Assembly: GCF_001436255.1 (NCBI RefSeq) | Contig: NZ_AZEI01000003.1 | Span: 1 to 64,000 of the forward strand | Length of the DNA: 64,000 bases | Direction of reading: 5' to 3' | Origin: Lentilactobacillus rapi DSM 19907 = JCM 15042 | Lineage (GTDB): Bacteria; Bacillota; Bacilli; Lactobacillales; Lactobacillaceae | In this document: positions 1-64,000 of the stretch, piece by piece | Layout of the letters: every line of letters begins with the position of its first letter | Position numbering within the stretch: position 1 is the stretch's first letter | Notes under the pieces: generated by a model | Told to the model about the DNA's origin: nothing | Databases searched by the model: none | Seen by the model: only the letters and a program-made list of their open reading frames with translations | Translations under genes and position numbers: made by a program

Positions 1-37
1 CGTTTGTCTCAGTTTTCCTACGCCGCTTTTAGAGATC

Positions 38-751
38 TCAAACAGTTTCTAAGAAACAGCTGGCCACGATTTTCCAATTAATTGGACTTTGACCCACCAA
101 CTGGAACGCATACATAATTGCCAAGAGCATGATTGTTAACCAACAAGTGCCGCCAACATCCATTTTGCTTTTAGTTTGGCGTTTTTCTTCGTGAAAATAA
201 AGTTGAACCAAGATCATGACAATCAGGCCAATTGGCAAATTAATGAAAAAGATCCAGTGCCAGCTTAGTTGATCAACAATGAAACCTCCAAGTAACGGGG
301 CGATGACAGAAGCGATTCCCCAAGCAGAACTATTTAAGCCTAAAACCTGAGCGCGCTTCTCCAACGGATAAATATCAGCAATGATGGTGTTGGATATCGG
401 TAAAATTGACCCAGCCCCTATTCCTTGAACTGCCCGCCAAATAATCAAAACCAGCATGGAGTGAGAGAGTCCAGACATCACGGAACCAAAAATAAAGATT
501 GTAATGCCGCCGATAAACATGGGCTTGCGGCCGATACTATCAGCCAACTTCCCGTAGATTGGCGTTGCAATCGCATTGGTTAACAAAAAGATCGAGAAGA
601 CCCAATTCATCAGTGCAACGCCGTGAAGATCCCCAACGATTGTTGGCATCGCAGTTGACACAATTGTTCCTTCGATGGCTGCCATGAAAGTGGCAACAAA
701 AAGTGCAATTGTGACAAGCATAACGTTACTTTGTTTAGCTGTTTGTGACAT
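38..751 (-). pseudogene. Truncated MFS drug exporter (N-terminal half)
   Basis: About 237 residues are readable, with the hallmarks of a 14-helix DHA2/EmrB-QacA type proton-driven multidrug exporter. Near residues 16-35 is a first helix ending in an ATFMAAIEGTIV-like stretch (motif D1), followed by the cytoplasmic motif A (GKLADSIGRKPMF) around residue 70 and motif C-like helices around residue 140. Such proteins are normally about 470-500 residues, so roughly the second half is missing. The family-like sequence ends near WKIVAS and a stop follows a few codons later. The other two frames also close within about 50 bases, so this is not a single frameshift visible in the window. I start it at the ATG at 749-751, which follows a GTAAGGGG ribosome site at about 759-766. 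A longer start at 790 would lie inside the metK terminator. Probably non-functional, cut by an insertion or recombination near base 50. Confidence 0.75.
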
Positions 752-784
752 GAAATAACCCCTTACATTGATTTTTAGCCAAAA

Positions 785-812
785 AAGCACCCTTGAATTT
801 TCAAGGGCGTTT
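785..812 (-). terminator. Rho-independent terminator of metK
   Basis: On the minus strand a stem of CGCCCTTGA pairing with TCAAGGGTG around a short A/T loop is followed by a run of T. It lies 15-40 bases after the metK stop codon. Confidence 0.8.
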
Positions 813-826
813 TGCTGGTTAGCTGT

Positions 827-2017
827 TTATAACTTGAAATAATCTTTTAACGCATCAACCTTATCCGTATGCTCCCAAGGCAAGTCAATATCTGTCCTAC
901 CAAAGTGGCCATATGCGGCGGTTTGTTCATAAATTGGTCGTTTAAGATCCAACATTTTAATGATTCCTGCAGGTCGCAGGTCAAATAGTTTCCGAGTTGC
1001 TTCAATTAGCTTCTCTTCTGAAACCTTTCCGGTACCAAATGTGTTGATATCGATTGAAACTGGCGTAGCAACTCCAATGGCATAAGCCAACTGAATTTCA
1101 AGTTGGTCTGCTAAACCGGCTGCCACAATATTCTTGGCAATGTAACGAGCGGCATAACTGGCTGACCGATCAACCTTAGTCGCATCTTTACCGGAAAAGG
1201 CACCACCACCATGGTGAGCATAACCACCATAAGTGTCAACGATAATTTTCCGACCAGTCAAACCGGCATCCCCTTGAGGACCACCGATCACAAAGCGACC
1301 AGTTGGATTAACCAGATAACGGGTATTCCCGTCCAAGTACTTGTCTGGAATAACGGCCTTGATAATCTTTTCAATCACGTCAGAACGAACTTGATCCAAG
1401 CTGACGCCATCATCGTGCTGGGTACTCAAGACAACCGTATCCACTCGCATTGGTTTGTCGTTATCATCGTATTCCACAGTGACTTCGGCTTTTGCATCAG
1501 GCCCTAAGTAAGGAACCTCGCCAGACTTACGAAGATCAGCCTGCTTTCTCATTAACTTATGAGCTAATGAAATAGCCAATGGCATCAGTTCAGGGGTTTC
1601 GTTAATCGCATAACCAAACATCAATCCCTGATCACCAGCACCAATCTTATCAAGTGGATCCGTCTCACCATGACGTTCTTCTAAGGCATCATCAACCCCC
1701 TGAGCAATGTCAGGAGACTGTTCATCCAAGGCAACAATCACGGCACAGGAATCACCGTCAAAACCGTAACGACCATCACAATAACCGATTCGCTTGATGG
1801 TATTTCGAACAACTTTTTGGATATCAACATATGCTGTCGTTGATATTTCACCAAAAACTAAAACTAATCCAGTTGTCACGGATGTCTCACAGGCAACCCG
1901 GGCATCTGGATCTTGAGCTAACAAGGCATCAAGAATTGCATCACTAATTTGATCCGCAATCTTATCTGGATGACCTTCTGAAACTGATTCCGAAGTAAAT
2001 AAATGTTTTTCGCGCAT
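827..2017 (-). CDS. metK: S-adenosylmethionine synthetase
   Basis: Makes S-adenosylmethionine from methionine and ATP, releasing phosphate and pyrophosphate; a cytosolic homotetramer. The 396-residue product has the full family length and signatures: N-terminal [13 protein letters not shown] with the ATP-binding histidine, the [12 protein letters not shown] hexapeptide region near residue 120, and the glycine-rich P-loop-like [17 protein letters not shown] around residue 270. The ATG at 2015-2017 follows an AGGGGG ribosome site that forms part of an SMK riboswitch, so translation is expected to be shut off when SAM is abundant. It is a single-gene unit with its own promoter and terminator. 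Identification is essentially certain. Confidence 0.98.
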
Positions 2018-2021
2018 TTTA

Positions 2022-2095
2022 TTTTCCCCCTATATATTTTTAAGGTTACAAGGCTTCTTCACGCATTACGTGAATCCTATCGGGAACTCATAACT
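2022..2095 (-). promoter_or_regulatory. SMK (SAM-III) riboswitch of metK
   Basis: The leader reads, in RNA sense, GUUAU..GUUCCCGAUAGGA, then a hairpin UUCACG/CGUGAA, then GCCUUGUAACC, and finally AGGGGG eight bases before the start codon. These are the conserved blocks of the SMK box known from metK of Lactobacillales. GUUAU can pair with GUAAC to close the structure. In the family, SAM binding pairs the Shine-Dalgarno with an anti-SD segment and blocks ribosomes. Seen by motif and layout; not folded by program. Confidence 0.92.
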
Positions 2096-2100
2096 TTATC

Positions 2101-2129
2101 ATGTTATCACAGATCATTTTATTTTGAAA
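2101..2129 (-). promoter_or_regulatory. metK promoter
   Basis: Minus-strand -35 TTTCAA (2124-2129), 17-base spacer, extended -10 TGATAACAT (2101-2106 for the hexamer). The predicted transcript starts a few bases before the first paired element of the SMK riboswitch, which supports both calls. Confidence 0.6.
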
Positions 2130-2218
2130 CCAATTATTTCAAAACCCGTTGACCCTTTGGCAAAAAAACATTACGATTATTTGTATGAATATTCAACTTC
2201 AATTGGGAGAAAGACGCT

Positions 2219-2923
2219 TTGACAAATTCAACTAAAAATTCAATGATTCAGTTTTCAATCAGAGTGGCCATCTCACTTTTTATCTGGATGCTGTTTGCGC
2301 ATTTGCCAATTAAATCATTCTTCGTGAACCAAGATCTAATCCAACTGATGGTCATCGGCATTCCGTTTGCCATCCTAATGAATCAAGTCCTCACTTCGCC
2401 CAAAAACCAATTACTTACAATTGCTTGTGATGCCCTTGTCGGTATCTTGAGCATCCGCCTTTTCTTAAACGCTGGCGCCTTGAATGCGTCGCTCATCCTG
2501 GTCGATTTTGTTTTCGCAAACATTTTGCTGCTGACTCCCTTGGTAAATGAACCGCATGGTCGGTGGATCATCTTTGGGGTCATTAATGGCAGTGGGGTCG
2601 CTTTTTTGTTCAACATCACAGACCATCACTACTTCTCGCTCATTTCACTTATGTACATTACAACCCTTATTTTTTCAAACATCTTTTTTTCATACCATGG
2701 GTTCATGAAGAAAAATAACCTCTCATCACTTTTGATCATCTTAATTTTGATTTTAATGCTATGTCTGACCCTACAATTATCATTGATTAGGATACTGTTA
2801 ATTGCAATTATCCTTGGATTTTATCTCTTTTTTGAATCTCAGGTTAATCCAAAAAATTCTGGGAAAAGGGCTAACGTATCTTCCGCGTGCTACCTGTTGT
2901 TTTCCCTGTTGGTCTGTTTGTAA
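2219..2923 (+). CDS. Uncharacterised multi-pass membrane protein
   Basis: I do not recognise this 234-residue protein. It begins at a TTG (2219-2221) placed after a GGGAGA ribosome site. About seven hydrophobic stretches cover residues 10-27, 35-52, 60-80, 85-105, 113-130, 140-160 and 172-200, with a short polar N-terminus and a C-terminal hydrophobic end. Polar residues are rare and no catalytic motif stands out. It runs in the opposite direction to metK and in the same direction as the unknown gene at 3050, from which it is separated by about 125 bases. Function unknown; integral membrane location is the only firm inference. Confidence 0.7.
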   Translation: MTNSTKNSMIQFSIRVAISLFIWMLFAHLPIKSFFVNQDLIQLMVIGIPFAILMNQVLTSPKNQLLTIACDALVGILSIRLFLNAGALNASLILVDFVFANILLLTPLVNEPHGRWIIFGVINGSGVAFLFNITDHHYFSLISLMYITTLIFSNIFFSYHGFMKKNNLSSLLIILILILMLCLTLQLSLIRILLIAIILGFYLFFESQVNPKNSGKRANVSSACYLLFSLLVCL

Positions 2924-3049
2924 GCCCTAAATATTATAATTTTGTTAATATCATTAATTTTACTAAAAGATATCCAAGATGAGGCCCCATTCACCTTCAA
3001 AACCAGCTATCATATCAATGATTGATAAATGGTGAGGGGCGGTGTAAAT

Positions 3050-3418
3050 ATGAATATCAGAGTCGTAGGCGACATTCGGAAGGGAAAGATTCAGCCTTCC
3101 CTGACCGGCAACCCAATTGTCGATGATGCCCTGTTACAAAATTTCTGCGAGCGTTTGAGGAACAATATCAATTCAGCTAACACATCAATCAAGGTTATTT
3201 CAGATCATTTCTTCGATCCAACCGAATTAACAGATGATGTCATTTTAATGGATAAACAAATTATTCGAGATTTCCCGGGAGATCTGCTCATTCCATTCAC
3301 AATTATTGGCGTTGATCACAGTGACCTTGTTCGTGGAAATGTTCACAATGCCATCAGCGCATTGAAACATTTCGCGAACGGTGACCCACTTTCAAACAAC
3401 CCAACGTTTTCAAAATAA
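3050..3418 (+). CDS. Uncharacterised 122-residue cytosolic protein
   Basis: No family recognised. The start is the ATG at 3050, six to eight bases after a strong GAGGGGCGG ribosome site; an upstream in-frame GTG at 3029 would overlap that site. The protein is soluble and mixed alpha/beta in composition, with a short basic N-terminus (MNIRVVGDIRKGKIQ) and the acidic-hydrophobic stretch FDPTELTDDVILMD near residue 60. No signal peptide or membrane segment is visible. It stands alone with a strong terminator directly after it and lies near, but not clearly in an operon with, the membrane gene at 2219. Confidence 0.65.
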   Translation: MNIRVVGDIRKGKIQPSLTGNPIVDDALLQNFCERLRNNINSANTSIKVISDHFFDPTELTDDVILMDKQIIRDFPGDLLIPFTIIGVDHSDLVRGNVHNAISALKHFANGDPLSNNPTFSK

Positions 3419-3463
3419 GAGTTCAGCTGCAGCCTGATTCATGCAACTGAACTCTTATTTTAG
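3413..3463 (+). terminator. Terminator after the 3050 gene
   Basis: AAATAAGAGTTCAG at 3413-3426 is perfectly repeated in inverted form at 3447-3460 (CTGAACTCTTATTT). The palindrome can end transcription from either side and also lies beyond the corA stop. Confidence 0.85.
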
Positions 3464-3587
3464 GCTTTATCATGACAGTGCTTAAATCTTAAAATAGACG
3501 AGGCACCCAACAGCTGGTACCACCAACCAGTAATGGAGTAATCGAAATTTTTTCTGTTTGATAAACGATCCACCCTAATCTCACTTG

Positions 3588-4493
3588 TTAATGTCGGCGA
3601 TTAAACCGAATATGTAGAAACATCCAAACAACCAGTAATAGCGTGATCACCAGTGTGTAAAACCACGCCGCATCATTTTCAGCAAACGGTAGCTTGACGT
3701 TCATCCCATAAAAGCCCGAAACAATTGGCGGAATCGCTAGAATCAGTGACCAAACCGTCAGAAATTGCATGGTTTGGTTTAATTTGTTATTCAAGATATT
3801 ACCAAACGCAGATTCTGTTTCACTCACGACATCCCCAACCACATCAAACATTGTCTGACACTGTTTATATTCAATCAAGAGATCAGAAATTTGCTGGTCG
3901 GCACTTTTAGATAAGGCAGCCGTTAATTTCAATTTTTCATGGAAGGTTCCTTGAAGTTCCTGGATTGCAATCAAATTCCCAGCGGTTGCCGAGCGCAAAT
4001 ACACCAAATTGGTTTTCATCATTGCTAAATTGTCCAAATTCTGATTACTAATTCCGCGACCATGAACCCCCTCAAGCTTCTCGGCTCTCTGGCTAATGTC
4101 GTCCAGTTTATCGAAATACGGCGTTAGAATCGCCATTAAAATTGCTAAAATATGATTACTAATTTGTGAAGAACCAAGGGCCGACTGCTTTTTGACAAGC
4201 GTTGCCTGATCCGTGTCATGGCAAACAGAAATTAGCACCTTGTCACTGAACCCTAAAAAGATTGGTACTGTGGTTGCGTGACTTTCTGCAATTGATCCCA
4301 TTGCTCGAACGACCAAGACGCCGAAGTCCGACAGATCATCATAAGCAGAACGGGGTTGTTCATGGCGATCAAGTATGTAATTTTTAAACTTTTTTGGCAG
4401 CTGATATTTATTGATAATGTCATTCAGCTCACGCTCACTGGGGTCAACTGCTTCCACCCAAGTGTAGGTGGCAAATTCATGAATTGCGATCAT
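3588..4493 (-). CDS. corA: CorA-family magnesium/divalent cation channel
   Basis: Membrane channel that lets Mg2+ (and possibly other divalent cations) into the cell down its gradient; family members are homopentamers. The 301-residue protein has the CorA layout: a soluble N-terminal domain, a long helical stalk (about residues 150-235), and two C-terminal helices. The first helix ends in the diagnostic YGMN motif (residues ~264-267) that forms the selectivity loop. The tail is basic (HIRFNRRH). An ATG with an upstream GAGGAAAA site supports the start. No M-box leader is visible upstream. Substrate cannot be fixed from sequence because CorA relatives also carry Co2+, Ni2+ or Zn2+. Confidence 0.9.
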   Translation of the reverse strand: MIAIHEFATYTWVEAVDPSERELNDIINKYQLPKKFKNYILDRHEQPRSAYDDLSDFGVLVVRAMGSIAESHATTVPIFLGFSDKVLISVCHDTDQATLVKKQSALGSSQISNHILAILMAILTPYFDKLDDISQRAEKLEGVHGRGISNQNLDNLAMMKTNLVYLRSATAGNLIAIQELQGTFHEKLKLTAALSKSADQQISDLLIEYKQCQTMFDVVGDVVSETESAFGNILNNKLNQTMQFLTVWSLILAIPPIVSGFYGMNVKLPFAENDAAWFYTLVITLLLVVWMFLHIRFNRRH

Positions 4494-4631
4494 TGCTTTT
4501 TCCTCGTTAATATTTATTGGTGGTTACATAACTAAATTGTAAGGGACCCAGGTGACTTTTTCAAATTGAACGTCGCAACGTTCAATCAGCTCAACTAAGC
4601 CCAGTCGATTCAGTTATGATGGCATCAGAAA

Positions 4632-4668
4632 TGCCCACCAAAATCTCAAATTTCGATTTTAGTGGGCA
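4632..4668 (-). terminator. Terminator of the amino acid permease gene
   Basis: TGCCCACTAAAATC pairs with GATTTTGGTGGGCA on the minus strand (one G-T pair), 20 bases after the permease stop. The T-run after it is short. Confidence 0.65.
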
Positions 4669-4687
4669 GTAATTTATTTCTAATTAT

Positions 4688-6040
4688 TCAGCTTTTTTTC
4701 TGAGTCAGTTGATAAACCAAAAGCATTGTGGCCACCGAAACGATTGAAATGATCATCGCAACTCTTGTCGAAGAACTGACCAAAAGAAATCCAAGAATGA
4801 AAATGAAAAATACCAAACTGATGTAGTCAGCAATTGGATAACCAGGCATCTTGAAGGCTTTAACCCCCTTAGGATTGGCTCTGCGGTACTTTACGTGGAC
4901 AATCAGTAAGACCACCCAGACAACCACAAAGTTGATCGTTGACACACTGGAAACCAAGTTAAAGACACCTGCTGGAATAAAATAATTTAAAACGACGATA
5001 ATCAGCAGAAAGGCCGTGGAAAAGTTCAAAGCGATGTTGGGAACCCCATTTCGCCCCAATCGATTGAGAAATGAGGAGGCATTTCCACCCATACTGAGTG
5101 CATACATCGTCCGGCTGGTACTAAATAAGCAGCTATTGGTAGCGGAAATTGCCGCCGTCAGCACCACAAAATTCAAAATTCCGGCTGCTCCAATAATGCC
5201 AATTCCAGAGAATACTTGAACAAATGGACTTGCGGTTGTGGTGATTTTATTCCAGGGATAGACACTCATCACCGCAATCATTGACCCAACATAGAAAAGT
5301 CCGATTCGGATTGGCAAACTATTAATTGCCTTTGGCAGGTTCAGCTCCGGATTATCGGTTTCACCGGCTGTCAGCCCTACCATCTCAATGCCAACAAAGG
5401 CAAAGACCACCATTTGAAACGACATTAGGAAACCGTGAGCCCCAGTGGGAAAGAAGCCACCATGAGAAACCAAATTACTAAATGAAGCAGTTGAACTGCT
5501 GGTTTTGACATGGAACAACGCTAGGCCCACCCCAACGACAACCAAAAGAATAATGGCAACCACTTTAATCATTGAGAACCAAGATTCCAACTCGCCAAAC
5601 AAGCCAACGTTAACCATGTTTGCGCAGAATAGACATAGCAGAATTACCAATGGCGGCACCCACTGAGGAACCCCTGGAAACCAATATTTGATATAAATGC
5701 CAGTGGCAGTCAAATCGGCCATGGCTAAACTAATCCAGCAGAACCAGTAAGTCCAACCAGTCACAAATTCCCAGCGGTCACCAAGGTAAAGTTTGACAAA
5801 GTCCAGAAACGAATGCTTACTGGTATCGGATAAAAGTAGCTCTCCAATTGCACGCATCAACAGGAAGCAAAAAATTCCAACGATTAGGTAGGACAAGATA
5901 ATGGATGGTCCGGAAGTGTGAATGGCTGATCCGGATCCAAGAAACAATCCGGTTCCAATCGCACCCCCAATTGCAATCATCTGAATATGGCGACTCTTCA
6001 ATGAACGTGACAATGTATTTGTTGACTTACTTGACTCCAT
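4688..6040 (-). CDS. APC amino acid permease, CycA-like
   Basis: A 450-residue, 12-helix proton-coupled importer of the amino acid-polyamine-organocation superfamily. The N-terminal block RHIQMIAIGGAIGTGLFLG is the unwound helix-1 substrate site of this family. Long stretches (the SIILSYLIVG and FTGWTYWFCW-like regions, VFAFVGIEMVGLTAGE) resemble the D-serine/D-alanine/glycine permease CycA more than lysine or aromatic permeases. The ATG at 6038-6040 is chosen because an AGGAGG lies just upstream; the longer frame to 6151 runs through the T-box leader and is not coding. The T-box means expression rises when a particular tRNA is uncharged, so this is an import response to amino acid starvation. 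The amino acid itself is uncertain; Ser, Ala or Gly would fit the family. Confidence 0.88.
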   Translation of the reverse strand: MESSKSTNTLSRSLKSRHIQMIAIGGAIGTGLFLGSGSAIHTSGPSIILSYLIVGIFCFLLMRAIGELLLSDTSKHSFLDFVKLYLGDRWEFVTGWTYWFCWISLAMADLTATGIYIKYWFPGVPQWVPPLVILLCLFCANMVNVGLFGELESWFSMIKVVAIILLVVVGVGLALFHVKTSSSTASFSNLVSHGGFFPTGAHGFLMSFQMVVFAFVGIEMVGLTAGETDNPELNLPKAINSLPIRIGLFYVGSMIAVMSVYPWNKITTTASPFVQVFSGIGIIGAAGILNFVVLTAAISATNSCLFSTSRTMYALSMGGNASSFLNRLGRNGVPNIALNFSTAFLLIIVVLNYFIPAGVFNLVSSVSTINFVVVWVVLLIVHVKYRRANPKGVKAFKMPGYPIADYISLVFFIFILGFLLVSSSTRVAMIISIVSVATMLLVYQLTQKKS

Positions 6041-6054
6041 CTGGTTTCCTCCTT

Positions 6055-6236
6055 CAAATAAAAAATACCCCCAGTACCAGTTACGGTACCAGGGGCATTC
6101 GTGAGAACGCGGTTCCACCCAAATTCTGCAACACACTATGTATTGCCTCAAAATGCAGATATTGGCTGCAACCAGTTATGTGCTCTGCCATAAACTTTTG
6201 CTGACTTCCAGCGACTATCAGCTCTCTGGTGATTAG
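6055..6236 (-). promoter_or_regulatory. T-box riboswitch of the permease
   Basis: The leader has the invariant T-box sequence GGGTGGAACCGCG (6107-6119), a stem-I start AGAGAGC, a distal-loop GCTGGAA motif of the GNUGNRA type, and a strong terminator hairpin (6065-6097) with GCCCCTGGTACC pairing with GGTACTGGGGG before a T-run. Uncharged tRNA should stabilise the antiterminator. Stem I looks compact. In the expected specifier region the bases GGCAGAGCACA contain GGC (Gly), GCA (Ala) and AGC (Ser), so the cognate tRNA is not settled by eye. Confidence 0.93.
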
Positions 6237-6242
6237 TTAATA

Positions 6243-6270
6243 AGTATACGGATGATTTTTAAAAAGTCAA
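6243..6270 (-). promoter_or_regulatory. Promoter of the T-box leader
   Basis: Minus-strand -35 TTGACT (6265-6270), 16-base spacer, -10 TATACT (6243-6248). It places the start near 6236, directly before stem I. Confidence 0.75.
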
Positions 6271-6423
6271 GGGTAAATTCTTAACAATTACGGAGTCAAA
6301 GTTAATATCATACGGGTTACTCAATTTTTTAATCACAAATGATTGAAATCCTGCTCAAATCAGTGTACCTTTAGGTCAGTTAAAGTGAAAGATACTTTTA
6401 TTTCGATATTTGGAGGGATTCAG

Positions 6424-6981
6424 ATGAGTTCACATACTGCCTTACTGATTATTGATTACACAAACGATTTTGTGGCTGACAAAGGTGCCCTCTCTTGCGG
6501 GAAAGCAGGTCAAGATATTGAGCCGACTATCATTAAGCTCGCCAACCAATTCGTTCAAAACGGAGATTGGGTAATTTTACCAACCGACGTTCACAAGCCC
6601 AATGATCCTTATCATCCAGAAACCAAACTATTTCCGCCCCACAATGTCCGCAATACTTGGGGACGAGAATTTTACAACGGCTTGAAGGACTGGTTTACTG
6701 CCAATCAAACTGAAGATAAAGTCTATATGTACGATAAAACCCGCTATAGTGCCTTTGCGGAAACGGACTTGGATATTCGGCTACGGGAACGCCATATTGA
6801 TACTCTGCATTTAGTTGGGGTTTGTACCGATATTTGCGTGCTGCACACGGCGGTTGATGCTTATAATCTCAATTACGACATCGTTGTTCATCAAAACGGA
6901 GTTGCTGGACTGACCCCTGAAGGAAAAAAGTGGGCTTTAGGACATTTTAAGAATGTGCTTGGCGCAACGGTTGTCGACTAG
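6424..6981 (+). CDS. Nicotinamidase-like cysteine hydrolase
   Basis: A 185-residue isochorismatase-fold hydrolase, most likely nicotinamidase, which turns nicotinamide into nicotinate for NAD salvage. The catalytic triad is visible: Asp in LLIIDYTNDF (residue ~10), Lys in MYDKTRYSAF (~102) and Cys in GVCTDICVLHTA (~137). The metal site typical of nicotinamidases, D-x-H followed by a later H (TDVHKPNDPYHPE..FPPHN, residues ~58-78), is present, which separates it from plain isochorismatases. The ATG at 6424 follows GGAGGGA; upstream in-frame codons lack a site. It is a single plus-strand gene between the T-box permease and an unknown gene. Substrate assignment is by family and not proven. Confidence 0.82.
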   Translation: MSSHTALLIIDYTNDFVADKGALSCGKAGQDIEPTIIKLANQFVQNGDWVILPTDVHKPNDPYHPETKLFPPHNVRNTWGREFYNGLKDWFTANQTEDKVYMYDKTRYSAFAETDLDIRLRERHIDTLHLVGVCTDICVLHTAVDAYNLNYDIVVHQNGVAGLTPEGKKWALGHFKNVLGATVVD

Positions 6982-7112
6982 ATTTGAGCTACCCCCTTTG
7001 CAAAATAATCCGATTTAGTGTTTAATGAACGTCAGATGACTAAACATAAGATCGAATGGTCAAGTACTTTTTATGCTTGGCGATTATTTTTGTACTTAAG
7101 GAGGCGTCACTC

Positions 7113-7475
7113 ATGGCTAATAAATTGCCAAGGTACAATAAGGAACAATGGGAACGCGCTAAGGAAGCTGTTTTACAGGAATATGATGATTACAAAGTTA
7201 CTTTAAGACAACAAGGTGTTGATTACACAATCAAAAATTCCCGGCAATTACTAATTTATCAGGACTTGGTTGCTGAATGGAACCACAAACTCGGAACAGT
7301 CATTAGTGACCTGGAGGACAACGTTTTTGCCCTGACCGTTTTTGATGATTTGAAGAAACGAAAAGTCAGTTCCTTACTCAAACGTGGCTATGAACACATT
7401 TCGAGCTGGCCTGACTTTAATCCAACCGCCTTGGCCCTGTGGCTGGAACTTGATGAAGACGAAGCAATGGCTTAA
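7113..7475 (+). CDS. Uncharacterised 120-residue protein
   Basis: No confident family. The ATG at 7113 follows a textbook AAGGAGG; the longer frame from 7056 is ignored. The protein is soluble, rich in charged residues and likely mostly helical, with an N-terminal lysine/glutamate-rich half (RYNKEQWERAKEAVLQEYDD) and an acidic end (LELDEDEAMA). No signal peptide, membrane helix or known catalytic motif is visible. It stands in front of a strong bidirectional terminator shared with the Asp23 operon that converges from the right. Confidence 0.7.
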   Translation: MANKLPRYNKEQWERAKEAVLQEYDDYKVTLRQQGVDYTIKNSRQLLIYQDLVAEWNHKLGTVISDLEDNVFALTVFDDLKKRKVSSLLKRGYEHISSWPDFNPTALALWLELDEDEAMA

Positions 7476-7502
7476 TAACTGAAATACGTGTAGCCTGGAC
7501 CA

Positions 7503-7563
7503 AAATTAAAGAGCATCCTGACTGAAATCTAAACATGATTTCGATCAGGGTGCTCTTTAATTT
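7503..7563. terminator. Bidirectional terminator
   Basis: AAATTAAAGAGCA..CCTGA at the left pairs with TCAGG.GTGCTCTTTAATTT at the right, A- and T-flanked on both strands. It separates the 7113 gene from the convergent envelope-stress operon. Confidence 0.85.
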
Positions 7564-7575
7564 GGCCATAACAGC

Positions 7576-7995
7576 TCATTTATCCTTGTCCTTCTTTTTA
7601 TCGTTCTTGCGATTCTTATTCATAAATTCTTCCCGAGTCTGGAGCTCTTTGACGTTAATCTTGATTTCAGTTGGTTTGAGATCCGTCATTTCATTGATTG
7701 CTTGAGACAATTTATTGGTTACCTTGTTGAAGACACTTGGAATACACTTACCATATTCCAATACCGCATCCATCGATAACTTAACTTCTTTGTCATCATT
7801 ATCCAAATCTACCTTAACGCCCATTGCTGGGTCAGTTTCGTCACTAAAGCGGTCGGTAACTGAGTCAATCAAATTACCTTCCAGGGATAGAACCCCATCT
7901 ACGTCACGAACAGTGTTACCAGCAATCTTTGCCAAAACATCGTCTTCATAGGTTAATACAGTTGCGACACCTGCGTCTTTGTGTTGTTCAGCCAT
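7576..7995 (-). CDS. Asp23/Gls24 family envelope stress protein
   Basis: A 139-residue alkaline-shock (Asp23/Gls24) protein, last gene of a five-gene operon. Family members form a cytosolic layer beneath the membrane, held there by the AmaP anchor. Typical sequence features are the VRDVDGVLSLEGNL block near residue 35, the DRFS stretch, and VDLDNDDKEVKLSMDAVLEYG, followed by a lysine/asparagine-rich, highly charged tail (about the last 20 residues). I start it at the ATG at 7993-7995, eight bases after AGGAGG; the ATG at 7999 is too close to that site. It is a diverged paralogue of the neighbouring gene at 8018. Confidence 0.88.
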   Translation of the reverse strand: MAEQHKDAGVATVLTYEDDVLAKIAGNTVRDVDGVLSLEGNLIDSVTDRFSDETDPAMGVKVDLDNDDKEVKLSMDAVLEYGKCIPSVFNKVTNKLSQAINEMTDLKPTEIKINVKELQTREEFMNKNRKNDKKKDKDK

Positions 7996-8017
7996 TATCA
8001 TATCCTCCTAAGGTTTA

Positions 8018-8449
8018 TTATTTCACTCTGTCATCAGTTACATCGTTGGCAATTTTATCCTTCTTACGGTCGCTTTGTTGGTCCCATTCTTGTTTGGTCA
8101 GGACATCATTGATATTTAGGTTTAATTCAACCACGTCTAAACCAGTATAGTTTTTAATTGCCCGTTGGGTCCGTGTACAAACTTCGTCAAAAATTTGTCG
8201 GGCATCTGCCCCATATTCAATTGTTGCTTCCATATCCAGCGCGACCTGTTTTTCACCAACTTCGGCATCAATGCCTTTCGTCGGATCAGTGGATTTTGAG
8301 AATCGATCTGCCAATTCACTAATCATTCCACCATCCAGCGATAAAATACCGTCAACATTTCGACAAACCAGTCCGGCAATTTTTTCGATCACAGAATTTT
8401 CAAACGTTAATTTTCTGGTTAATTCTGGTTTTTGTACGGTTGCATCCAT
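8018..8449 (-). CDS. Asp23/Gls24 family envelope stress protein
   Basis: A 143-residue Asp23/Gls24 protein and paralogue of its downstream neighbour. It shares the motif CRNVDGILSLDGGMISELADRF-like (residues ~29-50) and VALDMEATIEYGADA with that protein. Several starts are possible (TTG at 8458, ATG at 8455, ATG at 8449); the last has the best distance (9 bases) from AAGGAG. It also ends in a charged tail (QQSDRKKDKIAND). Its place between the DUF2273 gene and the second Asp23 gene fits the usual amaP-DUF2273-asp23 order. Role inferred: membrane-associated scaffold in envelope stress. Confidence 0.88.
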   Translation of the reverse strand: MDATVQKPELTRKLTFENSVIEKIAGLVCRNVDGILSLDGGMISELADRFSKSTDPTKGIDAEVGEKQVALDMEATIEYGADARQIFDEVCTRTQRAIKNYTGLDVVELNLNINDVLTKQEWDQQSDRKKDKIANDVTDDRVK

Positions 8450-8465
8450 CAACATCAACTCCTTT

Positions 8466-8648
8466 TTATTCGTCGCTAATCATTTGGCCGATCAAAGTTC
8501 TGATACCGCCTAATTTCCAAATAATGGCGCCTACCAACGATCCAATCAAAGTGAGGGCAAGAACCAGTAGCATGCCGCTAAAGCTGCCAAATACCCACAC
8601 AATGCCACAGATTAAGCCGATGAGGCCGCCATACATAATTGATTTCAT
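8466..8648 (-). CDS. Small membrane protein, DUF2273
   Basis: A 60-residue, almost wholly hydrophobic protein with two glycine-rich helices (about residues 5-25 and 28-45). It matches the DUF2273 proteins found between amaP and asp23 in Firmicutes. ATG preceded by AAGGAGG. Likely a membrane partner of the Asp23-AmaP complex; no direct function is known to me. Confidence 0.85.
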   Translation of the reverse strand: MKSIMYGGLIGLICGIVWVFGSFSGMLLVLALTLIGSLVGAIIWKLGGIRTLIGQMISDE

Positions 8649-8661
8649 TTAATCTGCCTCC

Positions 8662-9228
8662 TTATACCACTCGGGGGTGGTTCGCCCGCTTCTTATCCCG
8701 GATTGAATCGAATGGATTCACCTTGACTTTCACTTTCTTAGCCTTCACATCCATCAGATTCGCAATCTTATTGGTCACGATTGATTGAATGTCCTCACCT
8801 AGCTTCACCAGGTCGCGCCCTTCCTTATCTACTGCGGTCACCTTAACTCTGGCAACCCGGTTTCGAGTGTGAAGTTTGACATTTGTTTGGACATCTGCCA
8901 CTTCGGCGTGTTGCAAGACGGCTTCGGCCAACGATTTTTCAATCGCCTTTTTTGAAATGCTCAGCCGCCCACTTGGTGACCTAAAAATGAGTTGATCCGC
9001 CTTTTTCGGGGCAAACAAAACTGTGATGATCGCTGCAACCCCAATTAAAGCCACAATTACGCTGATTGTTAAAGCAGCAATCAGCAGCCAATCCGTGTTC
9101 GTCTGCACTGACGGTAACACAAATTTTGACACGTAATCGATTGGTACCACCAATGCCAGCAGCCAAACTGATTGAACAATTGAGATGATACTGATTACTA
9201 AAACCAGTAATTTGGTTAAACGACTCAC
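8662..9228 (-). CDS. amaP: Alkaline shock membrane anchor protein AmaP
   Basis: A 188-residue membrane protein with two N-terminal helices (residues ~5-27 and ~48-72) and a soluble C-terminal domain of the Asp23-like type, including a LHTRNRVARVKVTAVDKEGRD stretch and a basic tail. In staphylococci AmaP tethers Asp23 to the membrane. The GTG start at 9226-9228 follows GGAGG. It is the second gene of the operon, directly before DUF2273 and the two Asp23 proteins, which strongly supports the name. Confidence 0.87.
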   Translation of the reverse strand: MSRLTKLLVLVISIISIVQSVWLLALVVPIDYVSKFVLPSVQTNTDWLLIAALTISVIVALIGVAAIITVLFAPKKADQLIFRSPSGRLSISKKAIEKSLAEAVLQHAEVADVQTNVKLHTRNRVARVKVTAVDKEGRDLVKLGEDIQSIVTNKIANLMDVKAKKVKVKVNPFDSIRDKKRANHPRVV

Positions 9229-9256
9229 CGCCTTACCTCCTCTCCATTCTCCCGAT

Positions 9257-9511
9257 TTAGCTTCGTGCTAAACCACGAGTGACCAGAGATACAACTAGTA
9301 CTAAAACAACGGCACCAACAATTGCTGGGAAAATTGCGATTTCAGCCAATTGTGGGCCCCATGTTCCTAAGAGTGCTTGACCGAGCCAAGCACCGATCAG
9401 TCCACCGACGATGTTTCCGATCCAGCCCATTGGCATGTCCCGGCTGGTAATTGCACCCGCAAGTGCACCAATAATTCCGCCGATAATAAGTGTCCAGATT
9501 AAACTAAACAT
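9257..9511 (-). CDS. GlsB/YeaQ/YmgE family stress membrane protein
   Basis: An 84-residue protein with three hydrophobic, glycine-rich segments and the family marks IIGALAGAITSRDMPMGWIGNIVGGLIGAW-like near residues 10-40. The ATG at 9509-9511 is chosen for its distance from GAAAGG; the ATG at 9518-9520 abuts the site. It is the first gene of the envelope-stress operon, with about 60-100 bases of leader upstream. GlsB is linked to Gls24 stress proteins in enterococci; exact role unclear. Confidence 0.88.
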   Translation of the reverse strand: MFSLIWTLIIGGIIGALAGAITSRDMPMGWIGNIVGGLIGAWLGQALLGTWGPQLAEIAIFPAIVGAVVLVLVVSLVTRGLARS

Positions 9512-9671
9512 GGCAATCATCCTTTCTGTAAGTGAGATTTAACAACGACTACTGTTGCTATAACCATAGTATACAATAACCTATAACTTATTGTGTGAAT
9601 AAGTTGTGAAGGAACATTGGCTTTTTTTAGTCTAAGGGCTGATCATGTGTTGTTTACAAAATACAGAAAAA

Positions 9672-9705
9672 ACTAGCCGCACAAAATTAAATTTGCACGG
9701 CTAGC
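9672..9705 (-). terminator. Terminator of the marR gene
   Basis: CTAGCCGTGCAAAT pairs with ATTTTGTGCGGCTAG on the minus strand and is followed by TTTTTT, about 30 bases after the marR stop. Confidence 0.85.
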
Positions 9706-9733
9706 TGAATCCCCCTATTTCGACACTAAACAA

Positions 9734-10183
9734 TTATTTTTCTGATCTGGACATTTCGTGAGATGCAAAATCTTTAATAAATGCCAGAATTTCTCGAACC
9801 CGATCCTCACCATAACGGCTGATCCAGTTATCAAAACGTTTGGTAATTAGATCGTTGACTTTCTTCTCGGCCTTTTCTCCTGCAGGTGTCAGATGCAGAT
9901 ATAATCTCCGCCGGTCGCTTTCGGCAGGCTTCTGGAAAATATAATCGTGTTGTAATAAAACCTTGATTTGCCGTGAAATTGCACTTCTGGTTACTTTTCT
10001 TTCACTGGCAATATCCATCAACGATACATGATCCCGTTCAGCAATCGTGTGTAAAATCAAATATTGCTCAAACGATAAACCATACTTTGTTGCTGGTTCC
10101 GAAACGAAATTATCTAAATACTTTAACGAAGAAAGATAAACATCAATTGCTTCCTTCAACAGTTGTTGATTTGTTTTACTCAT
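9734..10183 (-). CDS. MarR-family transcriptional regulator
   Basis: A 149-residue winged-helix DNA-binding protein. The recognition region is visible as SLMDIASERKVTRSAISRQI followed by the wing (IFQKPAESDRRRLYLHLTP), the usual D-R-R-x-x-x-x-x-L-T signature near residue 90. Flanking helices would form the dimer. The ATG at 10181-10183 follows GAGGG. It is divergent from licD with about 150 bases between, so that gap may hold its operator, and licD could be a target. The ligand is unknown. Confidence 0.88.
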   Translation of the reverse strand: MSKTNQQLLKEAIDVYLSSLKYLDNFVSEPATKYGLSFEQYLILHTIAERDHVSLMDIASERKVTRSAISRQIKVLLQHDYIFQKPAESDRRRLYLHLTPAGEKAEKKVNDLITKRFDNWISRYGEDRVREILAFIKDFASHEMSRSEK

Positions 10184-10331
10184 ATCCCTCACCATTCCCA
10201 AATAATTATTATTGTTTATACCGCCCTAATTATATATTTTCACGTCAATAGGCGCAACCTTATCGCCCTTGTTTTGGGAATCTTTCTAAAATGGATTATA
10301 ATTAAACTATTAAATGGAAGTAGAGGATGCT

Positions 10332-11156
10332 ATGACAGACAGTGTAATTAACTTAATCCACGAAGTTGAATTAAACATCTTTAAACAGTTTCGCCAATTA
10401 ACAAGTACTCTTAATATCAACTATATTGCCCTTGGCGGCACCTTGCTTGGTGCGATCCGCCATCAGGGCTTTATTCCATGGGATGATGACATGGACGTTG
10501 GCATTCCCCGAGAGGACTACGAACGGCTACTTGACCTTGCCCCAAATATTTTAAAGAACACGCACTATTTCCTGCAGACACCTTGGTCAGATAGCAACTA
10601 TGCCTTGAGCTATGCTAAACTTTTAGATCGTAATACCTTTATTGAGGAACGGAACAACGTGAATAACGCCCGCAAAGGAATCTTTCTGGATATTTTCCCG
10701 CTGGACAAAATTCCCGCTTCAAAAGAAAGACAGCGGCGACAAATTCTTGACCTACGAAGGCTGGATAGTCGAATCTATCTTAAATTGCGTTATAATATTA
10801 TTGATAACCCGATTAGAAAGTTTCAAAATCCACTTTCACCGGAACAGCTGCAAACGGCCTGGGAATACAAACGCCAACGTCAGGATACAATGACTCAATT
10901 TAATAAGCGGCCGAATTTAACCGTTTATAAGAACCTGGCTTCTCAGTATGCCTATGACAAAGAACTATTTACTGAGGATCAGCTCACTAATTTAATTGAC
11001 CTCCCATTTGCTGATACAACCATTGTCGCACCAGCAGACTATGATGAGATTTTGACCAACATTTATGGCGATTACATGACTTTGCCGCCAGAAAATGCCC
11101 GGACGGAAAAACATATTACCAGGCTGATAATGGATAATCAGGAATTTATGGTTTAA
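10332..11156 (+). CDS. LicD-family phosphotransferase
   Basis: A 274-residue LicD/fukutin-type nucleotidyltransferase-fold enzyme. Relatives transfer phosphorylcholine or other phospho-groups to teichoic acids and surface glycans. The key block IALGGTLLGAIRHQGFIPWDDDMDVGIPR (residues ~33-61; shown here only as part of the family signature) contains the G-G-T-L-L-G motif and the D-D-D-M-D metal-binding cluster. A second family feature, KGIFLDIFPLDKIP, follows near residue 115. The ATG at 10332 follows AGAGGA. No choline uptake or activation genes (licA-C) are nearby, so the donor is unknown. Placement beside wall hydrolases and tagH suggests a teichoic acid or surface glycan substrate. Confidence 0.85.
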   Translation: MTDSVINLIHEVELNIFKQFRQLTSTLNINYIALGGTLLGAIRHQGFIPWDDDMDVGIPREDYERLLDLAPNILKNTHYFLQTPWSDSNYALSYAKLLDRNTFIEERNNVNNARKGIFLDIFPLDKIPASKERQRRQILDLRRLDSRIYLKLRYNIIDNPIRKFQNPLSPEQLQTAWEYKRQRQDTMTQFNKRPNLTVYKNLASQYAYDKELFTEDQLTNLIDLPFADTTIVAPADYDEILTNIYGDYMTLPPENARTEKHITRLIMDNQEFMV

Positions 11157-11229
11157 CAAGTTACTTGCATCACTGATTGTTTTTTGCTAGGTTATTAGCA
11201 ATCACATTTTGAGTATTGAAGGTGTTTTT

Positions 11230-11538
11230 ATGTTTGATAAAGATCATTCACGTTTCGCAAGTTATAGCATTGTCTCCACTTTACCAGATGAGGCAATTGA
11301 TCATGTTTGGTATTTGATTGACAATGATTTACAAGGGATTTTTCCACTGTCCAATTTAATTGTCTTTGATTTGGTCAATAATGATGGTAACCTGTCATAC
11401 GACTACATCCAAGATAACGAATTAGTGGCCACGTTTGATTCCCCATTCCCTTATAACAATAATTATCCCAAATCACTCGTCGTTTACGACAGTGGTGATC
11501 GCCAAATTATTGCGACCCCTTCGGAAATCAATATTTAA
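11230..11538 (+). CDS. DUF960 family protein
   Basis: A 102-residue soluble protein of the DUF960 family, recognised from its N-terminal MFDKDHSRFASYSIVSTLPD and the later LPDEAIDHVWYLIDNDLQG block. Members are common in Lactobacillales and have no assigned function. ATG at 11230 with a GAAGGTG site; a longer in-frame ORF from 11209 lacks one. It follows licD in the same direction after about 70 bases. Confidence 0.75.
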   Translation: MFDKDHSRFASYSIVSTLPDEAIDHVWYLIDNDLQGIFPLSNLIVFDLVNNDGNLSYDYIQDNELVATFDSPFPYNNNYPKSLVVYDSGDRQIIATPSEINI

Positions 11539-11678
11539 CCGGGGTAAGACCAATGAACTCTTGGGTTCAACATATAAATGAACCTGTTTGACACGTGCTT
11601 TTTGGGATTGAACCGATTCATGTTACATGACAGAAAAGAATCTTTGATCGTGAGCTTAAAGACCAATCATTGAAATTT

Positions 11679-11722
11679 AAAAGCGAGGCAGGCAATCTAG
11701 TTGTCCCTACCTCGCTTTTTTG
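11679..11722 (-). terminator. Terminator between DUF960 gene and amidase
   Basis: AAAAGCGAGG(C/T)AGG pairs with CCTACCTCGCTTTTTT across a 15-base loop; T-runs on both strands, so it can serve both convergent units. The gap 11539-11678 shows nothing else I can name. Confidence 0.85.
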
Positions 11723-11736
11723 AATTATTCACATTT

Positions 11737-13017
11737 TTACAAAGCTTGTTGACATATCCAAACGTTGTGACCTTTTAATTTAAATCGATACCAAGTCGTT
11801 TTACCCGTTGGATAGGTTTTAACGGCTTTTTTATTCGCTTTGTAGGTTCGCTTAAGAATTGATTTGGCTGAACCAGTCACCAGTGATAGATACTCTGAAC
11901 CGTACACGTGATTTCTCAGGGCATAACGCCCATGTTTAATGGTGATGGACCGATTAGAATTCGAATATTCGATTGGATTGAAGTTCAACGCACCGGCGTA
12001 AATCCAGTATTTTTGCGCGTTAGCGGCTTTGGCAAACCGAACCCGGTACCAAGTCGTCTTGGTTGGACTCTTAACCCCGCGGGCATCCAGATAGACCCTC
12101 TGGCCAGACTTAGCCAATACGTTATTCCAGTTATAGTAAAACGTAAAGTAATCAGAGCCTTTGACGTGGTTATATAGCCTGAACTTTTGATAATTTGAAT
12201 TGAGTCTGGCGGATTCTGTTCCCTGGCCATGATGATATCGAATGGTAACTGGCTGAGCAACCTTGTCAGAACTCGTCAGCCGGCCTTTGGATGACATCGT
12301 CGTGTGACTGACCGCCGATGTCGAATTCGACGTGTCAGCGGCATTATAATAGTGTTTAACCAATTGGTAGAAATCACTCATCGTATAGGCCTGACCGAAA
12401 AATTGCTTCCCGGAGGTGGCATAGTAACCGGTTGGATCCGTATGATCAGTGCCCCCGAGAAACTTCGAAACCGCGTTGTGTGACCAAACGGTTCCCTGAC
12501 CATCATAAGCAGCATCATTCAACGGCAGATTATATTGATGGAGCAATTCTGCTGTATAATTTGCGGCATTATTAACCTCTTTGGCGAAAGCGGCCTTACT
12601 ATGCACTTCAACTTGTTCAAATTGAATGAACTCCCCATTCCCAGGATAAGCACAGCCCCATGCCAAATAACTTGTGTCAGCAATATTGATCACTCTTGAC
12701 GCGTCAACGTATGAATGCACAAATGCATTTTGATAATTTTGTTTCATGTACGCAATCTCGCTAAAAATGGTCGAATTAGGATTACCAGTTTCGTGAACGA
12801 CAACCCCGGTTGGCTTCCCCGAAGTGTACTTATTTTTTGGAAAGCCAGACCAGATTTGTTTGGTTACATTGGCTGGCGTGAGCTTATGGTTCAAAATGTA
12901 AGTGTTAACAGCAGAACTTGCGTCTACCTGTAAGCTGGCAGCTAGCATCATCACAATGCCAACCATAAACGTTGCGATCAAGTGTCCAATAGTGCGTGTT
13001 GTTTTTTGTTTAATCAA
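11737..13017 (-). CDS. Secreted N-acetylmuramoyl-L-alanine amidase with GW/SH3-like repeats
   Basis: A 426-residue wall hydrolase. The predicted order is: a basic N-terminus and signal peptide (residues 1-35, ending LQVDASSA), an N-acetylmuramoyl-L-alanine amidase_2/PGRP-type domain with zinc ligands (VVVHETGNP, HSYVDASRVI, and SHNAVSKFLGGTDHTDP, residues ~70-225), then two or more GW/SH3-like modules (WYRVRFAKAANAQKYWIYAG near residue 330 and a final WYRFKLKGHNVWICQQ). The modules probably hold it to teichoic acid. The start is the TTG at 13015-13017, nine bases after GAGGGG; upstream in-frame codons run into a terminator and tRNA. It cleaves the muramyl-L-alanine bond by family. Two palindromes lie just upstream. 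Confidence 0.87.
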   Translation of the reverse strand: MIKQKTTRTIGHLIATFMVGIVMMLAASLQVDASSAVNTYILNHKLTPANVTKQIWSGFPKNKYTSGKPTGVVVHETGNPNSTIFSEIAYMKQNYQNAFVHSYVDASRVINIADTSYLAWGCAYPGNGEFIQFEQVEVHSKAAFAKEVNNAANYTAELLHQYNLPLNDAAYDGQGTVWSHNAVSKFLGGTDHTDPTGYYATSGKQFFGQAYTMSDFYQLVKHYYNAADTSNSTSAVSHTTMSSKGRLTSSDKVAQPVTIRYHHGQGTESARLNSNYQKFRLYNHVKGSDYFTFYYNWNNVLAKSGQRVYLDARGVKSPTKTTWYRVRFAKAANAQKYWIYAGALNFNPIEYSNSNRSITIKHGRYALRNHVYGSEYLSLVTGSAKSILKRTYKANKKAVKTYPTGKTTWYRFKLKGHNVWICQQAL

Positions 13018-13070
13018 TGTTGATATCCCCTCATATTTAAGATTAATCAAACGCAACAAAACTTTATTTT

Positions 13071-13110
13071 CGATAAACGGTACATTTATCGTAACATAGT
13101 TGTCAACTAT
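13071..13110. promoter_or_regulatory. Two palindromes upstream of the amidase
   Basis: CGATAAA-N7-TTTATCG at 13071-13091 and ATAGTTG-T-CAACTAT at 13096-13110 are both exact inverted repeats. The second contains TTGACA on the minus strand (13101-13106), a consensus -35 hexamer. They may be operators for a dimeric regulator; no matching repressor gene is evident. Confidence 0.5.
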
Positions 13111-13172
13111 CTGGAAAGATTGATGCATAGATATGACAACATCTGAATATCGAGACGCTAATATAAAAATAA

Positions 13173-13196
13173 AAAGCCTGACATCTGTCAGACTTT
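13173..13196 (-). terminator. Terminator of proximal tRNA-Asn
   Basis: AAAGTCTGACA pairs with TGTCAGGCTTT and is followed by TTTTTATTTTT, about 15 bases after the tRNA 3' end. Confidence 0.8.
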
Positions 13197-13210
13197 CACA
13201 AAACATCTTA

Positions 13211-13282
13211 CTGCTCCGGCTGGGTTCGAACCAGCGACCTCTTGATTAACAGTCAATTATTCTACCACTGAACTACGGAGCA
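13211..13282 (-). tRNA. tRNA-Asn(GTT), copy 2
   Basis: A 72-base cloverleaf: acceptor TGCTCCG/CGGAGCA, D-arm GTTC..GAAT, anticodon loop CTGTTAA (GTT, Asn), T-arm GCTGGTTCGAACCCAGC. CCA is not encoded. The sequence is identical to the copy at 13396. It lies downstream of that copy on the same strand. Confidence 0.96.
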
Positions 13283-13358
13283 AAAATATTTAGTTAAAAT
13301 GCCATGAGACTAATCTATCATATTCTCATGATTGTTACAAGTAAAAAATGCATAAAAA

Positions 13359-13393
13359 AAGATTTTGTGGGGAAAAGTTTCCTCCAAGATCTT
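13359..13393 (-). terminator. Hairpin between the two tRNA-Asn genes
   Basis: AAGATCTTG..GGAAA pairs with TTTTCC..CAAAATCTT, followed by TTTTT on the minus strand. It suggests the two tRNA genes are at least partly separate units. Confidence 0.65.
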
Positions 13394-13395
13394 AA

Positions 13396-13467
13396 CTGCT
13401 CCGGCTGGGTTCGAACCAGCGACCTCTTGATTAACAGTCAATTATTCTACCACTGAACTACGGAGCA
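13396..13467 (-). tRNA. tRNA-Asn(GTT), copy 1
   Basis: Same 72-base sequence as the downstream copy with GTT anticodon. A plausible promoter (-35 TTGGCA at 13511-13516, 17-base spacer, -10 TATGTC at 13488-13493) precedes it on the minus strand. Confidence 0.96.
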
Positions 13468-13537
13468 AAAATGTTTTTTGTAATTGCGACATATATATTT
13501 ATATCATATTTGCCAAGACTATGCAAACATATTTTAA

Positions 13538-13846
13538 TTATCCGATGTGATTTTCTTTCAGAATAATGGCAACTTCCTTTTGCATCTCAGGGGTTTTCTT
13601 CCATTCTTCAAAATGATCCATATTCTCATCTGGCATTGTAAAATTCTCATTTACGTAGTGTTCATATTTGGCAACGTGAGGAGAATGTGGAATATTAAGC
13701 TGAAGGATTCGGACCTGTTTGATAAATCCTCTATCGGCTGCCAATTCCGCCCGCCCATTTTGCACCATATTACTAATTTCGATATACTTTGAGCCGTCAT
13801 TGCGGGTAATTTCTTCAATTAACGTTAAAACTTCATTACTTTTCAA
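13538..13846 (-). CDS. Uncharacterised 102-residue protein
   Basis: No family recognised with confidence. The start is the TTG at 13844-13846, preceded by AGGAGGAG; the frame stays open further upstream but would read through a terminator hairpin. The protein is small, acidic and soluble, with a C-terminal helical region (MPDENMDHFEEWKKTPEMQK, residues ~73-92). No membrane or signal segment. It has its own close promoter (13871-13898). Neighbours are tRNA-Asn and tagH, which do not suggest a role. Confidence 0.65.
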   Translation of the reverse strand: MKSNEVLTLIEEITRNDGSKYIEISNMVQNGRAELAADRGFIKQVRILQLNIPHSPHVAKYEHYVNENFTMPDENMDHFEEWKKTPEMQKEVAIILKENHIG

Positions 13847-13870
13847 AAAATCTCCTCCTACTATCGTACT

Positions 13871-13898
13871 ATTATACATAAAAAAACCGGCAGTACAA
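13871..13898 (-). promoter_or_regulatory. Promoter of the 13846 gene, inside a terminator hairpin
   Basis: Minus-strand -35 TTGTAC (13893-13898), 16-base spacer, consensus -10 TATAAT (13871-13876). The -35 sits in the loop and right arm of the CCGGCAGT hairpin. The ribosome site AGGAGGAG lies at about 13852-13859. Confidence 0.6.
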
Positions 13899-13956
13899 AG
13901 ACTGCCGGCTTTTAAGAGAGAAAGAGAATTGATTAGAAGGTATTTATTTAGTACCC
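13881..13956 (-). ncRNA. Candidate CcpA-controlled small RNA
   Basis: A consensus promoter (TTGACA, 17 bases, TATATT) should start a transcript near 13956. About 76 bases later comes a strong intrinsic terminator: CCGGCAGT and ACTGCCGG around a six-base loop, then seven T. The space between is too small for a useful reading frame. It contains a small 5' hairpin (GGTA..TACC) and an unpaired pyrimidine-rich stretch TTCTCTTTCTCTCTT that resembles an anti-Shine-Dalgarno seed. A cre-like site covers the -35. Alternatives are a leader/attenuator of the 13846 gene, or simply the terminator of tagH with a chance promoter. Confidence 0.5.
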
Positions 13957-13962
13957 GCACAT

Positions 13963-13991
13963 AATATACCCACTTTTGGAAGCGCTGTCAA
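13963..13991 (-). promoter_or_regulatory. Promoter with overlapping cre-like site
   Basis: -35 TTGACA at 13986-13991, 17-base spacer, -10 TATATT at 13963-13968. TGGAAGCGCTGTCA at 13977-13990 matches the CcpA cre consensus TGWAANCGNTNWCA at all fixed positions except the third base. Overlap with the -35 predicts repression by CcpA when preferred sugars are present. Confidence 0.65.
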
Positions 13992-14062
13992 TACTGTAAT
14001 CAAAGTAAGTGGCGTAAATCGACAAAATCATCAATTTAGACCACTATTATTCATAATCAACG

Positions 14063-15133
14063 TTATTTAATACCAGGTAAGTTTAAAACGTGGGATGGAT
14101 GCAAAATCAAAGACGGGTCACTCAAAACGTGCCCAACAGAGTATCCAGAAATGTTAACCAAGCAGAAGAACACAATAACAAGGAGAACTCCCCACGTGAG
14201 TAATTGGTTCCAAATGGACATCTTCTCGCTAATCACTGATCCATAGAATAAATGGTGAACTTTTGACGGGATACTTTTATCCTGAGGGGCCTCTTCCTGC
14301 ATTTGATCGGTGATTTGCTTTTGATAATTTTCAATGCTGAAGTTCTTTTGCACGCTCTTTCGTTTAGATTCAAAGGCATGCTTTTCCTTTTTGCTAAGCT
14401 TCTTAAACCACTGGGTGAACTCGCGATATTTGTCAGTGACTTCTTTGGTTTCACCGACCATCTTCAACTCACCATAGTTAATCCAAGCAACTTTGTCACA
14501 TAACATTCGAATTTGTTTGAGAGAGTGACTGACAAAAATGATCGTCTTACCCTCTTCTTTGAATTCAGTAATCTTATCAACACATTTCTGATAGAACGTG
14601 TCGTCACCAACTGACAACGCTTCGTCAATGATTAAAATGTCTGGCTTAATATGAACAGCAATTGCGAACCCAAGTCTGGAACGCATTCCACTTGAATAAC
14701 TCTTAACAGGTTGATCGACGAAATCACCAATATCCGCAAATGAGATGATATCTGGCATCATTTCGTCAATTTGTTCGTTGGTCATTCCCTGCATTAAGGA
14801 CTTTAGCCGGATATTTTCCCGGCCGGTTAAATTATTTCGTAAACCGGCGCTAATCGCAACAATCGATGTTTCACCACGAACGTCTACATAACCAGTGGTT
14901 TGGGGAATAATACCAGAAATAATGTTTGACAAAGTCGACTTACCGGAACCATTAACGCCAATCAGGCCAAGGGTTTCGCCCGGTTGAATTGTCAAAGAAA
15001 TACCCATTAATGACCAGAAATGGGGAACGGCTTTTTTAGACACCGAAAAGAATGAGCGTAACTTTTCTGACTGAGTTTTAAATAAATCATATTCTTTGGT
15101 AACATTTTGCACTTTTACTTTATAATCTTCCAA
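14063..15133 (-). CDS. tagH: Teichoic acid export ABC transporter ATPase (TagH-like)
   Basis: A 356-residue protein with an ABC ATPase domain (residues ~1-240) of the polysaccharide/teichoic acid exporter class: Walker A GVNGSGKST (~62), signature SYSSGMRSRLGFA (~143), Walker B ILIIDEALSVGD (~165) and the switch histidine in FVSHSLKQ (~201). A charged coiled linker follows, then one membrane helix near residues 310-330 and a short outer tail, as in TagH. It powers export of lipid-linked wall teichoic acid with the permease TagG. TagG is not adjacent, so the pair is split here or the permease is elsewhere. ATG start with a modest upstream site. Confidence 0.88.
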   Translation of the reverse strand: MEDYKVKVQNVTKEYDLFKTQSEKLRSFFSVSKKAVPHFWSLMGISLTIQPGETLGLIGVNGSGKSTLSNIISGIIPQTTGYVDVRGETSIVAISAGLRNNLTGRENIRLKSLMQGMTNEQIDEMMPDIISFADIGDFVDQPVKSYSSGMRSRLGFAIAVHIKPDILIIDEALSVGDDTFYQKCVDKITEFKEEGKTIIFVSHSLKQIRMLCDKVAWINYGELKMVGETKEVTDKYREFTQWFKKLSKKEKHAFESKRKSVQKNFSIENYQKQITDQMQEEAPQDKSIPSKVHHLFYGSVISEKMSIWNQLLTWGVLLVIVFFCLVNISGYSVGHVLSDPSLILHPSHVLNLPGIK

Positions 15134-15203
15134 AATTATTCTCTCCTACTTTAAGAGATTCCAATATAAACAAATCACATTATACCAAAAAGGTCACTCA
15201 AAA

Positions 15204-15240
15204 AAAGGATCCGCAAGTAATCTTTGCGAACCTTTAAAAA
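15204..15240 (-). terminator. Terminator of the 15241 glucosaminidase gene
   Basis: AAAGGTTCGCAA pairs with TTGCGGATCCTTT (one bulge) and is followed by TTTTTTT on the minus strand, immediately after the stop codon. Confidence 0.8.
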
Positions 15241-16041
15241 CTATTGTTGAGTCACTTTCTCCATAAGAATATTATTTATTTGGACCTCATTAGTTTCATT
15301 GAGATTATCTGAACGCTTATTTTGCCCAAAAATATTTTTGGGTAGTGGCTGATTGTTCTGCGTAATCCGGGACTCCGCCTCTTGCTCAGATTGAACTTGC
15401 TCTGCTTTATTCGAACTTCCCAACTGTTTTTTTAACGATGCTTCTATTTTTGAGTTGATGTCACTCGAACTTGCACTTGAGTCAAGTTTATTGAGATCAT
15501 ATTTGATAATCACAGCATTCAACTTATTCCCATAAGCCATATCCGTCGCATATGTTGAGGAAAGCGCCATGGCAGCATCTGTAGACGAAAGCGCATTGTT
15601 AGTCCAAGTTCCCGAATAATAGTCCGGATCCGTCAAAGTCCCGTGGCGGAGAACGTATGCATTATCCCGGATTGAAGCCAAAACACTCGGATATTTTTTG
15701 AATTGAGCGGCGGTCATATAATGTTTCCCCTTGGAATTATACTCTCCGGTACTCATCGTGACCGATTGACCATCATAGGTCCCTTTGATCCCAAAATAAT
15801 TATTAGCCTGCACTGAGAGCTCAGAACGGCCAAAATCACTTTCGACAATTGCTTGGGCCATCATCACTGAAGGATACAAGTGATTTTGTTTACTGACCTT
15901 CACAATCGGAGCCTTCATTTGTTGGATAAAGTCGGTTTCAACGCTTGCGTTGACTACTTGATTGTTAACAAAAGAAAAACCGATAATCGAGACCCCCAGG
16001 ATTATCGCTTTTCCAATCACTTTTTTAAGTCGTTTAAAAAT
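15241..16041 (-). CDS. Secreted GH73 endo-beta-N-acetylglucosaminidase
   Basis: A wall hydrolase of the glucosaminidase (GH73, LytG/FlgJ-like) family that cuts glycan strands between sugars. The catalytic region covers residues ~40-200: PSVMMAQAIVESDFG with the catalytic Glu, then NNYFGIKGTYDGQSVTM and YYSGTWTNN. The C-terminal ~70 residues are a polar Ser/Gln/Asn-rich tail with no known domain. Start choice is unusual: GGGAGG is followed after eight bases by an in-frame ATT at 16039-16041, giving IFKRLKKVIGKAIILGVSI, a clean signal peptide. The in-frame ATG at 16089 overlaps a TATAAT and is 38 bases before the ribosome site, and GTG at 16020 is too far after it. Its neighbour at 16120 shares the catalytic domain. 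Confidence 0.85.
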   Translation of the reverse strand: MFKRLKKVIGKAIILGVSIIGFSFVNNQVVNASVETDFIQQMKAPIVKVSKQNHLYPSVMMAQAIVESDFGRSELSVQANNYFGIKGTYDGQSVTMSTGEYNSKGKHYMTAAQFKKYPSVLASIRDNAYVLRHGTLTDPDYYSGTWTNNALSSTDAAMALSSTYATDMAYGNKLNAVIIKYDLNKLDSSASSSDINSKIEASLKKQLGSSNKAEQVQSEQEAESRITQNNQPLPKNIFGQNKRSDNLNETNEVQINNILMEKVTQQ

Positions 16042-16119
16042 TTGGAAAACCTCCCTAAATTCATATACCAGAATTTTATTATACATCACTTTCTGATATT
16101 TGCTACTTTAGGGTTTGAA

Positions 16120-17583
16120 TCATGATAAACATTTAGCAGAAACCCAATATTTGTTGTTGGAACCCGGCGCTGTGATGCGATACCAAGTTGAGTGATCCTG
16201 AATCTTATACCCAATTTTATCGACCGTCACCTTCGTGCCAATTTTCAGATTTGTTTGGGCAACTTTATAGTGCTTTTGCATATTCCCATTATCAACAGCC
16301 CGGTCATAGAGCAGATTGGAAGATGCACTCTTAGCCACTACTTTAGTTGCCTTGGCGTTGGCAATTGCAACTGAGGCAGGATACGACGTGACATCGCTGC
16401 CCTTAATCCAGCCTTTAGTTTTACCATCAGAAACTCGATACCAGAGAATTGGTCCCTTGCTGGAAGATTGAAGGGCAGTTTTATCGACTGAATAGCCTGC
16501 CTTTTTTGGCTTCAATGATTTGAGTTTGGTAACGGATTTAGCAAGTGTGGGTGTCCCAACCACGTGATTATAGAGTTTACCAGCGGACTTAACATTGGGG
16601 GTTAATCGACCAGATGTTGAACCATAATACGTCTGAGCAAAACTCAATGCTGGTGCGTAAACCCAAAACTTCTTAGCTTTGGTATTTTGATAGAATCTCA
16701 ATCGATACCATGAACTGGAAGTTCCCTGCTTGACGCCACGCATGTCAAGGTAAACATTCACCCGATTATTGACGCCTAATGACTGCCAGGTGTACTTCTT
16801 TTCGGAGTGACTGGCGCCCTTGATATGATTATACACATAATATTTCTTATATTTACTTGAGAGCGGCACTTGGTCAGCTCCAGATGAATGATAGTACTTA
16901 ACTGAGGCCAATGGTGCTTTCTGAGCAACTGGAGCCGTAGTGGCCGAACTGCTGGTTTCTGATGAACTTGATGTCGCAGTTGCAGAACTGGAACTGCTGG
17001 ATGATGAAGCTGTTTCGCCGAATACTTGATCCAAATTATAAGTCTGAATCAAGTTAATCAACGAGGCCCCATAATTCGGTGCCGTTGCGTATTTTCCGGT
17101 CAACGCATTTGCAGCCGCTACATAACTGGATGCATTCTCTTTCCAAGAGCCCGAATAGTAGCGGGGATTCCAGCTAGTCCCGTTTCTCAGAGTTGAACCG
17201 TTATCAGCAAAAGAAGCATAGGCACTTGGATACTTTTTAAAGTTGGCAGTGGTATTAACCATCTGTCCATTACTATTATACTCGGTCGTTGGCATTGAAA
17301 CCGATTGGCCATTGTAGGCACCCTTAATCCCAAAGAAATTATTTGCTTCTGTCGTTAATTGGCTTTGTCCCCACGCACTTTCCAGTGCAGCCTGAGCCAT
17401 CATCACAGAACCGTACAGATTGTATTTTGTTGACGCTTTTTTCACATCACTTTTATATTCATTTATGAAGCTGTTTGCGTTTGTAGACTGAGCATATGTA
17501 CTTTGGGCCGGAAACATTGAGCACAAGATCCCCATCCCAGCTACAACGATGGCAGCAAGTCCATGTTTAATTACCTTATTCAA
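16120..17583 (-). CDS. Secreted GH73 glucosaminidase with GW/SH3-like anchor modules
   Basis: A 487-residue wall hydrolase. Signal peptide at residues 1-32 (basic start, hydrophobic core, ending STYAQS), GH73 domain at ~40-195 with GSVMMAQAALESAWG (catalytic Glu) and NNFFGIKGAYNGQSVSMP, a serine-rich linker (~200-222), then three or more GW/SH3-like modules to the end, including WYRLRFYQNTKAKKFWVYAP, WYRVSDGKTKGWIKGSD and WYRITAPGSNNKYWVSAKC. The first module is closely like one in the amidase at 11737. TTG start (17581-17583) after AAGGGGTGG. A WalR-like tandem repeat lies about 90-110 bases upstream. It probably takes part in wall turnover or cell separation. Confidence 0.9.
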   Translation of the reverse strand: MNKVIKHGLAAIVVAGMGILCSMFPAQSTYAQSTNANSFINEYKSDVKKASTKYNLYGSVMMAQAALESAWGQSQLTTEANNFFGIKGAYNGQSVSMPTTEYNSNGQMVNTTANFKKYPSAYASFADNGSTLRNGTSWNPRYYSGSWKENASSYVAAANALTGKYATAPNYGASLINLIQTYNLDQVFGETASSSSSSSSATATSSSSETSSSATTAPVAQKAPLASVKYYHSSGADQVPLSSKYKKYYVYNHIKGASHSEKKYTWQSLGVNNRVNVYLDMRGVKQGTSSSWYRLRFYQNTKAKKFWVYAPALSFAQTYYGSTSGRLTPNVKSAGKLYNHVVGTPTLAKSVTKLKSLKPKKAGYSVDKTALQSSSKGPILWYRVSDGKTKGWIKGSDVTSYPASVAIANAKATKVVAKSASSNLLYDRAVDNGNMQKHYKVAQTNLKIGTKVTVDKIGYKIQDHSTWYRITAPGSNNKYWVSAKCLS

Positions 17584-17673
17584 TCATTCCACCCCTTCGT
17601 TAGAACTCACACCACTATCATATTAGAAATTCAGTTAAAAATGAAGTGGTTCACAACAAATTTAAACATTTAA

Positions 17674-17695
17674 TTCTTAATACTTTCTTAATACT
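17674..17695. promoter_or_regulatory. 11-bp tandem repeat, WalR-box-like
   Basis: TTCTTAATACT occurs twice head to tail with no gap. On the minus strand this gives TATTAA-N5-TATTAA, one base per half-site away from the WalR consensus TGTWAH-N5-TGTWAH. An 11-base period is typical of OmpR-type response regulators. The rest of 17584-17878 is A/T-rich with no gene visible. Confidence 0.5.
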
Positions 17696-17820
17696 TTTCA
17701 ACACACATAATACTATATTATCTTGAACTTGAACACAAAAAATTAGCCTGAAAAAATCTAAATTATTTTTAAAATCAAGTTAAACACTATAGCTGCAAGA
17801 AAGTTAGCGTCTTTAGCGTC

Positions 17821-17866
17821 AAAAAAGTTTCGAAACCTTTTGCAGATTTCGAAACTTTTTTAAACG
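17821..17866 (-). terminator. Terminator of glmS
   Basis: AAAAAAGTTTCGAAA at 17821-17835 is mirrored by TTTCGAAACTTTTTT at 17847-17861. The palindrome follows the glmS stop after 18 bases. Confidence 0.9.
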
Positions 17867-17878
17867 CATGAGTTAAAA

Positions 17879-19696
17879 CTATTCCACTGTCACACTCTTG
17901 GCCAAGTTTCTTGGTCGATCAACATCCAAACCTTTGTTAAGGCTTGTATAATAGGCAATCAATTGAGCTGGTACAACGCTCAGTAATGGCGTAATCATTT
18001 CATCAACGTCAGGGATAATAATTGTGTCCCCGTCTTGAGCCAATCCTTTGCGGACAATCGTGAAGGTTTGAGCCCCACGAGACATTGTTTCTTGAAGATT
18101 ACTTCGAGTCAGATTAGCAGTTCGTTTCTGGGTAATGATCCCAACAACTGGCGTCCCCTCTTCAATTAAAGCAATCGTTCCGTGTTTTAACTCTCCTGAA
18201 GCAAATCCTTCAGCCTGTACATATGAAATTTCCTTAAGCTTCAGGGCTGATTCCAATGAAACAGTCTGATCAATTCCACGACCGATATAAAATGCTTTGC
18301 TTGTTGGAACAAAGTACTTCTTGGCAAGGTCTTCGATCATATCTTTTTCATCGATGATAGCCTGCATCCCTGTAGCAACCAAGCCAAGCTGCTGGCGAAT
18401 ATCAAATTCTTCGGCAATGACTTGTTGCTTTGCTTCGCCCAGTGCCTTGGCTAAAATGGCTTCGACACCAATTTGGGCAGTGTAAGCTTTCGTTGAAGCC
18501 ACGGAAATTTCTGGACCGGCATGCAACAACAATGTATAAGTTGCTTCTCGGAACAAGGTTGAGTTCTCAACGTTTGTAATCGTCAAGCTCTTATAGTCGT
18601 GAGCATTGACGTTAACCAAGACTTCACGACTATCGGCAGTTTCACCACTTTGTGATAGGAAAATAAAGAATGGGTTGTCCGAGAGAAGCGGGTTGTCATA
18701 TGCAAATTCAGATGCAACATGGACTTCGGTTGGCACGTGGGTTAATTTTTCAAACAATTTTTTCCCAACCAAACCGGCATGATAACTTGTACCGGCACCG
18801 ACAATATAAATCCGATCCGCCTGCTTCATCGTATTGATTAGATCCTGATCAATATTTGGTCGGCCAGATTCTTGAGTATAAAGCGAAGCCAAATTACGCA
18901 TCACGTTTGGCTGTTCGTCAATTTCCTTTAACATGTAATATGGGTACGTACCTTTGTCAGTTTCCTGAGCGTCCATTGAAACGTGGAAGCTATCCCGTTC
19001 AACGTGATTGCCTTCAGCATCCTCAATCACAACTGAATCAGGCTTGATGGTCACAACTTCGCCATCATGGAGTTCCAAGAAATCATGGGTCACGTTGAGC
19101 ATGGCCAACGCATCAGAGCAAACAACGTTGCAGCCGTCACCCAAGCCAATCAGTAATGGGCTCTTGTTCTTAGCAACGTACAAAGTTTCAGGATCGGTGC
19201 TATCCATTAACAGGAATGCATAGGATGAACCCTCAAGCAGGCTTAACGTCTTCAAGAAAGCTTGTTTGGTCGATAATCCCTCAGTTTGAACGAAGCGATC
19301 GATCAACTGAACAACGACTTCAGTATCCGTTTGAGACTCAAAAGTCACACTGCTTAGATACTTTGCTTTCAATTCCTTGTAGTTTTCGATAACCCCGTTA
19401 TGAACCAAGTAGAAACGGTGGTCTTCAGAATATTGTGGATGCGCATTTGCAACGCTCACAACCCCATGAGTCGCCCAACGGGTGTGGCCAATTCCGACTG
19501 ACCCATGAACTTCAGGGGTAACAGCAGCCTCAAGATTAGAAATCCGTCCCTTGCGTTTAACCAGGTAATCATTGCCATTTAAATCATTGACATAGATTCC
19601 GGCAGAATCATAACCACGATACTCAAGTTTTTCAAGGCCTTCCAATAAAATTGAAACAGCATTGTCGTTTCCAGTAACTCCAACAATTCCACACAT
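17879..19696 (-). CDS. glmS: Glutamine-fructose-6-phosphate aminotransferase
   Basis: Makes glucosamine-6-phosphate from fructose-6-phosphate and glutamine, the first step to UDP-GlcNAc. The 605-residue length is normal. The N-terminal glutaminase domain starts MCGIVGVTG, so the nucleophile Cys is residue 2 after Met removal. Two SIS sugar-isomerase domains follow, with FLSQSGETADSREVL (~350), STKAYTAQ (~405) and the C-terminal end RPRNLAKSVTVE. It lies just downstream of glmM on the same strand but has its own promoter and terminators on both sides. I looked for the glmS ribozyme in the 200-base gap upstream and saw no sign of it. Confidence 0.98.
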   Translation of the reverse strand: MCGIVGVTGNDNAVSILLEGLEKLEYRGYDSAGIYVNDLNGNDYLVKRKGRISNLEAAVTPEVHGSVGIGHTRWATHGVVSVANAHPQYSEDHRFYLVHNGVIENYKELKAKYLSSVTFESQTDTEVVVQLIDRFVQTEGLSTKQAFLKTLSLLEGSSYAFLLMDSTDPETLYVAKNKSPLLIGLGDGCNVVCSDALAMLNVTHDFLELHDGEVVTIKPDSVVIEDAEGNHVERDSFHVSMDAQETDKGTYPYYMLKEIDEQPNVMRNLASLYTQESGRPNIDQDLINTMKQADRIYIVGAGTSYHAGLVGKKLFEKLTHVPTEVHVASEFAYDNPLLSDNPFFIFLSQSGETADSREVLVNVNAHDYKSLTITNVENSTLFREATYTLLLHAGPEISVASTKAYTAQIGVEAILAKALGEAKQQVIAEEFDIRQQLGLVATGMQAIIDEKDMIEDLAKKYFVPTSKAFYIGRGIDQTVSLESALKLKEISYVQAEGFASGELKHGTIALIEEGTPVVGIITQKRTANLTRSNLQETMSRGAQTFTIVRKGLAQDGDTIIIPDVDEMITPLLSVVPAQLIAYYTSLNKGLDVDRPRNLAKSVTVE

Positions 19697-19768
19697 AATG
19701 TATTCTCCTCAGCATTTATAAATTGGTATATACAAAAATATCATTTAAATTAATTTGTTAACACGTAT

Positions 19769-19797
19769 AATCTACACAAGTTGGACAAAAAAGTCAA
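19769..19797 (-). promoter_or_regulatory. glmS promoter
   Basis: Minus-strand -35 TTGACT (19792-19797), 17-base spacer, -10 TAGATT (19769-19774), about 70 bases before the glmS start. Confidence 0.55.
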
Positions 19798-19874
19798 TAA
19801 AATAGATGAAGTGGTATAGGAAATTAAAATTTACAGAGAGCCGGTGAGCATTTCTTTAAGTAAATCCTTATAAA

Positions 19875-19910
19875 TGAAAAAGCCAGTTGAAAGTTCAGCT
19901 GGCTTTTTCA
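19875..19910 (-). terminator. Terminator of glmM
   Basis: TGAAAAAGCCAG is mirrored by CTGGCTTTTTCA across 12 bases. It ends the cdaA-cdaR-glmM unit before glmS. Confidence 0.88.
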
Positions 19911-19915
19911 TCAAA

Positions 19916-21265
19916 TTATTCAATTCCAATTTCTTTTTGGACGACGTCAGCAATCCGTTTGGTATAGTCTTCAACTAAATCCTGAGTTGGCGCTTCTGTC
20001 ATCACTCGCAATAATGGTTCGGTTCCGCTTGGTCGAACTAACACGCGACCATCACCGTGCATCTCTTCTTCAACTTGTTTGATAACTTCTTGAATCTTGG
20101 GGTTATCCATCCCTGTCTTCTTTTGATTCGTTTTAACGTTAATGAGTTTTTGTGGGTATTTCTTAACTTCACCAGCCAACTCGGATAATTTCTTGCCAGT
20201 CGCTTTCATGACGGACAATAATTGGAGGCTTGTCAACATGCCATCCCCGGTTGTATTGAAATCAAGAAAGACAATGTGACCAGACTGTTCGCCACCAAGG
20301 TTATAACCGTCTTCATTCATTTTTTCGACAACGTACCGGTCACCAACTTGGGTTTTCACGCTGGTCATCCCGGCACGCTCCATGGCTTTATACATACCCA
20401 TATTACTCATCACTGTTGTCACAATGGTATTCTTCTTCAGGCGACCACGTTCTGCCATGTATTTACCACAAATGTACATAATGGCATCCCCGTCAACCAA
20501 CTTGCCGTTTTCGTCAACAGCAATACAACGGTCGCCATCACCATCAAAAGCAATTCCAGCTTGAACGCCCTGATCAAGAACAAACTTCTGGAGTTGCTCA
20601 GGATGAGTGGAGCCCACATGATCGTTGATGTTTAAACCATCCGGGTTAGTTGCCAATGTTTCAAATTCAATTCCCAAATCGGCATAAAGTGTCGTGACTA
20701 ATTTGCTGGTTGAGCCATTCGCAGCATCAACGCAAACCTTGATTCCTGATAAATCTTCGGAAATTGTCTGCTCAAGAAAATGAATGTATTTTTGGCTGCC
20801 TTCGAGATAATCACCGGCGACACCAAGGCCTTGAGCTGCTGGCCGAGGCAAAATGTCTTCAGAACGTTCGAGGATGGATTCAATCTCTTCTTCCATTTCA
20901 TCTGAAAGTTTGTAGCCATCCGCACCGAAAAACTTGATGCCATTATACTCGACGGGATTGTGCGATGCGGTAATCATCACCCCGGCATCGGCTTCCTGAT
21001 TTCTGACCAAATAAGCAACCCCGGGAGTGGTAACAATTCCGAGATTCAAGACCTCAATTCCGACTGAGAGTAAGCCGGCAATTAACGCCTCTTCCAACAT
21101 TTGCCCAGAAATCCGAGTATCTCTGGCAACCAGCACCTGTGGTTGTTTGCGCTCTGAATGATGCGTTAATACGTAACCGCCAGCTCGGCCACAACGAAAG
21201 GCAAGTTCTGGGGTAAGCTCTTTGTTCGCGATTCCACGGACACCATCAGTACCAAAATACTTCAT
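19916..21265 (-). CDS. glmM: Phosphoglucosamine mutase
   Basis: Converts glucosamine-6-phosphate to glucosamine-1-phosphate. The 449-residue protein has the four-domain hexosephosphate mutase fold: N-terminal [14 protein letters not shown], phosphoserine loop [14 protein letters not shown] (active Ser ~100), metal loop [13 protein letters not shown] (~240), sugar-binding GGEQSGH (~325) and phosphate-binding [12 protein letters not shown] (~410). It is the third gene after cdaA and cdaR, a conserved order in Firmicutes where GlmM can bind and restrain CdaA. ATG start. Confidence 0.98.
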
Positions 21266-21300
21266 TATAAATTTTCCTCATTTCAAATATAAAATAACAA

Positions 21301-22266
21301 CTAGTTGTTCCTAGTAATCTTCACATTAATATAATCTGGATCAAACCCTTTGACGTCGTTCAATTTACTGTCAAGTTCAATCTTTTTGGTCTTCGTATTC
21401 TTAACGTCACTTGTATCCACCTCAACCTCAACTGAGCTTAATTTTTTCAGTTGAGCTTTGGTTCCAAATACCCGAACCCGTTTAGTTGCAGATGTCAACG
21501 TAAAGCTTTCATTGTCGTCAGTAATGCCCTTGGCTTCCAACTTAACTGGTAATTCTTTACTGTTGCCAGGCGTGATTGGCAATGTGACATCAGCCGTGGC
21601 TGGAGTAATCACAACGTTCACCGTATTCTGATCAGCGTCCAAGGCCTCGATAATCGCTTGACTGTTGATTGATGATTTTGCGTTCTGTGGCACGTTCAAT
21701 TGGGCAACAACCGAATGAATCCGGTTGATCTGATCAGATGCCCCGGTGATCTTGACAGTCTTCACGTCTGCCGTGGCGTTACCAGCTTGATATCCAGAAG
21801 CCACATTCCCCTTGGAATATTTAACTTGGAGCGGATAACTCACGGTCTTTCGCGGTTGAATATTAACCTTTATTTTAGCCGGTTCAAACCGATATCTCAA
21901 ATCATTATTGAGTCCTTCTTGTTGAATCCGGACCGTATGACTACCCACGCCGAGCTTTGAAAGGTCTGCATAAACTTTAAAGTTTTGAGTATTAGCCGTT
22001 GTTGTAACCAAAGCAGATGGCCCACTCAAGTGAATTTTGACCTTTTCTGGATAACCCGTCACAAAATATTTATTACTATTCACGGTTAGCGATAATGGAA
22101 CCGAAAACGTTTTTGATTTATTAGAAGTTAACTGAGTGGAGTTGCTACTTTCACTGTCTTGCGTAGATGAGCCCATTTGAGTTCCACCAACATAAAGAAA
22201 CAGTAAGATAGCAAAAAATAAAGATAGAAGTCGGTAGGCCCAATTATTGAATAGAAACTTTTTCAC
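21301..22266 (-). CDS. cdaR: CdaA regulatory protein, YbbR domains
   Basis: A 321-residue extracytoplasmic protein that modulates the diadenylate cyclase CdaA. One N-terminal membrane helix (residues ~10-28, LLSLFFAILLFLYVGG) anchors about three YbbR repeats (about residues 55-310), each beta-rich with VxLSG/ITGA-like motifs (VKIHLSGPSALV, VKITGASDQI, VRVFGTKAQL). GTG start after GGGGGTCGG. It begins two bases after the cdaA stop, so the two are almost certainly cotranscribed and translationally coupled. Confidence 0.93.
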   Translation of the reverse strand: MKKFLFNNWAYRLLSLFFAILLFLYVGGTQMGSSTQDSESSNSTQLTSNKSKTFSVPLSLTVNSNKYFVTGYPEKVKIHLSGPSALVTTTANTQNFKVYADLSKLGVGSHTVRIQQEGLNNDLRYRFEPAKIKVNIQPRKTVSYPLQVKYSKGNVASGYQAGNATADVKTVKITGASDQINRIHSVVAQLNVPQNAKSSINSQAIIEALDADQNTVNVVITPATADVTLPITPGNSKELPVKLEAKGITDDNESFTLTSATKRVRVFGTKAQLKKLSSVEVEVDTSDVKNTKTKKIELDSKLNDVKGFDPDYINVKITRNN

Positions 22267-22268
22267 GG

Positions 22269-23111
22269 TTACCGACCCCCTTTAAAGTGATTTTCGATGA
22301 AAGTCGAAATGGTGTTAATGACTGTTCGATGAGTCGGTTGTGAATCATCGGTTAACAGTTGATCACGGAAATACTTTAGATAATCATCTTGAGTCATCCC
22401 CCGGAGCAACTCATTATTTTGAGTGATTGAAACCTCGCCGGTCTCTTCAGAAATCACCACCGTCATGGCATCAGTCAGTTCAGAAATTCCGACCGCAGCT
22501 CGATGTCTGGTTCCAAGTTCTTTGGGGATTAAATTACTCTGAGAAAGAGGCAAATAGGCGGCAGCAACGGCTACCCGATTATTCTTAATAATCACCGCGC
22601 CATCATGTAAGGGCGTATTCGGAATAAAAATGTTGATCAATAACTCACCACTTACATCAGCATCAATATCAATTCCAGTTTCGATATACTCTTCGAGACC
22701 AGTATTCATTTGAATCGTAATCAAGGCACCAATTCGGCGTTTGGACATATACTGAATGGCTTTATCCAACGATGAAATCATTTTCTTAGCTGCTTCATTT
22801 TCTTGACGTCCACGAACAAACAGGGAACCGCGGCCCAAATGTTCCAAACCTCTACGAATTTCAGGCTGGAAGATGACCACAATGGCAATGACTCCCCAGT
22901 TGATGACCTGATCCATGATCCACGAAACTGTCGCCAGACCGATCCAAACACTCACAATCTTAATCAGCAGAATGAAAACAATTCCTCGAAGGAGCTGAAC
23001 TGCTTTGGTCCCACGAACCATCAGAATTAAATTGTATATCAAAAACCAGACGACACAGATATCAATCAAATTTATAAAATTATGTAATGTAAAAATTCCA
23101 GACCAGTCCAT
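22269..23111 (-). CDS. cdaA: Diadenylate cyclase CdaA
   Basis: Makes cyclic di-AMP from two ATP, the second messenger for potassium and turgor control. The 280-residue protein has three N-terminal membrane helices (residues ~8-28, 35-55, 60-80) and the DAC domain with PLHDGAVII (DGA, ~165) and LGTRHRAAVG (RHR, ~197), the two catalytic motifs. The start is ATG at 23109-23111 after AAGGAGC; a longer frame would overlap the promoter's TATAAT. First gene of cdaA-cdaR-glmM. Confidence 0.96.
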   Translation of the reverse strand: MDWSGIFTLHNFINLIDICVVWFLIYNLILMVRGTKAVQLLRGIVFILLIKIVSVWIGLATVSWIMDQVINWGVIAIVVIFQPEIRRGLEHLGRGSLFVRGRQENEAAKKMISSLDKAIQYMSKRRIGALITIQMNTGLEEYIETGIDIDADVSGELLINIFIPNTPLHDGAVIIKNNRVAVAAAYLPLSQSNLIPKELGTRHRAAVGISELTDAMTVVISEETGEVSITQNNELLRGMTQDDYLKYFRDQLLTDDSQPTHRTVINTISTFIENHFKGGR

Positions 23112-23142
23112 TGCGCGCTCCTTAATTAATTTTGTCAGCAAC

Positions 23143-23151
23143 ATTATAGCA
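23143..23151 (-). promoter_or_regulatory. Extended -10 promoter of cdaA
   Basis: TGCTATAAT on the minus strand (hexamer at 23143-23148) is a consensus extended -10. It sets the transcript start near 23136 and supports the cdaA start at 23111. The -35 is weak. Confidence 0.6.
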
Positions 23152-23290
23152 TTCTAATTGCGTGAACATCTAATCATACCAAATTCCGGGGGATCTTTAA
23201 ATAAATTATAAAAAATAACCAGAATCCGATTTATTTATAGCATTTGGTTTGTAAAAATAGTTTAATATTAGTTGAGGGGAGGTTTGTCTG

Positions 23291-23971
23291 ATGAGTCAAT
23301 TAAATAAATGGATTGTCCGGGCATGTTTCATCGGCTGGATCACAATCCTCTACACTTATCTAAAAGAGCCTCCATTCAATTTTTTGGTTCTCAATACATT
23401 TTTAGCGTTCATTCCAATTGAGCTAAGCTTTCATATTGACAATAAAACACCCAAAAACGGGTTGCTATTCTGGGTGATTGTGCTGGTATGGTTACTATTT
23501 TACCCCAATACGCCCTATTTATTAACTGATCTATTTCACTTATCGTTATTAACACCCTATGGTCCAAATGGATTGCTGAGATTAAATGATGTCATGTGGC
23601 TGAAGTTTTCACTGCTTTTGATCTCCACCCTGTTTTCGACAGTCATTGGTATCTGGGGACTGGATCGAGTTTCCAAAGCAATTAGCTATCGATTAAAATT
23701 GAATCATTTATGGTTCAAACATGCCATCGTTGTTTTGTTGACAATTTTAACGTCGATTGGAATCTTCATTGGCCGCTTTTTGCGAATACACACAATCTAT
23801 TTATTCCTCACACCAGAGCTATTCATTCGACCGCTAATGAATATGTGGAGTCGGCCGGCAATCGTCTTTATTGGCTTACTCACAATTGTTCAGTTGGTCT
23901 TCTTCTACACACTGAAATTAATTGGAAGTTCGCACTTTATGAAAGATCAGCAAGCACCATCAGAAAAATAA
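23291..23971 (+). CDS. DUF1361 membrane protein
   Basis: A 226-residue integral membrane protein with about six or seven helices. It matches DUF1361, seen in the block WLLFYPNTPYLLTDLFHL (residues ~75-92), and earlier the NTFLAFIPIELSF helix. Function is unknown. ATG follows GAGGGGAGG. It is divergent from cdaA, single, and closed by a perfect terminator palindrome. Confidence 0.82.
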   Translation: MSQLNKWIVRACFIGWITILYTYLKEPPFNFLVLNTFLAFIPIELSFHIDNKTPKNGLLFWVIVLVWLLFYPNTPYLLTDLFHLSLLTPYGPNGLLRLNDVMWLKFSLLLISTLFSTVIGIWGLDRVSKAISYRLKLNHLWFKHAIVVLLTILTSIGIFIGRFLRIHTIYLFLTPELFIRPLMNMWSRPAIVFIGLLTIVQLVFFYTLKLIGSSHFMKDQQAPSEK

Positions 23972-23980
23972 ATATTTGGT

Positions 23981-24039
23981 CAAAACAAGCCTACTCGGGC
24001 ACATCCCAATTGAGATGAAAACCGAGTAGGCTTGTTTTG
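23981..24039. terminator. Perfect 18-bp terminator palindrome
   Basis: CAAAACAAGCCTACTCGG at 23981-23998 is exactly mirrored at 24022-24039. The 23-base loop is long, but T-rich ends on both strands support termination for the DUF1361 gene. The antiporter gene also converges on it, though its stop is about 100 bases away. Confidence 0.85.
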
Positions 24040-24141
24040 ATGATGTCCATTAATTCCATGGGTTAGAAGATCCTAGAGCATGGTTTGAATGGGCAAAATC
24101 ATTATCGTTCCTGATCATCTTGCAGCATTTTTCATGGACTG

Positions 24142-26265
24142 TTACTCATCATTCTGATAATCCATTATCAACACGGTTTCCGAATAATTAATGTATTGTC
24201 GCAGCCGAGCGGCCATGGCCCAATCAATATTCCCCTGTTCCAGGAGGATTTGGACACCCTCTCTTTCGGCTGCCAATGCTTTAATTCGCAAATGCTGATA
24301 CTGCATTGTATGATCTTTAATTTGTTTTTTGGAATGTTCCTTTGCCAATTCAATCTGATTACGATAATGAATAATCAAATGGTAAACGGATTGGCCGTCA
24401 AACCTGTTATTATCAATATCGTCACGGGCAAAATAACTTGATAATTCTTTAATGGCACCTTTGGCCTGCTCCCGTTGAACGAGTGCTAATTCATCAGAAA
24501 TGTCGTGATGACTGTGACGTTGAATCAACATTAACGAAAGCTTGTTACGCAGTCTCATAAACTGCTGTGATGTTCCATGGCCCAATTTGATTTTTCGACC
24601 AATCGAATGAATCATCCGATTCTCAAGCCGCTGCAGTCGGGCATTGGAAATCAGGAAGGTCTCCTTAGAAATCTCTTTGTCCTTGTATATTCGTTGAATT
24701 GCCGCTCGTTCACCTCTTAATGCAACCCGTCTAAGTGCCAATTCGTCGGAAATGATCGAGTCCATTTCCTGTTTGTTCTGTAATTTCAGTTCTAATCTAC
24801 GAATCAGGAATTGATAATCCAAAATTAAGTCATAAGCTTCCTTTTGATTACTAGGACGCCGTTCTTCTTCAATTCGCTGAACTGCTAACTTCATGATATA
24901 AACTCTCGCCTGATCCTCAGAAATATAATGTTCGTCAGGGTCGCTATCGGATTCCGTTAGCTCATCCGGATCATTAGCAGCGTTTGCTCGGGTTAATAGC
25001 GGCGCCTTATCTTCTGAAATCAACGGCAACATCACTGTTGCCACTACCAGACTGATAATGATGACCCCCGCTGCCACAAACAAAGCTAATGAACGGGCTG
25101 GAAATCCATCCCCGTTTGCAACAACCATTGGGATCGATAAAACTCCGGCCATTGTTACAGCCCCCCGAACACCAGAAAGGCCTGCTAGTAAAGCTGCCTT
25201 AAAAGTTGGCATTTCTTTAGTTTTCACGGACTTCACTTTTCGGGATCGAATCGTACTTGCCAATTGATAAACATAAATCCACACGACTCTGATCACCAAT
25301 AAAATCAGCCAGGCAACGAACGAAATCCCCACTGCGGCAAATGTATTGATCTTATCATTTTGAATCACATTGGTTGTCGCAATTGGCAGCTCAATCCCTA
25401 AAATCAAAAACACAATTCCATTTAAGGTATAAATAATGATGTCCCAAGTTCGTTCACTAACCAACTTGAGCTCTGGTTGACTTCGATCCGGGGCAGTCCC
25501 GTAAAAGTGAAAAACGATCCCTGCCGCAACCACAGCAATCACTCCGGAAGCATGTAAAAATTCCTCGGTTAATAAATAAACGACAAATGGCGTCGTCACT
25601 TGCAGAACAGTGCTAAAAATGACGTCATTGATTCCTTGGCGGTACAGCCAGTTTTCAATGAGTAAAATAATTGCAATAATGACAATTCCACTGACAAACC
25701 CCATGATACTTATGTATACAAAGTCGATGGCAGCCGCCTTAAGGGAGAAGACTCCAGTAACCGTTGCTGCAACGGCATATTTAAACGCAATCAACCCACT
25801 GGCATCGTTGATCAAGCTTTCACCACTGACAATATGCAAAATGCCCTCAGGTAACTTTGCCCGCTTGGAAATGGACTGAACCGCAACTGGGTCGGTTGGT
25901 GACAGAATGGCCGCAAGCGCGAAACTGACCGATAAAGGCATGGTTGGAATTAACACATGGAATAACAAGCCGCCAACAATCGTCGTCAAAAAGACCAATG
26001 CAATTGCATTAGCCAAAATGGGCCCTCGCAGCTTCCACAGCTCTTGTTTGGGAAACCGCCGCCCATCATTGAACAGAAGGGGTGCAATGAATAGTAGAAG
26101 GAACCAATCCGTTTCAAGTGGAATAGAAATTTTCGTAAATATTGCAACCGCCAAACCAATCAGAACCTGAATCAGACTAACCGGTACGGCAGGAACAAAA
26201 TGATCAACCACATTGGAAAAAATCACTAAGGCCATTAATAAGATAACAGCTTCGAGAATATGCAC
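24142..26265 (-). CDS. CPA1-family Na+/H+ (cation/proton) antiporter
   Basis: A 707-residue transporter. The first ~420 residues form about 12 helices of the NhaP/CPA1 type, with the ion-binding ILSPTDPVAVQSI and GESLINDASGLIAFKYA (residues ~125-170) and SGVRGAVTMAGVLSIP (~365). The remaining ~280 residues are a soluble, largely helical and charged cytoplasmic domain, longer than in plain NhaP proteins and like those of YjcE/NhaK relatives. The GTG start follows AGGAG at about 10 bases. It is expected to extrude Na+ or K+ in exchange for protons for pH and salt balance. Confidence 0.9.
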   Translation of the reverse strand: MHILEAVILLMALVIFSNVVDHFVPAVPVSLIQVLIGLAVAIFTKISIPLETDWFLLLFIAPLLFNDGRRFPKQELWKLRGPILANAIALVFLTTIVGGLLFHVLIPTMPLSVSFALAAILSPTDPVAVQSISKRAKLPEGILHIVSGESLINDASGLIAFKYAVAATVTGVFSLKAAAIDFVYISIMGFVSGIVIIAIILLIENWLYRQGINDVIFSTVLQVTTPFVVYLLTEEFLHASGVIAVVAAGIVFHFYGTAPDRSQPELKLVSERTWDIIIYTLNGIVFLILGIELPIATTNVIQNDKINTFAAVGISFVAWLILLVIRVVWIYVYQLASTIRSRKVKSVKTKEMPTFKAALLAGLSGVRGAVTMAGVLSIPMVVANGDGFPARSLALFVAAGVIIISLVVATVMLPLISEDKAPLLTRANAANDPDELTESDSDPDEHYISEDQARVYIMKLAVQRIEEERRPSNQKEAYDLILDYQFLIRRLELKLQNKQEMDSIISDELALRRVALRGERAAIQRIYKDKEISKETFLISNARLQRLENRMIHSIGRKIKLGHGTSQQFMRLRNKLSLMLIQRHSHHDISDELALVQREQAKGAIKELSSYFARDDIDNNRFDGQSVYHLIIHYRNQIELAKEHSKKQIKDHTMQYQHLRIKALAAEREGVQILLEQGNIDWAMAARLRQYINYSETVLIMDYQNDE

Positions 26266-26278
26266 TAATTACCAACTC

Positions 26279-27193
26279 CTATTTCGTTGTGGGTTGTTCA
26301 CCAATAATTCGGACTTCCGTTTCCAAATGAACCCCAAACTTCTCAAATACAGTTGCTTGAACATGCTTGATCACATTTAAATAATCAGTCGCGGTCGCAT
26401 GATCCACGTTCACAATGAAGCCGGCGTGCTTAGTGGAAACTTGGGCGCCACCAATTTGGAATCCCTGCAAGCCTGAATCATGAATCAACTTGCCAGCAAA
26501 GTAGCCCTTTGGTCGTTTAAAGACGCTCCCACATGACGGTAGTTCCAGCGGCTGCTTGGATGCCCGTAATTGATTAAGGCGATCCATTTCCTTTTGAATT
26601 TTTTCGGCAATCCCGGTTCGGAGTGAGAATGTCGCCGACAGGACAATTTGATTGTTATCTTGAACACTGCAGTGTCTATAGCCAAAATCCAATTGCTTGT
26701 GAGTCAAGTGAAGGACTTGATTGTCAGGAGTTAAAACTTCCGCTCCAACCACGACATCATCAATATCGCCACCATAAGCACCGGCGTTCATAAAAATTGC
26801 CCCGCCGACACTACCCGGAATTCCGGCAGCAAACTCAATGCCCGTTAAAGAATGATGTTGGGCCGCCTTGGTGACGTTAATTAATGAAGCCCCGGCATCG
26901 GCAACAATCATATTCTCATGACTGGTAATTTTATTAATTTCAGTTAGGATCATCGTCAAACCCCTAATACCGCCATCTCGAACAATCAGGTTGCTGGCAT
27001 TGCCGACAACCGTGACTGGAATTTGATTCTCATTGGCATATGCAAGCAAGGTTTGGCATTGAGCAACTGAGGTCGGTAATGCCAACGCATCAGCAGGACC
27101 GCCAGTGAGCGTGTGCGTAAAGTGGGACAATGGTTCGTTTAATAAAACTTTGATATCTGGATGTTGTTGTTTTAAGTTTTCATAAATAGTCAT
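26279..27193 (-). CDS. murB: UDP-N-acetylenolpyruvoylglucosamine reductase
   Basis: Reduces enolpyruvyl-UDP-GlcNAc to UDP-MurNAc with NADPH and FAD. The 304-residue product is of the type-II (B. subtilis-like) form. FAD-binding [15 protein letters not shown] (~60), [21 protein letters not shown] (~125, only partly quoted family motif), catalytic Ser in [11 protein letters not shown] (~225) and final Glu region ETEVRIIG are present. The ATG at 27191-27193 follows AGAGGA; the longer frame to 27262 has no site and runs into the opposite gene's promoter area. Confidence 0.96.
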
Positions 27194-27336
27194 CAGTTTT
27201 TCCTCTGTTTCCAAAACGTATACATTAATTTTACCACGATTGAAGTTTTCAATGTTGGCCAAAGAACTTTCGCGACCGTTTGTTTGTATTTTTGAGAAGA
27301 TATTTGTACAATATTACTATTAATGAGGTGAAAAAG

Positions 27337-27870
27337 ATGAACTTTGTCGCAATGGACTTCGAAACTGCAAACGCTAAACGGGCAAGTGCCTGTTCTTTGG
27401 CCCTGGTCATTGTCAGAAACAATCAAATTGCTCACGAATTTTATTCCTTGATCAATCCAGAAACTGATTTTAGTTGGCGAAACATCAACGTTCATGGCAT
27501 TCACGAGTCAGATGTCGCAATGTCGCCAACTTTCCCTGAACTTTGGGAACATATTGCGCCATTATTTGAAGCGAACAAGTTGGTGGTTGCTCATAACGCG
27601 TCATTTGATAATAGTGTCTTGAAACGCACTCTGGAACGTTATGAATTACAACCGCCTCACTATCTCACGTTGGATACGCTGCGAACTTCTAAACAGTTTT
27701 ATCCAAATTTTGTTAACCATAAGCTAAACACATTGTGTGACAATCTCAATATTGACTTGCACCATCATCACAATGCGTTAGATGATAGTGTTGCCTGCGC
27801 TAATATTTTGTTAACTGAACAGCATCAGTTTGGGAGTAATGCTTTACGACAATTTGTCAAAGCGATTTAG
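27337..27870 (+). CDS. DnaQ-like 3'-5' exonuclease
   Basis: A 177-residue DEDDh exonuclease of the DNA polymerase III epsilon type. Exo I is FVAMDFETAN (Asp/Glu at ~6-8), Exo II is LVVAHNASFDNSVLKR (~85), and Exo III is HHNALDDSVACA (~145) with the DEDDh histidine. Stand-alone copies like this act in DNA repair or nucleotide processing rather than as the replicase proofreader, which in Firmicutes is inside PolC. ATG at 27337 after GAGGTG. Confidence 0.85.
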   Translation: MNFVAMDFETANAKRASACSLALVIVRNNQIAHEFYSLINPETDFSWRNINVHGIHESDVAMSPTFPELWEHIAPLFEANKLVVAHNASFDNSVLKRTLERYELQPPHYLTLDTLRTSKQFYPNFVNHKLNTLCDNLNIDLHHHHNALDDSVACANILLTEQHQFGSNALRQFVKAI

Positions 27871-27880
27871 TCCAAATAAA

Positions 27881-27914
27881 AAAGTGATTTCAGATGTATT
27901 CTGAGGTCACTTTA
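27881..27914. terminator. Convergent terminator
   Basis: AAAGTGATTTCAGA pairs with TCTGAGGTCACTTT, T-run on both strands. It lies between the exonuclease gene and the GNAT gene and touches the latter's stop codon. Confidence 0.8.
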
Positions 27915-28403
27915 TTTTTCTGGCATATTTAAAATCATTTTATAAACTTCTTGATCATGTTCAGAGAAAGTACTTGCCCGCTTAAATCCTAGCTTTTCAT
28001 AAATATGAACTGCAGGTCCGTTGTTGGCAAATACCGTTAATTTCAAATGGGCCAGCGTACTGTAATCGACAGCCCACTCAATCGCAAGCTCAACTAGGTT
28101 AGTCCCGATCGTGTAACCCTGAAAGTGTTTCAGGACCGCGACTCCTAGTTCACCACTATTCTGGTCAATTCCATCCACCGTGACAATACCAATCGGTTGG
28201 GTTCCATTTAAGGCAATTGCCATGAGATTCGTGTGCGACTGGTTGATTAATCGAATTTGATCGGCTTCCATCTCCGCGGTGATCTCGCTTAGGTCTGAGT
28301 CCACAAGAAAGGTATCAGATTCCCGCTGCAGCCGAACCAACAGCTCCAAAATTGCTTGAGCATCTGCTGGTTCAGCCAGCCTAAAATTCACCTCATCACT
28401 CAT
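27912..28403 (-). CDS. GNAT-family N-acetyltransferase
   Basis: A 163-residue acetyl-CoA-dependent acetyltransferase. The fold is visible as an N-terminal FRLAEPADAQAILEL, strand-4 region ELGVAVLKHFQGYTIGTNLV (acetyl-CoA loop, ~90-110, a variant of the R/Q-x-x-G-x-G/A signature) and the C-terminal VHIYEKLGFKRAST. Its start overlaps the end of tsaE by eight bases, so it is cotranscribed. This is the position where rimI often lies, but the sequence is not typical RimI, so the substrate is left open. Confidence 0.85.
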   Translation of the reverse strand: MSDEVNFRLAEPADAQAILELLVRLQRESDTFLVDSDLSEITAEMEADQIRLINQSHTNLMAIALNGTQPIGIVTVDGIDQNSGELGVAVLKHFQGYTIGTNLVELAIEWAVDYSTLAHLKLTVFANNGPAVHIYEKLGFKRASTFSEHDQEVYKMILNMPEK

Positions 28404-28875
28404 TGGATTCTCCTAACACCTCATTGATCATTTTGCTAAACCGATCACCCTGGGCTTCAAACGTAAGAGTTCGAACATTATCGCCCTGGGCATCATCCCG
28501 ATGGAAAATGATCCGTAAATATTTCGATGGCAATTCATCAGCCACGAACTTGGACCATTCAACGACATTCACACCATCGCCATTAAAATATTCTTCAAGA
28601 CCCAGGTCATCCCCACCGCCTTCTTCTAGGCGATAGACATCCATATGGTACAACGGAATACGACCGTCTTGATACTCCCGAATGATTGTAAATGTCGGAC
28701 TCTTGATCGGACGCTGAATCCCAAGTCCCTTAGCCAATCCCTTGGTAAAGGTCGTTTTACCGGCTCCTAGATCACCATCAAGTAAAATTAAATCTTGAGG
28801 CTGGAGAAATTGCGCCAACTTTTCACCAATTTGCATCGTCTGCTCAGCTGAATCGACCGTTACTGTATTTTTCAA
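28396..28875 (-). CDS. tsaE: tRNA t6A37 synthesis ATPase TsaE
   Basis: ATPase of the threonylcarbamoyl-adenosine (t6A) tRNA modification system, working with TsaB and TsaD. The 159-residue protein has Walker A LDGDLGAGKTTFTKGLA (~35), the PTFTIIREY block, and YHMDVYRLE (~78) followed by the VVEWSKF (~105) motif. TTG start after GAGGTG. The order ung-pta-tsaE-GNAT is common in lactobacilli. No tsaB or tsaD is in the window. Confidence 0.95.
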   Translation of the reverse strand: MKNTVTVDSAEQTMQIGEKLAQFLQPQDLILLDGDLGAGKTTFTKGLAKGLGIQRPIKSPTFTIIREYQDGRIPLYHMDVYRLEEGGGDDLGLEEYFNGDGVNVVEWSKFVADELPSKYLRIIFHRDDAQGDNVRTLTFEAQGDRFSKMINEVLGESNE

Positions 28876-28902
28876 CCAATCACCTCATCAAAAGAAATCG
28901 CC

Positions 28903-29880
28903 TTACTGTAAGGCTTGAACAGCGGTAATAATCGCCACTTTATAAACCTCGTCTTCGCTACTGCCACGAGATAGATCCGAAACCGGCTTATTCAGGCCTT
29001 GAAGCAAAGGCCCCATCGCTTCAAACCCGCCAAGTCGTTCCGCAATCTTATAACTGATATTACCAGAATTCAGGTCTGGAAAGATGAAGACGTTGGCATG
29101 GCCAGCAACCTTAGAATCTGGTGCTTTTTTGGCAGCAACCGATGGCACAAATGCGGCATCAAATTGAAATTCACCATCAATTGGGACATTAGGCGCTTTT
29201 TCTTGGGCCATCTGAGTAGCTTCCTGAACCTTTTCAACCATCTCGCCCTTAGCGGATCCCTTGGTTGAGAAGCTTAACATGGCAACTTTAGGATCGATAT
29301 CAAATGCTTTGGCAAAATCTGCGCTGACAACTGCAATTTCCGCAAGTTGTTCAGCATTCGGATTAATGTTGATACCTGAATCAGCGAACAAGAAGCGTTG
29401 ATCTCCTTTTTGTAATAGGAACGAGCCACTGATTAAGCTGACACCAGGCTTTGTTTTGATAATTTGTAAAGCTGGGCGAACCGTATCACTGGTTGCATGG
29501 ATGGCACCGGATACCATTCCGTCTACTTTGTTCATGTAAACTAAAGTGGTTCCAAAATAGTTTGGATCCTTCAGCCAATCATGTGCCTTGGCATCATCAG
29601 TCTTACCCTTTCGGCGATCAACAATTGCAGCCGCCATTTCATCAATCTGTGCTTGAGGTAAATTCTGATAATCGACAATTTCAACATCGCCCAAATCAAT
29701 TGCTGAATCTGCTGCTAATTTGTGAACTTCATCTGGATTGCCAAGTACAATTGGTTTGAGTACTTTTTCCTTAGAAAGGCGACTGACTGCCCCAAGAATT
29801 CTGGCATCGTTGCCCTCTGGAAACACAATGCTAATATTTTTCCCGTTAATCTTCTGTTTAAGACTTTCAAATAATTCCAC
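28903..29880 (-). CDS. pta: Phosphate acetyltransferase
   Basis: Interconverts acetyl-CoA and acetyl phosphate. The 325-residue protein is the short single-domain bacterial Pta: IVFPEGNDARILGA near the start, GMVSGAIHATSDTVRPALQI (~130), FADSGININPNAEQLAEI (~170), and PDLNSGNISYKIAERLGG (~270). The GTG at 29878-29880 is chosen because GGAGG lies eight bases before; the in-frame ATG at 29895 overlaps that site. Followed closely by tsaE. Confidence 0.95.
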   Translation of the reverse strand: MELFESLKQKINGKNISIVFPEGNDARILGAVSRLSKEKVLKPIVLGNPDEVHKLAADSAIDLGDVEIVDYQNLPQAQIDEMAAAIVDRRKGKTDDAKAHDWLKDPNYFGTTLVYMNKVDGMVSGAIHATSDTVRPALQIIKTKPGVSLISGSFLLQKGDQRFLFADSGININPNAEQLAEIAVVSADFAKAFDIDPKVAMLSFSTKGSAKGEMVEKVQEATQMAQEKAPNVPIDGEFQFDAAFVPSVAAKKAPDSKVAGHANVFIFPDLNSGNISYKIAERLGGFEAMGPLLQGLNKPVSDLSRGSSEDEVYKVAIITAVQALQ

Positions 29881-29913
29881 GATTATATCCTCCAATTAAT
29901 GAGTGATTTTGAT

Positions 29914-30606
29914 TTAAGACGATTGACTCACTTTTTCTGGTAATTGCCAGTCAATTGGCTCTTCTCCCATAGCGACTAGTGCCTCATTGGTCTTTGAAAA
30001 TGGTTTGGAGCCGAAAAATCCGCGATTTGCTGAAAGTGGACTTGGATGGGCCGACTGAATCACGATATTTTTGTCGGTATCAATCAACGCAATCTTATCT
30101 CTGGCTGCCCGCCCCCATAAAATAAAGACGACCGGCTTTTCTCTGGCAGATAATTTTTTAATAGCTGCATCAGTGAGCCGCTCCCAACCTTTGCCCTTAT
30201 GCGAGAATGCCTGGCCGTTTCGGACGGTCAAAACTGAATTGAGTAACAAGACCCCTTGCTTAGCCCAACTCACCAGAGAGCCATGCTGAACAGGTTTGAT
30301 GCCCAAGTCGGACTGTAATTCTTTGTAAATATTTTGAAGTGAAGGTGGAATCCTGACACCTGGCATTACTGAAAAGCTGAGTCCTTGAGCCTGATGAGGT
30401 TCGTGATACGGATCCTGCCCTAAAATCACCACTTTCACTTTGTTAAAGGGTGTGAGCCTAAATGCTTCAAAAATATTATCCATATCTGGGTGAATATACT
30501 GGGTTTGGTACTCTGAAATTAAAAATTTTCTTAATTGCTGGTAGTACGTTTTCTCAAATTCCGGTTCCAAAACATCCCACCAGTCATTGTCAATAAACCG
30601 CTTCAT
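29914..30606 (-). CDS. ung: Uracil-DNA glycosylase
   Basis: Removes uracil from DNA. The 230-residue family-1 enzyme has [21 protein letters not shown] (catalytic Asp, ~65; only in part shown by this motif), LLLNSVLTV (~120), the uracil pocket FILWG (~165) and the HPSPLSA minor-groove loop (~185). ATG at 30604-30606 after GAGGTG; the longer frame to 30699 lacks a site. First gene of the ung-pta-tsaE run. Confidence 0.96.
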
Positions 30607-30839
30607 TTGCAACACCTCACAATCGATTTTACCATATTCATTTTCAAATAACGAGAGTGAAGCAGGAGGTTTGAGTATTAGAGTGCCGGTAACAATCAAC
30701 TGTTAGATTTTTCAGTAATGACCGAAAACAGTGTTTTGCTGAAGATTGAGTGGATACCACAAAACTACTGGCACAAAAATACTTTTCTCCCGAACGCATG
30801 TGTTAAAATGAAACTATTAAACGAAAAGGAAATGCGTCT

Positions 30840-31436
30840 ATGAGCCGAATAATTCAACTAAATTTATCCGAATTGGACCATACCAGATCCAGTCGGGTAA
30901 TCGATGAATATAAAGACACAAAATATCTCATTGTCGGGAAATGGGGCTTAGTTTCCGACACTTTTTCTGTTTACTCGATAACGGGTGACATCCTAGCAAA
31001 AGTACGCCAACAATCGATGGGAACGACGCCAAAATTTGACATTTTCTTTCTCCACCAGTTTGTTGGCAGTTCCGTCATCAACATTTCGATGCATTACACA
31101 ACTATTTTTATTAATGGCCTCAATTGGCTGGTTATCGGCAATCAAGAGAAACAAAGTTATACCATTTGGCATCGACGGGAAAAGATTGCCACAATCAAAT
31201 CATATGGCCAGTCTGATCAAATTATCCGGCTGATTAAGGTGGATACGTTTAAACATGAACCCCTGGTTGTAGCGATTGCCGCCATTTTAAACCATCCCTC
31301 ATTGGTCCACACATCAAGAATCAAACTACGAGATCTGGGGACATTGGCTGCCAAACCCAATCCAAATTGGGAAAATTCTCAGCCGTTCCATTTTAAATGT
31401 CAAACAATCCTGAAATCCAAAAGAAAACAGGAATAA
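30840..31436 (+). CDS. Uncharacterised 198-residue protein, possibly LURP-one-like
   Basis: Not firmly recognised. The sequence is beta-rich with alternating hydrophobics (KYLIVGKWGLVSDTFSVYSI, TIFINGLNWLVIGN, YTIWHRREKIATIKSYG), a pattern that recalls the tubby/LURP-one (YxjI-like) beta-barrel fold, but this is a weak analogy. It is soluble, with a basic C-terminus (LKSKRKQE). The ATG follows AAAGGA; an overlapping ATG CGT CTA TGA precedes it. It has an extended -10 TGTTAAAAT about 20 bases upstream, so it is probably a single-gene unit. Confidence 0.6.
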   Translation: MSRIIQLNLSELDHTRSSRVIDEYKDTKYLIVGKWGLVSDTFSVYSITGDILAKVRQQSMGTTPKFDIFFLHQFVGSSVINISMHYTTIFINGLNWLVIGNQEKQSYTIWHRREKIATIKSYGQSDQIIRLIKVDTFKHEPLVVAIAAILNHPSLVHTSRIKLRDLGTLAAKPNPNWENSQPFHFKCQTILKSKRKQE

Positions 31437-31440
31437 ACGA

Positions 31441-31478
31441 AAAGAGCCGCACTCAAAATTAGAATGTGACTCTTTTTT
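31441..31478 (+). terminator. Terminator after the 30840 gene
   Basis: AAAAGAGCCGCACT pairs, with mismatches, with AATGTGACTCTTTTTT, directly after the stop. Confidence 0.75.
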
Positions 31479-31532
31479 AGTTTAACGGCCAAAATACAAT
31501 TACCTTTGAGAAGGCATTTTTTGGCAATTATT

Positions 31533-32006
31533 TTAATAGTGCTTCATAACTCGTTCAATCTGGCGCTTTTGGTCTCGGCGCTTAATTGTTTCTCGCTTGT
31601 CAAATTCACGTTTACCTTTTGCGACACCAATCAGCACCTTTGCAAAGCCCTTTTTAAGGTAAACCTTCAGTGGCACAATGGTTACCCCTTTGTCTTGAGT
31701 TGCTTGCGCCAATTTATTGATTTGTTTTTTATGAAGTAATAATTTTCGATTTCGCAGTGGATCATGATTGAACTGATTTCCCTGCGCATATTCACTAATA
31801 TGCACATTCATCATCCACGCTTCGTTGTTTCTAATTTGAACAAAGCCATCTTTTAAGTTAATTCGACGTTCCCGGATCGATTTGATTTCTGTTCCGGTTA
31901 AAACAACACCCGCCTCGTATGTTTCGAGGATCGAATAATCATGACGGGCTTTTTTGTTTTGCGCCATTAGATTATCGTTATTTTGTTTTGGCTTTTTCTT
32001 GACCAT
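31533..32006 (-). CDS. smpB: SsrA-binding protein SmpB
   Basis: Binds tmRNA and brings it to stalled ribosomes. The 157-residue protein is complete: [17 protein letters not shown] (~16), [20 protein letters not shown] (~35), and the C-terminal basic tail [16 protein letters not shown] that enters the mRNA channel. It is the last gene of secG-est-rnr-smpB. ATG after AAGGTGG. The tmRNA gene ssrA itself is not in this window. Confidence 0.97.
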
Positions 32007-32027
32007 GCAACCACCTTACTTTAACAA

Positions 32028-34382
32028 TTATCGTTTGTTGCGATTATGGTTACTGCCACCGCTATGATTGTTTCCACGGGAATTTCGATTATTGCCATGA
32101 CGATTATTGGCATTACCATGGTTATTGTTTGAATGGAAATTCGAATGCCCATGATTATTATTGCCGCCACGACGATTGCTGTCACGCGAATATGATCGTT
32201 TAGGTAACATATTGCTTTGGGGGGTCTTTTCGGGATCAACCACGTCAAAGTCCACAGCACTCTGCTTAACGTCGACATTGACAACTTTTACTCGAATTGG
32301 TTGACCCATCTTGTACGTCCGCCGAGTGTTTCGACCAACTAAAGCCATAAACTGTTCAACATATTGATAGTAGTCATCATCCATTCGACTAATATGAACG
32401 AGTCCTTCAACCGTGTTTGGTAACTCCACGAACAAGCCAAACTTCATAACTGAGCTGACAACCCCATCGAATTCTTCACCAATGTGGTCGTTCATATATT
32501 CAGCTTTCTTCATCGAGTCGGTATCCCGCTCCGCATCCACAGCCCGGCGTTCGTATTCAGAAGTCGTCGTGGCAATTTCGTCCAGCACATTACCATACTT
32601 CTTCTTAGTTTCATCGTTAATGCCGTTGTCTTCATAGTAATGGATCAATCGGTGAACCATCGTATCAGGATAACGTCTGATTGGCGACGTGAAATGGGTA
32701 TAGTATGGAGCGGCTAAACCAAAGTGTCCAAGCGATTGATCAGCGTAACGGGCTTGCTTCAAGCTCCGTAATAACATAACTGAAACCATCATCTCTTCTG
32801 GTTTGCCGGCAACTTTCTTTAAGACATTTTGAAGGGTCTTCGGCGTAACATGCTCCGGATCACCCTTGACGTTAATACCAAAGGCCGTTAATGTCTGGAA
32901 GAAAGTTCGAATTCGATCTGCATCGGGTGTTTCATGGACCCGGTAAATGAATGGGACGTGTTTGTCAGAATAATGCTTGGCAACCGTTTCATTAGCAGCT
33001 AACATGAATGATTCAATCATTCGTTCAGCCAACCCCCGAATTCGCAGCTTAATGTCGATTGGATGACCTTTTTCATCAACAATGATTTCTGCTTCATTAT
33101 CATCAAAGTCAATTGCTCCCCGTGCCTTACGATGCTTATAGAGAATCTTATGAAGCTGACCCATCACTTCAAACATTGGCACGAGCTTCTTGTAATGTTC
33201 CATGGTCTTTTCATCATGGGATTCTAAGATCTTGTTGACGGCCGTGTAGGTCATTCGAGCAGTTGAGCGCATCAAACTTGGGTGAATTCGGTGATTGATC
33301 ACGTTTCCTGATTGATCAATCTCCATCTCACAACTCATACATAACCGCAGTTCGCCCTCATTAAGAGAACAAATTCCGTTAGAAAGTCGCCGCGGTAGCA
33401 TTGGGATAACCCGATCAGTCAAATAAACGGATGTTCCACGTCTGAAAGCTTCCTTATCAAGTAAACTATCAGGCTTCACATAGTGGCTCACGTCCGCAAT
33501 GTGAACGCCCAGATGGAAGTTGCCGTTTGGTAATTTCCAAGCAGTTACGGCATCATCCAAATCCTTGGATGATTCGCCATCGATGGTGACCAAATCTTGA
33601 TCGGTAATATCTTCTCGGCCAACTTTTTCTGCTTCGGTCACGTGATCGGGAATTGCATCGGCAGCCTGAAGAACGTCCTCAGGGAACTCGGCAGGAATGT
33701 CATGGGCATACACAATCTGTAAAATATCAATTCCAGGATCATCAACTGAACCAATTACTTCGTCAGCAATTCCAACCATGTAGTCGGGATGCTTTGCGTT
33801 GGGGTATTCCACGATCTGTGCAGTGATTACTTCACCTGGCGTTGGTTTGAGGCCAACATCATTAATATAAAATTTATATTTAGCAATTTTCTTATCGTTT
33901 AACGTCAATTGACCAAAGTAGCCCTTGTCATCGCCCGTTTTGCTAAATGGGCCAACAACCCGTGTATATTTCCGTTCGGTAATTGCGGTTACTTTACCTT
34001 CCGGGCCACGATCGGAGCCTGGTTGAGCGGGACGAACAATTGCCATGTCAACCGTATCGCCATTCAAGGCATTCATGGTGTTGTCCGGTGCAATATAGGC
34101 GTCAGGGGCTTCATCGTCATAAGCGACAAACCCAAACCCTTTATCGTTAGCATGGAAAATACCACTCAATTTTTGTTTATCAGGATTGAGTTTAAATTTA
34201 CCTTCATCAGTCACAACGGCGATATTTTCACGTTCCAGTGCAGCCAACTCCTGAACAATCAGCTTAAACGCAGCTGAACCATGTGACCGAATAACGTCAG
34301 CAATTTTTTCAACAGTAAAAACGTTGTCCGGATATGTCCGCAAAACATTTTCTATTTCATTTTTCAAATCATTATCTTGCAA
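32028..34382 (-). CDS. rnr: Ribonuclease R with a His/Asn/Gly-rich tail
   Basis: Processive 3'-5' exoribonuclease that degrades structured RNA. The 784-residue protein has N-terminal winged-helix and cold-shock domains (~1-230), the RNB catalytic core with DLVTIDGESSKDLDDAV (metal aspartates, ~265) and HFGLAAPYYTHFTSPIRRYPD (~560; family motif), then an S1 domain (~640-725). The last ~55 residues are a low-complexity tail of His, Asn, Gly, Ser and Arg, in place of the usual lysine-rich tail. TTG start after AGAGGAA. Just upstream of smpB, its known partner in tmRNA decay. Confidence 0.96.
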   Translation of the reverse strand: MQDNDLKNEIENVLRTYPDNVFTVEKIADVIRSHGSAAFKLIVQELAALERENIAVVTDEGKFKLNPDKQKLSGIFHANDKGFGFVAYDDEAPDAYIAPDNTMNALNGDTVDMAIVRPAQPGSDRGPEGKVTAITERKYTRVVGPFSKTGDDKGYFGQLTLNDKKIAKYKFYINDVGLKPTPGEVITAQIVEYPNAKHPDYMVGIADEVIGSVDDPGIDILQIVYAHDIPAEFPEDVLQAADAIPDHVTEAEKVGREDITDQDLVTIDGESSKDLDDAVTAWKLPNGNFHLGVHIADVSHYVKPDSLLDKEAFRRGTSVYLTDRVIPMLPRRLSNGICSLNEGELRLCMSCEMEIDQSGNVINHRIHPSLMRSTARMTYTAVNKILESHDEKTMEHYKKLVPMFEVMGQLHKILYKHRKARGAIDFDDNEAEIIVDEKGHPIDIKLRIRGLAERMIESFMLAANETVAKHYSDKHVPFIYRVHETPDADRIRTFFQTLTAFGINVKGDPEHVTPKTLQNVLKKVAGKPEEMMVSVMLLRSLKQARYADQSLGHFGLAAPYYTHFTSPIRRYPDTMVHRLIHYYEDNGINDETKKKYGNVLDEIATTTSEYERRAVDAERDTDSMKKAEYMNDHIGEEFDGVVSSVMKFGLFVELPNTVEGLVHISRMDDDYYQYVEQFMALVGRNTRRTYKMGQPIRVKVVNVDVKQSAVDFDVVDPEKTPQSNMLPKRSYSRDSNRRGGNNNHGHSNFHSNNNHGNANNRHGNNRNSRGNNHSGGSNHNRNKR

Positions 34383-34397
34383 TCTATATTCCTCTTA

Positions 34398-35147
34398 TTA
34401 TTCATAAAGTTTAGTTAAAAATTGACTTAAATCGCTTTCAAGCTGTTTATGAGCCTTATTAACGGTAATCATATGAGTTGCCCCAGGATATTCGTGGTAA
34501 CTGACTTGGGCATTCACAAGGCTGTCCCGCAGCAAAGACGCGCTACCCGGATTAACAATTTCGTCTGCTAACCCTTGGCCAATAAAGTAAGGCTGATGGA
34601 TTTCAGGCAAATGATCCGCTACTGTTGCAGTAAAATCAGCAATCCGCGTCAACATGTCATCAACATGATTCTCCAGCCATTCCAGCTTTGAATTCATTTC
34701 GGCCTCACTAATATGATACCTGATATAGTTGGCTTTTGCCATCCGCATAAAGGTATCATGAACACTAAATTGCCGTTTGCGAAGAATCGGCGACCCAAAT
34801 GAACCACCGCCGGTAAGATCAGGATCCATCTCAAGCGCTTTGGCAGCGAATGTTCCCCCAAGCGAGATCCCAAAAATGCTAATGTGTTGATATCCTTTAC
34901 TCTTTAGAAATGCAATTGCCGCTTGCGTATCCGCCCACCATTTTTCAGGAGATCCCTGCTGGAGAATATCCATAAAATCCGGTGTCATGTGCCCAGTGAA
35001 CAACGGGGCATAAACCGTGTAATTTTCACGCTCCAAATACCTGGCAAGCAAGCGAACATCAACCGGCCCGCTGGCAAATGCGTGAAGCAAAATTACTGCA
35101 TGAGGTCCATGCTCAAAGTAAAAAGATTTAATTGGTGTTTGCTGCAT
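34398..35147 (-). CDS. est: Carboxylesterase, Est30-like alpha/beta hydrolase
   Basis: A 249-residue alpha/beta hydrolase. The nucleophile elbow is GISLGG (Ser ~87); Asp lies in LADEIVNPGSA (~190) and His in PGATHMITVNKAH (~225), completing the triad. The HGFTGSP-like oxyanion stretch is LLHAFASGPVDVR (~16). It occupies the est position between secG and rnr usual in Firmicutes. The ATG at 35145-35147 is chosen for distance from AAAGGG; ATG at 35156 abuts the site. Physiological substrate unknown. Confidence 0.9.
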   Translation of the reverse strand: MQQTPIKSFYFEHGPHAVILLHAFASGPVDVRLLARYLERENYTVYAPLFTGHMTPDFMDILQQGSPEKWWADTQAAIAFLKSKGYQHISIFGISLGGTFAAKALEMDPDLTGGGSFGSPILRKRQFSVHDTFMRMAKANYIRYHISEAEMNSKLEWLENHVDDMLTRIADFTATVADHLPEIHQPYFIGQGLADEIVNPGSASLLRDSLVNAQVSYHEYPGATHMITVNKAHKQLESDLSQFLTKLYE

Positions 35148-35188
35148 CACAGTCATCCCTTTAATCTCACATTATCAATTATAATAAA

Positions 35189-35218
35189 AATCCTCCTGCA
35201 TTTAAACAGGAGGATTGA
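35189..35218 (-). terminator. Hairpin after secG
   Basis: AATCCTCCTG is exactly mirrored by CAGGAGGATT around an 8-base loop, then TTTTTATT on the minus strand. It separates secG from est, so est-rnr-smpB may depend on read-through or a second promoter. Confidence 0.75.
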
Positions 35219-35221
35219 ATA

Positions 35222-35458
35222 CTAATGCGATGATATCCAAACTAACGCCAGAGCTAAGACAAAGAAGATCACGCCTAAAACAACAGTTGTTTTTTGCATA
35301 AATGCTTCGAAACCACGTGGCTTCTGCTTGGCAAACAGATCATCGGCTCCACCAGTTAAGGCAGACATAGCATCGTTAGTTTTTGATGGTTGCATTAAAA
35401 CTGCGATTGTGATTAACACACAATCAATCAGTAACAATGTTAACAAGAAATTGTACAC
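35222..35458 (-). CDS. secG: Protein translocase subunit SecG
   Basis: Small subunit of the SecYEG channel. 78 residues with two membrane helices (residues ~2-20 and ~56-75) and the family loop LMQPSKTNDAMSALTGGADDLF (~22-43; typical LLQ..K...L.GGA..LF pattern). GTG start 12 bases after GGAGG. Confidence 0.95.
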   Translation of the reverse strand: MYNFLLTLLLIDCVLITIAVLMQPSKTNDAMSALTGGADDLFAKQKPRGFEAFMQKTTVVLGVIFFVLALALVWISSH

Positions 35459-35541
35459 TTTACAGCCTCCTACCGTTAAATCGGCTTAACACTACTCATA
35501 CTAAGTTAACACAAAATACGGAAATGCGCTACCTTTTAATG

Positions 35542-37080
35542 CTAAGTTTCTGTTGCGAGAGTAACTAATTGATGAGTTGTCATAACTTGATTGTGAGTGG
35601 AGACATTAATATATAAAGTATCCCCCCAGCGAATTAACGTATTTCCAGATGGTACAATTTCCAATCCGTTTCGTTGAATTTTAGTTAGCAGAGCGCCACG
35701 AGGCCATTTAATCTGGCGGACAGTCCGGCCATCCATTAGTGACCCGGCATACACCGGTTGAATAATTTGAGCAGTTTTTCCAAGATTCAACTGTTCTTTT
35801 ACTTTTAACAATTGCCGTAACATTGAATAATAAACTGGTTTGCCATCAAGCAAGTCAATCACAGCATAGGCCACTAATGATGCCACGGCAAGCCCTAGCA
35901 AATGTGACAACGTGCCAACCATCTCTGTTATCAGAAGGATTGCCGTGAATGGCGCCTTACTAATTGCCGCAAAGTAGCCCGCCATCCCCATAATGATGAA
36001 GGTTGAAAAATATAGCGGATCCAGCAGATGTAAGCTAACTAATACGTTGCCAACAATGGCGCCAATTAAGCCGCCCAAACATAGAATGGGCAAGAAAATT
36101 CCACCAGGAAGCCCACTCCCATAAGAAATCATTGAAAACACAAAACGAAGCACGAAAAAAAGAATCAATAGTAACGTCGAATAACCGGCAGCGTTGAGGT
36201 GCAAAATAATGTCACTGCCACCACCTAAGAGACGGGGGTAAGCCATTCCCATTGGGATAACCAAAATTAAAGGAATAATCCCATCGAAATACCAAGGCAG
36301 ATGCGTGTGAGCGTACCACTTACCGATCCTCAAGATAATAAATTGATATAATCGACCGAGGCCGCCTAGAATAACCCCTAACGCAAGCACCCAAACAAAA
36401 TATTTCAATGGTAACGGCGTACTACGCATGTATAAAACTGGTTTGAGACCAAAAACGTAGGCGGCAACCATATCAGAAGTAATGGCGGAAGTTAAAGAAA
36501 CAATCCAAATATTGGTTGAAAAATTGTGATAAATTTCTTCGAGGACAAACAATGTACTCGCAATTGGTGCATTAAACGCTGCACTTAATCCAGCGGCGGC
36601 ACCACTTGAAATAAGCACCTGACGATCAAATCCCACCTGTTTAAACAGTCTGGCGACCCCCTGACCAAGGGTTGATCCCAATTGAATGGACGGACCTTCA
36701 CGGCCAAGATAAAGACCACTACCAATGGCTAAGATTCCGCCGACAAATTTACGCCAGAGAATTGACCACCAATTATAGTCGATTTCTCCAAGCAACTGAC
36801 CTTCAACTTGAGGGATCCCGGAACCCTTGATATCTGGCTGTTGTTTTAAAAAAATACCAACAACGAGGCTAATGATTAAATTAATTGCTAAACAGGCCAG
36901 TAGCAAGTCGAGATGATGCAAAGAATTTGTATATAAATATCTCATAAAAACGAGGAGATGCTGAATGGACCAGCGGAACACCGAGACAATGGACCCGGCT
37001 AGTATCCCAATAATTATGCCGTTCCCAATTGCTTTTATTTGTGATAATTTATAACTTCCGTGAATTTGCACTGTCCTCAT
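35542..37080 (-). CDS. ClC-family chloride channel/transporter with TrkA-C domain
   Basis: A 512-residue ClC protein. The ion-path motifs are GSGIPQVEG (~90), GREGPSIQLGS (~127) and GSGLPGGIFLPI (~325). The gating glutamate of exchangers is present in GREGP. About 10-11 helices fill residues 15-420; a soluble TrkA-C-like domain covers ~430-505. It may exchange chloride for protons or carry fluoride, though the fluoride-type signatures are absent. The start at the ATG 37078-37080 is not certain since AAAGG abuts it. Confidence 0.9.
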   Translation of the reverse strand: MRTVQIHGSYKLSQIKAIGNGIIIGILAGSIVSVFRWSIQHLLVFMRYLYTNSLHHLDLLLACLAINLIISLVVGIFLKQQPDIKGSGIPQVEGQLLGEIDYNWWSILWRKFVGGILAIGSGLYLGREGPSIQLGSTLGQGVARLFKQVGFDRQVLISSGAAAGLSAAFNAPIASTLFVLEEIYHNFSTNIWIVSLTSAITSDMVAAYVFGLKPVLYMRSTPLPLKYFVWVLALGVILGGLGRLYQFIILRIGKWYAHTHLPWYFDGIIPLILVIPMGMAYPRLLGGGSDIILHLNAAGYSTLLLILFFVLRFVFSMISYGSGLPGGIFLPILCLGGLIGAIVGNVLVSLHLLDPLYFSTFIIMGMAGYFAAISKAPFTAILLITEMVGTLSHLLGLAVASLVAYAVIDLLDGKPVYYSMLRQLLKVKEQLNLGKTAQIIQPVYAGSLMDGRTVRQIKWPRGALLTKIQRNGLEIVPSGNTLIRWGDTLYINVSTHNQVMTTHQLVTLATET

Positions 37081-37109
37081 CCTTTAGTTAATATCTGCTA
37101 CTAATCATA

Positions 37110-38900
37110 TCATAATTGGCGGGCCCGTTTAAGAATCTTTTGGCCGGCTAACCCAATCAATAACAACCACCCAATAATTGCACTCTTGCCGACCGTTGCT
37201 TCGCCAGTTTGGGGAAGCTTGGATTGGGGCTCTTTATCGGCAAGGCTATGTGTTTTGGTATCACTATCTTGAGAGGCTTTGCTTGAATCAAACTTTTTTG
37301 CTGAATTGGGTTCTTCCGAATCTTTTTTTGCCGTAGTTACGACCGACTTATCAAAGCGGGCACCATCAGACCGATCTTTCTGGTAATGGAATTGAATGAC
37401 TTCTGGAAGTAAATTATCTACCTTAATCGTTTTCTCTTGATCTAAGGCGCCATAACCATCAATGGTAGTTGGTGAGACCGTCAAATCAGTTGCAAAATCC
37501 GCCGTAATTGCTCTGCTGGAAATTTCTTTGCCGTTCTCATCAATATTAACAACCTTAAAGGTAACCTTTTTCGGAAGATAATGCAGCGTGAAAGTGTTAG
37601 TCCTTTCGTCGTAGTTAGTGTGCTGCCAGCTGTAACCATAAAATTCGATATTGTCATTTAGCATGTTTTGCAACTCATTGTTAGAAACGGTCGCTGTTTT
37701 ATTAAATAGTTGATGCGAATGATTGTCGACGCCGATAAGATGAATGGTTTGGGTCCGAGCTGTGAGCGACGATTCTCTCTTGGTTGGCTTAGCAGTTAAC
37801 GGATTATTTTGTTTATTATTCAAATCGGCAGTTGCCTTCCCATCATCCCTCTTGGATGAGCTATCTTTTGAAGTTGTTACTTGAGTGGCACTGGGATTTG
37901 GAACCGATTGGTTTGAGTTATCGCTTTTTAGGTTATCCTTAATATTTGCTTGGGATTCCCCAGGCTTGCTCTGGCTGGTACCTTCAGTGGAAGTTGAATT
38001 TCGCTTCTCATTATTAGTTGCTGGCGTACCAGGTACTGATTTTTCTATTTGATTTGTTTTTGCATACACTTCTTCCTTTTTCTTTGAAGAATCACCCAAA
38101 TTCTTAGTGCCTTCCTCTCTTATCAATTTGTCTGGCGTGTTTGCCGCGGATTCTTTATCAGCTCCCACTGCCTTCTTCCCCTGATCGACCAGCCCCACAT
38201 CGGTTGTTGACAAATTCCCGATTCGTTTTATCTCAACCTTTTTTGATTCAACAGTAGTACTTACGGCGTCAGTCGCAACTTTACTATTCAATGGTTCAGA
38301 GACCTTAGAAGGTGTATTTACTTCTGTCTTGGCTTCATTACCAACCGCTACTGATTGAGGGGCTTTGGCATACTTTAAAAATACTGTTTTGCCATATTCC
38401 CCAATTTTACCTCGAAGTCTATCACGAACTTTCAGCTCGAAACCAGGAATAGCTACATCTGTGAGTTCGCCAATATTGAAAAATCCACCTACTGTTCCGT
38501 CATTGAGATGAAGTTCGTCTTTGAGTTCCCTATCATTAACATCCTCGAATCGCACAGTTACTTTTGCGGGCTTTCCAAAATAGTTAACATTTAATTCGTC
38601 AAATTCAGCACACTTAATATCGACTGGTCCTGGTTGAACTGTGTAGCCTCGAATCACGTCTGGCAGGTATCGAGTCCCTTTATTCAGATCCCAGTCAATC
38701 ACTGGTAGCGATTTGATTTCAACTGAATCAGTACCATCTGCATTTTTTGAATTAAGGATTTGATTCACTTTGAGATGAACAATCCCATTTGTGGGACAAC
38801 TTGCTTCCGTTGTGGTCACCGCTTTAACAACCACCTCTTGCTGCGCCAGAGACACCGCCATTCCAAACGTCACACACGATAATAATAGCCATTTTTTCAA
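37110..38900 (-). CDS. LPXTG cell-wall-anchored MucBP-domain protein
   Basis: A 596-residue surface protein. A short signal peptide (MKKWLLLSCVTFGMAVSLAQ) is followed by a region of unknown fold to ~180, a long Ser/Lys/Asp/Thr-rich unstructured stretch (~185-385), and one or two MucBP-like units (YSWQHTNYDERTNTFTLHYL; VTFKVVNIDENGKEI) to ~510. The end has LPQTGEATVG, a hydrophobic helix and basic tail, the sortase A anchoring signal. MucBP units are linked to mucin or host-surface binding. The TTG start at 38898-38900 is nine bases after GGAGG, which is caught in a hairpin. Confidence 0.92.
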   Translation of the reverse strand: MKKWLLLSCVTFGMAVSLAQQEVVVKAVTTTEASCPTNGIVHLKVNQILNSKNADGTDSVEIKSLPVIDWDLNKGTRYLPDVIRGYTVQPGPVDIKCAEFDELNVNYFGKPAKVTVRFEDVNDRELKDELHLNDGTVGGFFNIGELTDVAIPGFELKVRDRLRGKIGEYGKTVFLKYAKAPQSVAVGNEAKTEVNTPSKVSEPLNSKVATDAVSTTVESKKVEIKRIGNLSTTDVGLVDQGKKAVGADKESAANTPDKLIREEGTKNLGDSSKKKEEVYAKTNQIEKSVPGTPATNNEKRNSTSTEGTSQSKPGESQANIKDNLKSDNSNQSVPNPSATQVTTSKDSSSKRDDGKATADLNNKQNNPLTAKPTKRESSLTARTQTIHLIGVDNHSHQLFNKTATVSNNELQNMLNDNIEFYGYSWQHTNYDERTNTFTLHYLPKKVTFKVVNIDENGKEISSRAITADFATDLTVSPTTIDGYGALDQEKTIKVDNLLPEVIQFHYQKDRSDGARFDKSVVTTAKKDSEEPNSAKKFDSSKASQDSDTKTHSLADKEPQSKLPQTGEATVGKSAIIGWLLLIGLAGQKILKRARQL

Positions 38901-38909
38901 AATAAAAAA

Positions 38910-38952
38910 CCTCCATTTTCTGTATTCATAATTTAAATACGAAAAATGGGGG
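38910..38952 (-). promoter_or_regulatory. Leader hairpin covering the ribosome site of the LPXTG gene
   Basis: On the minus strand CCCCCATTTTTCGTATT pairs with AATACAGAAAATGGAGG, 15 of 17 pairs, around a nine-base loop. The right arm ends in the Shine-Dalgarno itself and is followed by TTTTTTATTTT. It can both terminate transcription and hide the ribosome site. Confidence 0.75.
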
Positions 38953-38967
38953 CTGTTTTATTTAAAA

Positions 38968-39002
38968 AAGAAACCAAAACTAGCATTATCTTGGACTTCT
39001 TT
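38968..39002 (-). terminator. Terminator of eno
   Basis: AAGAAGTCCAA pairs with TTGGTTTCTT and is followed by TTTT on the minus strand, about 15 bases after the eno stop. Confidence 0.7.
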
Positions 39003-39015
39003 TTAAGAGATTAAA

Positions 39016-40380
<1,365 letters not shown>

Positions 40381-40438
40381 TCACTTCAATTCTATTAGTT
40401 TAAAGCCCAAGTTTCAACAAAAATTACGACATTCGTGA

Positions 40439-41197
40439 CTATTTTTGTAAAAAGTTTGCAAGTTTCAAAAATGAGTCTGGTTTGAGGCTGGCACCACCGG
40501 CAAGGACGCCATCAATATCTCGCTGAGCAAGAATCTCGTCGGCATTCTCATCGTTCACACTACCACCATATAAGACGCGGACTTGATTGGCAATTTCGTC
40601 TGAATACAAGTCGGCAATCGTTTGCCGGATTAAGTAACAACCCTCTTCAGCCTCGCTGGTTGAAGCAGTTTTGCCACTCCCAATTGCCCAACTTGGTTCG
40701 TAAGCAATAATCATGGTTTGGGCCTGCTCTGCAGTGATCGCCTTCAGTGCATTGGTCACCTGGCTGACAACCCAAGAAATCCGATTGGTCGATTCCCGCC
40801 GACTCATCGTTTCATCACAACAAACGATCGGTGTCAATTCATTGCGAAACGCAGCGTGCACCTTTTTGTTAATGATGTCGTCCGTTTCGTTGAAATACTT
40901 GCGCCGTTCCGAATGGCCGATAATCACATGGGAAACGCCCATTTCATGCAGCGCTTTGGGACTGGTTTCACCGGTATAGGCCCCTTCATCTTCATAAAAG
41001 CAGTTTTCCGCGGCAACGATTAGCGCTGACCCCTTACTCTCTTTGAGCATGCTCTCCAAAAATAATGGCGAAGCAGCAATGCAAGTTTCAGTTACTTTGG
41101 GATCGGGAAGCTTGCCCTTGATATCCTGTAGAAATTGAACGGCCTCATCCACCGATAAGTTCATTTTCCAGTTACCGGCAATAAACGGAATTCTCAT
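40439..41197 (-). CDS. tpiA: Triosephosphate isomerase
   Basis: Interconverts glyceraldehyde-3-phosphate and dihydroxyacetone phosphate. 252 residues with AGNWKMN (Lys ~12), [11 protein letters not shown] (His ~96), the catalytic [11 protein letters not shown] (Glu ~169) and phosphate-binding [11 protein letters not shown] at 41195-41197 after AAAGGATGA. Lies between pgk and eno, with a terminator-like hairpin separating it from pgk. Confidence 0.98.
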
Positions 41198-41283
41198 AAA
41201 CAATCATCCTTTACATTTTCGTCTTAATGCCATTGTAACCAAATCTAATTTCAAAAGCTACATTTTTACTATACCAATCAAAA

Positions 41284-41310
41284 AAAGGACCCACAAAAAG
41301 CAGGTCCTTA
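41284..41310 (-). terminator. Terminator of pgk
   Basis: AAGGACC pairs with GGTCCTT around a T-rich loop, then TTTTTT on the minus strand, just after pgk. Confidence 0.8.
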
Positions 41311-41315
41311 CAATC

Positions 41316-42530
41316 TTACTTGTTATCGATAGCAGCAATACCAGGAAGAGTTTTACCTTCAAGATATTGAAGTGAAGCACCACCACCGGTTGAGATGTGG
41401 GTCAGTTTCTCAGCAACGCCTAATTGCTTAACAGCAGCAGTTGAGTCACCACCACCAACAATTGTAGTTGCATCTGATAATGTTCCAAGGAATTTACCAA
41501 CATTCAAAGTGCCTTGGGCATAGTTAGGCATTTCAAAGACACCCATAGGGCCGTTCCAAACAACCGTCTTGGCATCCTTTAAGACATTTTCAAATTCTTC
41601 AACAGACTTAGGACCAATATCCAAAGCCATCCAGCCATCATCAATGTCGCCTTCAACGACCTTGTGTTCAGCATCATTGCTATAACTCTTGGCTACGATG
41701 TTGTCTGAAGGCAAAACGATCTTGTCGCCACCCTTTTCAAGGATGCTCTTAGCAACATCGATTTTATCTTTTTCAACAAGTGAATCACCAATTTTGATTC
41801 CTTTGGCTGCGTAGAACGTATAAGTCATTCCACCACCAATGATGATCTTGTCGGCCTTTTCAAGTAAGTTATCAATCACACCAATCTTGTCAGAAACCTT
41901 GGCACCACCTAAGATGGCAACAAATGGCCGCTTAGGATTGTTAACGGCTTCACCCAAGAATTGGATTTCTTTTTCCATTAAGAATCCGGCAGCAACTGGC
42001 TTACCTGATTTGTGCATGGCTTCAGCAATTCCGGCGTTTGAAGCATGTGAACGATGAGCAGTTCCAAAGGCATCATTAATGAATTCGTCAGCCAATGAAG
42101 CCCAGTACTCACCTAATTTAGGATCGTTGCCAGATTCACGCTTAACGTATTCGCCGTTAACGACGTCTTCATAACGGGTATTTTCAAACAACAAGACACT
42201 GCCATTGTCCATCTTGGCAATCGCATCTTCCAATTGTTTACCTTCAGTAACTGGCACGAAAATAACTGGCTTGTTGAGCAAGTTCGAAAGCCGTTCTGCT
42301 ACGGGACGTAGTGACAGTCCTGGCTTATCGTCTTCTTTTTTAATTCGACCTAAATGTGAGCAAAGAATTGCTTTGCCTTTGTGGTCTAAAACATACTTAA
42401 TTGTTGGTAATGCAGCTTGGATCCGGTTATCGTCGCCAATAACGCCGTCTTTGATCGGAACGTTAAAGTCAACCCGCATCAAGACTTTCTTTCCTTCAAG
42501 ATCCAAATCAGAAACTGTTAATTTTGCCAA
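41316..42530 (-). CDS. pgk: Phosphoglycerate kinase
   Basis: Makes ATP from 1,3-bisphosphoglycerate. 404 residues with [11 protein letters not shown] (~20), LCSHLGR (~57), [12 protein letters not shown] (~205) and C-terminal [13 protein letters not shown] (~365), [14 protein letters not shown]. The start is the TTG at 42528-42530, since GGAGG lies eight bases upstream and gives MAKLTVSDL; the upstream in-frame ATG at 42548 overlaps the site. Confidence 0.97.
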
Positions 42531-42588
42531 TTTAGAAACCTCCCACACAAATATATTGTGATTTTAAATGCATACTTAGATAACAAAA

Positions 42589-42616
42589 GACGGAGAAGAA
42601 CCCCTCCTCCGCCGAT
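42589..42616 (-). terminator. Terminator of gap
   Basis: GGCGGAGGA pairs with TTCTCCGTC on the minus strand, followed by TTTTGTT, between gap and pgk. Confidence 0.75.
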
Positions 42617-42631
42617 TGCAATAATTAATTA

Positions 42632-43642
42632 TTAAAGTGAAGCAAACTTCAACAAGGTACGAACCATGTTGCAAGTGAAGCCCCATTCATTATCATACCA
42701 TGCAACGGTCTTAACAAGTTGGTTGTCACCAGCAGTTGTTACTTCAGTTTGAGTTGGGTCAAATACTGAACCATGATCGTCATCAATAATATCTGATGAA
42801 ACAATTTCATCTGCATTGTAACCAAATGCAGGGTTATCAGTTGTGTGCTTCTTCATTGCTTCGTTAACTTCGTCAGCAGTAACTTTCTTGTCAAGTACTG
42901 TTACTAATTCAGTCAATGAACCATCGATAACGGCAACCCGTTGTGCATGTCCCATAACTTTACCGTCAAGATCTGGGATAACCAAACCGATTGCTTTAGC
43001 AGCACCTGATGAATGAGGAATCGTGTTAGCACTAGCAGTACGGTTGTTACGACGTTTCTTAGTCTTAGGACCATCAAGGATTTGTTGTGATGCAGTAAAT
43101 GCATGAACAGTCGTCATAGTTCCGACCTTAACACCAAATTCTTTGTTCATGAAGTAAAGCATAGGTGCTAAACAGTTAGTGGTACATGAACCAGCAGAAA
43201 CGATCACATCGTTTGCGTTAAGAACATCCAAGTTAACACCTGGAACAACAGTCTTGATAGGACCAGCTGGTGCTGAGATCAAGACACGCTTTGCGCCGGC
43301 CTTGATATGAGCTTGTGATTTTTCTTCTGAGGTGTAAAAACCAGTACATTCAAGAACATAGTCAACGCCATCGTTAGGAACCCACTTAAGGTTAGAAGCA
43401 TCTTTTTCAGCGTAAACAGGGATTTCCTTGCCATCGACAACGATACCCTTATCAGTAGCTGAAACTTCACCAGGGAAACGACCATGGGTTGTATCATACT
43501 TCAATAAGTAAGCTAACATTGAAGGAGTAGTTAAATCATTGATAGCAACAACTTCAATTTCGCTGCTGTGTAATTCATGAATCCGTTTGAATGCCAAACG
43601 ACCAATTCGGCCAAAACCATTAATACCAATCTTTACAGTCAT
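42632..43642 (-). CDS. gap: Glyceraldehyde-3-phosphate dehydrogenase
   Basis: Oxidises glyceraldehyde-3-phosphate with NAD+. 336 residues with [17 protein letters not shown] at the start, catalytic [12 protein letters not shown] (Cys ~155), the sulfate/phosphate [12 protein letters not shown] (~175) and [14 protein letters not shown] at the end. The NAD-type Asp follows strand 2 (VVAINDLT). ATG after AGGAGG. Unlike many Firmicutes there is no cggR before it; tRNA-Arg lies upstream instead. Confidence 0.98.
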
Positions 43643-43698
43643 ACTAAGTTTTCCTCCTTTAGGAAATCAAGAAAATATTGTTAGATAGTACAAGGTTA

Positions 43699-43727
43699 AT
43701 CGTACCACTAAATGAAAACAAAGTCAG
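43699..43727 (-). promoter_or_regulatory. gap promoter
   Basis: Minus-strand -35 CTGACT (43722-43727), 17-base spacer, -10 TACGAT (43699-43704). It gives a leader of about 50 bases. No CggR-type operator is evident. Confidence 0.5.
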
Positions 43728-43867
43728 CACCCCTTGTGAAGTAGAATTCAAAGAGATGCATCGAGTAACCAGAATTTATTACCCAGATTTGAGTATAGCA
43801 GACCACGTAATAAATGCAATGGATTCAAATTTAGTAAACGTTTTCACGAAGAACTTTTTTATAATTC

Positions 43868-43896
43868 TTGAAATGCAACTCAATTTCTAGTATATT
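43868..43896 (+). promoter_or_regulatory. tRNA-Arg promoter
   Basis: -35 TTGAAA (43868-43873), 17-base spacer, -10 TATATT (43891-43896), ending 14 bases before the tRNA. Confidence 0.75.
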
Positions 43897-43909
43897 GGTA
43901 TAGTAAGTT

Positions 43910-43981
43910 GCGCTCGTAGTGTAATGGATCGCACGTAAGATTCCGGTTCTTGAAATGAGGGTTCGATTCCCCCCGAGCGCA
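43910..43981 (+). tRNA. tRNA-Arg(CCG)
   Basis: A 72-base cloverleaf: acceptor GCGCTCG/CGAGCGC, D-arm GTGT..GCAC, anticodon stem AAGA/TCTT with loop TTCCGGT (anticodon CCG, reading CGG), T-arm GAGGGTTCGATTCCCCC. No encoded CCA. Confidence 0.93.
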
Positions 43982-44006
43982 CTAGAGGTTATCACTTAAT
44001 TTAACT

Positions 44007-44055
44007 CAAAAGCACCATTTTGAAGGTCGAAACTACCTCCAAAATGGTGCTTTTG
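44007..44055. terminator. Bidirectional terminator
   Basis: CAAAAGCACCATTTTG at 44007-44022 is exactly mirrored at 44040-44055, with an inner AAGGT/ACCT. It serves tRNA-Arg and the convergent MFS gene. Confidence 0.88.
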
Positions 44056-44063
44056 TTTTGGGA

Positions 44064-45240
44064 TCATTCATTTTTGGTTTGACGGCGAACCCGATTCAAC
44101 AGCAACAATACTATCAAGGCGACAACGGTGAATACGCCCCCACTCAATCCAAGCCAGTTTAAACCAAAATGGGTCACGACCCCACCACCGGCTGCAGAAC
44201 CAACTGCGATACCAACATTATTAAAGATTGAAATCAAAGAGGATGCGAGAACCATCGATTGAGGATAATCCTGCTCAGCAACCGCCAGGTAAAACATCTG
44301 CATCGGCGAGTTGAGTAAATACATTGTCATTCCAAGAGAAAAGAGGCAGACCAGGCCGAGCCAAGGCATTGCAAACACAAAGCTTAATACCATTAGGGTG
44401 ACTGCCTGAATAACAAACACCCACTCCAATGGATTTCAATCCGTTGCCATTGGCTAGGCGCCCACTGAACTGGTTACTAAATAACGAAGCTAACCCAAAG
44501 ATAAACAGAAATGGCGTCACAAATGCATTTGGAAAATGTAACCCACCAGTTACAATCGGCCGCAAATAAGTATACACAACGTAAACGCCACCTAAATTTA
44601 ACACTGGCAATAAGATCCCCAGCAAGATCCGTTTATCTTTAAAAAGCTGAAGCTGATCCAGCAGCCCTGTTGTCGCTCCTTGGGTGAGGTCACTTGGTAG
44701 TGATAACGTGAACATGATTGCAATGATCACCGAGATTACCACAATCAGCCAGAACGCAACTCGCCAACCAACTTGGTCACTAATCCAAGTTCCGATTGGT
44801 ACGCCAAAAACTGAGGCAATACTGTAGCCCGAGAAAACCCAGGAAATCAACCAGGCGCGCTTTTGGAGTGGTGCAATCACGGCAGCAAACGTAATGGCAA
44901 TCGACACCATAATCCCCGCGACAACGGCATTTAATATTCGGGAAAGTGCCAGAAGAAAGTAGCTGGTAGCGACTGCAGTCAACACATTGGAGATAATAAA
45001 GATAATTAGCAGTCCCAACATCACCCGATTAAGTCGATGCTTCCCGACCAGCATTGACAGAACAGGCGTTGTAATTGCGTAGACAATGGCAAATAATGTG
45101 ACCAAAAATCCAATTGCTGAGATGCCCACGTGAAATGAGTTTGCAAGGTCGTTAATAATCCCGACGATAATAAACTCGCTCATCCCCAAAATAAAACCAA
45201 TGGAAATTAAAATAAAGCTTTGAACCTTAAATGTTTTCAT
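44064..45240 (-). pseudogene. MFS transporter (sugar efflux/AraJ-like) with a frameshift
   Basis: A 12-helix major facilitator of about 390 residues, split by a one-base shift near 44432-44436. The first part, from ATG at 45238-45240 after GAGGGAGG, shows MSEFIIVGIINDLA, the motif-A region SMLVGKHRLNRVM (~60) and GVPIGTWISDQVGWR (~140). At NGNGLKSI the frame changes and the second part continues as EWVFVIQAVTLMVLSF to a normal end. One extra base (or two missing) in AAATCCATTGGAG explains this. Closest general type is the DHA1 drug/sugar efflux group. Either a true pseudogene or a sequencing error. Confidence 0.85.
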
Positions 45241-45538
45241 ATGCCTCCCTCGCTTATTTCCAAAACAGAAATAACTTGCCATTTATCTCAATAATTCAAA
45301 CAGTAAAAATATTAGCACAGGTGCAATCCGCGTACAATAAGAAAAAGTGAGGAAGTTTCGTTTAACGTGACACTCGGTTACTTGAATAAACTAACGAAAT
45401 AATATGGACTCCCCTAAAGGCTCAGGGTTACAAAGCTTTCGATGATGTCGACATCAAAAAAGATCGGGTGGCTGATCCCGATCTAAAAGTTGTGTAGCTA
45501 TTTTTTCAATGATAGTCTAATCATCTACATCACGAAAA
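45241..45538. other. Intergenic stretch with a hairpin and possible gene remnants
   Basis: About 300 bases with no gene. A hairpin AGATCGGG/CCCGATCT lies at 45461-45484. The plus strand at about 45414-45493 reads as a 26-codon open stretch ending in DPDLKVV and a stop, without a start. On the minus strand, bases after the GNAT stop (45517-45540) read DFRDVDD and stop, like the VOC protein's end DFHDVND. These look like scars of lost genes. Confidence 0.4.
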
Positions 45539-45982
45539 TCATCGCTTTTCCATATAGAGAATTGGAAAATGATTACCCTGTTCGTCTAATTCGGTCCGCT
45601 TATAAACTCTAAAGCCCATATGCTCGTAAAATCCCTTGGCAAGTGGGTTTTGTTCGTTTACACCCAGTTTATTGACTGAATACTTTTGAATACCATACTC
45701 TAATAATTGCTTGCCTAGTCCTTTACCTCTGTACTCATTTGATATGAATAGCATTTCAAGCATTTGCGCATCAATCCCCATAAAACCAATTGGGCGATTA
45801 CTTTCATTAGTCATCAATATGAGGTGTTGAACATTACTAATTGCTTCTGGAATGTCCGTCTTAATCGCTTGAATTTCGTCATTAGTTAAAAATAAGTGCG
45901 TCGCCTTGACGGAACTTTCCCAAACCGCTAATAAGCTTTTGATCAGTTCAGAACTGATTTCAGTTACCTCTTGTATTTTCAT
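45539..45982 (-). CDS. GNAT-family N-acetyltransferase
   Basis: A 147-residue acetyltransferase. The acetyl-CoA loop is seen as LFISNEYRGKGLGKQLL (R-G-K-G-L-G, ~90) and the C-terminal part as NPLAKGFYEHMGFRVYKR (~120). The start MKIQEVTEISS uses the ATG at 45980-45982 with a modest GAAAGCGAG site; the frame further upstream lies inside the VOC gene's end. Substrate unknown. Possibly cotranscribed with the VOC gene 28 bases upstream. Confidence 0.85.
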   Translation of the reverse strand: MKIQEVTEISSELIKSLLAVWESSVKATHLFLTNDEIQAIKTDIPEAISNVQHLILMTNESNRPIGFMGIDAQMLEMLFISNEYRGKGLGKQLLEYGIQKYSVNKLGVNEQNPLAKGFYEHMGFRVYKRTELDEQGNHFPILYMEKR

Positions 45983-46010
45983 GCTATGCTCGCTTTCGTA
46001 TAAAAGATTC

Positions 46011-46922
46011 TCAGTCGTTAACATCGTGGAAATCAACGCCCTGTTTTTCATAGTAAGCCAGAATTTCCTGACGCTGGGGCTCAAATTGTGGTGGCAATCC
46101 CAAGCCATGTCCTAATGTCAGCAATGGTTCATCCAGCGAAAATCCAGGGGAAGTTGTCGCAATTTCAATCCGGTTATCGCCAGGATCTCGAACATAGATA
46201 CTCTTAAACCAACCACGATCTGCATATTCTTCCGTGTTGAGATGAAGCTGCTGAGCACGTTCCCAATAATCGTTCAATTTTGCCAATGTAGGTGCAGCCA
46301 AGGCAAAATGGTCGATGCTCCCCCTACCAAACCGCGTCCGATCGTCTGGTCGTTGGGACTTCAGGAGATCAATTGTTTGACCATCTTCCAGCTTCACGGC
46401 ATTTAATTCTACCGATAAACCTAACCACTCGTGGAAAAACGCTGCGGTAGCCCGTGGATCCGGTACGTGAAGCGCCGTTCCCAGTAGTCTGGTAATCTGA
46501 TCTTCTGCAGGCACATCACTGTCTGGGACAATTCGCATGTCAGTTAACCGCTCTGACGTCAAAATTAATTTCAGTTCAACCCCATCTGGGTCAAGTAATT
46601 TAAGTCCATTATCAATTTCAGTCGTTTGATATCCTAACCGATCAAGCCGGTGCTGCCAAAACGCCAAGCTGCCAGTTGGAATTGCTAATTTAATACTATT
46701 AAAAAAGTGTTTGCCATCCGTTCGCCGCCCCAGCAGTGGGAGGACAAAGAATGTGACGACTGTCCCCGGCGTGCCAAGGTAATCACCATAGAACAAGTGG
46801 CGAATCTTGATATTTTCTTGGTTAACCGTATTCTTAATAAGCCGCATCCCCAACACTTTCGTGTAAAAATGGACGTTCTGGTTGGCATCTTTCGTTAAGA
46901 GTGAGATATGGTGCGTTTTCAT
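46011..46922 (-). CDS. VOC-family ring-cleaving dioxygenase-like protein
   Basis: A 303-residue metalloprotein of the vicinal-oxygen-chelate (glyoxalase/extradiol dioxygenase) group, with two domain repeats. Metal ligands are plausible at HHISLLTKD (His ~5), in the second half at DHFALAAPTL (His ~200) and at DNRIEIATTSPGF (Glu ~255). It resembles proteins annotated as ring-cleaving dioxygenase (MhqO/MhqE type), which protect against quinones. ATG at 46920-46922 after GAGGAGG. The real substrate is not known. Confidence 0.83.
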   Translation of the reverse strand: MKTHHISLLTKDANQNVHFYTKVLGMRLIKNTVNQENIKIRHLFYGDYLGTPGTVVTFFVLPLLGRRTDGKHFFNSIKLAIPTGSLAFWQHRLDRLGYQTTEIDNGLKLLDPDGVELKLILTSERLTDMRIVPDSDVPAEDQITRLLGTALHVPDPRATAAFFHEWLGLSVELNAVKLEDGQTIDLLKSQRPDDRTRFGRGSIDHFALAAPTLAKLNDYWERAQQLHLNTEEYADRGWFKSIYVRDPGDNRIEIATTSPGFSLDEPLLTLGHGLGLPPQFEPQRQEILAYYEKQGVDFHDVND

Positions 46923-47045
46923 TTTGAAGCCTCCTCGCTTTAACCTTTGACAAAAGTATAGCACCATTGAATTCGGTTTCATCAGGATAACACCTGACTG
47001 CTATCAAGATTACAAAACATTTATCAGATTAAATTGAGCAAAACA

Positions 47046-47075
47046 TTTGACCTTTTTTGACCAATACACTAAACT
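47046..47075 (+). promoter_or_regulatory. clpP promoter with CtsR operator
   Basis: TTTGACCTTTTTTGACC at 47046-47062 is, on the other strand, GGTCAAA-AAA-GGTCAAA, the exact CtsR heptad direct repeat. It overlaps a -35 TTGACC (47047-47052) placed 17 bases before -10 TAAACT (47070-47075). The gene should be repressed by CtsR and released by heat. Confidence 0.92.
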
Positions 47076-47133
47076 ATTATCATGAACTTGGCGTAGGCCA
47101 TCTTTCATAAAACCTATCAAGGAGGCATTCTCA

Positions 47134-47727
47134 ATGAATTTAGTGCCAACTGTTATTGAGCAATCCGCTAATGGCGAAAGAGCTTATGACATTTATTCAC
47201 GTCTGTTAAAAGACCGCATCATCATGTTATCAGGCCCAATCGAAGATGACATGGCGAACGCGATTATTGCTCAATTGTTATTCTTGGATGCTCAAGACTC
47301 TGAAAAAGATATTTACCTTTACATCAACTCACCAGGTGGTGTGATCACCTCAGGCATGGCAATTTACGATACCATGAACTTCGTTAAAGCCGATGTTCAG
47401 ACAATCGTAATGGGTATGGCTGCTTCAATGGCTTCTGTTCTTGCATCTTCTGGTGCCAAGGGCAAGCGATTTGCTTTGCCACATGCTCAAGTCTTAATTC
47501 ACCAACCATCAGGTGGTGCTCAAGGTCAACAAACTGAAATCGAAATTGCTGCTGAAGAAATTCTCAAGGCTCGTAAGATGATTAATAATCTCTTAGCTGA
47601 GAATTCTGGTCAACCAATCGAGAAGATCAACAAGGATACTGAACGGGATAACTACTTAACCGCTCAAGAAGCTGTTGATTACGGCTTGTTGGATGGCATC
47701 ATGACCAACAGTTCTGAAAAACAATAA
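47134..47727 (+). CDS. clpP: ATP-dependent Clp protease proteolytic subunit
   Basis: Serine protease core of ClpXP/ClpCP. 197 residues with catalytic Ser in [14 protein letters not shown] (~98), His in [14 protein letters not shown] (~123) and Asp in DTERDNYL (~172). The N-terminal [10 protein letters not shown] is typical. ATG after AAGGAGG. A CtsR box directly upstream shows heat-shock control. Confidence 0.98.
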
Positions 47728-47769
47728 TCTCACTAATTGACTTATCGTCAATGAAGAGTGATTTAAGGA

Positions 47770-47808
47770 AGACCGTCAACAAGTCCAAAGCTTGTGGCGG
47801 TCTTTTTT
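47770..47808 (+). terminator. Terminator of clpP
   Basis: AGACCGTCAACAAG pairs with CTTGTGGCGGTCT, then TTTTTT. Confidence 0.85.
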
Positions 47809-47951
47809 CTATATCCTGTTCAATTGCTAATCCCCAAAGAACAGACTAAAATGAATGTGAAAGTTAGTTCAATCATTAACTTGTTCGTTATATTCAATGA
47901 AATCAATATGCGTTCTTTCTGAAACAATTATTGAATCGAGGTCATTAATTT

Positions 47952-49019
47952 ATGAAAACACAAGAAACAATCACACCGGATGTCTCGGAAACCATCCCCA
48001 CTGAAATGAAAGCTTGGGAAATTATCAAGCCGGGTTCAATCAATTCGGACAGCTCGCCACTTCGCTTCACTACTAAACCAGTGCCGACCCCACAACGTGG
48101 AGAAGTGCTGGTCAAAGTAATTACCTGTGGCGTTTGTCACACCGATTTACACGTGACCGAGGGCGACTTGCCAGTTCATAAAGAACACCTGACGCCCGGA
48201 CACGAGATTGTCGGCCGGGTTGTTAAATTTGGTCCCGAAACCAGCCGTTTTAACCTTGGTGATCGAATTGGCATTCCTTGGTTGCGCTGGACCTGCGGCG
48301 TTTGTGAATACTGCCGTTCAGGTCGCGAGAATCTCTGCCCAAACTCCTTGTATACCGGTTGGGATCATGACGGCGGTTACGCAGAATATGTCACGGTTCC
48401 AGAAGGCTTCGCTTATCGGATTCCGGAAAGGTTCGACTCGGCGACCGCTGCTCCACTCCTTTGTGCCGGCATTATCGGTTACCGGGCATTTGAGCGGGCA
48501 AACGTTCCTGCCGGTGGGCGTTTAGGCCTCTACGGCTTTGGGGGTTCCGCTCACCTAACAGCGCAGGTTGCAATGAAACAAGGGATTGAAGTTCATGTTC
48601 TCACTCGCGGCAAGGATGCCCGTAAATTTGCCCTTCAATTAGGTGCCGCTTCCGCGCGAGGTGCTTATGACTTACCACCAGTGAAGCTGGATTCAGCCAT
48701 CAACTACACGCCAGTTGGCGACATCGTTCCAAAGGCTCTGGAAGCGCTGAAACCAGGTGGCACGCTGGCAATGGCCGGCATTCACTCAACTGACATCCCC
48801 CAGCTCTCTTATCCTGCTCATATTTTCCATGAAAAGAACCTGACAAGTGTTGAAAGCAATACCCGTCGTGATGGCGAAGAATTCTTGACCCTGGCAGATC
48901 GGTTAAACATTCACCCAGAGATCACGGAATATCCGCTCGCTAAAGCTGATGAAGCATTGAAGTACTTGTCTCACGGTGATATCAAGGGCGCTTGTGTATT
49001 GAGGGTCAGCCAAGGATAA
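47952..49019 (+). CDS. Zinc-dependent alcohol dehydrogenase
   Basis: A 355-residue medium-chain dehydrogenase. Catalytic zinc ligands lie in CGVCHTDLHVTEGD (Cys ~56) and GHEIVGRVV (His ~79); the structural zinc is held by CGVCEYCRSGRENLC (~110-124). The nucleotide fold is GLYGFGGSAHL (~195), with a neutral residue after strand 2, so cofactor preference is not certain. It resembles class-III/AdhA enzymes that interconvert aldehydes and alcohols. ATG after a GAGG; a possible second start at MKAWEIIKPG (residue 19) would give the usual shorter N-terminus. Confidence 0.9.
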   Translation: MKTQETITPDVSETIPTEMKAWEIIKPGSINSDSSPLRFTTKPVPTPQRGEVLVKVITCGVCHTDLHVTEGDLPVHKEHLTPGHEIVGRVVKFGPETSRFNLGDRIGIPWLRWTCGVCEYCRSGRENLCPNSLYTGWDHDGGYAEYVTVPEGFAYRIPERFDSATAAPLLCAGIIGYRAFERANVPAGGRLGLYGFGGSAHLTAQVAMKQGIEVHVLTRGKDARKFALQLGAASARGAYDLPPVKLDSAINYTPVGDIVPKALEALKPGGTLAMAGIHSTDIPQLSYPAHIFHEKNLTSVESNTRRDGEEFLTLADRLNIHPEITEYPLAKADEALKYLSHGDIKGACVLRVSQG

Positions 49020-49031
49020 TCAATAATATCA

Positions 49032-49080
49032 AAAAGGATCTAATCAGGCATGATAACCTTACTGATTAGATCCTCTTTTC
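49032..49080. terminator. Terminator after the alcohol dehydrogenase
   Basis: AAAAGGATCTAATCAG pairs with CTGATTAGATCCTCTTTT across a 15-base loop. Convergent with whiA. Confidence 0.85.
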
Positions 49081-49188
49081 ATTAGCAAAACATTTTGAGA
49101 TACATGAAGCTCGATAGCGGCTATTAGCTACTAGTCACCATGCCTAATATTTTAAAACATTTTCAGACTAAAAGGCGCATTTTTTAGC

Positions 49189-50136
49189 TTACGCAATGGT
49201 TTCATCCACATCCTGTCCCAATTTACCAGCGTACTCATTAATCTTGCGCAGCCGGTGATTGACACCAGACTTGGAGATTGGGCCACCTTCTACTAGCTCA
49301 CCGAGTTCCTTTAAACTAACTTCTGGATGTTTGAGGCGGGCGCGAGCAATTTGTCCCAGTTTAGGCGGCAATTTATTCAAACCAATTGCTTCATCAATGA
49401 ACTTAATGTTCTCGATCTGCTTACTGGCTGCGTTGGCCACCTTATCCAGATTGGCGTTTTCGCAATTTACCAACCGGTTAACGGAATTGCGCATATCGCG
49501 AACAATTCGAATGTCTTCAAATTTCAACATCGAACTTGTGGCCCCAATCAACTGCAAAAAGTCGGCAATCTTTTCGGCTTCCTTCAAATAGGTGATATAG
49601 CCACTCCGCCGCTTGGTGGTTCGAGCCTTCAAATGGTATTGATTCATCATTTCAGCAATCATCTCGTTATGATTTTCGTACAATGAATAGATTTCCAAAT
49701 GATAACGGGAAGTTTCCGGATTATTCACTGATCCACTGGCTAAAAATGCGCCGCGGAGATACGAACGTATCTGGGCGTCTTCCGTCAGCATTTTATTTGG
49801 CACCCGTTCAACGATCCGAACGCCATCAAAAATACCCAGGTCATCTAATAAGAGGTTGGCCTTGTTTTCAACTCGCAAAATATACAGATTATTCTTCTTT
49901 AATTTCATTTGCCGGCGAACACTTAATTCACCGGTAATTCCGTAAAATTTCGATAGAAGTTTGTACATCCGTCTCGCGATTGCCGGGTTCTCTGACGAAA
50001 CGTTCAAGACAAAATGATGATTAGAAATTGTCAGGGAACCATTGATTCGAATCAACGCCATCAACTCAGCTTTGGCATTATCCCGGTGGACAGTTAAGGA
50101 GGTTAATTCTTTCTTGACTTCACTTGCATACGACAT
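49189..50136 (-). CDS. whiA: Cell-division/sporulation regulator homologue WhiA
   Basis: A 315-residue DNA-binding protein. The N-terminal two-thirds are a degenerate LAGLIDADG homing-endonuclease fold ([25 protein letters not shown]-like, ~115-140); the C-terminus is a helix-turn-helix ([27 protein letters not shown]-like, ~270-297). In Firmicutes it affects cell division and chromosome segregation. ATG at 50134-50136 after GAGGG. Last gene of rapZ-yvcK-whiA, with 9 bases to yvcK. Confidence 0.96.
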
Positions 50137-50145
50137 TGGCAACCC

Positions 50146-51165
50146 TCACTTTCGTTGGCTATCCTTATGATCGTCTAGGGATCGGCCGATTAAATTAATT
50201 AATTCATCAGCCACTTCCTGACCATTATGAAAGGCTCCGCGATCCTTCAACTCCAAAAAATCGGCAGAAATCACGCGACAACCCATTGCTCTTAAGCCTT
50301 CAAAATCATGCTTAACTGGTTGAGAAACCTCGTTCCACTTCTTGTGATCGATGTATTCGGCTGGCACCTCTTTAATATTAACCAAAACAGTATTAATAAA
50401 GTTCATGCCCAAATGGCGGTTCAAGACCCGCACGTGATCCGCTTCGGTAAAGTTCTCAGTTTCCCCTTTTTGAGTCATGATATTACAGATGTAGACGATA
50501 TCAGCCTTTGTCCGGCGCAGCGCTTCCCCTACATTTTCAATCATGAGGTTCGGCAAAATGCTGGTGAACAAGCTTCCGGGTCCGAGTACAATCTGATCAG
50601 CCTCCATAATTGCATCAATCACTTGGTGGACGGCCTCGGGTTTGTGGGAATCATCGTTAGCTTCGACCCACACACGTTTAATGAGCTTACCGGCATTGGT
50701 AATCTCAGATTCACCACTCAAATGAGTGCCGTCACTAAATTCAGCGTTTAATTCCAAGGGTTCATTGGCGGCCGGATAAATGTGGCCATCCACTTGCATG
50801 ATCTTACTGAGGATTTGGACAGAATCGAAAATACCGCCCTTCATTTCGGACAATGCGGCAATAATCAAGTTTCCAATCGCATGACCGGCGAAGAATTTAT
50901 CGGTACTGTTAAACCGGTATTGGAACAAATCCAACTCCAATTTTGGTAAATCGGATAAGGCCACCATGACGTTGCGAATATCTCCAGGCGGCACGACGTT
51001 AATGTAGTTTCTCAGAATACCAGAGGACCCACCGTCATCGGCAACCGTTACAACAGCGGTAATATCAACCTGCCGATTTTTTAAATTTTTGAGGATGACT
51101 GGTAAGCCGGTTCCTCCACCAATCACAACGATTTTGGGTTGGTGACTGTGTAGTGCATCTATCAT
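50146..51165 (-). CDS. yvcK: YvcK/CofD-like gluconeogenesis and morphology factor
   Basis: A 339-residue protein of the CofD-like fold that binds UDP-sugars and supports growth on gluconeogenic carbon and normal shape. Sequence marks are [18 protein letters not shown] (~11), [14 protein letters not shown] (~38), [14 protein letters not shown] (~92) and [13 protein letters not shown] (~196). The start codon overlaps the rapZ stop by one base (TGATG arrangement), so the genes are translationally coupled. Confidence 0.95.
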
Positions 51166-52049
51166 CAGTTACCCCCCTTAGTCTTGTGACGATCAATGTC
51201 TCGATGCGTAATATTAACTGGATAATCTTTCTTAAGCGCGTTACCCAACTTTTCAGCGATGGCAACTGAACGGTGTTGACCACCAGTACACCCAATCGCA
51301 ATTGTTAAGCTGGCCTTGCCCTCCTTGGCATAAGCGGGCAGAGTAAATTTCATCATATCTAATAACTTGGCGTAAAATTCTTGGGCTCCTGTCGAGCTCA
51401 TGACATATTCCTCAACGGGTTTATCAAGACCGGTCTTGAAGCGCATGCTGGCTTGATAATACGGGTTGGGTAGAAAACGGACGTCCATGACGATGTCAGC
51501 ATCCAGTGGCAACCCATATTTGAAGCCAAATGACATCACTTCGACATGGAAAGTATGAGTGGCATCAATTGATTCAAAGTTATGGAAAACTTCTTCACGA
51601 AGACGGCGGGGCGCCATATTAGTGGTATCAACCACTAAATCCGCGGCGTTCTTGACGTTAGCAAGTAATTCCCGCTCCTTCTTAATACCATCGATCACTC
51701 GTCCATTTCGAGCCAGTGGGTGGGCCCGACGAGTTTCCTTGTAACGAGAAACCAGCTTAGTATCTGACGCATCCAAGAAAATAATATCAACGTTATTGTC
51801 ATCGTTGCGTTTCAAATCCCGGAACATGTCAATAATTTCATCATAAAAAACCTGGGAACGCAGGTCCATGACTAGCGCAATTTTATTAATGTCTCGTTCC
51901 AGTCGAATAAGTTCTTTGAATTTGGGTAACAGTGTCGGGGGCATGTTATCAACGCAAAAATATCCTAAATCTTCGAAACTTTGCATCGCCACGGTCTTCC
52001 CGGCACCGCTCATCCCTGTGATAATCACGAATTGATTGTTAACGGCCAT
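51165..52049 (-). CDS. rapZ: RNase adapter/nucleotide-binding protein RapZ (YvcJ)
   Basis: A 294-residue P-loop protein. Walker A is [12 protein letters not shown] (~12), Walker-B-like DIIFLDASD (~85), and the C-terminal domain has [11 protein letters not shown]-like ([12 protein letters not shown], ~190) and [17 protein letters not shown] (~262), typical of RapZ/YvcJ. In E. coli it controls glmS through small RNAs; in B. subtilis YvcJ is a GTPase/ATPase linked to competence. No E. coli-like target RNA is known here. ATG at 52047-52049 after GAAAGGAAA. Confidence 0.95.
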
Positions 52050-52135
52050 TGTCTTTTCCTTTCGCGTAACAAACTTATTAGAGTATAACATACCGGGCGT
52101 ATCATTTTAAGAGAAAAGTCAGTTTATGTAGAAAA

Positions 52136-52168
52136 GCAGCCTCTCCGATCATCCGGAAAGACTGCTAA
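52136..52168 (-). terminator. Terminator of uvrA
   Basis: AGCAGTCTTTCCGG pairs with CGGAGAGGCTGCT and is followed by TTTTCT on the minus strand. Confidence 0.8.
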
Positions 52169-52176
52169 ATATGAGG

Positions 52177-55065
52177 TTATTTTGACTTACTCGTCACCTT
52201 AGTCTTGGTTTTCGCTATTGCCGCCTTGGTCAGCTTTTTATCCCGCTCTAAAACCGGTTTAAGGTATTGACCCGTGTAGCTCTCCTTAACTTCGGCGACC
52301 TTTTCAGGTGTTCCGGTGGCAACAATCTGACCACCACCATCACCGCCCTCTGGTCCTAAATCAATTAAGTAATCAGCGCTTTTAACGACGTCGAGATTAT
52401 GCTCAATGATCAAAACCGTGTTCCCCTGGTCGACGAGCTTCTGAAGAACTCCCAGTAATTTACGGATATCTTCTGAATGCAGACCCGTTGTTGGCTCATC
52501 AAGAATGTAGAAGTTCTTACCATTGGCTTTTTTATGGAGCTCAGAGGCTAACTTCATGCGTTGAGCTTCTCCACCTGAAAGCGTCGTGGCAGATTGACCC
52601 AATGAAACGTATCCCAGGCCAACGTCCTTAATCGTCTGCAATTTCCGGCTAATCTTTGGAATCGCGCTAAAGAAGTCGACTGCTTCGTCAACCGTCATAT
52701 TAAGCACATCCACGATATTCTTACCTTTATATTGAACTTCCAAGGTTTCGGCATTATACCGTTTCCCGTGACAAACCTCGCAAGGCACGTAAACGTCAGG
52801 AAGAAAGTTCATTTCAATTTTTAGGATCCCATCACCATGACAGGTTTCACAACGACCGCCCTTCACGTTGAAACTAAAGCGGCCCTTCTTAAAACCGCGT
52901 AACTTGGCGTCATTGGTGTTGGCAAATAGGCCCCGGATATCATCAAATACGCCAGTATAAGTGGCTGGGTTACTTCTTGGAGTTCGGCCAATTGGTGTTT
53001 GATCAATATCAACGATTTTTTCAATATTCTTGTAGCCTGAAATTGATTTGTACTTCCCAGGCTTTTCAGAATTATGATTAATCTTTTGGGCTAATGCCCG
53101 TTTCAAAATATCATTAACCAAGGTGGATTTACCAGAACCAGAAACACCGGTGACCACAACCAACTTTCCGAGCGGAAAATCGACAGTGAGGTCCTTGAGG
53201 TTATTTTCAGCAGCACCGGTGACCCTGATCTTCTTGCCATTGCCCTTTCGGCGCTTTAAAGGCACCGGAATAAATCGTTTTCCAGCTAAATACTGACCGG
53301 TAATCGATTTTGGCGCTTTTTCAATATCCTCAGGGGTTCCAACTGCCATGACTTGACCACCGCTTTGGCCGGCACCGGGACCAATATCCACGATGTAATC
53401 GGCCGCCCGCATTGTATCTTCATCATGCTCAACAACAATTAGTGTGTTGCCAAGATCACGCATTTTCTTCAATGACGCGATCAAACGGTCATTATCACGT
53501 TGATGCAAGCCGATTGAGGGCTCATCCAAAATGTAGAGCACACCGGTTAAGTTGGAACCGATTTGAGTCGCCAAACGAATTCGTTGTGCCTCGCCACCAG
53601 AAAGAGTTCGAGCTGAACGAGACAACGTTAGATAATCTAAGCCGACGTTTCTGAGGAAAGTGAGCCGATCCGTAATCTCCTTGATAATTGGTTTGGCAAT
53701 CATTGTATCCTGAGGGCCAAACGACAATGCTTTGAAAAAGGTTAATTCGGCTGAAACATCCAGCGCAGAGATCTCGGCAATGTTGCGTTTGCCAACCTTC
53801 ACTGCCAAGGCTTTCCGATTAAGTCGGTAACCGTGACAAGTCTGACAAGTCAGTTCAGTCATATATTGATTGAGATTGTTCCGGGTAAAATCACTGCTCG
53901 TATTGTGATAGCGGCGGTTAACGTTATTAATGACTCCCTCAAAAGGACCATCAACATCTCGAATACCACCAAAATCACTTTGAAGCACAAAATGGAAAGT
54001 CTTGGTTTTTGAACCATAGAGCACGAAATCACGATCTTTTTTCGATAATTTCTTAAATGGCGTGTCCATATCGATTCCCTGGGCTTCGCATGCTTGAGCC
54101 AACATATTGGGATACCATTTAGATCCTGCAGGATTCCAAGGAGCCAAGGCACCCTCGTTCAACGTTTTGTCTTTATCAGGGACAACCAGGTCCTCATCGA
54201 CTTCCAATTTCATTCCCAGGCCATCACAATCGGGACAGGCGCCGATTGGTGAGTTGAATGAAAATAATCTTGGTTCCAATTCGCCAACTGTAAAGCCACA
54301 AATTGGACAAGCATAGTGTTCAGAAAACAGCATTGGGTCCCGCTCGCCCATAAAATCAGCAACCGCATAGCCACCACTTAATCTGAGTGAAGCTTCCAAT
54401 GAATCTGACAGGCGATTATTAATCCCATCTTTTACAATAATTCGATCAACCACGATATTAATATCATGAGCCTTATTTTTTTCAAGTTCAGGTACTTCGT
54501 CAACATCATAGGTTTCGCCGTCTACTTGAACTCGAACGAAGCCCTCACGTTTCACTTTTTCAAAGATTTTCTTATGTTGACCCTTTTTACCCCGGACGAT
54601 TGGTGACAGAATCTGCAATTTTGTCCTTTCGGGTAATTTCATAATCTGATCAATCATTTGGTCAACAGACTGGCTGGAAATCACCGAGCCGTCATTAGGA
54701 CAGATCGGCACCCCAACCCGAGCCCAAAGCAAGCGGAAATAATCATTAATTTCAGTAACCGTTCCAACAGTTGAACGGGGATTTTTTGAAGTTGTTTTTT
54801 GATCAATTGAAATTGCCGGGCTTAAACCATCGATAGAATCCACATCCGGTTTGTCCATCTGGCCAAGGAATTGGCGGGCATATGATGACAAACTTTCAAC
54901 ATAGCGACGTTGGCCTTCTGCATAAAGTGTATCAAATGCCAAAGAACTCTTTCCCGATCCAGAAAGCCCCGTCATAACGACCAATTTATCCTTTGGAATC
55001 GTCACGTTGACGTTCTTCAGGTTATGGGCCCGAGCCCCACGAATTACAATTTTATCCATTCCCAA
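52177..55065 (-). CDS. uvrA: Excinuclease ABC subunit A
   Basis: Damage-recognition ATPase of nucleotide excision repair. 962 residues with two ABC modules: Walker [14 protein letters not shown] (~33) and [13 protein letters not shown] (~650), signatures [13 protein letters not shown] (~490) and [13 protein letters not shown] (~830). Zinc-finger cysteines occur in CPICGF..CPDCDG (~255-282) and [17 protein letters not shown] (~740-765). The start may be TTG at 55065 (10 bases after AAAGGAG) or ATG at 55059. Follows uvrB by 15 bases. Confidence 0.98.
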
Positions 55066-55080
55066 TACGCATTTACTCCT

Positions 55081-57084
55081 TTAGCTCATTTCACCCTTTA
55101 ACTCAATGATTGTATCACGCAACGTTGCCGCTTGTTCAAAGTCAAGCTGTTTGGCAGCGTCTCGCATTTCTTCAGTCAAGCGAGCGAGCATGTTCTTTTG
55201 GTCTTTTTTATCCATTTGTTCGAAATCACTTTCCACAAAGTCATCTTTCTCACCAGAATCATCCGTATTTTTGGTAATTGAAATGAGATTTCGAATCGGC
55301 TTTTTGATTGTGGTAGGCGTAATGCCGTGTTTTTTATTATAGGCAATTTGGATGGCTCGGCGATGGGCAGTTTCGTCAATGGCAGCCTTCATCGAATCCG
55401 TCACAGTGTCCGCATACATAATCACAGCGCCGTGTTCATTTCGAGAAGCTCGGCCGATCGTCTGAATGAGGGACCGTTCATTACGTAAGAAGCCTTCCTT
55501 GTCAGCATCCAAAATGGCCACCAACGAAACCTCAGGCACATCGATACCTTCCCGCAACAAGTTAATCCCAACTAACACGTCGAATTTACCCAATCGCAAA
55601 TCACGGATAATTTGGGTCCGTTCCAGCGTTTTAATATCCGAATGCAAATATTTAACCCGAATGCCAAGATCTTTCAGATAATCGGTTAAATCTTCTGCCA
55701 TTTTTTTCGTCAAAGTGGTGACAAAGACCCGTTCATGCTTATCAACTCGTTTATTAATTTCGCCGACCAGGTCATCCATTTGCCCCATAATCGGTCGCAC
55801 ATCAATCGTCGGATCCAGTAAGCCGGTTGGCCGAATAACTTGAGTGACCACATCGTCAGTCTGATCCATTTCGTATGGCCCAGGGGTTGCTGACATGTAA
55901 ACCACTTGATGAACGTGCTTTTCAAATTCTGCCAGTGTCAATGGCCGGTTATCAAGGGCACTGGGCAAACGGAAACCATAGTCAACCAATTGCTTCTTAC
56001 GAGCTTGGTCACCATTATACATCCCACGAATTTGCGGCATCGTTTGGTGAGACTCATCGACAACTAATAAGAAGTCATCAGGGAAAAAGTCCAGCAAAGT
56101 AAATGGTGGCTGGCCAGGCTTTCTGCGATCCATGAACCGAGAATAGTTCTCAATCCCACTGGTGTAACCCATTTCTCGCATCATTTCAATATCATAAGTG
56201 GTTCGTTGCTTCAACCGTTGGGCTTCAAGCAGCTTACCCTCTTTTTCAAATTTAGCAACTTGTTTGTCCATTTCATCTTGAATTTCAGGTAAGGCTAACT
56301 TCATCACATCATCGCTGGTCAAGAAATGAGTGGCCGGGAAAATCGCGATGTGCTCTCGATCACCAATGACTTCACCGGTTAAGGTATCAACTTCGCGAAT
56401 CCGATCAATCTCATCGCCGAAGAACTCAATTCGAAAAGCATGCTCGTCCCAAGAAGCTGGAAAGACTTCGACCACGTCTCCGTGAACCCGAAACCGACCC
56501 CGCTGGAAATCAATATCATTCCGATCATATTGAATGTCAACCAACTGACGCAGAAAATGATCCCGTTCAATCGTTTGGCCAACTCGAAGTGACACAACGT
56601 GATTTCGATATTCAGTTGGATCACCTAATCCAAAGATTGACGAGACTGAGGCAACCACAATGACATCGTTTCGTTCCAATAAAGAGCTGGTAGCTGAATG
56701 CCGCAACTGGTCGATTTCATCATTAATCGCTGAATCCTTTTCAATGTACGTGTCACTGGATGGCACATAGGCTTCAGGCTGATAGTAATCATAATAACTG
56801 ACAAAGTATTCAACCGCGTTATTGGGGAAGAATTCCTTGAATTCACCGTATAATTGACCAGCTAACGTCTTATTGTGGGATAACACCAAGGTTGGCTTGT
56901 TCACTTGCGAAATGACGTTAGAAATTGTAAACGTTTTACCAGTACCGGTAGCCCCTTTTAAGATTTGAGCTTTTTTCCCTTCATTGATGCCATTCACCAA
57001 TTTCTTGATGGCATCCGGTTGGTCACCAGTTGGTTGATATTTGGACACCAAATCAAATTTACGGTCATTTTCTCTTTCAATCAA
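55081..57084 (-). CDS. uvrB: Excinuclease ABC subunit B
   Basis: Helicase-like core of nucleotide excision repair. 667 residues: Walker [14 protein letters not shown] (~43), the beta-hairpin [20 protein letters not shown] (~93), DESHQT (~335), helicase motif [11 protein letters not shown] (~540) and a C-terminal UVR coiled-coil domain ([16 protein letters not shown], ~640). TTG start after GGGGGAA. Cotranscribed with uvrA. Confidence 0.98.
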
Positions 57085-57128
57085 TCTTAAATTCCCCCTG
57101 ACTTAATCATCAGAATGACAAAACTAAA

Positions 57129-57166
57129 GGGGCTACAAGCAAAACCATGCTTACTTAGCCCCACTA
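57129..57166 (-). terminator. Terminator before uvrB
   Basis: GGGGCTA-AGT-AAGCA pairs with TGCTTG-TAGCCCC and is followed by TTTAGTTTT; it ends transcription from the HD-domain gene. Confidence 0.75.
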
Positions 57167-57206
57167 TCAACGCTATTTTACCATACGAACATACTTTCGC
57201 CAACGA

Positions 57207-57856
57207 TTAATTACTGGAAACGTGCTCCTTTTTTAAAACCTTTCGTGTTAAATTACGTAGTTTATCTTGGGTGGTAAAGTTCTCCGCCAACATCTCCGGA
57301 ATAATCTCTTTGATGACATAATGAACACAAGCCATGTCGCGATATTTCAGCATCGTTGAGAGACTTTCTTTGTACATTTCTGGATAAACTTCTTCCGGAT
57401 TGCCTTTTTGAATTTCCCAAACGATTCGTATAACAGGTCAACTTTATCAGCAACCGCCAAAATTTTTCCTTCAATGCTGGCATCCTTGCCTTCGGATAAC
57501 CGCCGACGATAAGCATCTTGGAACTTGGTTGGGATTTCATTCTCAATGAAATTTTCAGTCAGCTTATCGTCAACATCGGCCAACATACTTCGAAGAACGG
57601 GAGTTGCGTACTTAACAGGGGTTTTGATATCACCAATGAATCGTTCGGTATAATCATGGTTCAGTGCTTTTTCGTACAGTAGGCGCCAATCAATTTTTTT
57701 ACCGGCATTTTCTTCAACATCACCCAAAAATTGGGCGATTTCGGTTACTTTGAATGAGTGAGCGGCAACTGAATGCTGCTCAAATTTAAAATATCCCGGC
57801 GCTCGATTGATCAATTCCAATTCTGCCAAGCTCTCCAAATATTGATGCATCCCCAT
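57207..57856 (-). pseudogene. HD-domain phosphohydrolase (YfbR-like), frameshifted
   Basis: A gene of about 216 codons with one frameshift. The start is the ATG at 57854-57856 (MGMHQYLESLAELELI), nine bases after AAGGGAG. HD motifs follow: QHSVAAHSFKV (first His), LNHDYTERFIGDIKTP (H-D), and ADKVDLLYESF (final Asp). The frame breaks at 57416-57418 in a run of three G; adding one G restores GEIQKGNPEEVYPEMYKESL and a natural end NLTRKVLKKEHVSSN with a stop at 57207-57209. Relatives are 5'-nucleotidase-type HD hydrolases. Catalytic residues all lie before the break, so partial activity is possible. Could be a real mutation or a homopolymer error. Confidence 0.85.
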
Positions 57857-57893
57857 CTTCAACAACTCCCTTAATAATTTCTCTGGATATATC

Positions 57894-57924
57894 AAAGAGG
57901 CTGGAAGCAATCCAACCTCTTTAT
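57894..57924 (-). terminator. Terminator of trxB
   Basis: AAAGAGGTTGGA pairs with TCCAGCCTCTTT on the minus strand, about 60 bases after the trxB stop; the following T-run is short. Confidence 0.65.
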
Positions 57925-57982
57925 TCTCACTATTCATATTACATCAACCGCTATTAAAAGCGAATGATTTGGTTTGGTAAAA

Positions 57983-58927
57983 TTAAACTTGAGCTTTACT
58001 GCTTGAACGATGAGCCTCAATATACTTAAAGGCTTGTTGGCCGGCAATCCCGCCCTCACCGACAGCAGTTGCAATTTGGCGAAGTTCTTTTTCACGAACA
58101 TCTCCAATCGCATAGACACCAGGGATTGAAGTCTCCATTTGGTCATCAGTTTTAATCCAGCCATCGGCGTCGGTAATCTTCAAACTCTTGAAAGGTTCAG
58201 TCATTGGCAGTAAGCCAACGTAGATGAACACTCCTGACGTTTCAATGGTAGAATCTTCATCAGTCTGATTGTTATGAACCTTGACAGCAGTGACTTTTGT
58301 ATCATCACCAACCACCTCAGTCACGTTAGTGTTCCAAACAAAATCAATCTTGTCATTGGCAAATGCCCGATCCTGAATCACTTGCTGAGCACGCAATTGA
58401 CCACGGCGATGGATCACAGTGACATGATCAACGATCCCTGCAAGATAGGAAGCTTCTTCGATTGCAGAATCGCCACCACCCACAACAACGACGTGCTTAT
58501 TCTTAAAGAAGGCACCATCACATACGGCACAGTACGAAACACCCTTGCCGCCATATTCTTTTTCGCCAGGAATACCGAGTTTCTTGTACTCAGAGCCAGT
58601 CGCAATAATCACAACTTTAGCTTCCAATTCATCGCTCTCAGTTTTAATGACCTTGGTGTCACCATGGTCTTCAATTGACTGCACGGCACCATAAACATAT
58701 TCAGCCCCAAAATTGATCGAACTGTCATACATATTTTGCGCAAGGTCAGGTCCCATGATTGATTTAAAGCCGGGATAGTTTTCGATTGAAGCAGTATTGT
58801 TCATTTGGCCACCGTAAATCCCACGATCAATCATCGCAACGGATAGATTAGCCCGGGATGCATAGAGGGCAGCCGTCATACCACCGGGGCCGGCGCCGAT
58901 AATAACGACATCATATTGTTTTGCCAT
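57983..58927 (-). CDS. trxB: Thioredoxin reductase
   Basis: Flavoprotein that reduces thioredoxin with NADPH. 314 residues: FAD site IIGAGPGGMTAALYASRA (~10), redox pair CAVCDG (~135-138), NADPH fold VVVGGGDSAIEEASYL (~150), and C-terminal YAIGDVREKELRQIATAVGEG (~275). ATG after AAGGAGG. Lies downstream of galU with a 74-base gap. Confidence 0.97.
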   Translation of the reverse strand: MAKQYDVVIIGAGPGGMTAALYASRANLSVAMIDRGIYGGQMNNTASIENYPGFKSIMGPDLAQNMYDSSINFGAEYVYGAVQSIEDHGDTKVIKTESDELEAKVVIIATGSEYKKLGIPGEKEYGGKGVSYCAVCDGAFFKNKHVVVVGGGDSAIEEASYLAGIVDHVTVIHRRGQLRAQQVIQDRAFANDKIDFVWNTNVTEVVGDDTKVTAVKVHNNQTDEDSTIETSGVFIYVGLLPMTEPFKSLKITDADGWIKTDDQMETSIPGVYAIGDVREKELRQIATAVGEGGIAGQQAFKYIEAHRSSSKAQV

Positions 58928-59001
58928 TTAAATCCTCCTTTGTTGAAACATTGATACTCACGAAGTTAAAGTTACTATGAATTAGTAAGTCTGTCCAGCA
59001 A

Positions 59002-59904
59002 TTAGCTCTTACTTGGCTTATCTTCGTCAGCAAGTTGTTTACCAAGATCTTTGAGATAAGCTCGCAAGCCATCCGCAATTTCCGGATGCCTGAGGCCAAA
59101 GATAATGTTGGTTTTGAGCCAACTTAATTTGTTACCCGTGTCAAAGCGGCTACCCATAAATTCATGAGCAAAAACCCGCTGTGTCTGGTTCAATTCATCA
59201 ATTGCTGAGGTCAGTTGGATTTCACCAGAGTCATCTGGTTTGGCGTGTTCCAAAATCCCAAAAATTTCAGGGGTCAGCAAGTACCGGCCAATGATGGCCA
59301 AGTCACTTGGGGCCTTTTCTGGAGATGGCTTTTCAACGAATTTCTTAACGTTAAATAATCCTGGCCGAACTTCTTCAGACGGATCAATCACCCCATATTT
59401 TGAAATATCTTTATGGGCAACCCGCTTAACTGCCAAAGTGGAAGCCCCGGTCTCTTGGAAACTGTTCATGAGCTGCTTTGTCAATGGGACTTTGTCTTCC
59501 ATCACATCATCACCCAGCATGACCACAAACGGCTCATTGCTGATGAAGCTGCGGGCAGTGTAAATGGCATCCCCTAATCCTCTTGGATGAGACTGGCGGA
59601 TGAAGTAAATATTCATATCGTTAGTCTTGCGAATAGTCTCCAAAATTTGGTTCTTATGGCGTTCTTCCAAATTCATTTCCAATTCGGGGTTGGAGTCAAA
59701 ATGGTCTTCAATTGACCGTTTCCCTTTGCCAATCACGATGACAATATCTTTAATGCCTGATTTTTTGGCTTCCTCAACAATAAATTGAATGGTTGGGGTG
59801 TCCACAATTGGTAACATTTCTTTTGGTAGCGCCTTGGTTTCAGGTAAAAAACGGGTTCCAAGTCCTGCTGCCGGAATGACTGCTTTGGTTACTTTTCTCT
59901 GCAT
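59002..59904 (-). CDS. galU: UTP-glucose-1-phosphate uridylyltransferase
   Basis: Makes UDP-glucose for glycolipids, teichoic acid decoration and galactose use. 300 residues with [20 protein letters not shown] (~10), [10 protein letters not shown] (~108), [20 protein letters not shown] (~165) and [12 protein letters not shown] (~200). ATG at 59902-59904 after GGAAAGTGAG. Part of the hprK-lgt-gpsA-galU-trxB run. Confidence 0.97.
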
Positions 59905-59937
59905 TTTGTCTGTCTCACTTTCCTTACCAATCAAAAA

Positions 59938-60954
59938 CTATTCGATTTCTGAACGCCCTTCACGGGTCATTAACTGGTTAATGGTTTCTTTGATATCAGC
60001 ACCATCGTATAACACATGGTAGATAGCACTTGTGATTGGCATGTCAACGCCCCGTTGCTTAGATAGTTCATAAGCAGCTCGGGTTGTGGCAATTCCTTCA
60101 ATCACCATGCCCATGTTCTTAACTACTTCGTCAAGGGACTTACCTTGACCCAGTTCATTACCAGCCCGCCAATTTCGTGAATTACGACTGGTAGCCGTCA
60201 CAATAATATCACCAACTCCGGATAGCCCAATGAAGGTCAATGGATTGGCTCCAAACGAAGTCCCAAGACGAGAAATTTCTGCCAAGCCTCGAGTCATCAG
60301 AGCCGCTTTGGCATTATCTTTATAACCGAGGCCATATAAGGCACCAGCGCCCAGCGCGATAATGTTCTTCAATGCAGCGCCGGTTTCAACACCGATTACG
60401 TCATCACTTGTGTAAATTCGGAAGTAATTGTTCATGAACAATCCCTGAATATCTTTAGCTGCCTTTTGATCATCACTGGCAACGGTCACTAAGGTGATGT
60501 CTTTTCTCACAACATCTTCAGCTTGACTTGGTCCTGAAATGACAGAAATTGATTTGCGATTTTTAGGGTCAATTTCTTGTGAAAGAACTTGTGATAATCG
60601 CAGATAGGTTTTCTCTTCAATCCCCTTAGAGGCATGAATGATGTTCACGTGTTGATCCCGATCGGCCAAAATTTTGGCAACCTGTTTGGCTACTGATCGG
60701 GTGACCTGAGTCGGCACAACAAACAGTATGTAATCAACCCCGTCAATTGCTTCTGCCAAATCGTTGTAAGCAATAATGGAATCAGAAAAGGTGAAGTCTT
60801 TAATATACTTGGAATTTGTGTGATCTGTGTTGAATTCCTTAACCTGATCAGGATTATACGACCATAGTTTGACATCCGAGCCATTTTCATCCAACAAGCT
60901 GGCCAACACGCTGCCCCATGATCCGGCACCGAGTACTGCAATTTTTTTAGACAT
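59938..60954 (-). CDS. gpsA: NAD(P)H-dependent glycerol-3-phosphate dehydrogenase
   Basis: Reduces dihydroxyacetone phosphate to sn-glycerol-3-phosphate for phospholipids and teichoic acids. 338 residues: [15 protein letters not shown] (~6), [11 protein letters not shown] (~143), catalytic Lys in [13 protein letters not shown] (~195) and [19 protein letters not shown] (~247). Its ATG overlaps the end of lgt by eight bases. Confidence 0.97.
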
Positions 60955-61810
60955 TATTTTTCTCCTTTATTGGCATTGTTTTACTTCTGAGGTTTGTCCC
61001 ATCTAAATACCAAGGATTCACCTGATTTCTCCGGCGATAAATAATTAACGCAATTGCCCCGAAGAAAAGAATAATTGATAAAATTTGTGACACCCGCAAA
61101 TTAAACAGCATCAAGCTATCCGTCCGCATTCCTTCGACGAAGAACCTACCGAACGAATACCACATGACGTAGGTAAGAAAAACCTCTCCTTGTTTGAACA
61201 AATGAGGATTGTGCCGCAACGTCATCAAAACGCAAAATCCCAGCAGGCTCCAAATTGATTCATATAAAAAGGTTGGCTGACGGTACGCACCTCCAATATT
61301 CATCTGAGTAATAATGAAGTCTGGTAGATGTAATGCCTGCAAATAATGCAGGGTGGTCACCTTTCCGAACGCTTCTTGATTCATAAAATTGCCCCAGCGA
61401 CCAATTGATTGCGCCAGAATCACGGTTGGAGCGGCAACATCAAGCATCAGCCAAACTGGAATAAAACGCTTGCGACAAAACCAGATAACGACAATCATCG
61501 CTCCAATCAGCGAGCCATAAATGGCAATTCCACCATCCCAGATCTTGATAATTTCACCGGGATTGGCTTGGTAATACGGCCACTGAAAGATGACGTAATA
61601 TAACCTGGCACAGATCAAGGCAGCCGGCAGCGCCCATAAAATCATATCATAAATATCATCGGGATTAATTCCACGTTTTTTACCCTCGGTAACGGCGAGG
61701 TAAACCGCTAAAATGACACCACTGGCAATAATAATTCCATACCAGTGGACTTTAATTGGCCCTAAATTAAAAGCAATTGGGTTGAGAGCCAAAGCCTTAA
61801 AATTCAACAC
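60947..61810 (-). CDS. lgt: Prolipoprotein diacylglyceryl transferase
   Basis: Adds diacylglycerol to the lipobox cysteine of lipoproteins. 287 residues with about seven helices; key parts are [14 protein letters not shown] (~22), [12 protein letters not shown] (~95) and the Lgt signature [14 protein letters not shown] (~135). Family motif [19 protein letters not shown] (~235) follows. GTG start nine bases after GGGAG. Confidence 0.96.
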
Positions 61811-61815
61811 TACAT

Positions 61816-62844
61816 CTATCTCCCACTATCGTCGCTTTTTTTTGGATCTTCGCCAATCAGGTCTTTATTCTTTTCGGCAAGATTTTTTTCTTCTTTTTTA
61901 TGCGTGGCGTCAGCCTTGCTGTTGACTTTGATCAAGTTATTCAAATTGCGATCAAAGGTTTCAGTGGCATCATAGCCCATGCTTTGCGCTCTAAAGTTCA
62001 TTGCCGCCGCTTCAATAATGATTGCAAGATTTCGACCAGTTCGAACAGGAATTGTAATCTTGGGCACGTCAACGTCAAAAATATGAACGTTTTGGGTTCC
62101 ATTACCTAAGCGATCAAACTTTGCTTCCTTAGAGTAATTCGCCAAGTGAATGATCAACGAAACATTGGTCTGACTTCTAACCGCACCGGTTCCAAACAGG
62201 GTCATGACATCGATAATCCCAATCCCACGAATTTCAAGCAAATGCCGCAGAATGGCCGGCGCAGTTCCAACCAAGGTCTGTTCATTTTGCTGGTACACTT
62301 CAACTCGGTCATCGGCGATCAAACGATGTCCTCGTTTCACCAGCTCCAAGGCAGTTTCACTCTTACCAATCCCGCTGTCTCCAGTGATCATGATTCCTAA
62401 TCCGTAAACGTCCACGAGAACGCCATGGATCGACTTACGTTCCGCCAACTTATCTTCCAAATAGTTGGTCATGTTACTCAAAACCCGAGAAGTCGTCAAT
62501 TTGGAACCTAAGACTGGAATATGCTCTTTCTTAGCAGCTTCTAGTAATTCTTCAGGTGGATCCAATTGAGTCGACACAACAAATGCCGGGGTCTGTGGTT
62601 GACACATCTGCTGCATGACATCCAGCAGCGCTTCATGAGTCATCCCTTTTGAGTAAGAGATTTCAGTAATTCCAAGTAATTGAATTCGTTTTGCAGGATA
62701 ATAATTAAAAAATCCGGTTAATTCCAAGCCTGGTCGAGAAATATCACTCGTTGAGATCGTTCGCTCATCCAAATATTCCTTGCCATAGTACACATCCAGC
62801 CTGGCATTTTCAACCAAATCGGCAACGCTCACACTATCGGCCAA
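61816..62844 (-). CDS. hprK: HPr kinase/phosphorylase
   Basis: Phosphorylates HPr at Ser-46 in response to glycolytic intermediates, thereby activating CcpA; reverses it with phosphate. 342 residues: N-terminal sensing domain (~1-130), then Walker [20 protein letters not shown] (~155), DDRVEV (~178), the signature [11 protein letters not shown] (~203) and [20 protein letters not shown] (~265). The C-terminal ~30 residues are a charged Lys/Asp/Glu extension. TTG start at 62842-62844 after AAGGAG. Presence fits the cre-like site at 13977. Confidence 0.96.
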
Positions 62845-62899
62845 ATTTATCACTCCTTAATAATCACTATAATTTTAGCACGTAGACGCCATTTAGTCT

Positions 62900-63247
62900 T
62901 TAAGGCCGGCGAAAATATTGGGCAATAATGGTGCTGATCAAAGACATCAGGATTGCCACCAGCATTGCCATCCAAAATGACGAAAACCGAAAGCCGGCAC
63001 CAACAATTGCCGAGGTCATTTCCAACATCAAACCATTGATCACGATGGAAAACAGTCCCAGGGTTAAAAAGTTAATTGGAAGTGACAAAATGGTAATAAT
63101 TGGCCTTACCACCCAATTTAAGACTGCCAGGACAAGCGCGGCGATGACTGCTATCCCAACACTGGTAACATAAAAGTTAGCCGGAAAAAAACCACTCAAG
63201 GCGACAAACACTAATGTGTCTACCAAAACCGTTGTTAAAAATCTCAC
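62900..63247 (-). CDS. Phage holin family/YvlD-like membrane protein
   Basis: A 115-residue membrane protein with four helices (residues ~6-25, 30-50, 57-75, 85-112). It matches the YvlD/'phage holin family' (PF04020) by the WVVRPIITILSLPINFLTLGLF block (~43-64). Despite the name it is not part of a phage. GTG at 63245-63247 with GAGG six bases before; directly follows pspC, as in envelope-stress loci of the yvlABCD kind. Confidence 0.88.
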   Translation of the reverse strand: MRFLTTVLVDTLVFVALSGFFPANFYVTSVGIAVIAALVLAVLNWVVRPIITILSLPINFLTLGLFSIVINGLMLEMTSAIVGAGFRFSSFWMAMLVAILMSLISTIIAQYFRRP

Positions 63248-63249
63248 TG

Positions 63250-63573
63250 TCAACCTCTTTTCTGATGATCGTCAACATTTTTCTCTTCAACATCATGGAT
63301 TACTTTTCGTGATTTGCGGGAGGTTCCATTAGTCGACACACCAGACTGAAACTGATTCATGAACGAGTTGCCGGTTCCATCGCTCGGGATAATCGCAATC
63401 ATGACAATGTACGACAAGATTGTCAGCAGGTTGATGCCTGGTGTAAAAGCTAACACAATAAATAAAATTCTAACCAAGCTTGAGTTCCAGCCAAAATATT
63501 CCGAAATTCCGCCGAGCACACCCGAAATGACTCGGTCTGTTGATGAGCGGGTTAATTTTTTACCTGTCTTCAT
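63250..63573 (-). CDS. PspC-domain envelope stress protein
   Basis: A 107-residue protein with the PspC domain at residues 3-60: LTRSSTDRVISGVLGGISEYFGW, then a membrane helix VRILFIVLAFTPGINLLTILSYI-like to ~55. The C-terminal ~45 residues are polar and charged (EEKNVDDHQKRG). PspC proteins sense or respond to membrane damage. ATG at 63571-63573 after GGAGG. Followed at once by the YvlD-like gene. Confidence 0.93.
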   Translation of the reverse strand: MKTGKKLTRSSTDRVISGVLGGISEYFGWNSSLVRILFIVLAFTPGINLLTILSYIVMIAIIPSDGTGNSFMNQFQSGVSTNGTSRKSRKVIHDVEEKNVDDHQKRG

Positions 63574-63612
63574 AAGGATACCTCCAGTCAAATAATTCTA
63601 ACTTAAGACTAT

Positions 63613-63650
63613 CTAAAAAAGGCACTGCAATCAAGTCTGCAGTGCAAAAA
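63613..63650 (-). terminator. Terminator after phoU
   Basis: GCACTGCA is exactly mirrored by TGCAGTGC around an 8-base loop with TTTTTT after it on the minus strand. Confidence 0.88.
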
Positions 63651-63660
63651 ACAACCATTC

Positions 63661-64000
63661 TTAATTTAATTCAATAATTTTACCAGTTGCCAGATAAACC
63701 GTCCACTCGCAAATGTTTGTACTATAATCGCTGATTCGACCAAGGTCTTTAGCGACGTTTAAGTAAATGATCGCCGAATTCACAATATCAGGGTGCTTGG
63801 CCATTGCTTGATAGCTGGGAGCAGCGATATCGTTATACAATTGATCAATCTTTTTATCAAACAATTGAGCAGTCTGCTTGGCCTTCTTTTCGTCGGCCTC
63901 GCCATATGAATCTATCGACTCGTTGTATTGCTGGCTGACTTCTTTGGTCATCGTTGCAATAATTGATTCAACCTCAGGGATCCGTTCCTCGCCCTTAATA
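63661..64000 (-). CDS. phoU: Phosphate signalling protein PhoU (3' part)
   Basis: The open frame continues through the right edge of the window, so the N-terminal part lies outside. The visible ~112 residues are helical: KGEERIPEVESIIATMTKEV, DEKKAKQTAQLFDKKIDQLY, and HPDIVNSAIIYLNVAKDLGRISDYSTNICEW, the last holding the PhoU E/D-R-x-x-D-x-x-x-N-I-x-E metal motif in the second repeat. PhoU modulates phosphate uptake by the Pst transporter and PhoR signalling. pstB usually precedes it, presumably beyond the edge. Confidence 0.93.
   Translation of the reverse strand, partial: IKGEERIPEVESIIATMTKEVSQQYNESIDSYGEADEKKAKQTAQLFDKKIDQLYNDIAAPSYQAMAKHPDIVNSAIIYLNVAKDLGRISDYSTNICEWTVYLATGKIIELN

Follow-up and report, generated by a model that had tools for sequence, protein, structure and literature searches.

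RsaI of Staphylococcus aureus is a stand-alone RNA repressed by CcpA whose C-rich region pairs with the ribosome sites of glcU_2 and fn3K, as described in two reports (PMC9266662, PMC8216469). According to a further report, its two GGGG motifs pair with RsaE, and C-rich small RNAs of the RoxS/RsaE type in Firmicutes pair with ribosome sites through unpaired pyrimidine stretches (PMC9217828). RosA (S345) of Bacillus subtilis is presented as another stand-alone RNA under CcpA repression in PMC8216469. The LAB 6S RNA carries a cre over its -35 in about a third of species, and its level rose 3-fold when ccpA was mutated in L. lactis, according to PMC8414754.

Here we report on a 64,000-nucleotide stretch of Lentilactobacillus rapi DNA, analysed as a whole and called the window below. 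One of its loci probably encodes a stand-alone, CcpA-repressed small RNA of ~80 nt, most likely acting in trans by base pairing, that would represent an ancient RNA family of the Lactobacillaceae; from comparative sequence analysis we put the probability of this reading at roughly 0.75. The family is apparently new and unnamed. To our knowledge, few accounts of trans-acting RNA control exist for lactobacilli, which are major food and gut bacteria.

The small RNA resembles RsaI in kind and is not a member of that family. The two have in common a plan of hairpin, unpaired pyrimidines and terminator (RF01775 alignment) together with CcpA repression, which is putative here, but they occur in different bacterial families, and the two GGGG motifs belong to RsaI and not to the RNA described here: the window RNA contains no GGGG, and the motif pair is absent from the aligned small RNAs. 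Membership of RsaI/RsaOG (RF01775) was rejected at 28.6 bits for the window against a gathering score of 50, and the gammaproteobacterial families Qrr and Hrs13 scored nearly as well as RsaOG at permissive settings. The RsaOG model matched none of 12 other members of the family, 11 of them searched at E up to 10 and the other being L084. At the gathering score, Rfam recognized only three tRNAs and a SAM-III (SMK box) riboswitch (2015-2098, minus strand, 78 bits) in the window, leaving the small RNA unmatched. With RosA the RNA shares its stand-alone organization and its CcpA control, the latter judged from the cre; RosA, in contrast, is G-rich, ~225 nt long and a sponge of RoxS and FsrA, whereas the RNA here is ~80 nt long and pyrimidine-rich. 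A cre overlapping the -35 is the likeness to 6S RNA (RF00013), which was rejected as an identity since the window gave no gathering-score match to it and 6S RNA is ~200 nt long against ~80 nt here. The unpaired pyrimidine stretch recalls RoxS/RsaE, but the motifs there are of the UCCCC type, and the core of the present RNA lacks a C run, and the RNA is probably cre-controlled and has no Rfam match at gathering score. We found no published account of the small RNA in a search whose scope ended short of supplementary tables (for example those on L. casei BL23 sRNAs, PMC8220740) and subscription papers. The words small RNA, sRNA, non-coding and intergenic are absent from a transcriptome study on glucose, ribose and xylose (PMC4972977) of L. 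oligofermentans, a species that has the RNA.

Promoter, features and fold of the predicted small RNA

The initial annotation had described a near-consensus promoter, TTGACA-17-TATATT, with a cre-like palindrome over the -35, and this arrangement is present on the minus strand. The -35 hexamer TTGACA (13986..13991, minus strand) and the -10 hexamer TATATT (13963..13968, minus strand), separated by a 17-nt spacer, match 11 of the 12 consensus bases. This was the top site of 36 promoter-like sites found between 10000 and 18000, where shuffled sequence gives 23.0 expected. The -35 is kept across 23 aligned same-genus loci, and the promoter scores 10 or 11 out of 12 in 114 of the 117 genuine loci among the listed matches to the 20-mer described below. 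The predicted CcpA site, TGGAAGCGCTGTCA (13977..13990, plus strand), lies on the -35; scored against TGWAANCGNTNWCA, which we take to be the cre consensus, it has one mismatch, and most relatives have a perfect site. Since the 64-kb window has 12 cre sites of this quality or better (no more than one mismatch) against 5.6 expected, the window cre is little proof on its own.

Transcription from this promoter would yield an RNA of ~78-82 nt on the minus strand (13876..13956), its start (~13956) and length being placed from the promoter and the terminator. The fold has a hairpin, GGGUACUAAAUAAAUACCU, at the 5' end (13938..13956, minus strand) and an unpaired 20-nt stretch, AATCAATTCTCTTTCTCTCT (13915..13934, minus strand), which we call the core and propose as the base-pairing region. 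Fold and terminator scan both give an intrinsic terminator hairpin of 13 pairs followed by a U run (13882..13913, minus strand). All three elements named at the outset are reproduced in this way on the minus strand: the short hairpin at the 5' end, the unpaired pyrimidines and the strong terminator. The fold has an energy of -21.9 kcal/mol (z -5.9), and none of 200 shuffles was equally stable. The terminator has the most pairs among the 5 terminator-like sites found, a class that is itself not enriched (5 versus 6.2 expected). A covariance model of the RNA matched the window copy (G000:C62:13880-13964) at 72.7 bits (E 1.0e-11), the same genome having contributed to the model.

Conservation of the structure was assessed by five measures on an alignment of 46 sequences, two of which did not exceed shuffles. 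Standard pairs make up 77.9 percent of pair cells versus 70.2 percent in shuffled alignments, and cells with changes on both sides number 76 versus 37; neither value was reached in any of 500 shuffles. The two measures not above shuffles were the number of pairs with both-sided change (10 versus 10.6) and the number of pair types (32 versus 32.4). All 10 pairs with both-sided changes sit in the two helix segments of the terminator, and the pairs of the 5' hairpin show one-sided variation only, with no both-sided change in this alignment. The pair-cell results suggest that the RNA structure is kept; the core is kept by sequence.

Three variants of the locus are worth recording. The 5' hairpin is enlarged in L049, L051, L054, L124, L180 and L184-L186 (Pediococcus where titled), and its loop has GCATCTCCT, possibly an extra anti-Shine-Dalgarno motif. 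In Ligilactobacillus saerimneri (L065 / L179) an unrelated stretch replaces the 5' hairpin, with core, cre and terminator retained. In L. parafarraginis (L017 / L062 / L183) the contig stops just past the core, the terminator is unrecognisable and the linked gene is on another contig; the locus may have been broken by an insertion or repeat.

Conservation of the locus and of its cre

A 261-nt query covering the locus had matches in all 24 same-genus genomes searched (its own included) and in none of 17 others. Most alignments start at query position 68-70, which corresponds to the -35; in G020 the match is to the neighbouring gene only, and the closest relative of the window is 98 percent identical over the query. 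In the 23 same-genus loci with the RNA, the 20-nt core is identical and the -35 and cre are conserved, and the letters of the terminator vary but its stem is retained. Beyond the genus, the exact 20-mer AATCAATTCTCTTTCTCTCT was found in 177 of 397 family genomes, an independent sample, in which the reversed control was found in none (0/397). A collection of genome contigs held at least 119 stretches with the 20-mer, where by our own arithmetic ~0.5 chance matches are expected. Among 80 titles of the listed matches, 79 are Lactobacillaceae and one (L107) is an Opitutales record. The listed matches with a named genus cover 12 genera (Lentilactobacillus, Levilactobacillus, Lactiplantibacillus, Limosilactobacillus, Ligilactobacillus, Liquorilactobacillus, Loigolactobacillus, Furfurilactobacillus, Paucilactobacillus, Secundilactobacillus, Pediococcus and Periweissella), with L. 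plantarum, L. reuteri and L. brevis among the named species. L107 and L119 lack the promoter context and were taken as chance matches, leaving 117 genuine loci among those listed.

The covariance model found the RNA in 188 of the 397 family genomes and 16 of 40 genera, with one copy per listed genome; having been built from 46 sequences, mostly with exact cores, it gives a count that leans to exact cores. Even so, 11 of the 188 genomes lack the exact 20-mer, and altered cores with small changes occur as AACAATTCTC (L187), AATCAAATTCTC (L188) and AACCAATTCTC (L189, L190). The other 209 of the 397 gave no match under strict filters, which may lose weak ones. A search across the order, with strict filters, matched 16 of 295 genomes, all within the same family. 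The initial annotation would have been set aside had promoter and seed not been conserved between related species; promoter and core are clearly conserved, between species and between genera. Comparison shows joint conservation of the predicted promoter, the cre, the hairpin, the core and the terminator, with own promoter and terminator kept together as in a trans-acting small RNA, which supports a separate small-RNA gene. Conservation of the locus points to an RNA gene far beyond chance.

Comparison also argues for the CcpA control that had been proposed for the locus. Of the 119 listed 20-mer stretches, 103 carry a perfect cre and 13 a cre with one mismatch. Within the 117 genuine listed loci, 112 have a cre of at most one mismatch in either of two positions on the promoter, 91 at the -35 and 21 at the spacer/-10; any cre of this quality was present in only 31 of 5850 shuffled upstream regions. 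As for the remaining listed loci, three have two mismatches at the -10, L066 has a perfect site that is unplaced because the contig end cuts the promoter, and L036 has a cre at neither promoter place. Inspection by eye found a perfect cre before the altered RNA copy of G194 (locus L256), from a genus in which both core and place have changed, and a one-mismatch cre in L189; none was seen in L190. The cre moves within the promoter yet stays near perfect, which gives good grounds to assume selection on CcpA binding itself, and CcpA control appears to have outlived the relocation of its site on the promoter. The conserved, promoter-overlapping cre is accompanied by a ccpA gene, which scores 541 bits in this genome against a cut-off of 442 and lies above the cut-off in 19 of 22 genomes. 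By analogy with the promoter-overlapping cre sites that repress in B. subtilis, and with the LAB 6S RNA that carries such a site (both from PMC8414754), CcpA would repress rather than activate the small RNA.

Target searches and proposed action

The unpaired stretch had been proposed to pair with purine-rich ribosome sites, that of eno among them. The octamer does match eno exactly (40341-40348), and a TIGR01060 score of 715 bits identifies the gene as enolase, but eno does not stand as a target: TTTCTCTC occurs twice in the window versus 2.47 times expected by chance, and eno ranks 10th of 60 window genes by pairing. The broader proposal fared no better in the window, whose ribosome sites bind the core no more strongly than they bind shuffled cores (mean -9.4 kcal/mol versus -9.0, sd 0.6, for 50 shuffled cores), the best site equalling the shuffled average. 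In the own genome, near-complements of the core over 15-mers with at most 3 mismatches number 58, versus 74 for the reversed control. Several of the top ones are at ribosome sites, including that of a DUF1659 gene and, by eye, those of htrA and folD. The DUF1659 gene (L258:1501-1774, own genome C66) adjoins genes for a sigma factor-like protein and a DUF2922 protein, and its ribosome site is complementary to the core over 16 bp, with one G-U (-23.6 kcal/mol). As a target conserved in the genus this site was rejected: among the other species, 13 had a readable start, and their counterparts reach only -6.9 to -16.7; 2 further starts were misplaced and 2 were not found. With at most 2 mismatches, 14 relatives gave 103 near-complements, the RNA's own 14 copies included, versus 133 for the reversed pattern. 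Among 80 inspected of the 89 sites outside the RNA, 19 have a possible start close by, a figure that stands without a reversed-pattern control, and no gene recurs by eye. For the ccpA mRNA, pairing with the core averages ~-10.6 where the RNA is present (8 genomes) and ~-9.1 where it is absent (11 genomes), which gives no clear pattern.

It is nevertheless a reasonable inference that the core acts by base pairing, because the stretch is unpaired, nearly invariant and made of pyrimidines in an RNA with its own promoter and terminator. The RNA is presumably made, and presumably pairs with mRNAs. In the action that we propose, CcpA would bind the cre on the promoter and block RNA polymerase while a preferred sugar is present, and the small RNA would be made once the sugar is exhausted. 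The core, AAUCAAUUCUCUUUCUCUCU, would be held unpaired between the 5' hairpin and the terminator and would pair with several mRNAs where these are rich in purines, most obviously at ribosome sites, lowering the translation or stability of those mRNAs in trans. A single-copy RNA in about half of 397 genomes, with a near-constant core and a cre that is mobile but retained, has the look of an overlooked level of sugar control. Species with laboratory strains carry the RNA, making control and targets directly testable. We consider it doubtful, if attractive, that this RNA forms the central arm of Lactobacillaceae catabolite control at the post-transcriptional level, in which an anti-Shine-Dalgarno-like core, almost unaltered in sequence from the family ancestor onwards, would slow the translation of many mRNAs together on sugar depletion, possibly with the universally present 102-aa neighbour as an RNA-handling partner.

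Partners other than mRNAs could also be envisaged for the core. It might titrate another, purine-rich small RNA, as other CcpA-repressed small RNAs act as sponges according to PMC8216469 and PMC9217828, with RosA and RsaI titrating RoxS/RsaE in the opposite sense. The lack of enrichment of core near-complements in mRNAs would suit such a sponge, but in 14 genomes the best match at up to 2 mismatches is the RNA's own locus, bar one tied site in G001, and no recurring partner emerged from the inspected sites; we regard this as improbable. Less probable still is a core that serves as a protein-binding site or acts on ribosomal or another stable RNA. Near-absolute invariance over 20 nt exceeds what many mRNA-pairing seeds need, and the target searches found no conserved mRNA site, which would both fit; against this, no protein or stable-RNA partner was identified, in a comparison that left rRNA out.

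The linked 102-aa gene and the surroundings of the locus

The remaining alternatives concern the neighbours of the RNA rather than its partners. Downstream lies a gene for a 102-aa protein (13538..13846, minus strand, TTG start), which begins 30 bases past a TATAAT that follows the terminator. The protein matches no Pfam or NCBIfam family, has 14 invariant residues over 69 aligned sequences and gives a confident predicted fold (pLDDT 91.6) with no clear match in a PDB library (best E 0.28). The gene occurs in 394 of the 397 family genomes, of which at least 206 gave no match to the RNA model, and is by sequence a core gene without assigned function. It is the sole neighbour common to 38 of 40 loci (the locus edge truncates the other two); the remaining neighbours vary.

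Such linkage could mean that the 102-aa gene has promoter, hairpin and terminator as its 5' region, an attenuation leader whose terminator sets read-through under CcpA. Among 182 loci with the gene, in which some genomes are counted twice, an exact core is on the same strand in 176 and on the opposite strand in two, and is missing from four. Most of the same-strand loci (168 of 176, redundant loci included) have the gene starting 65-208 nt past the core, as a leader would, and the core pairs slightly better with the ribosome site of this gene than with those of other genes (-13.2 against -10.5 for 588 others). This last point is a weak hint only, because shuffled cores give most of the excess (-2.84 for the real core versus -2.15, sd 0.40, for shuffled ones, with 1 of 40 as strong). 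The distance, however, grows to 252-1227 nt in the other 8 same-strand loci, including that of L. plantarum (L071), and in L087 and L102 gene and RNA are divergently oriented, so that the gene is not always downstream on the same strand. Within one genus the two are apart, on separate contigs in G250 and G265 and at a distance of ~27 kb in G194. The reverse also holds, the gene being far more widespread (394 versus 188 of 397 genomes), and 27 inspected loci poor in the small RNA have no core-like stretch close to it. Ten loci have a core without a match to the gene, namely the chance matches L107 and L119 and eight with the core near a locus or contig edge. Occurring apart in both directions, the RNA is separable and not simply the leader of that gene; nor did the minimum-energy structure reveal an anti-terminator alternative. 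We hold a leader to be unlikely. The upstream side offers the simplest explanation, that only a tagH terminator is present behind a chance promoter. A same-strand terminator does follow tagH in this genus, yet promoter, cre and core are retained where other genes lie upstream, and the conservation of promoter and core, with the exact 20-mer in 177 of 397 genomes, already refutes this reading, whose chance we put at practically nil.

The TATAAT past the terminator (13871..13876, minus strand) is a possible -10 of the 102-aa gene, for which a good -35 was not found at the window locus. A -10-like hexamer past the terminator is present in 114 of 125 relatives, a count without chance control and often with a weak -35, and in many loci the gene seems from its sequence to have its own promoter there. 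The upstream gene in the window encodes a TagH-like ATPase of teichoic acid export (14063..15133, minus strand; best model match just below the cut-off) and is outside the RNA system, the upstream-side neighbours differing between genera. G282 and G399 have neither the 102-aa gene nor the small RNA, though their genus usually has both, a pattern suggesting that the whole locus was lost together. In the window, the 102-aa gene is followed downstream by two tandem tRNA genes with equal model scores (13211-13282 and 13396-13467, minus strand).
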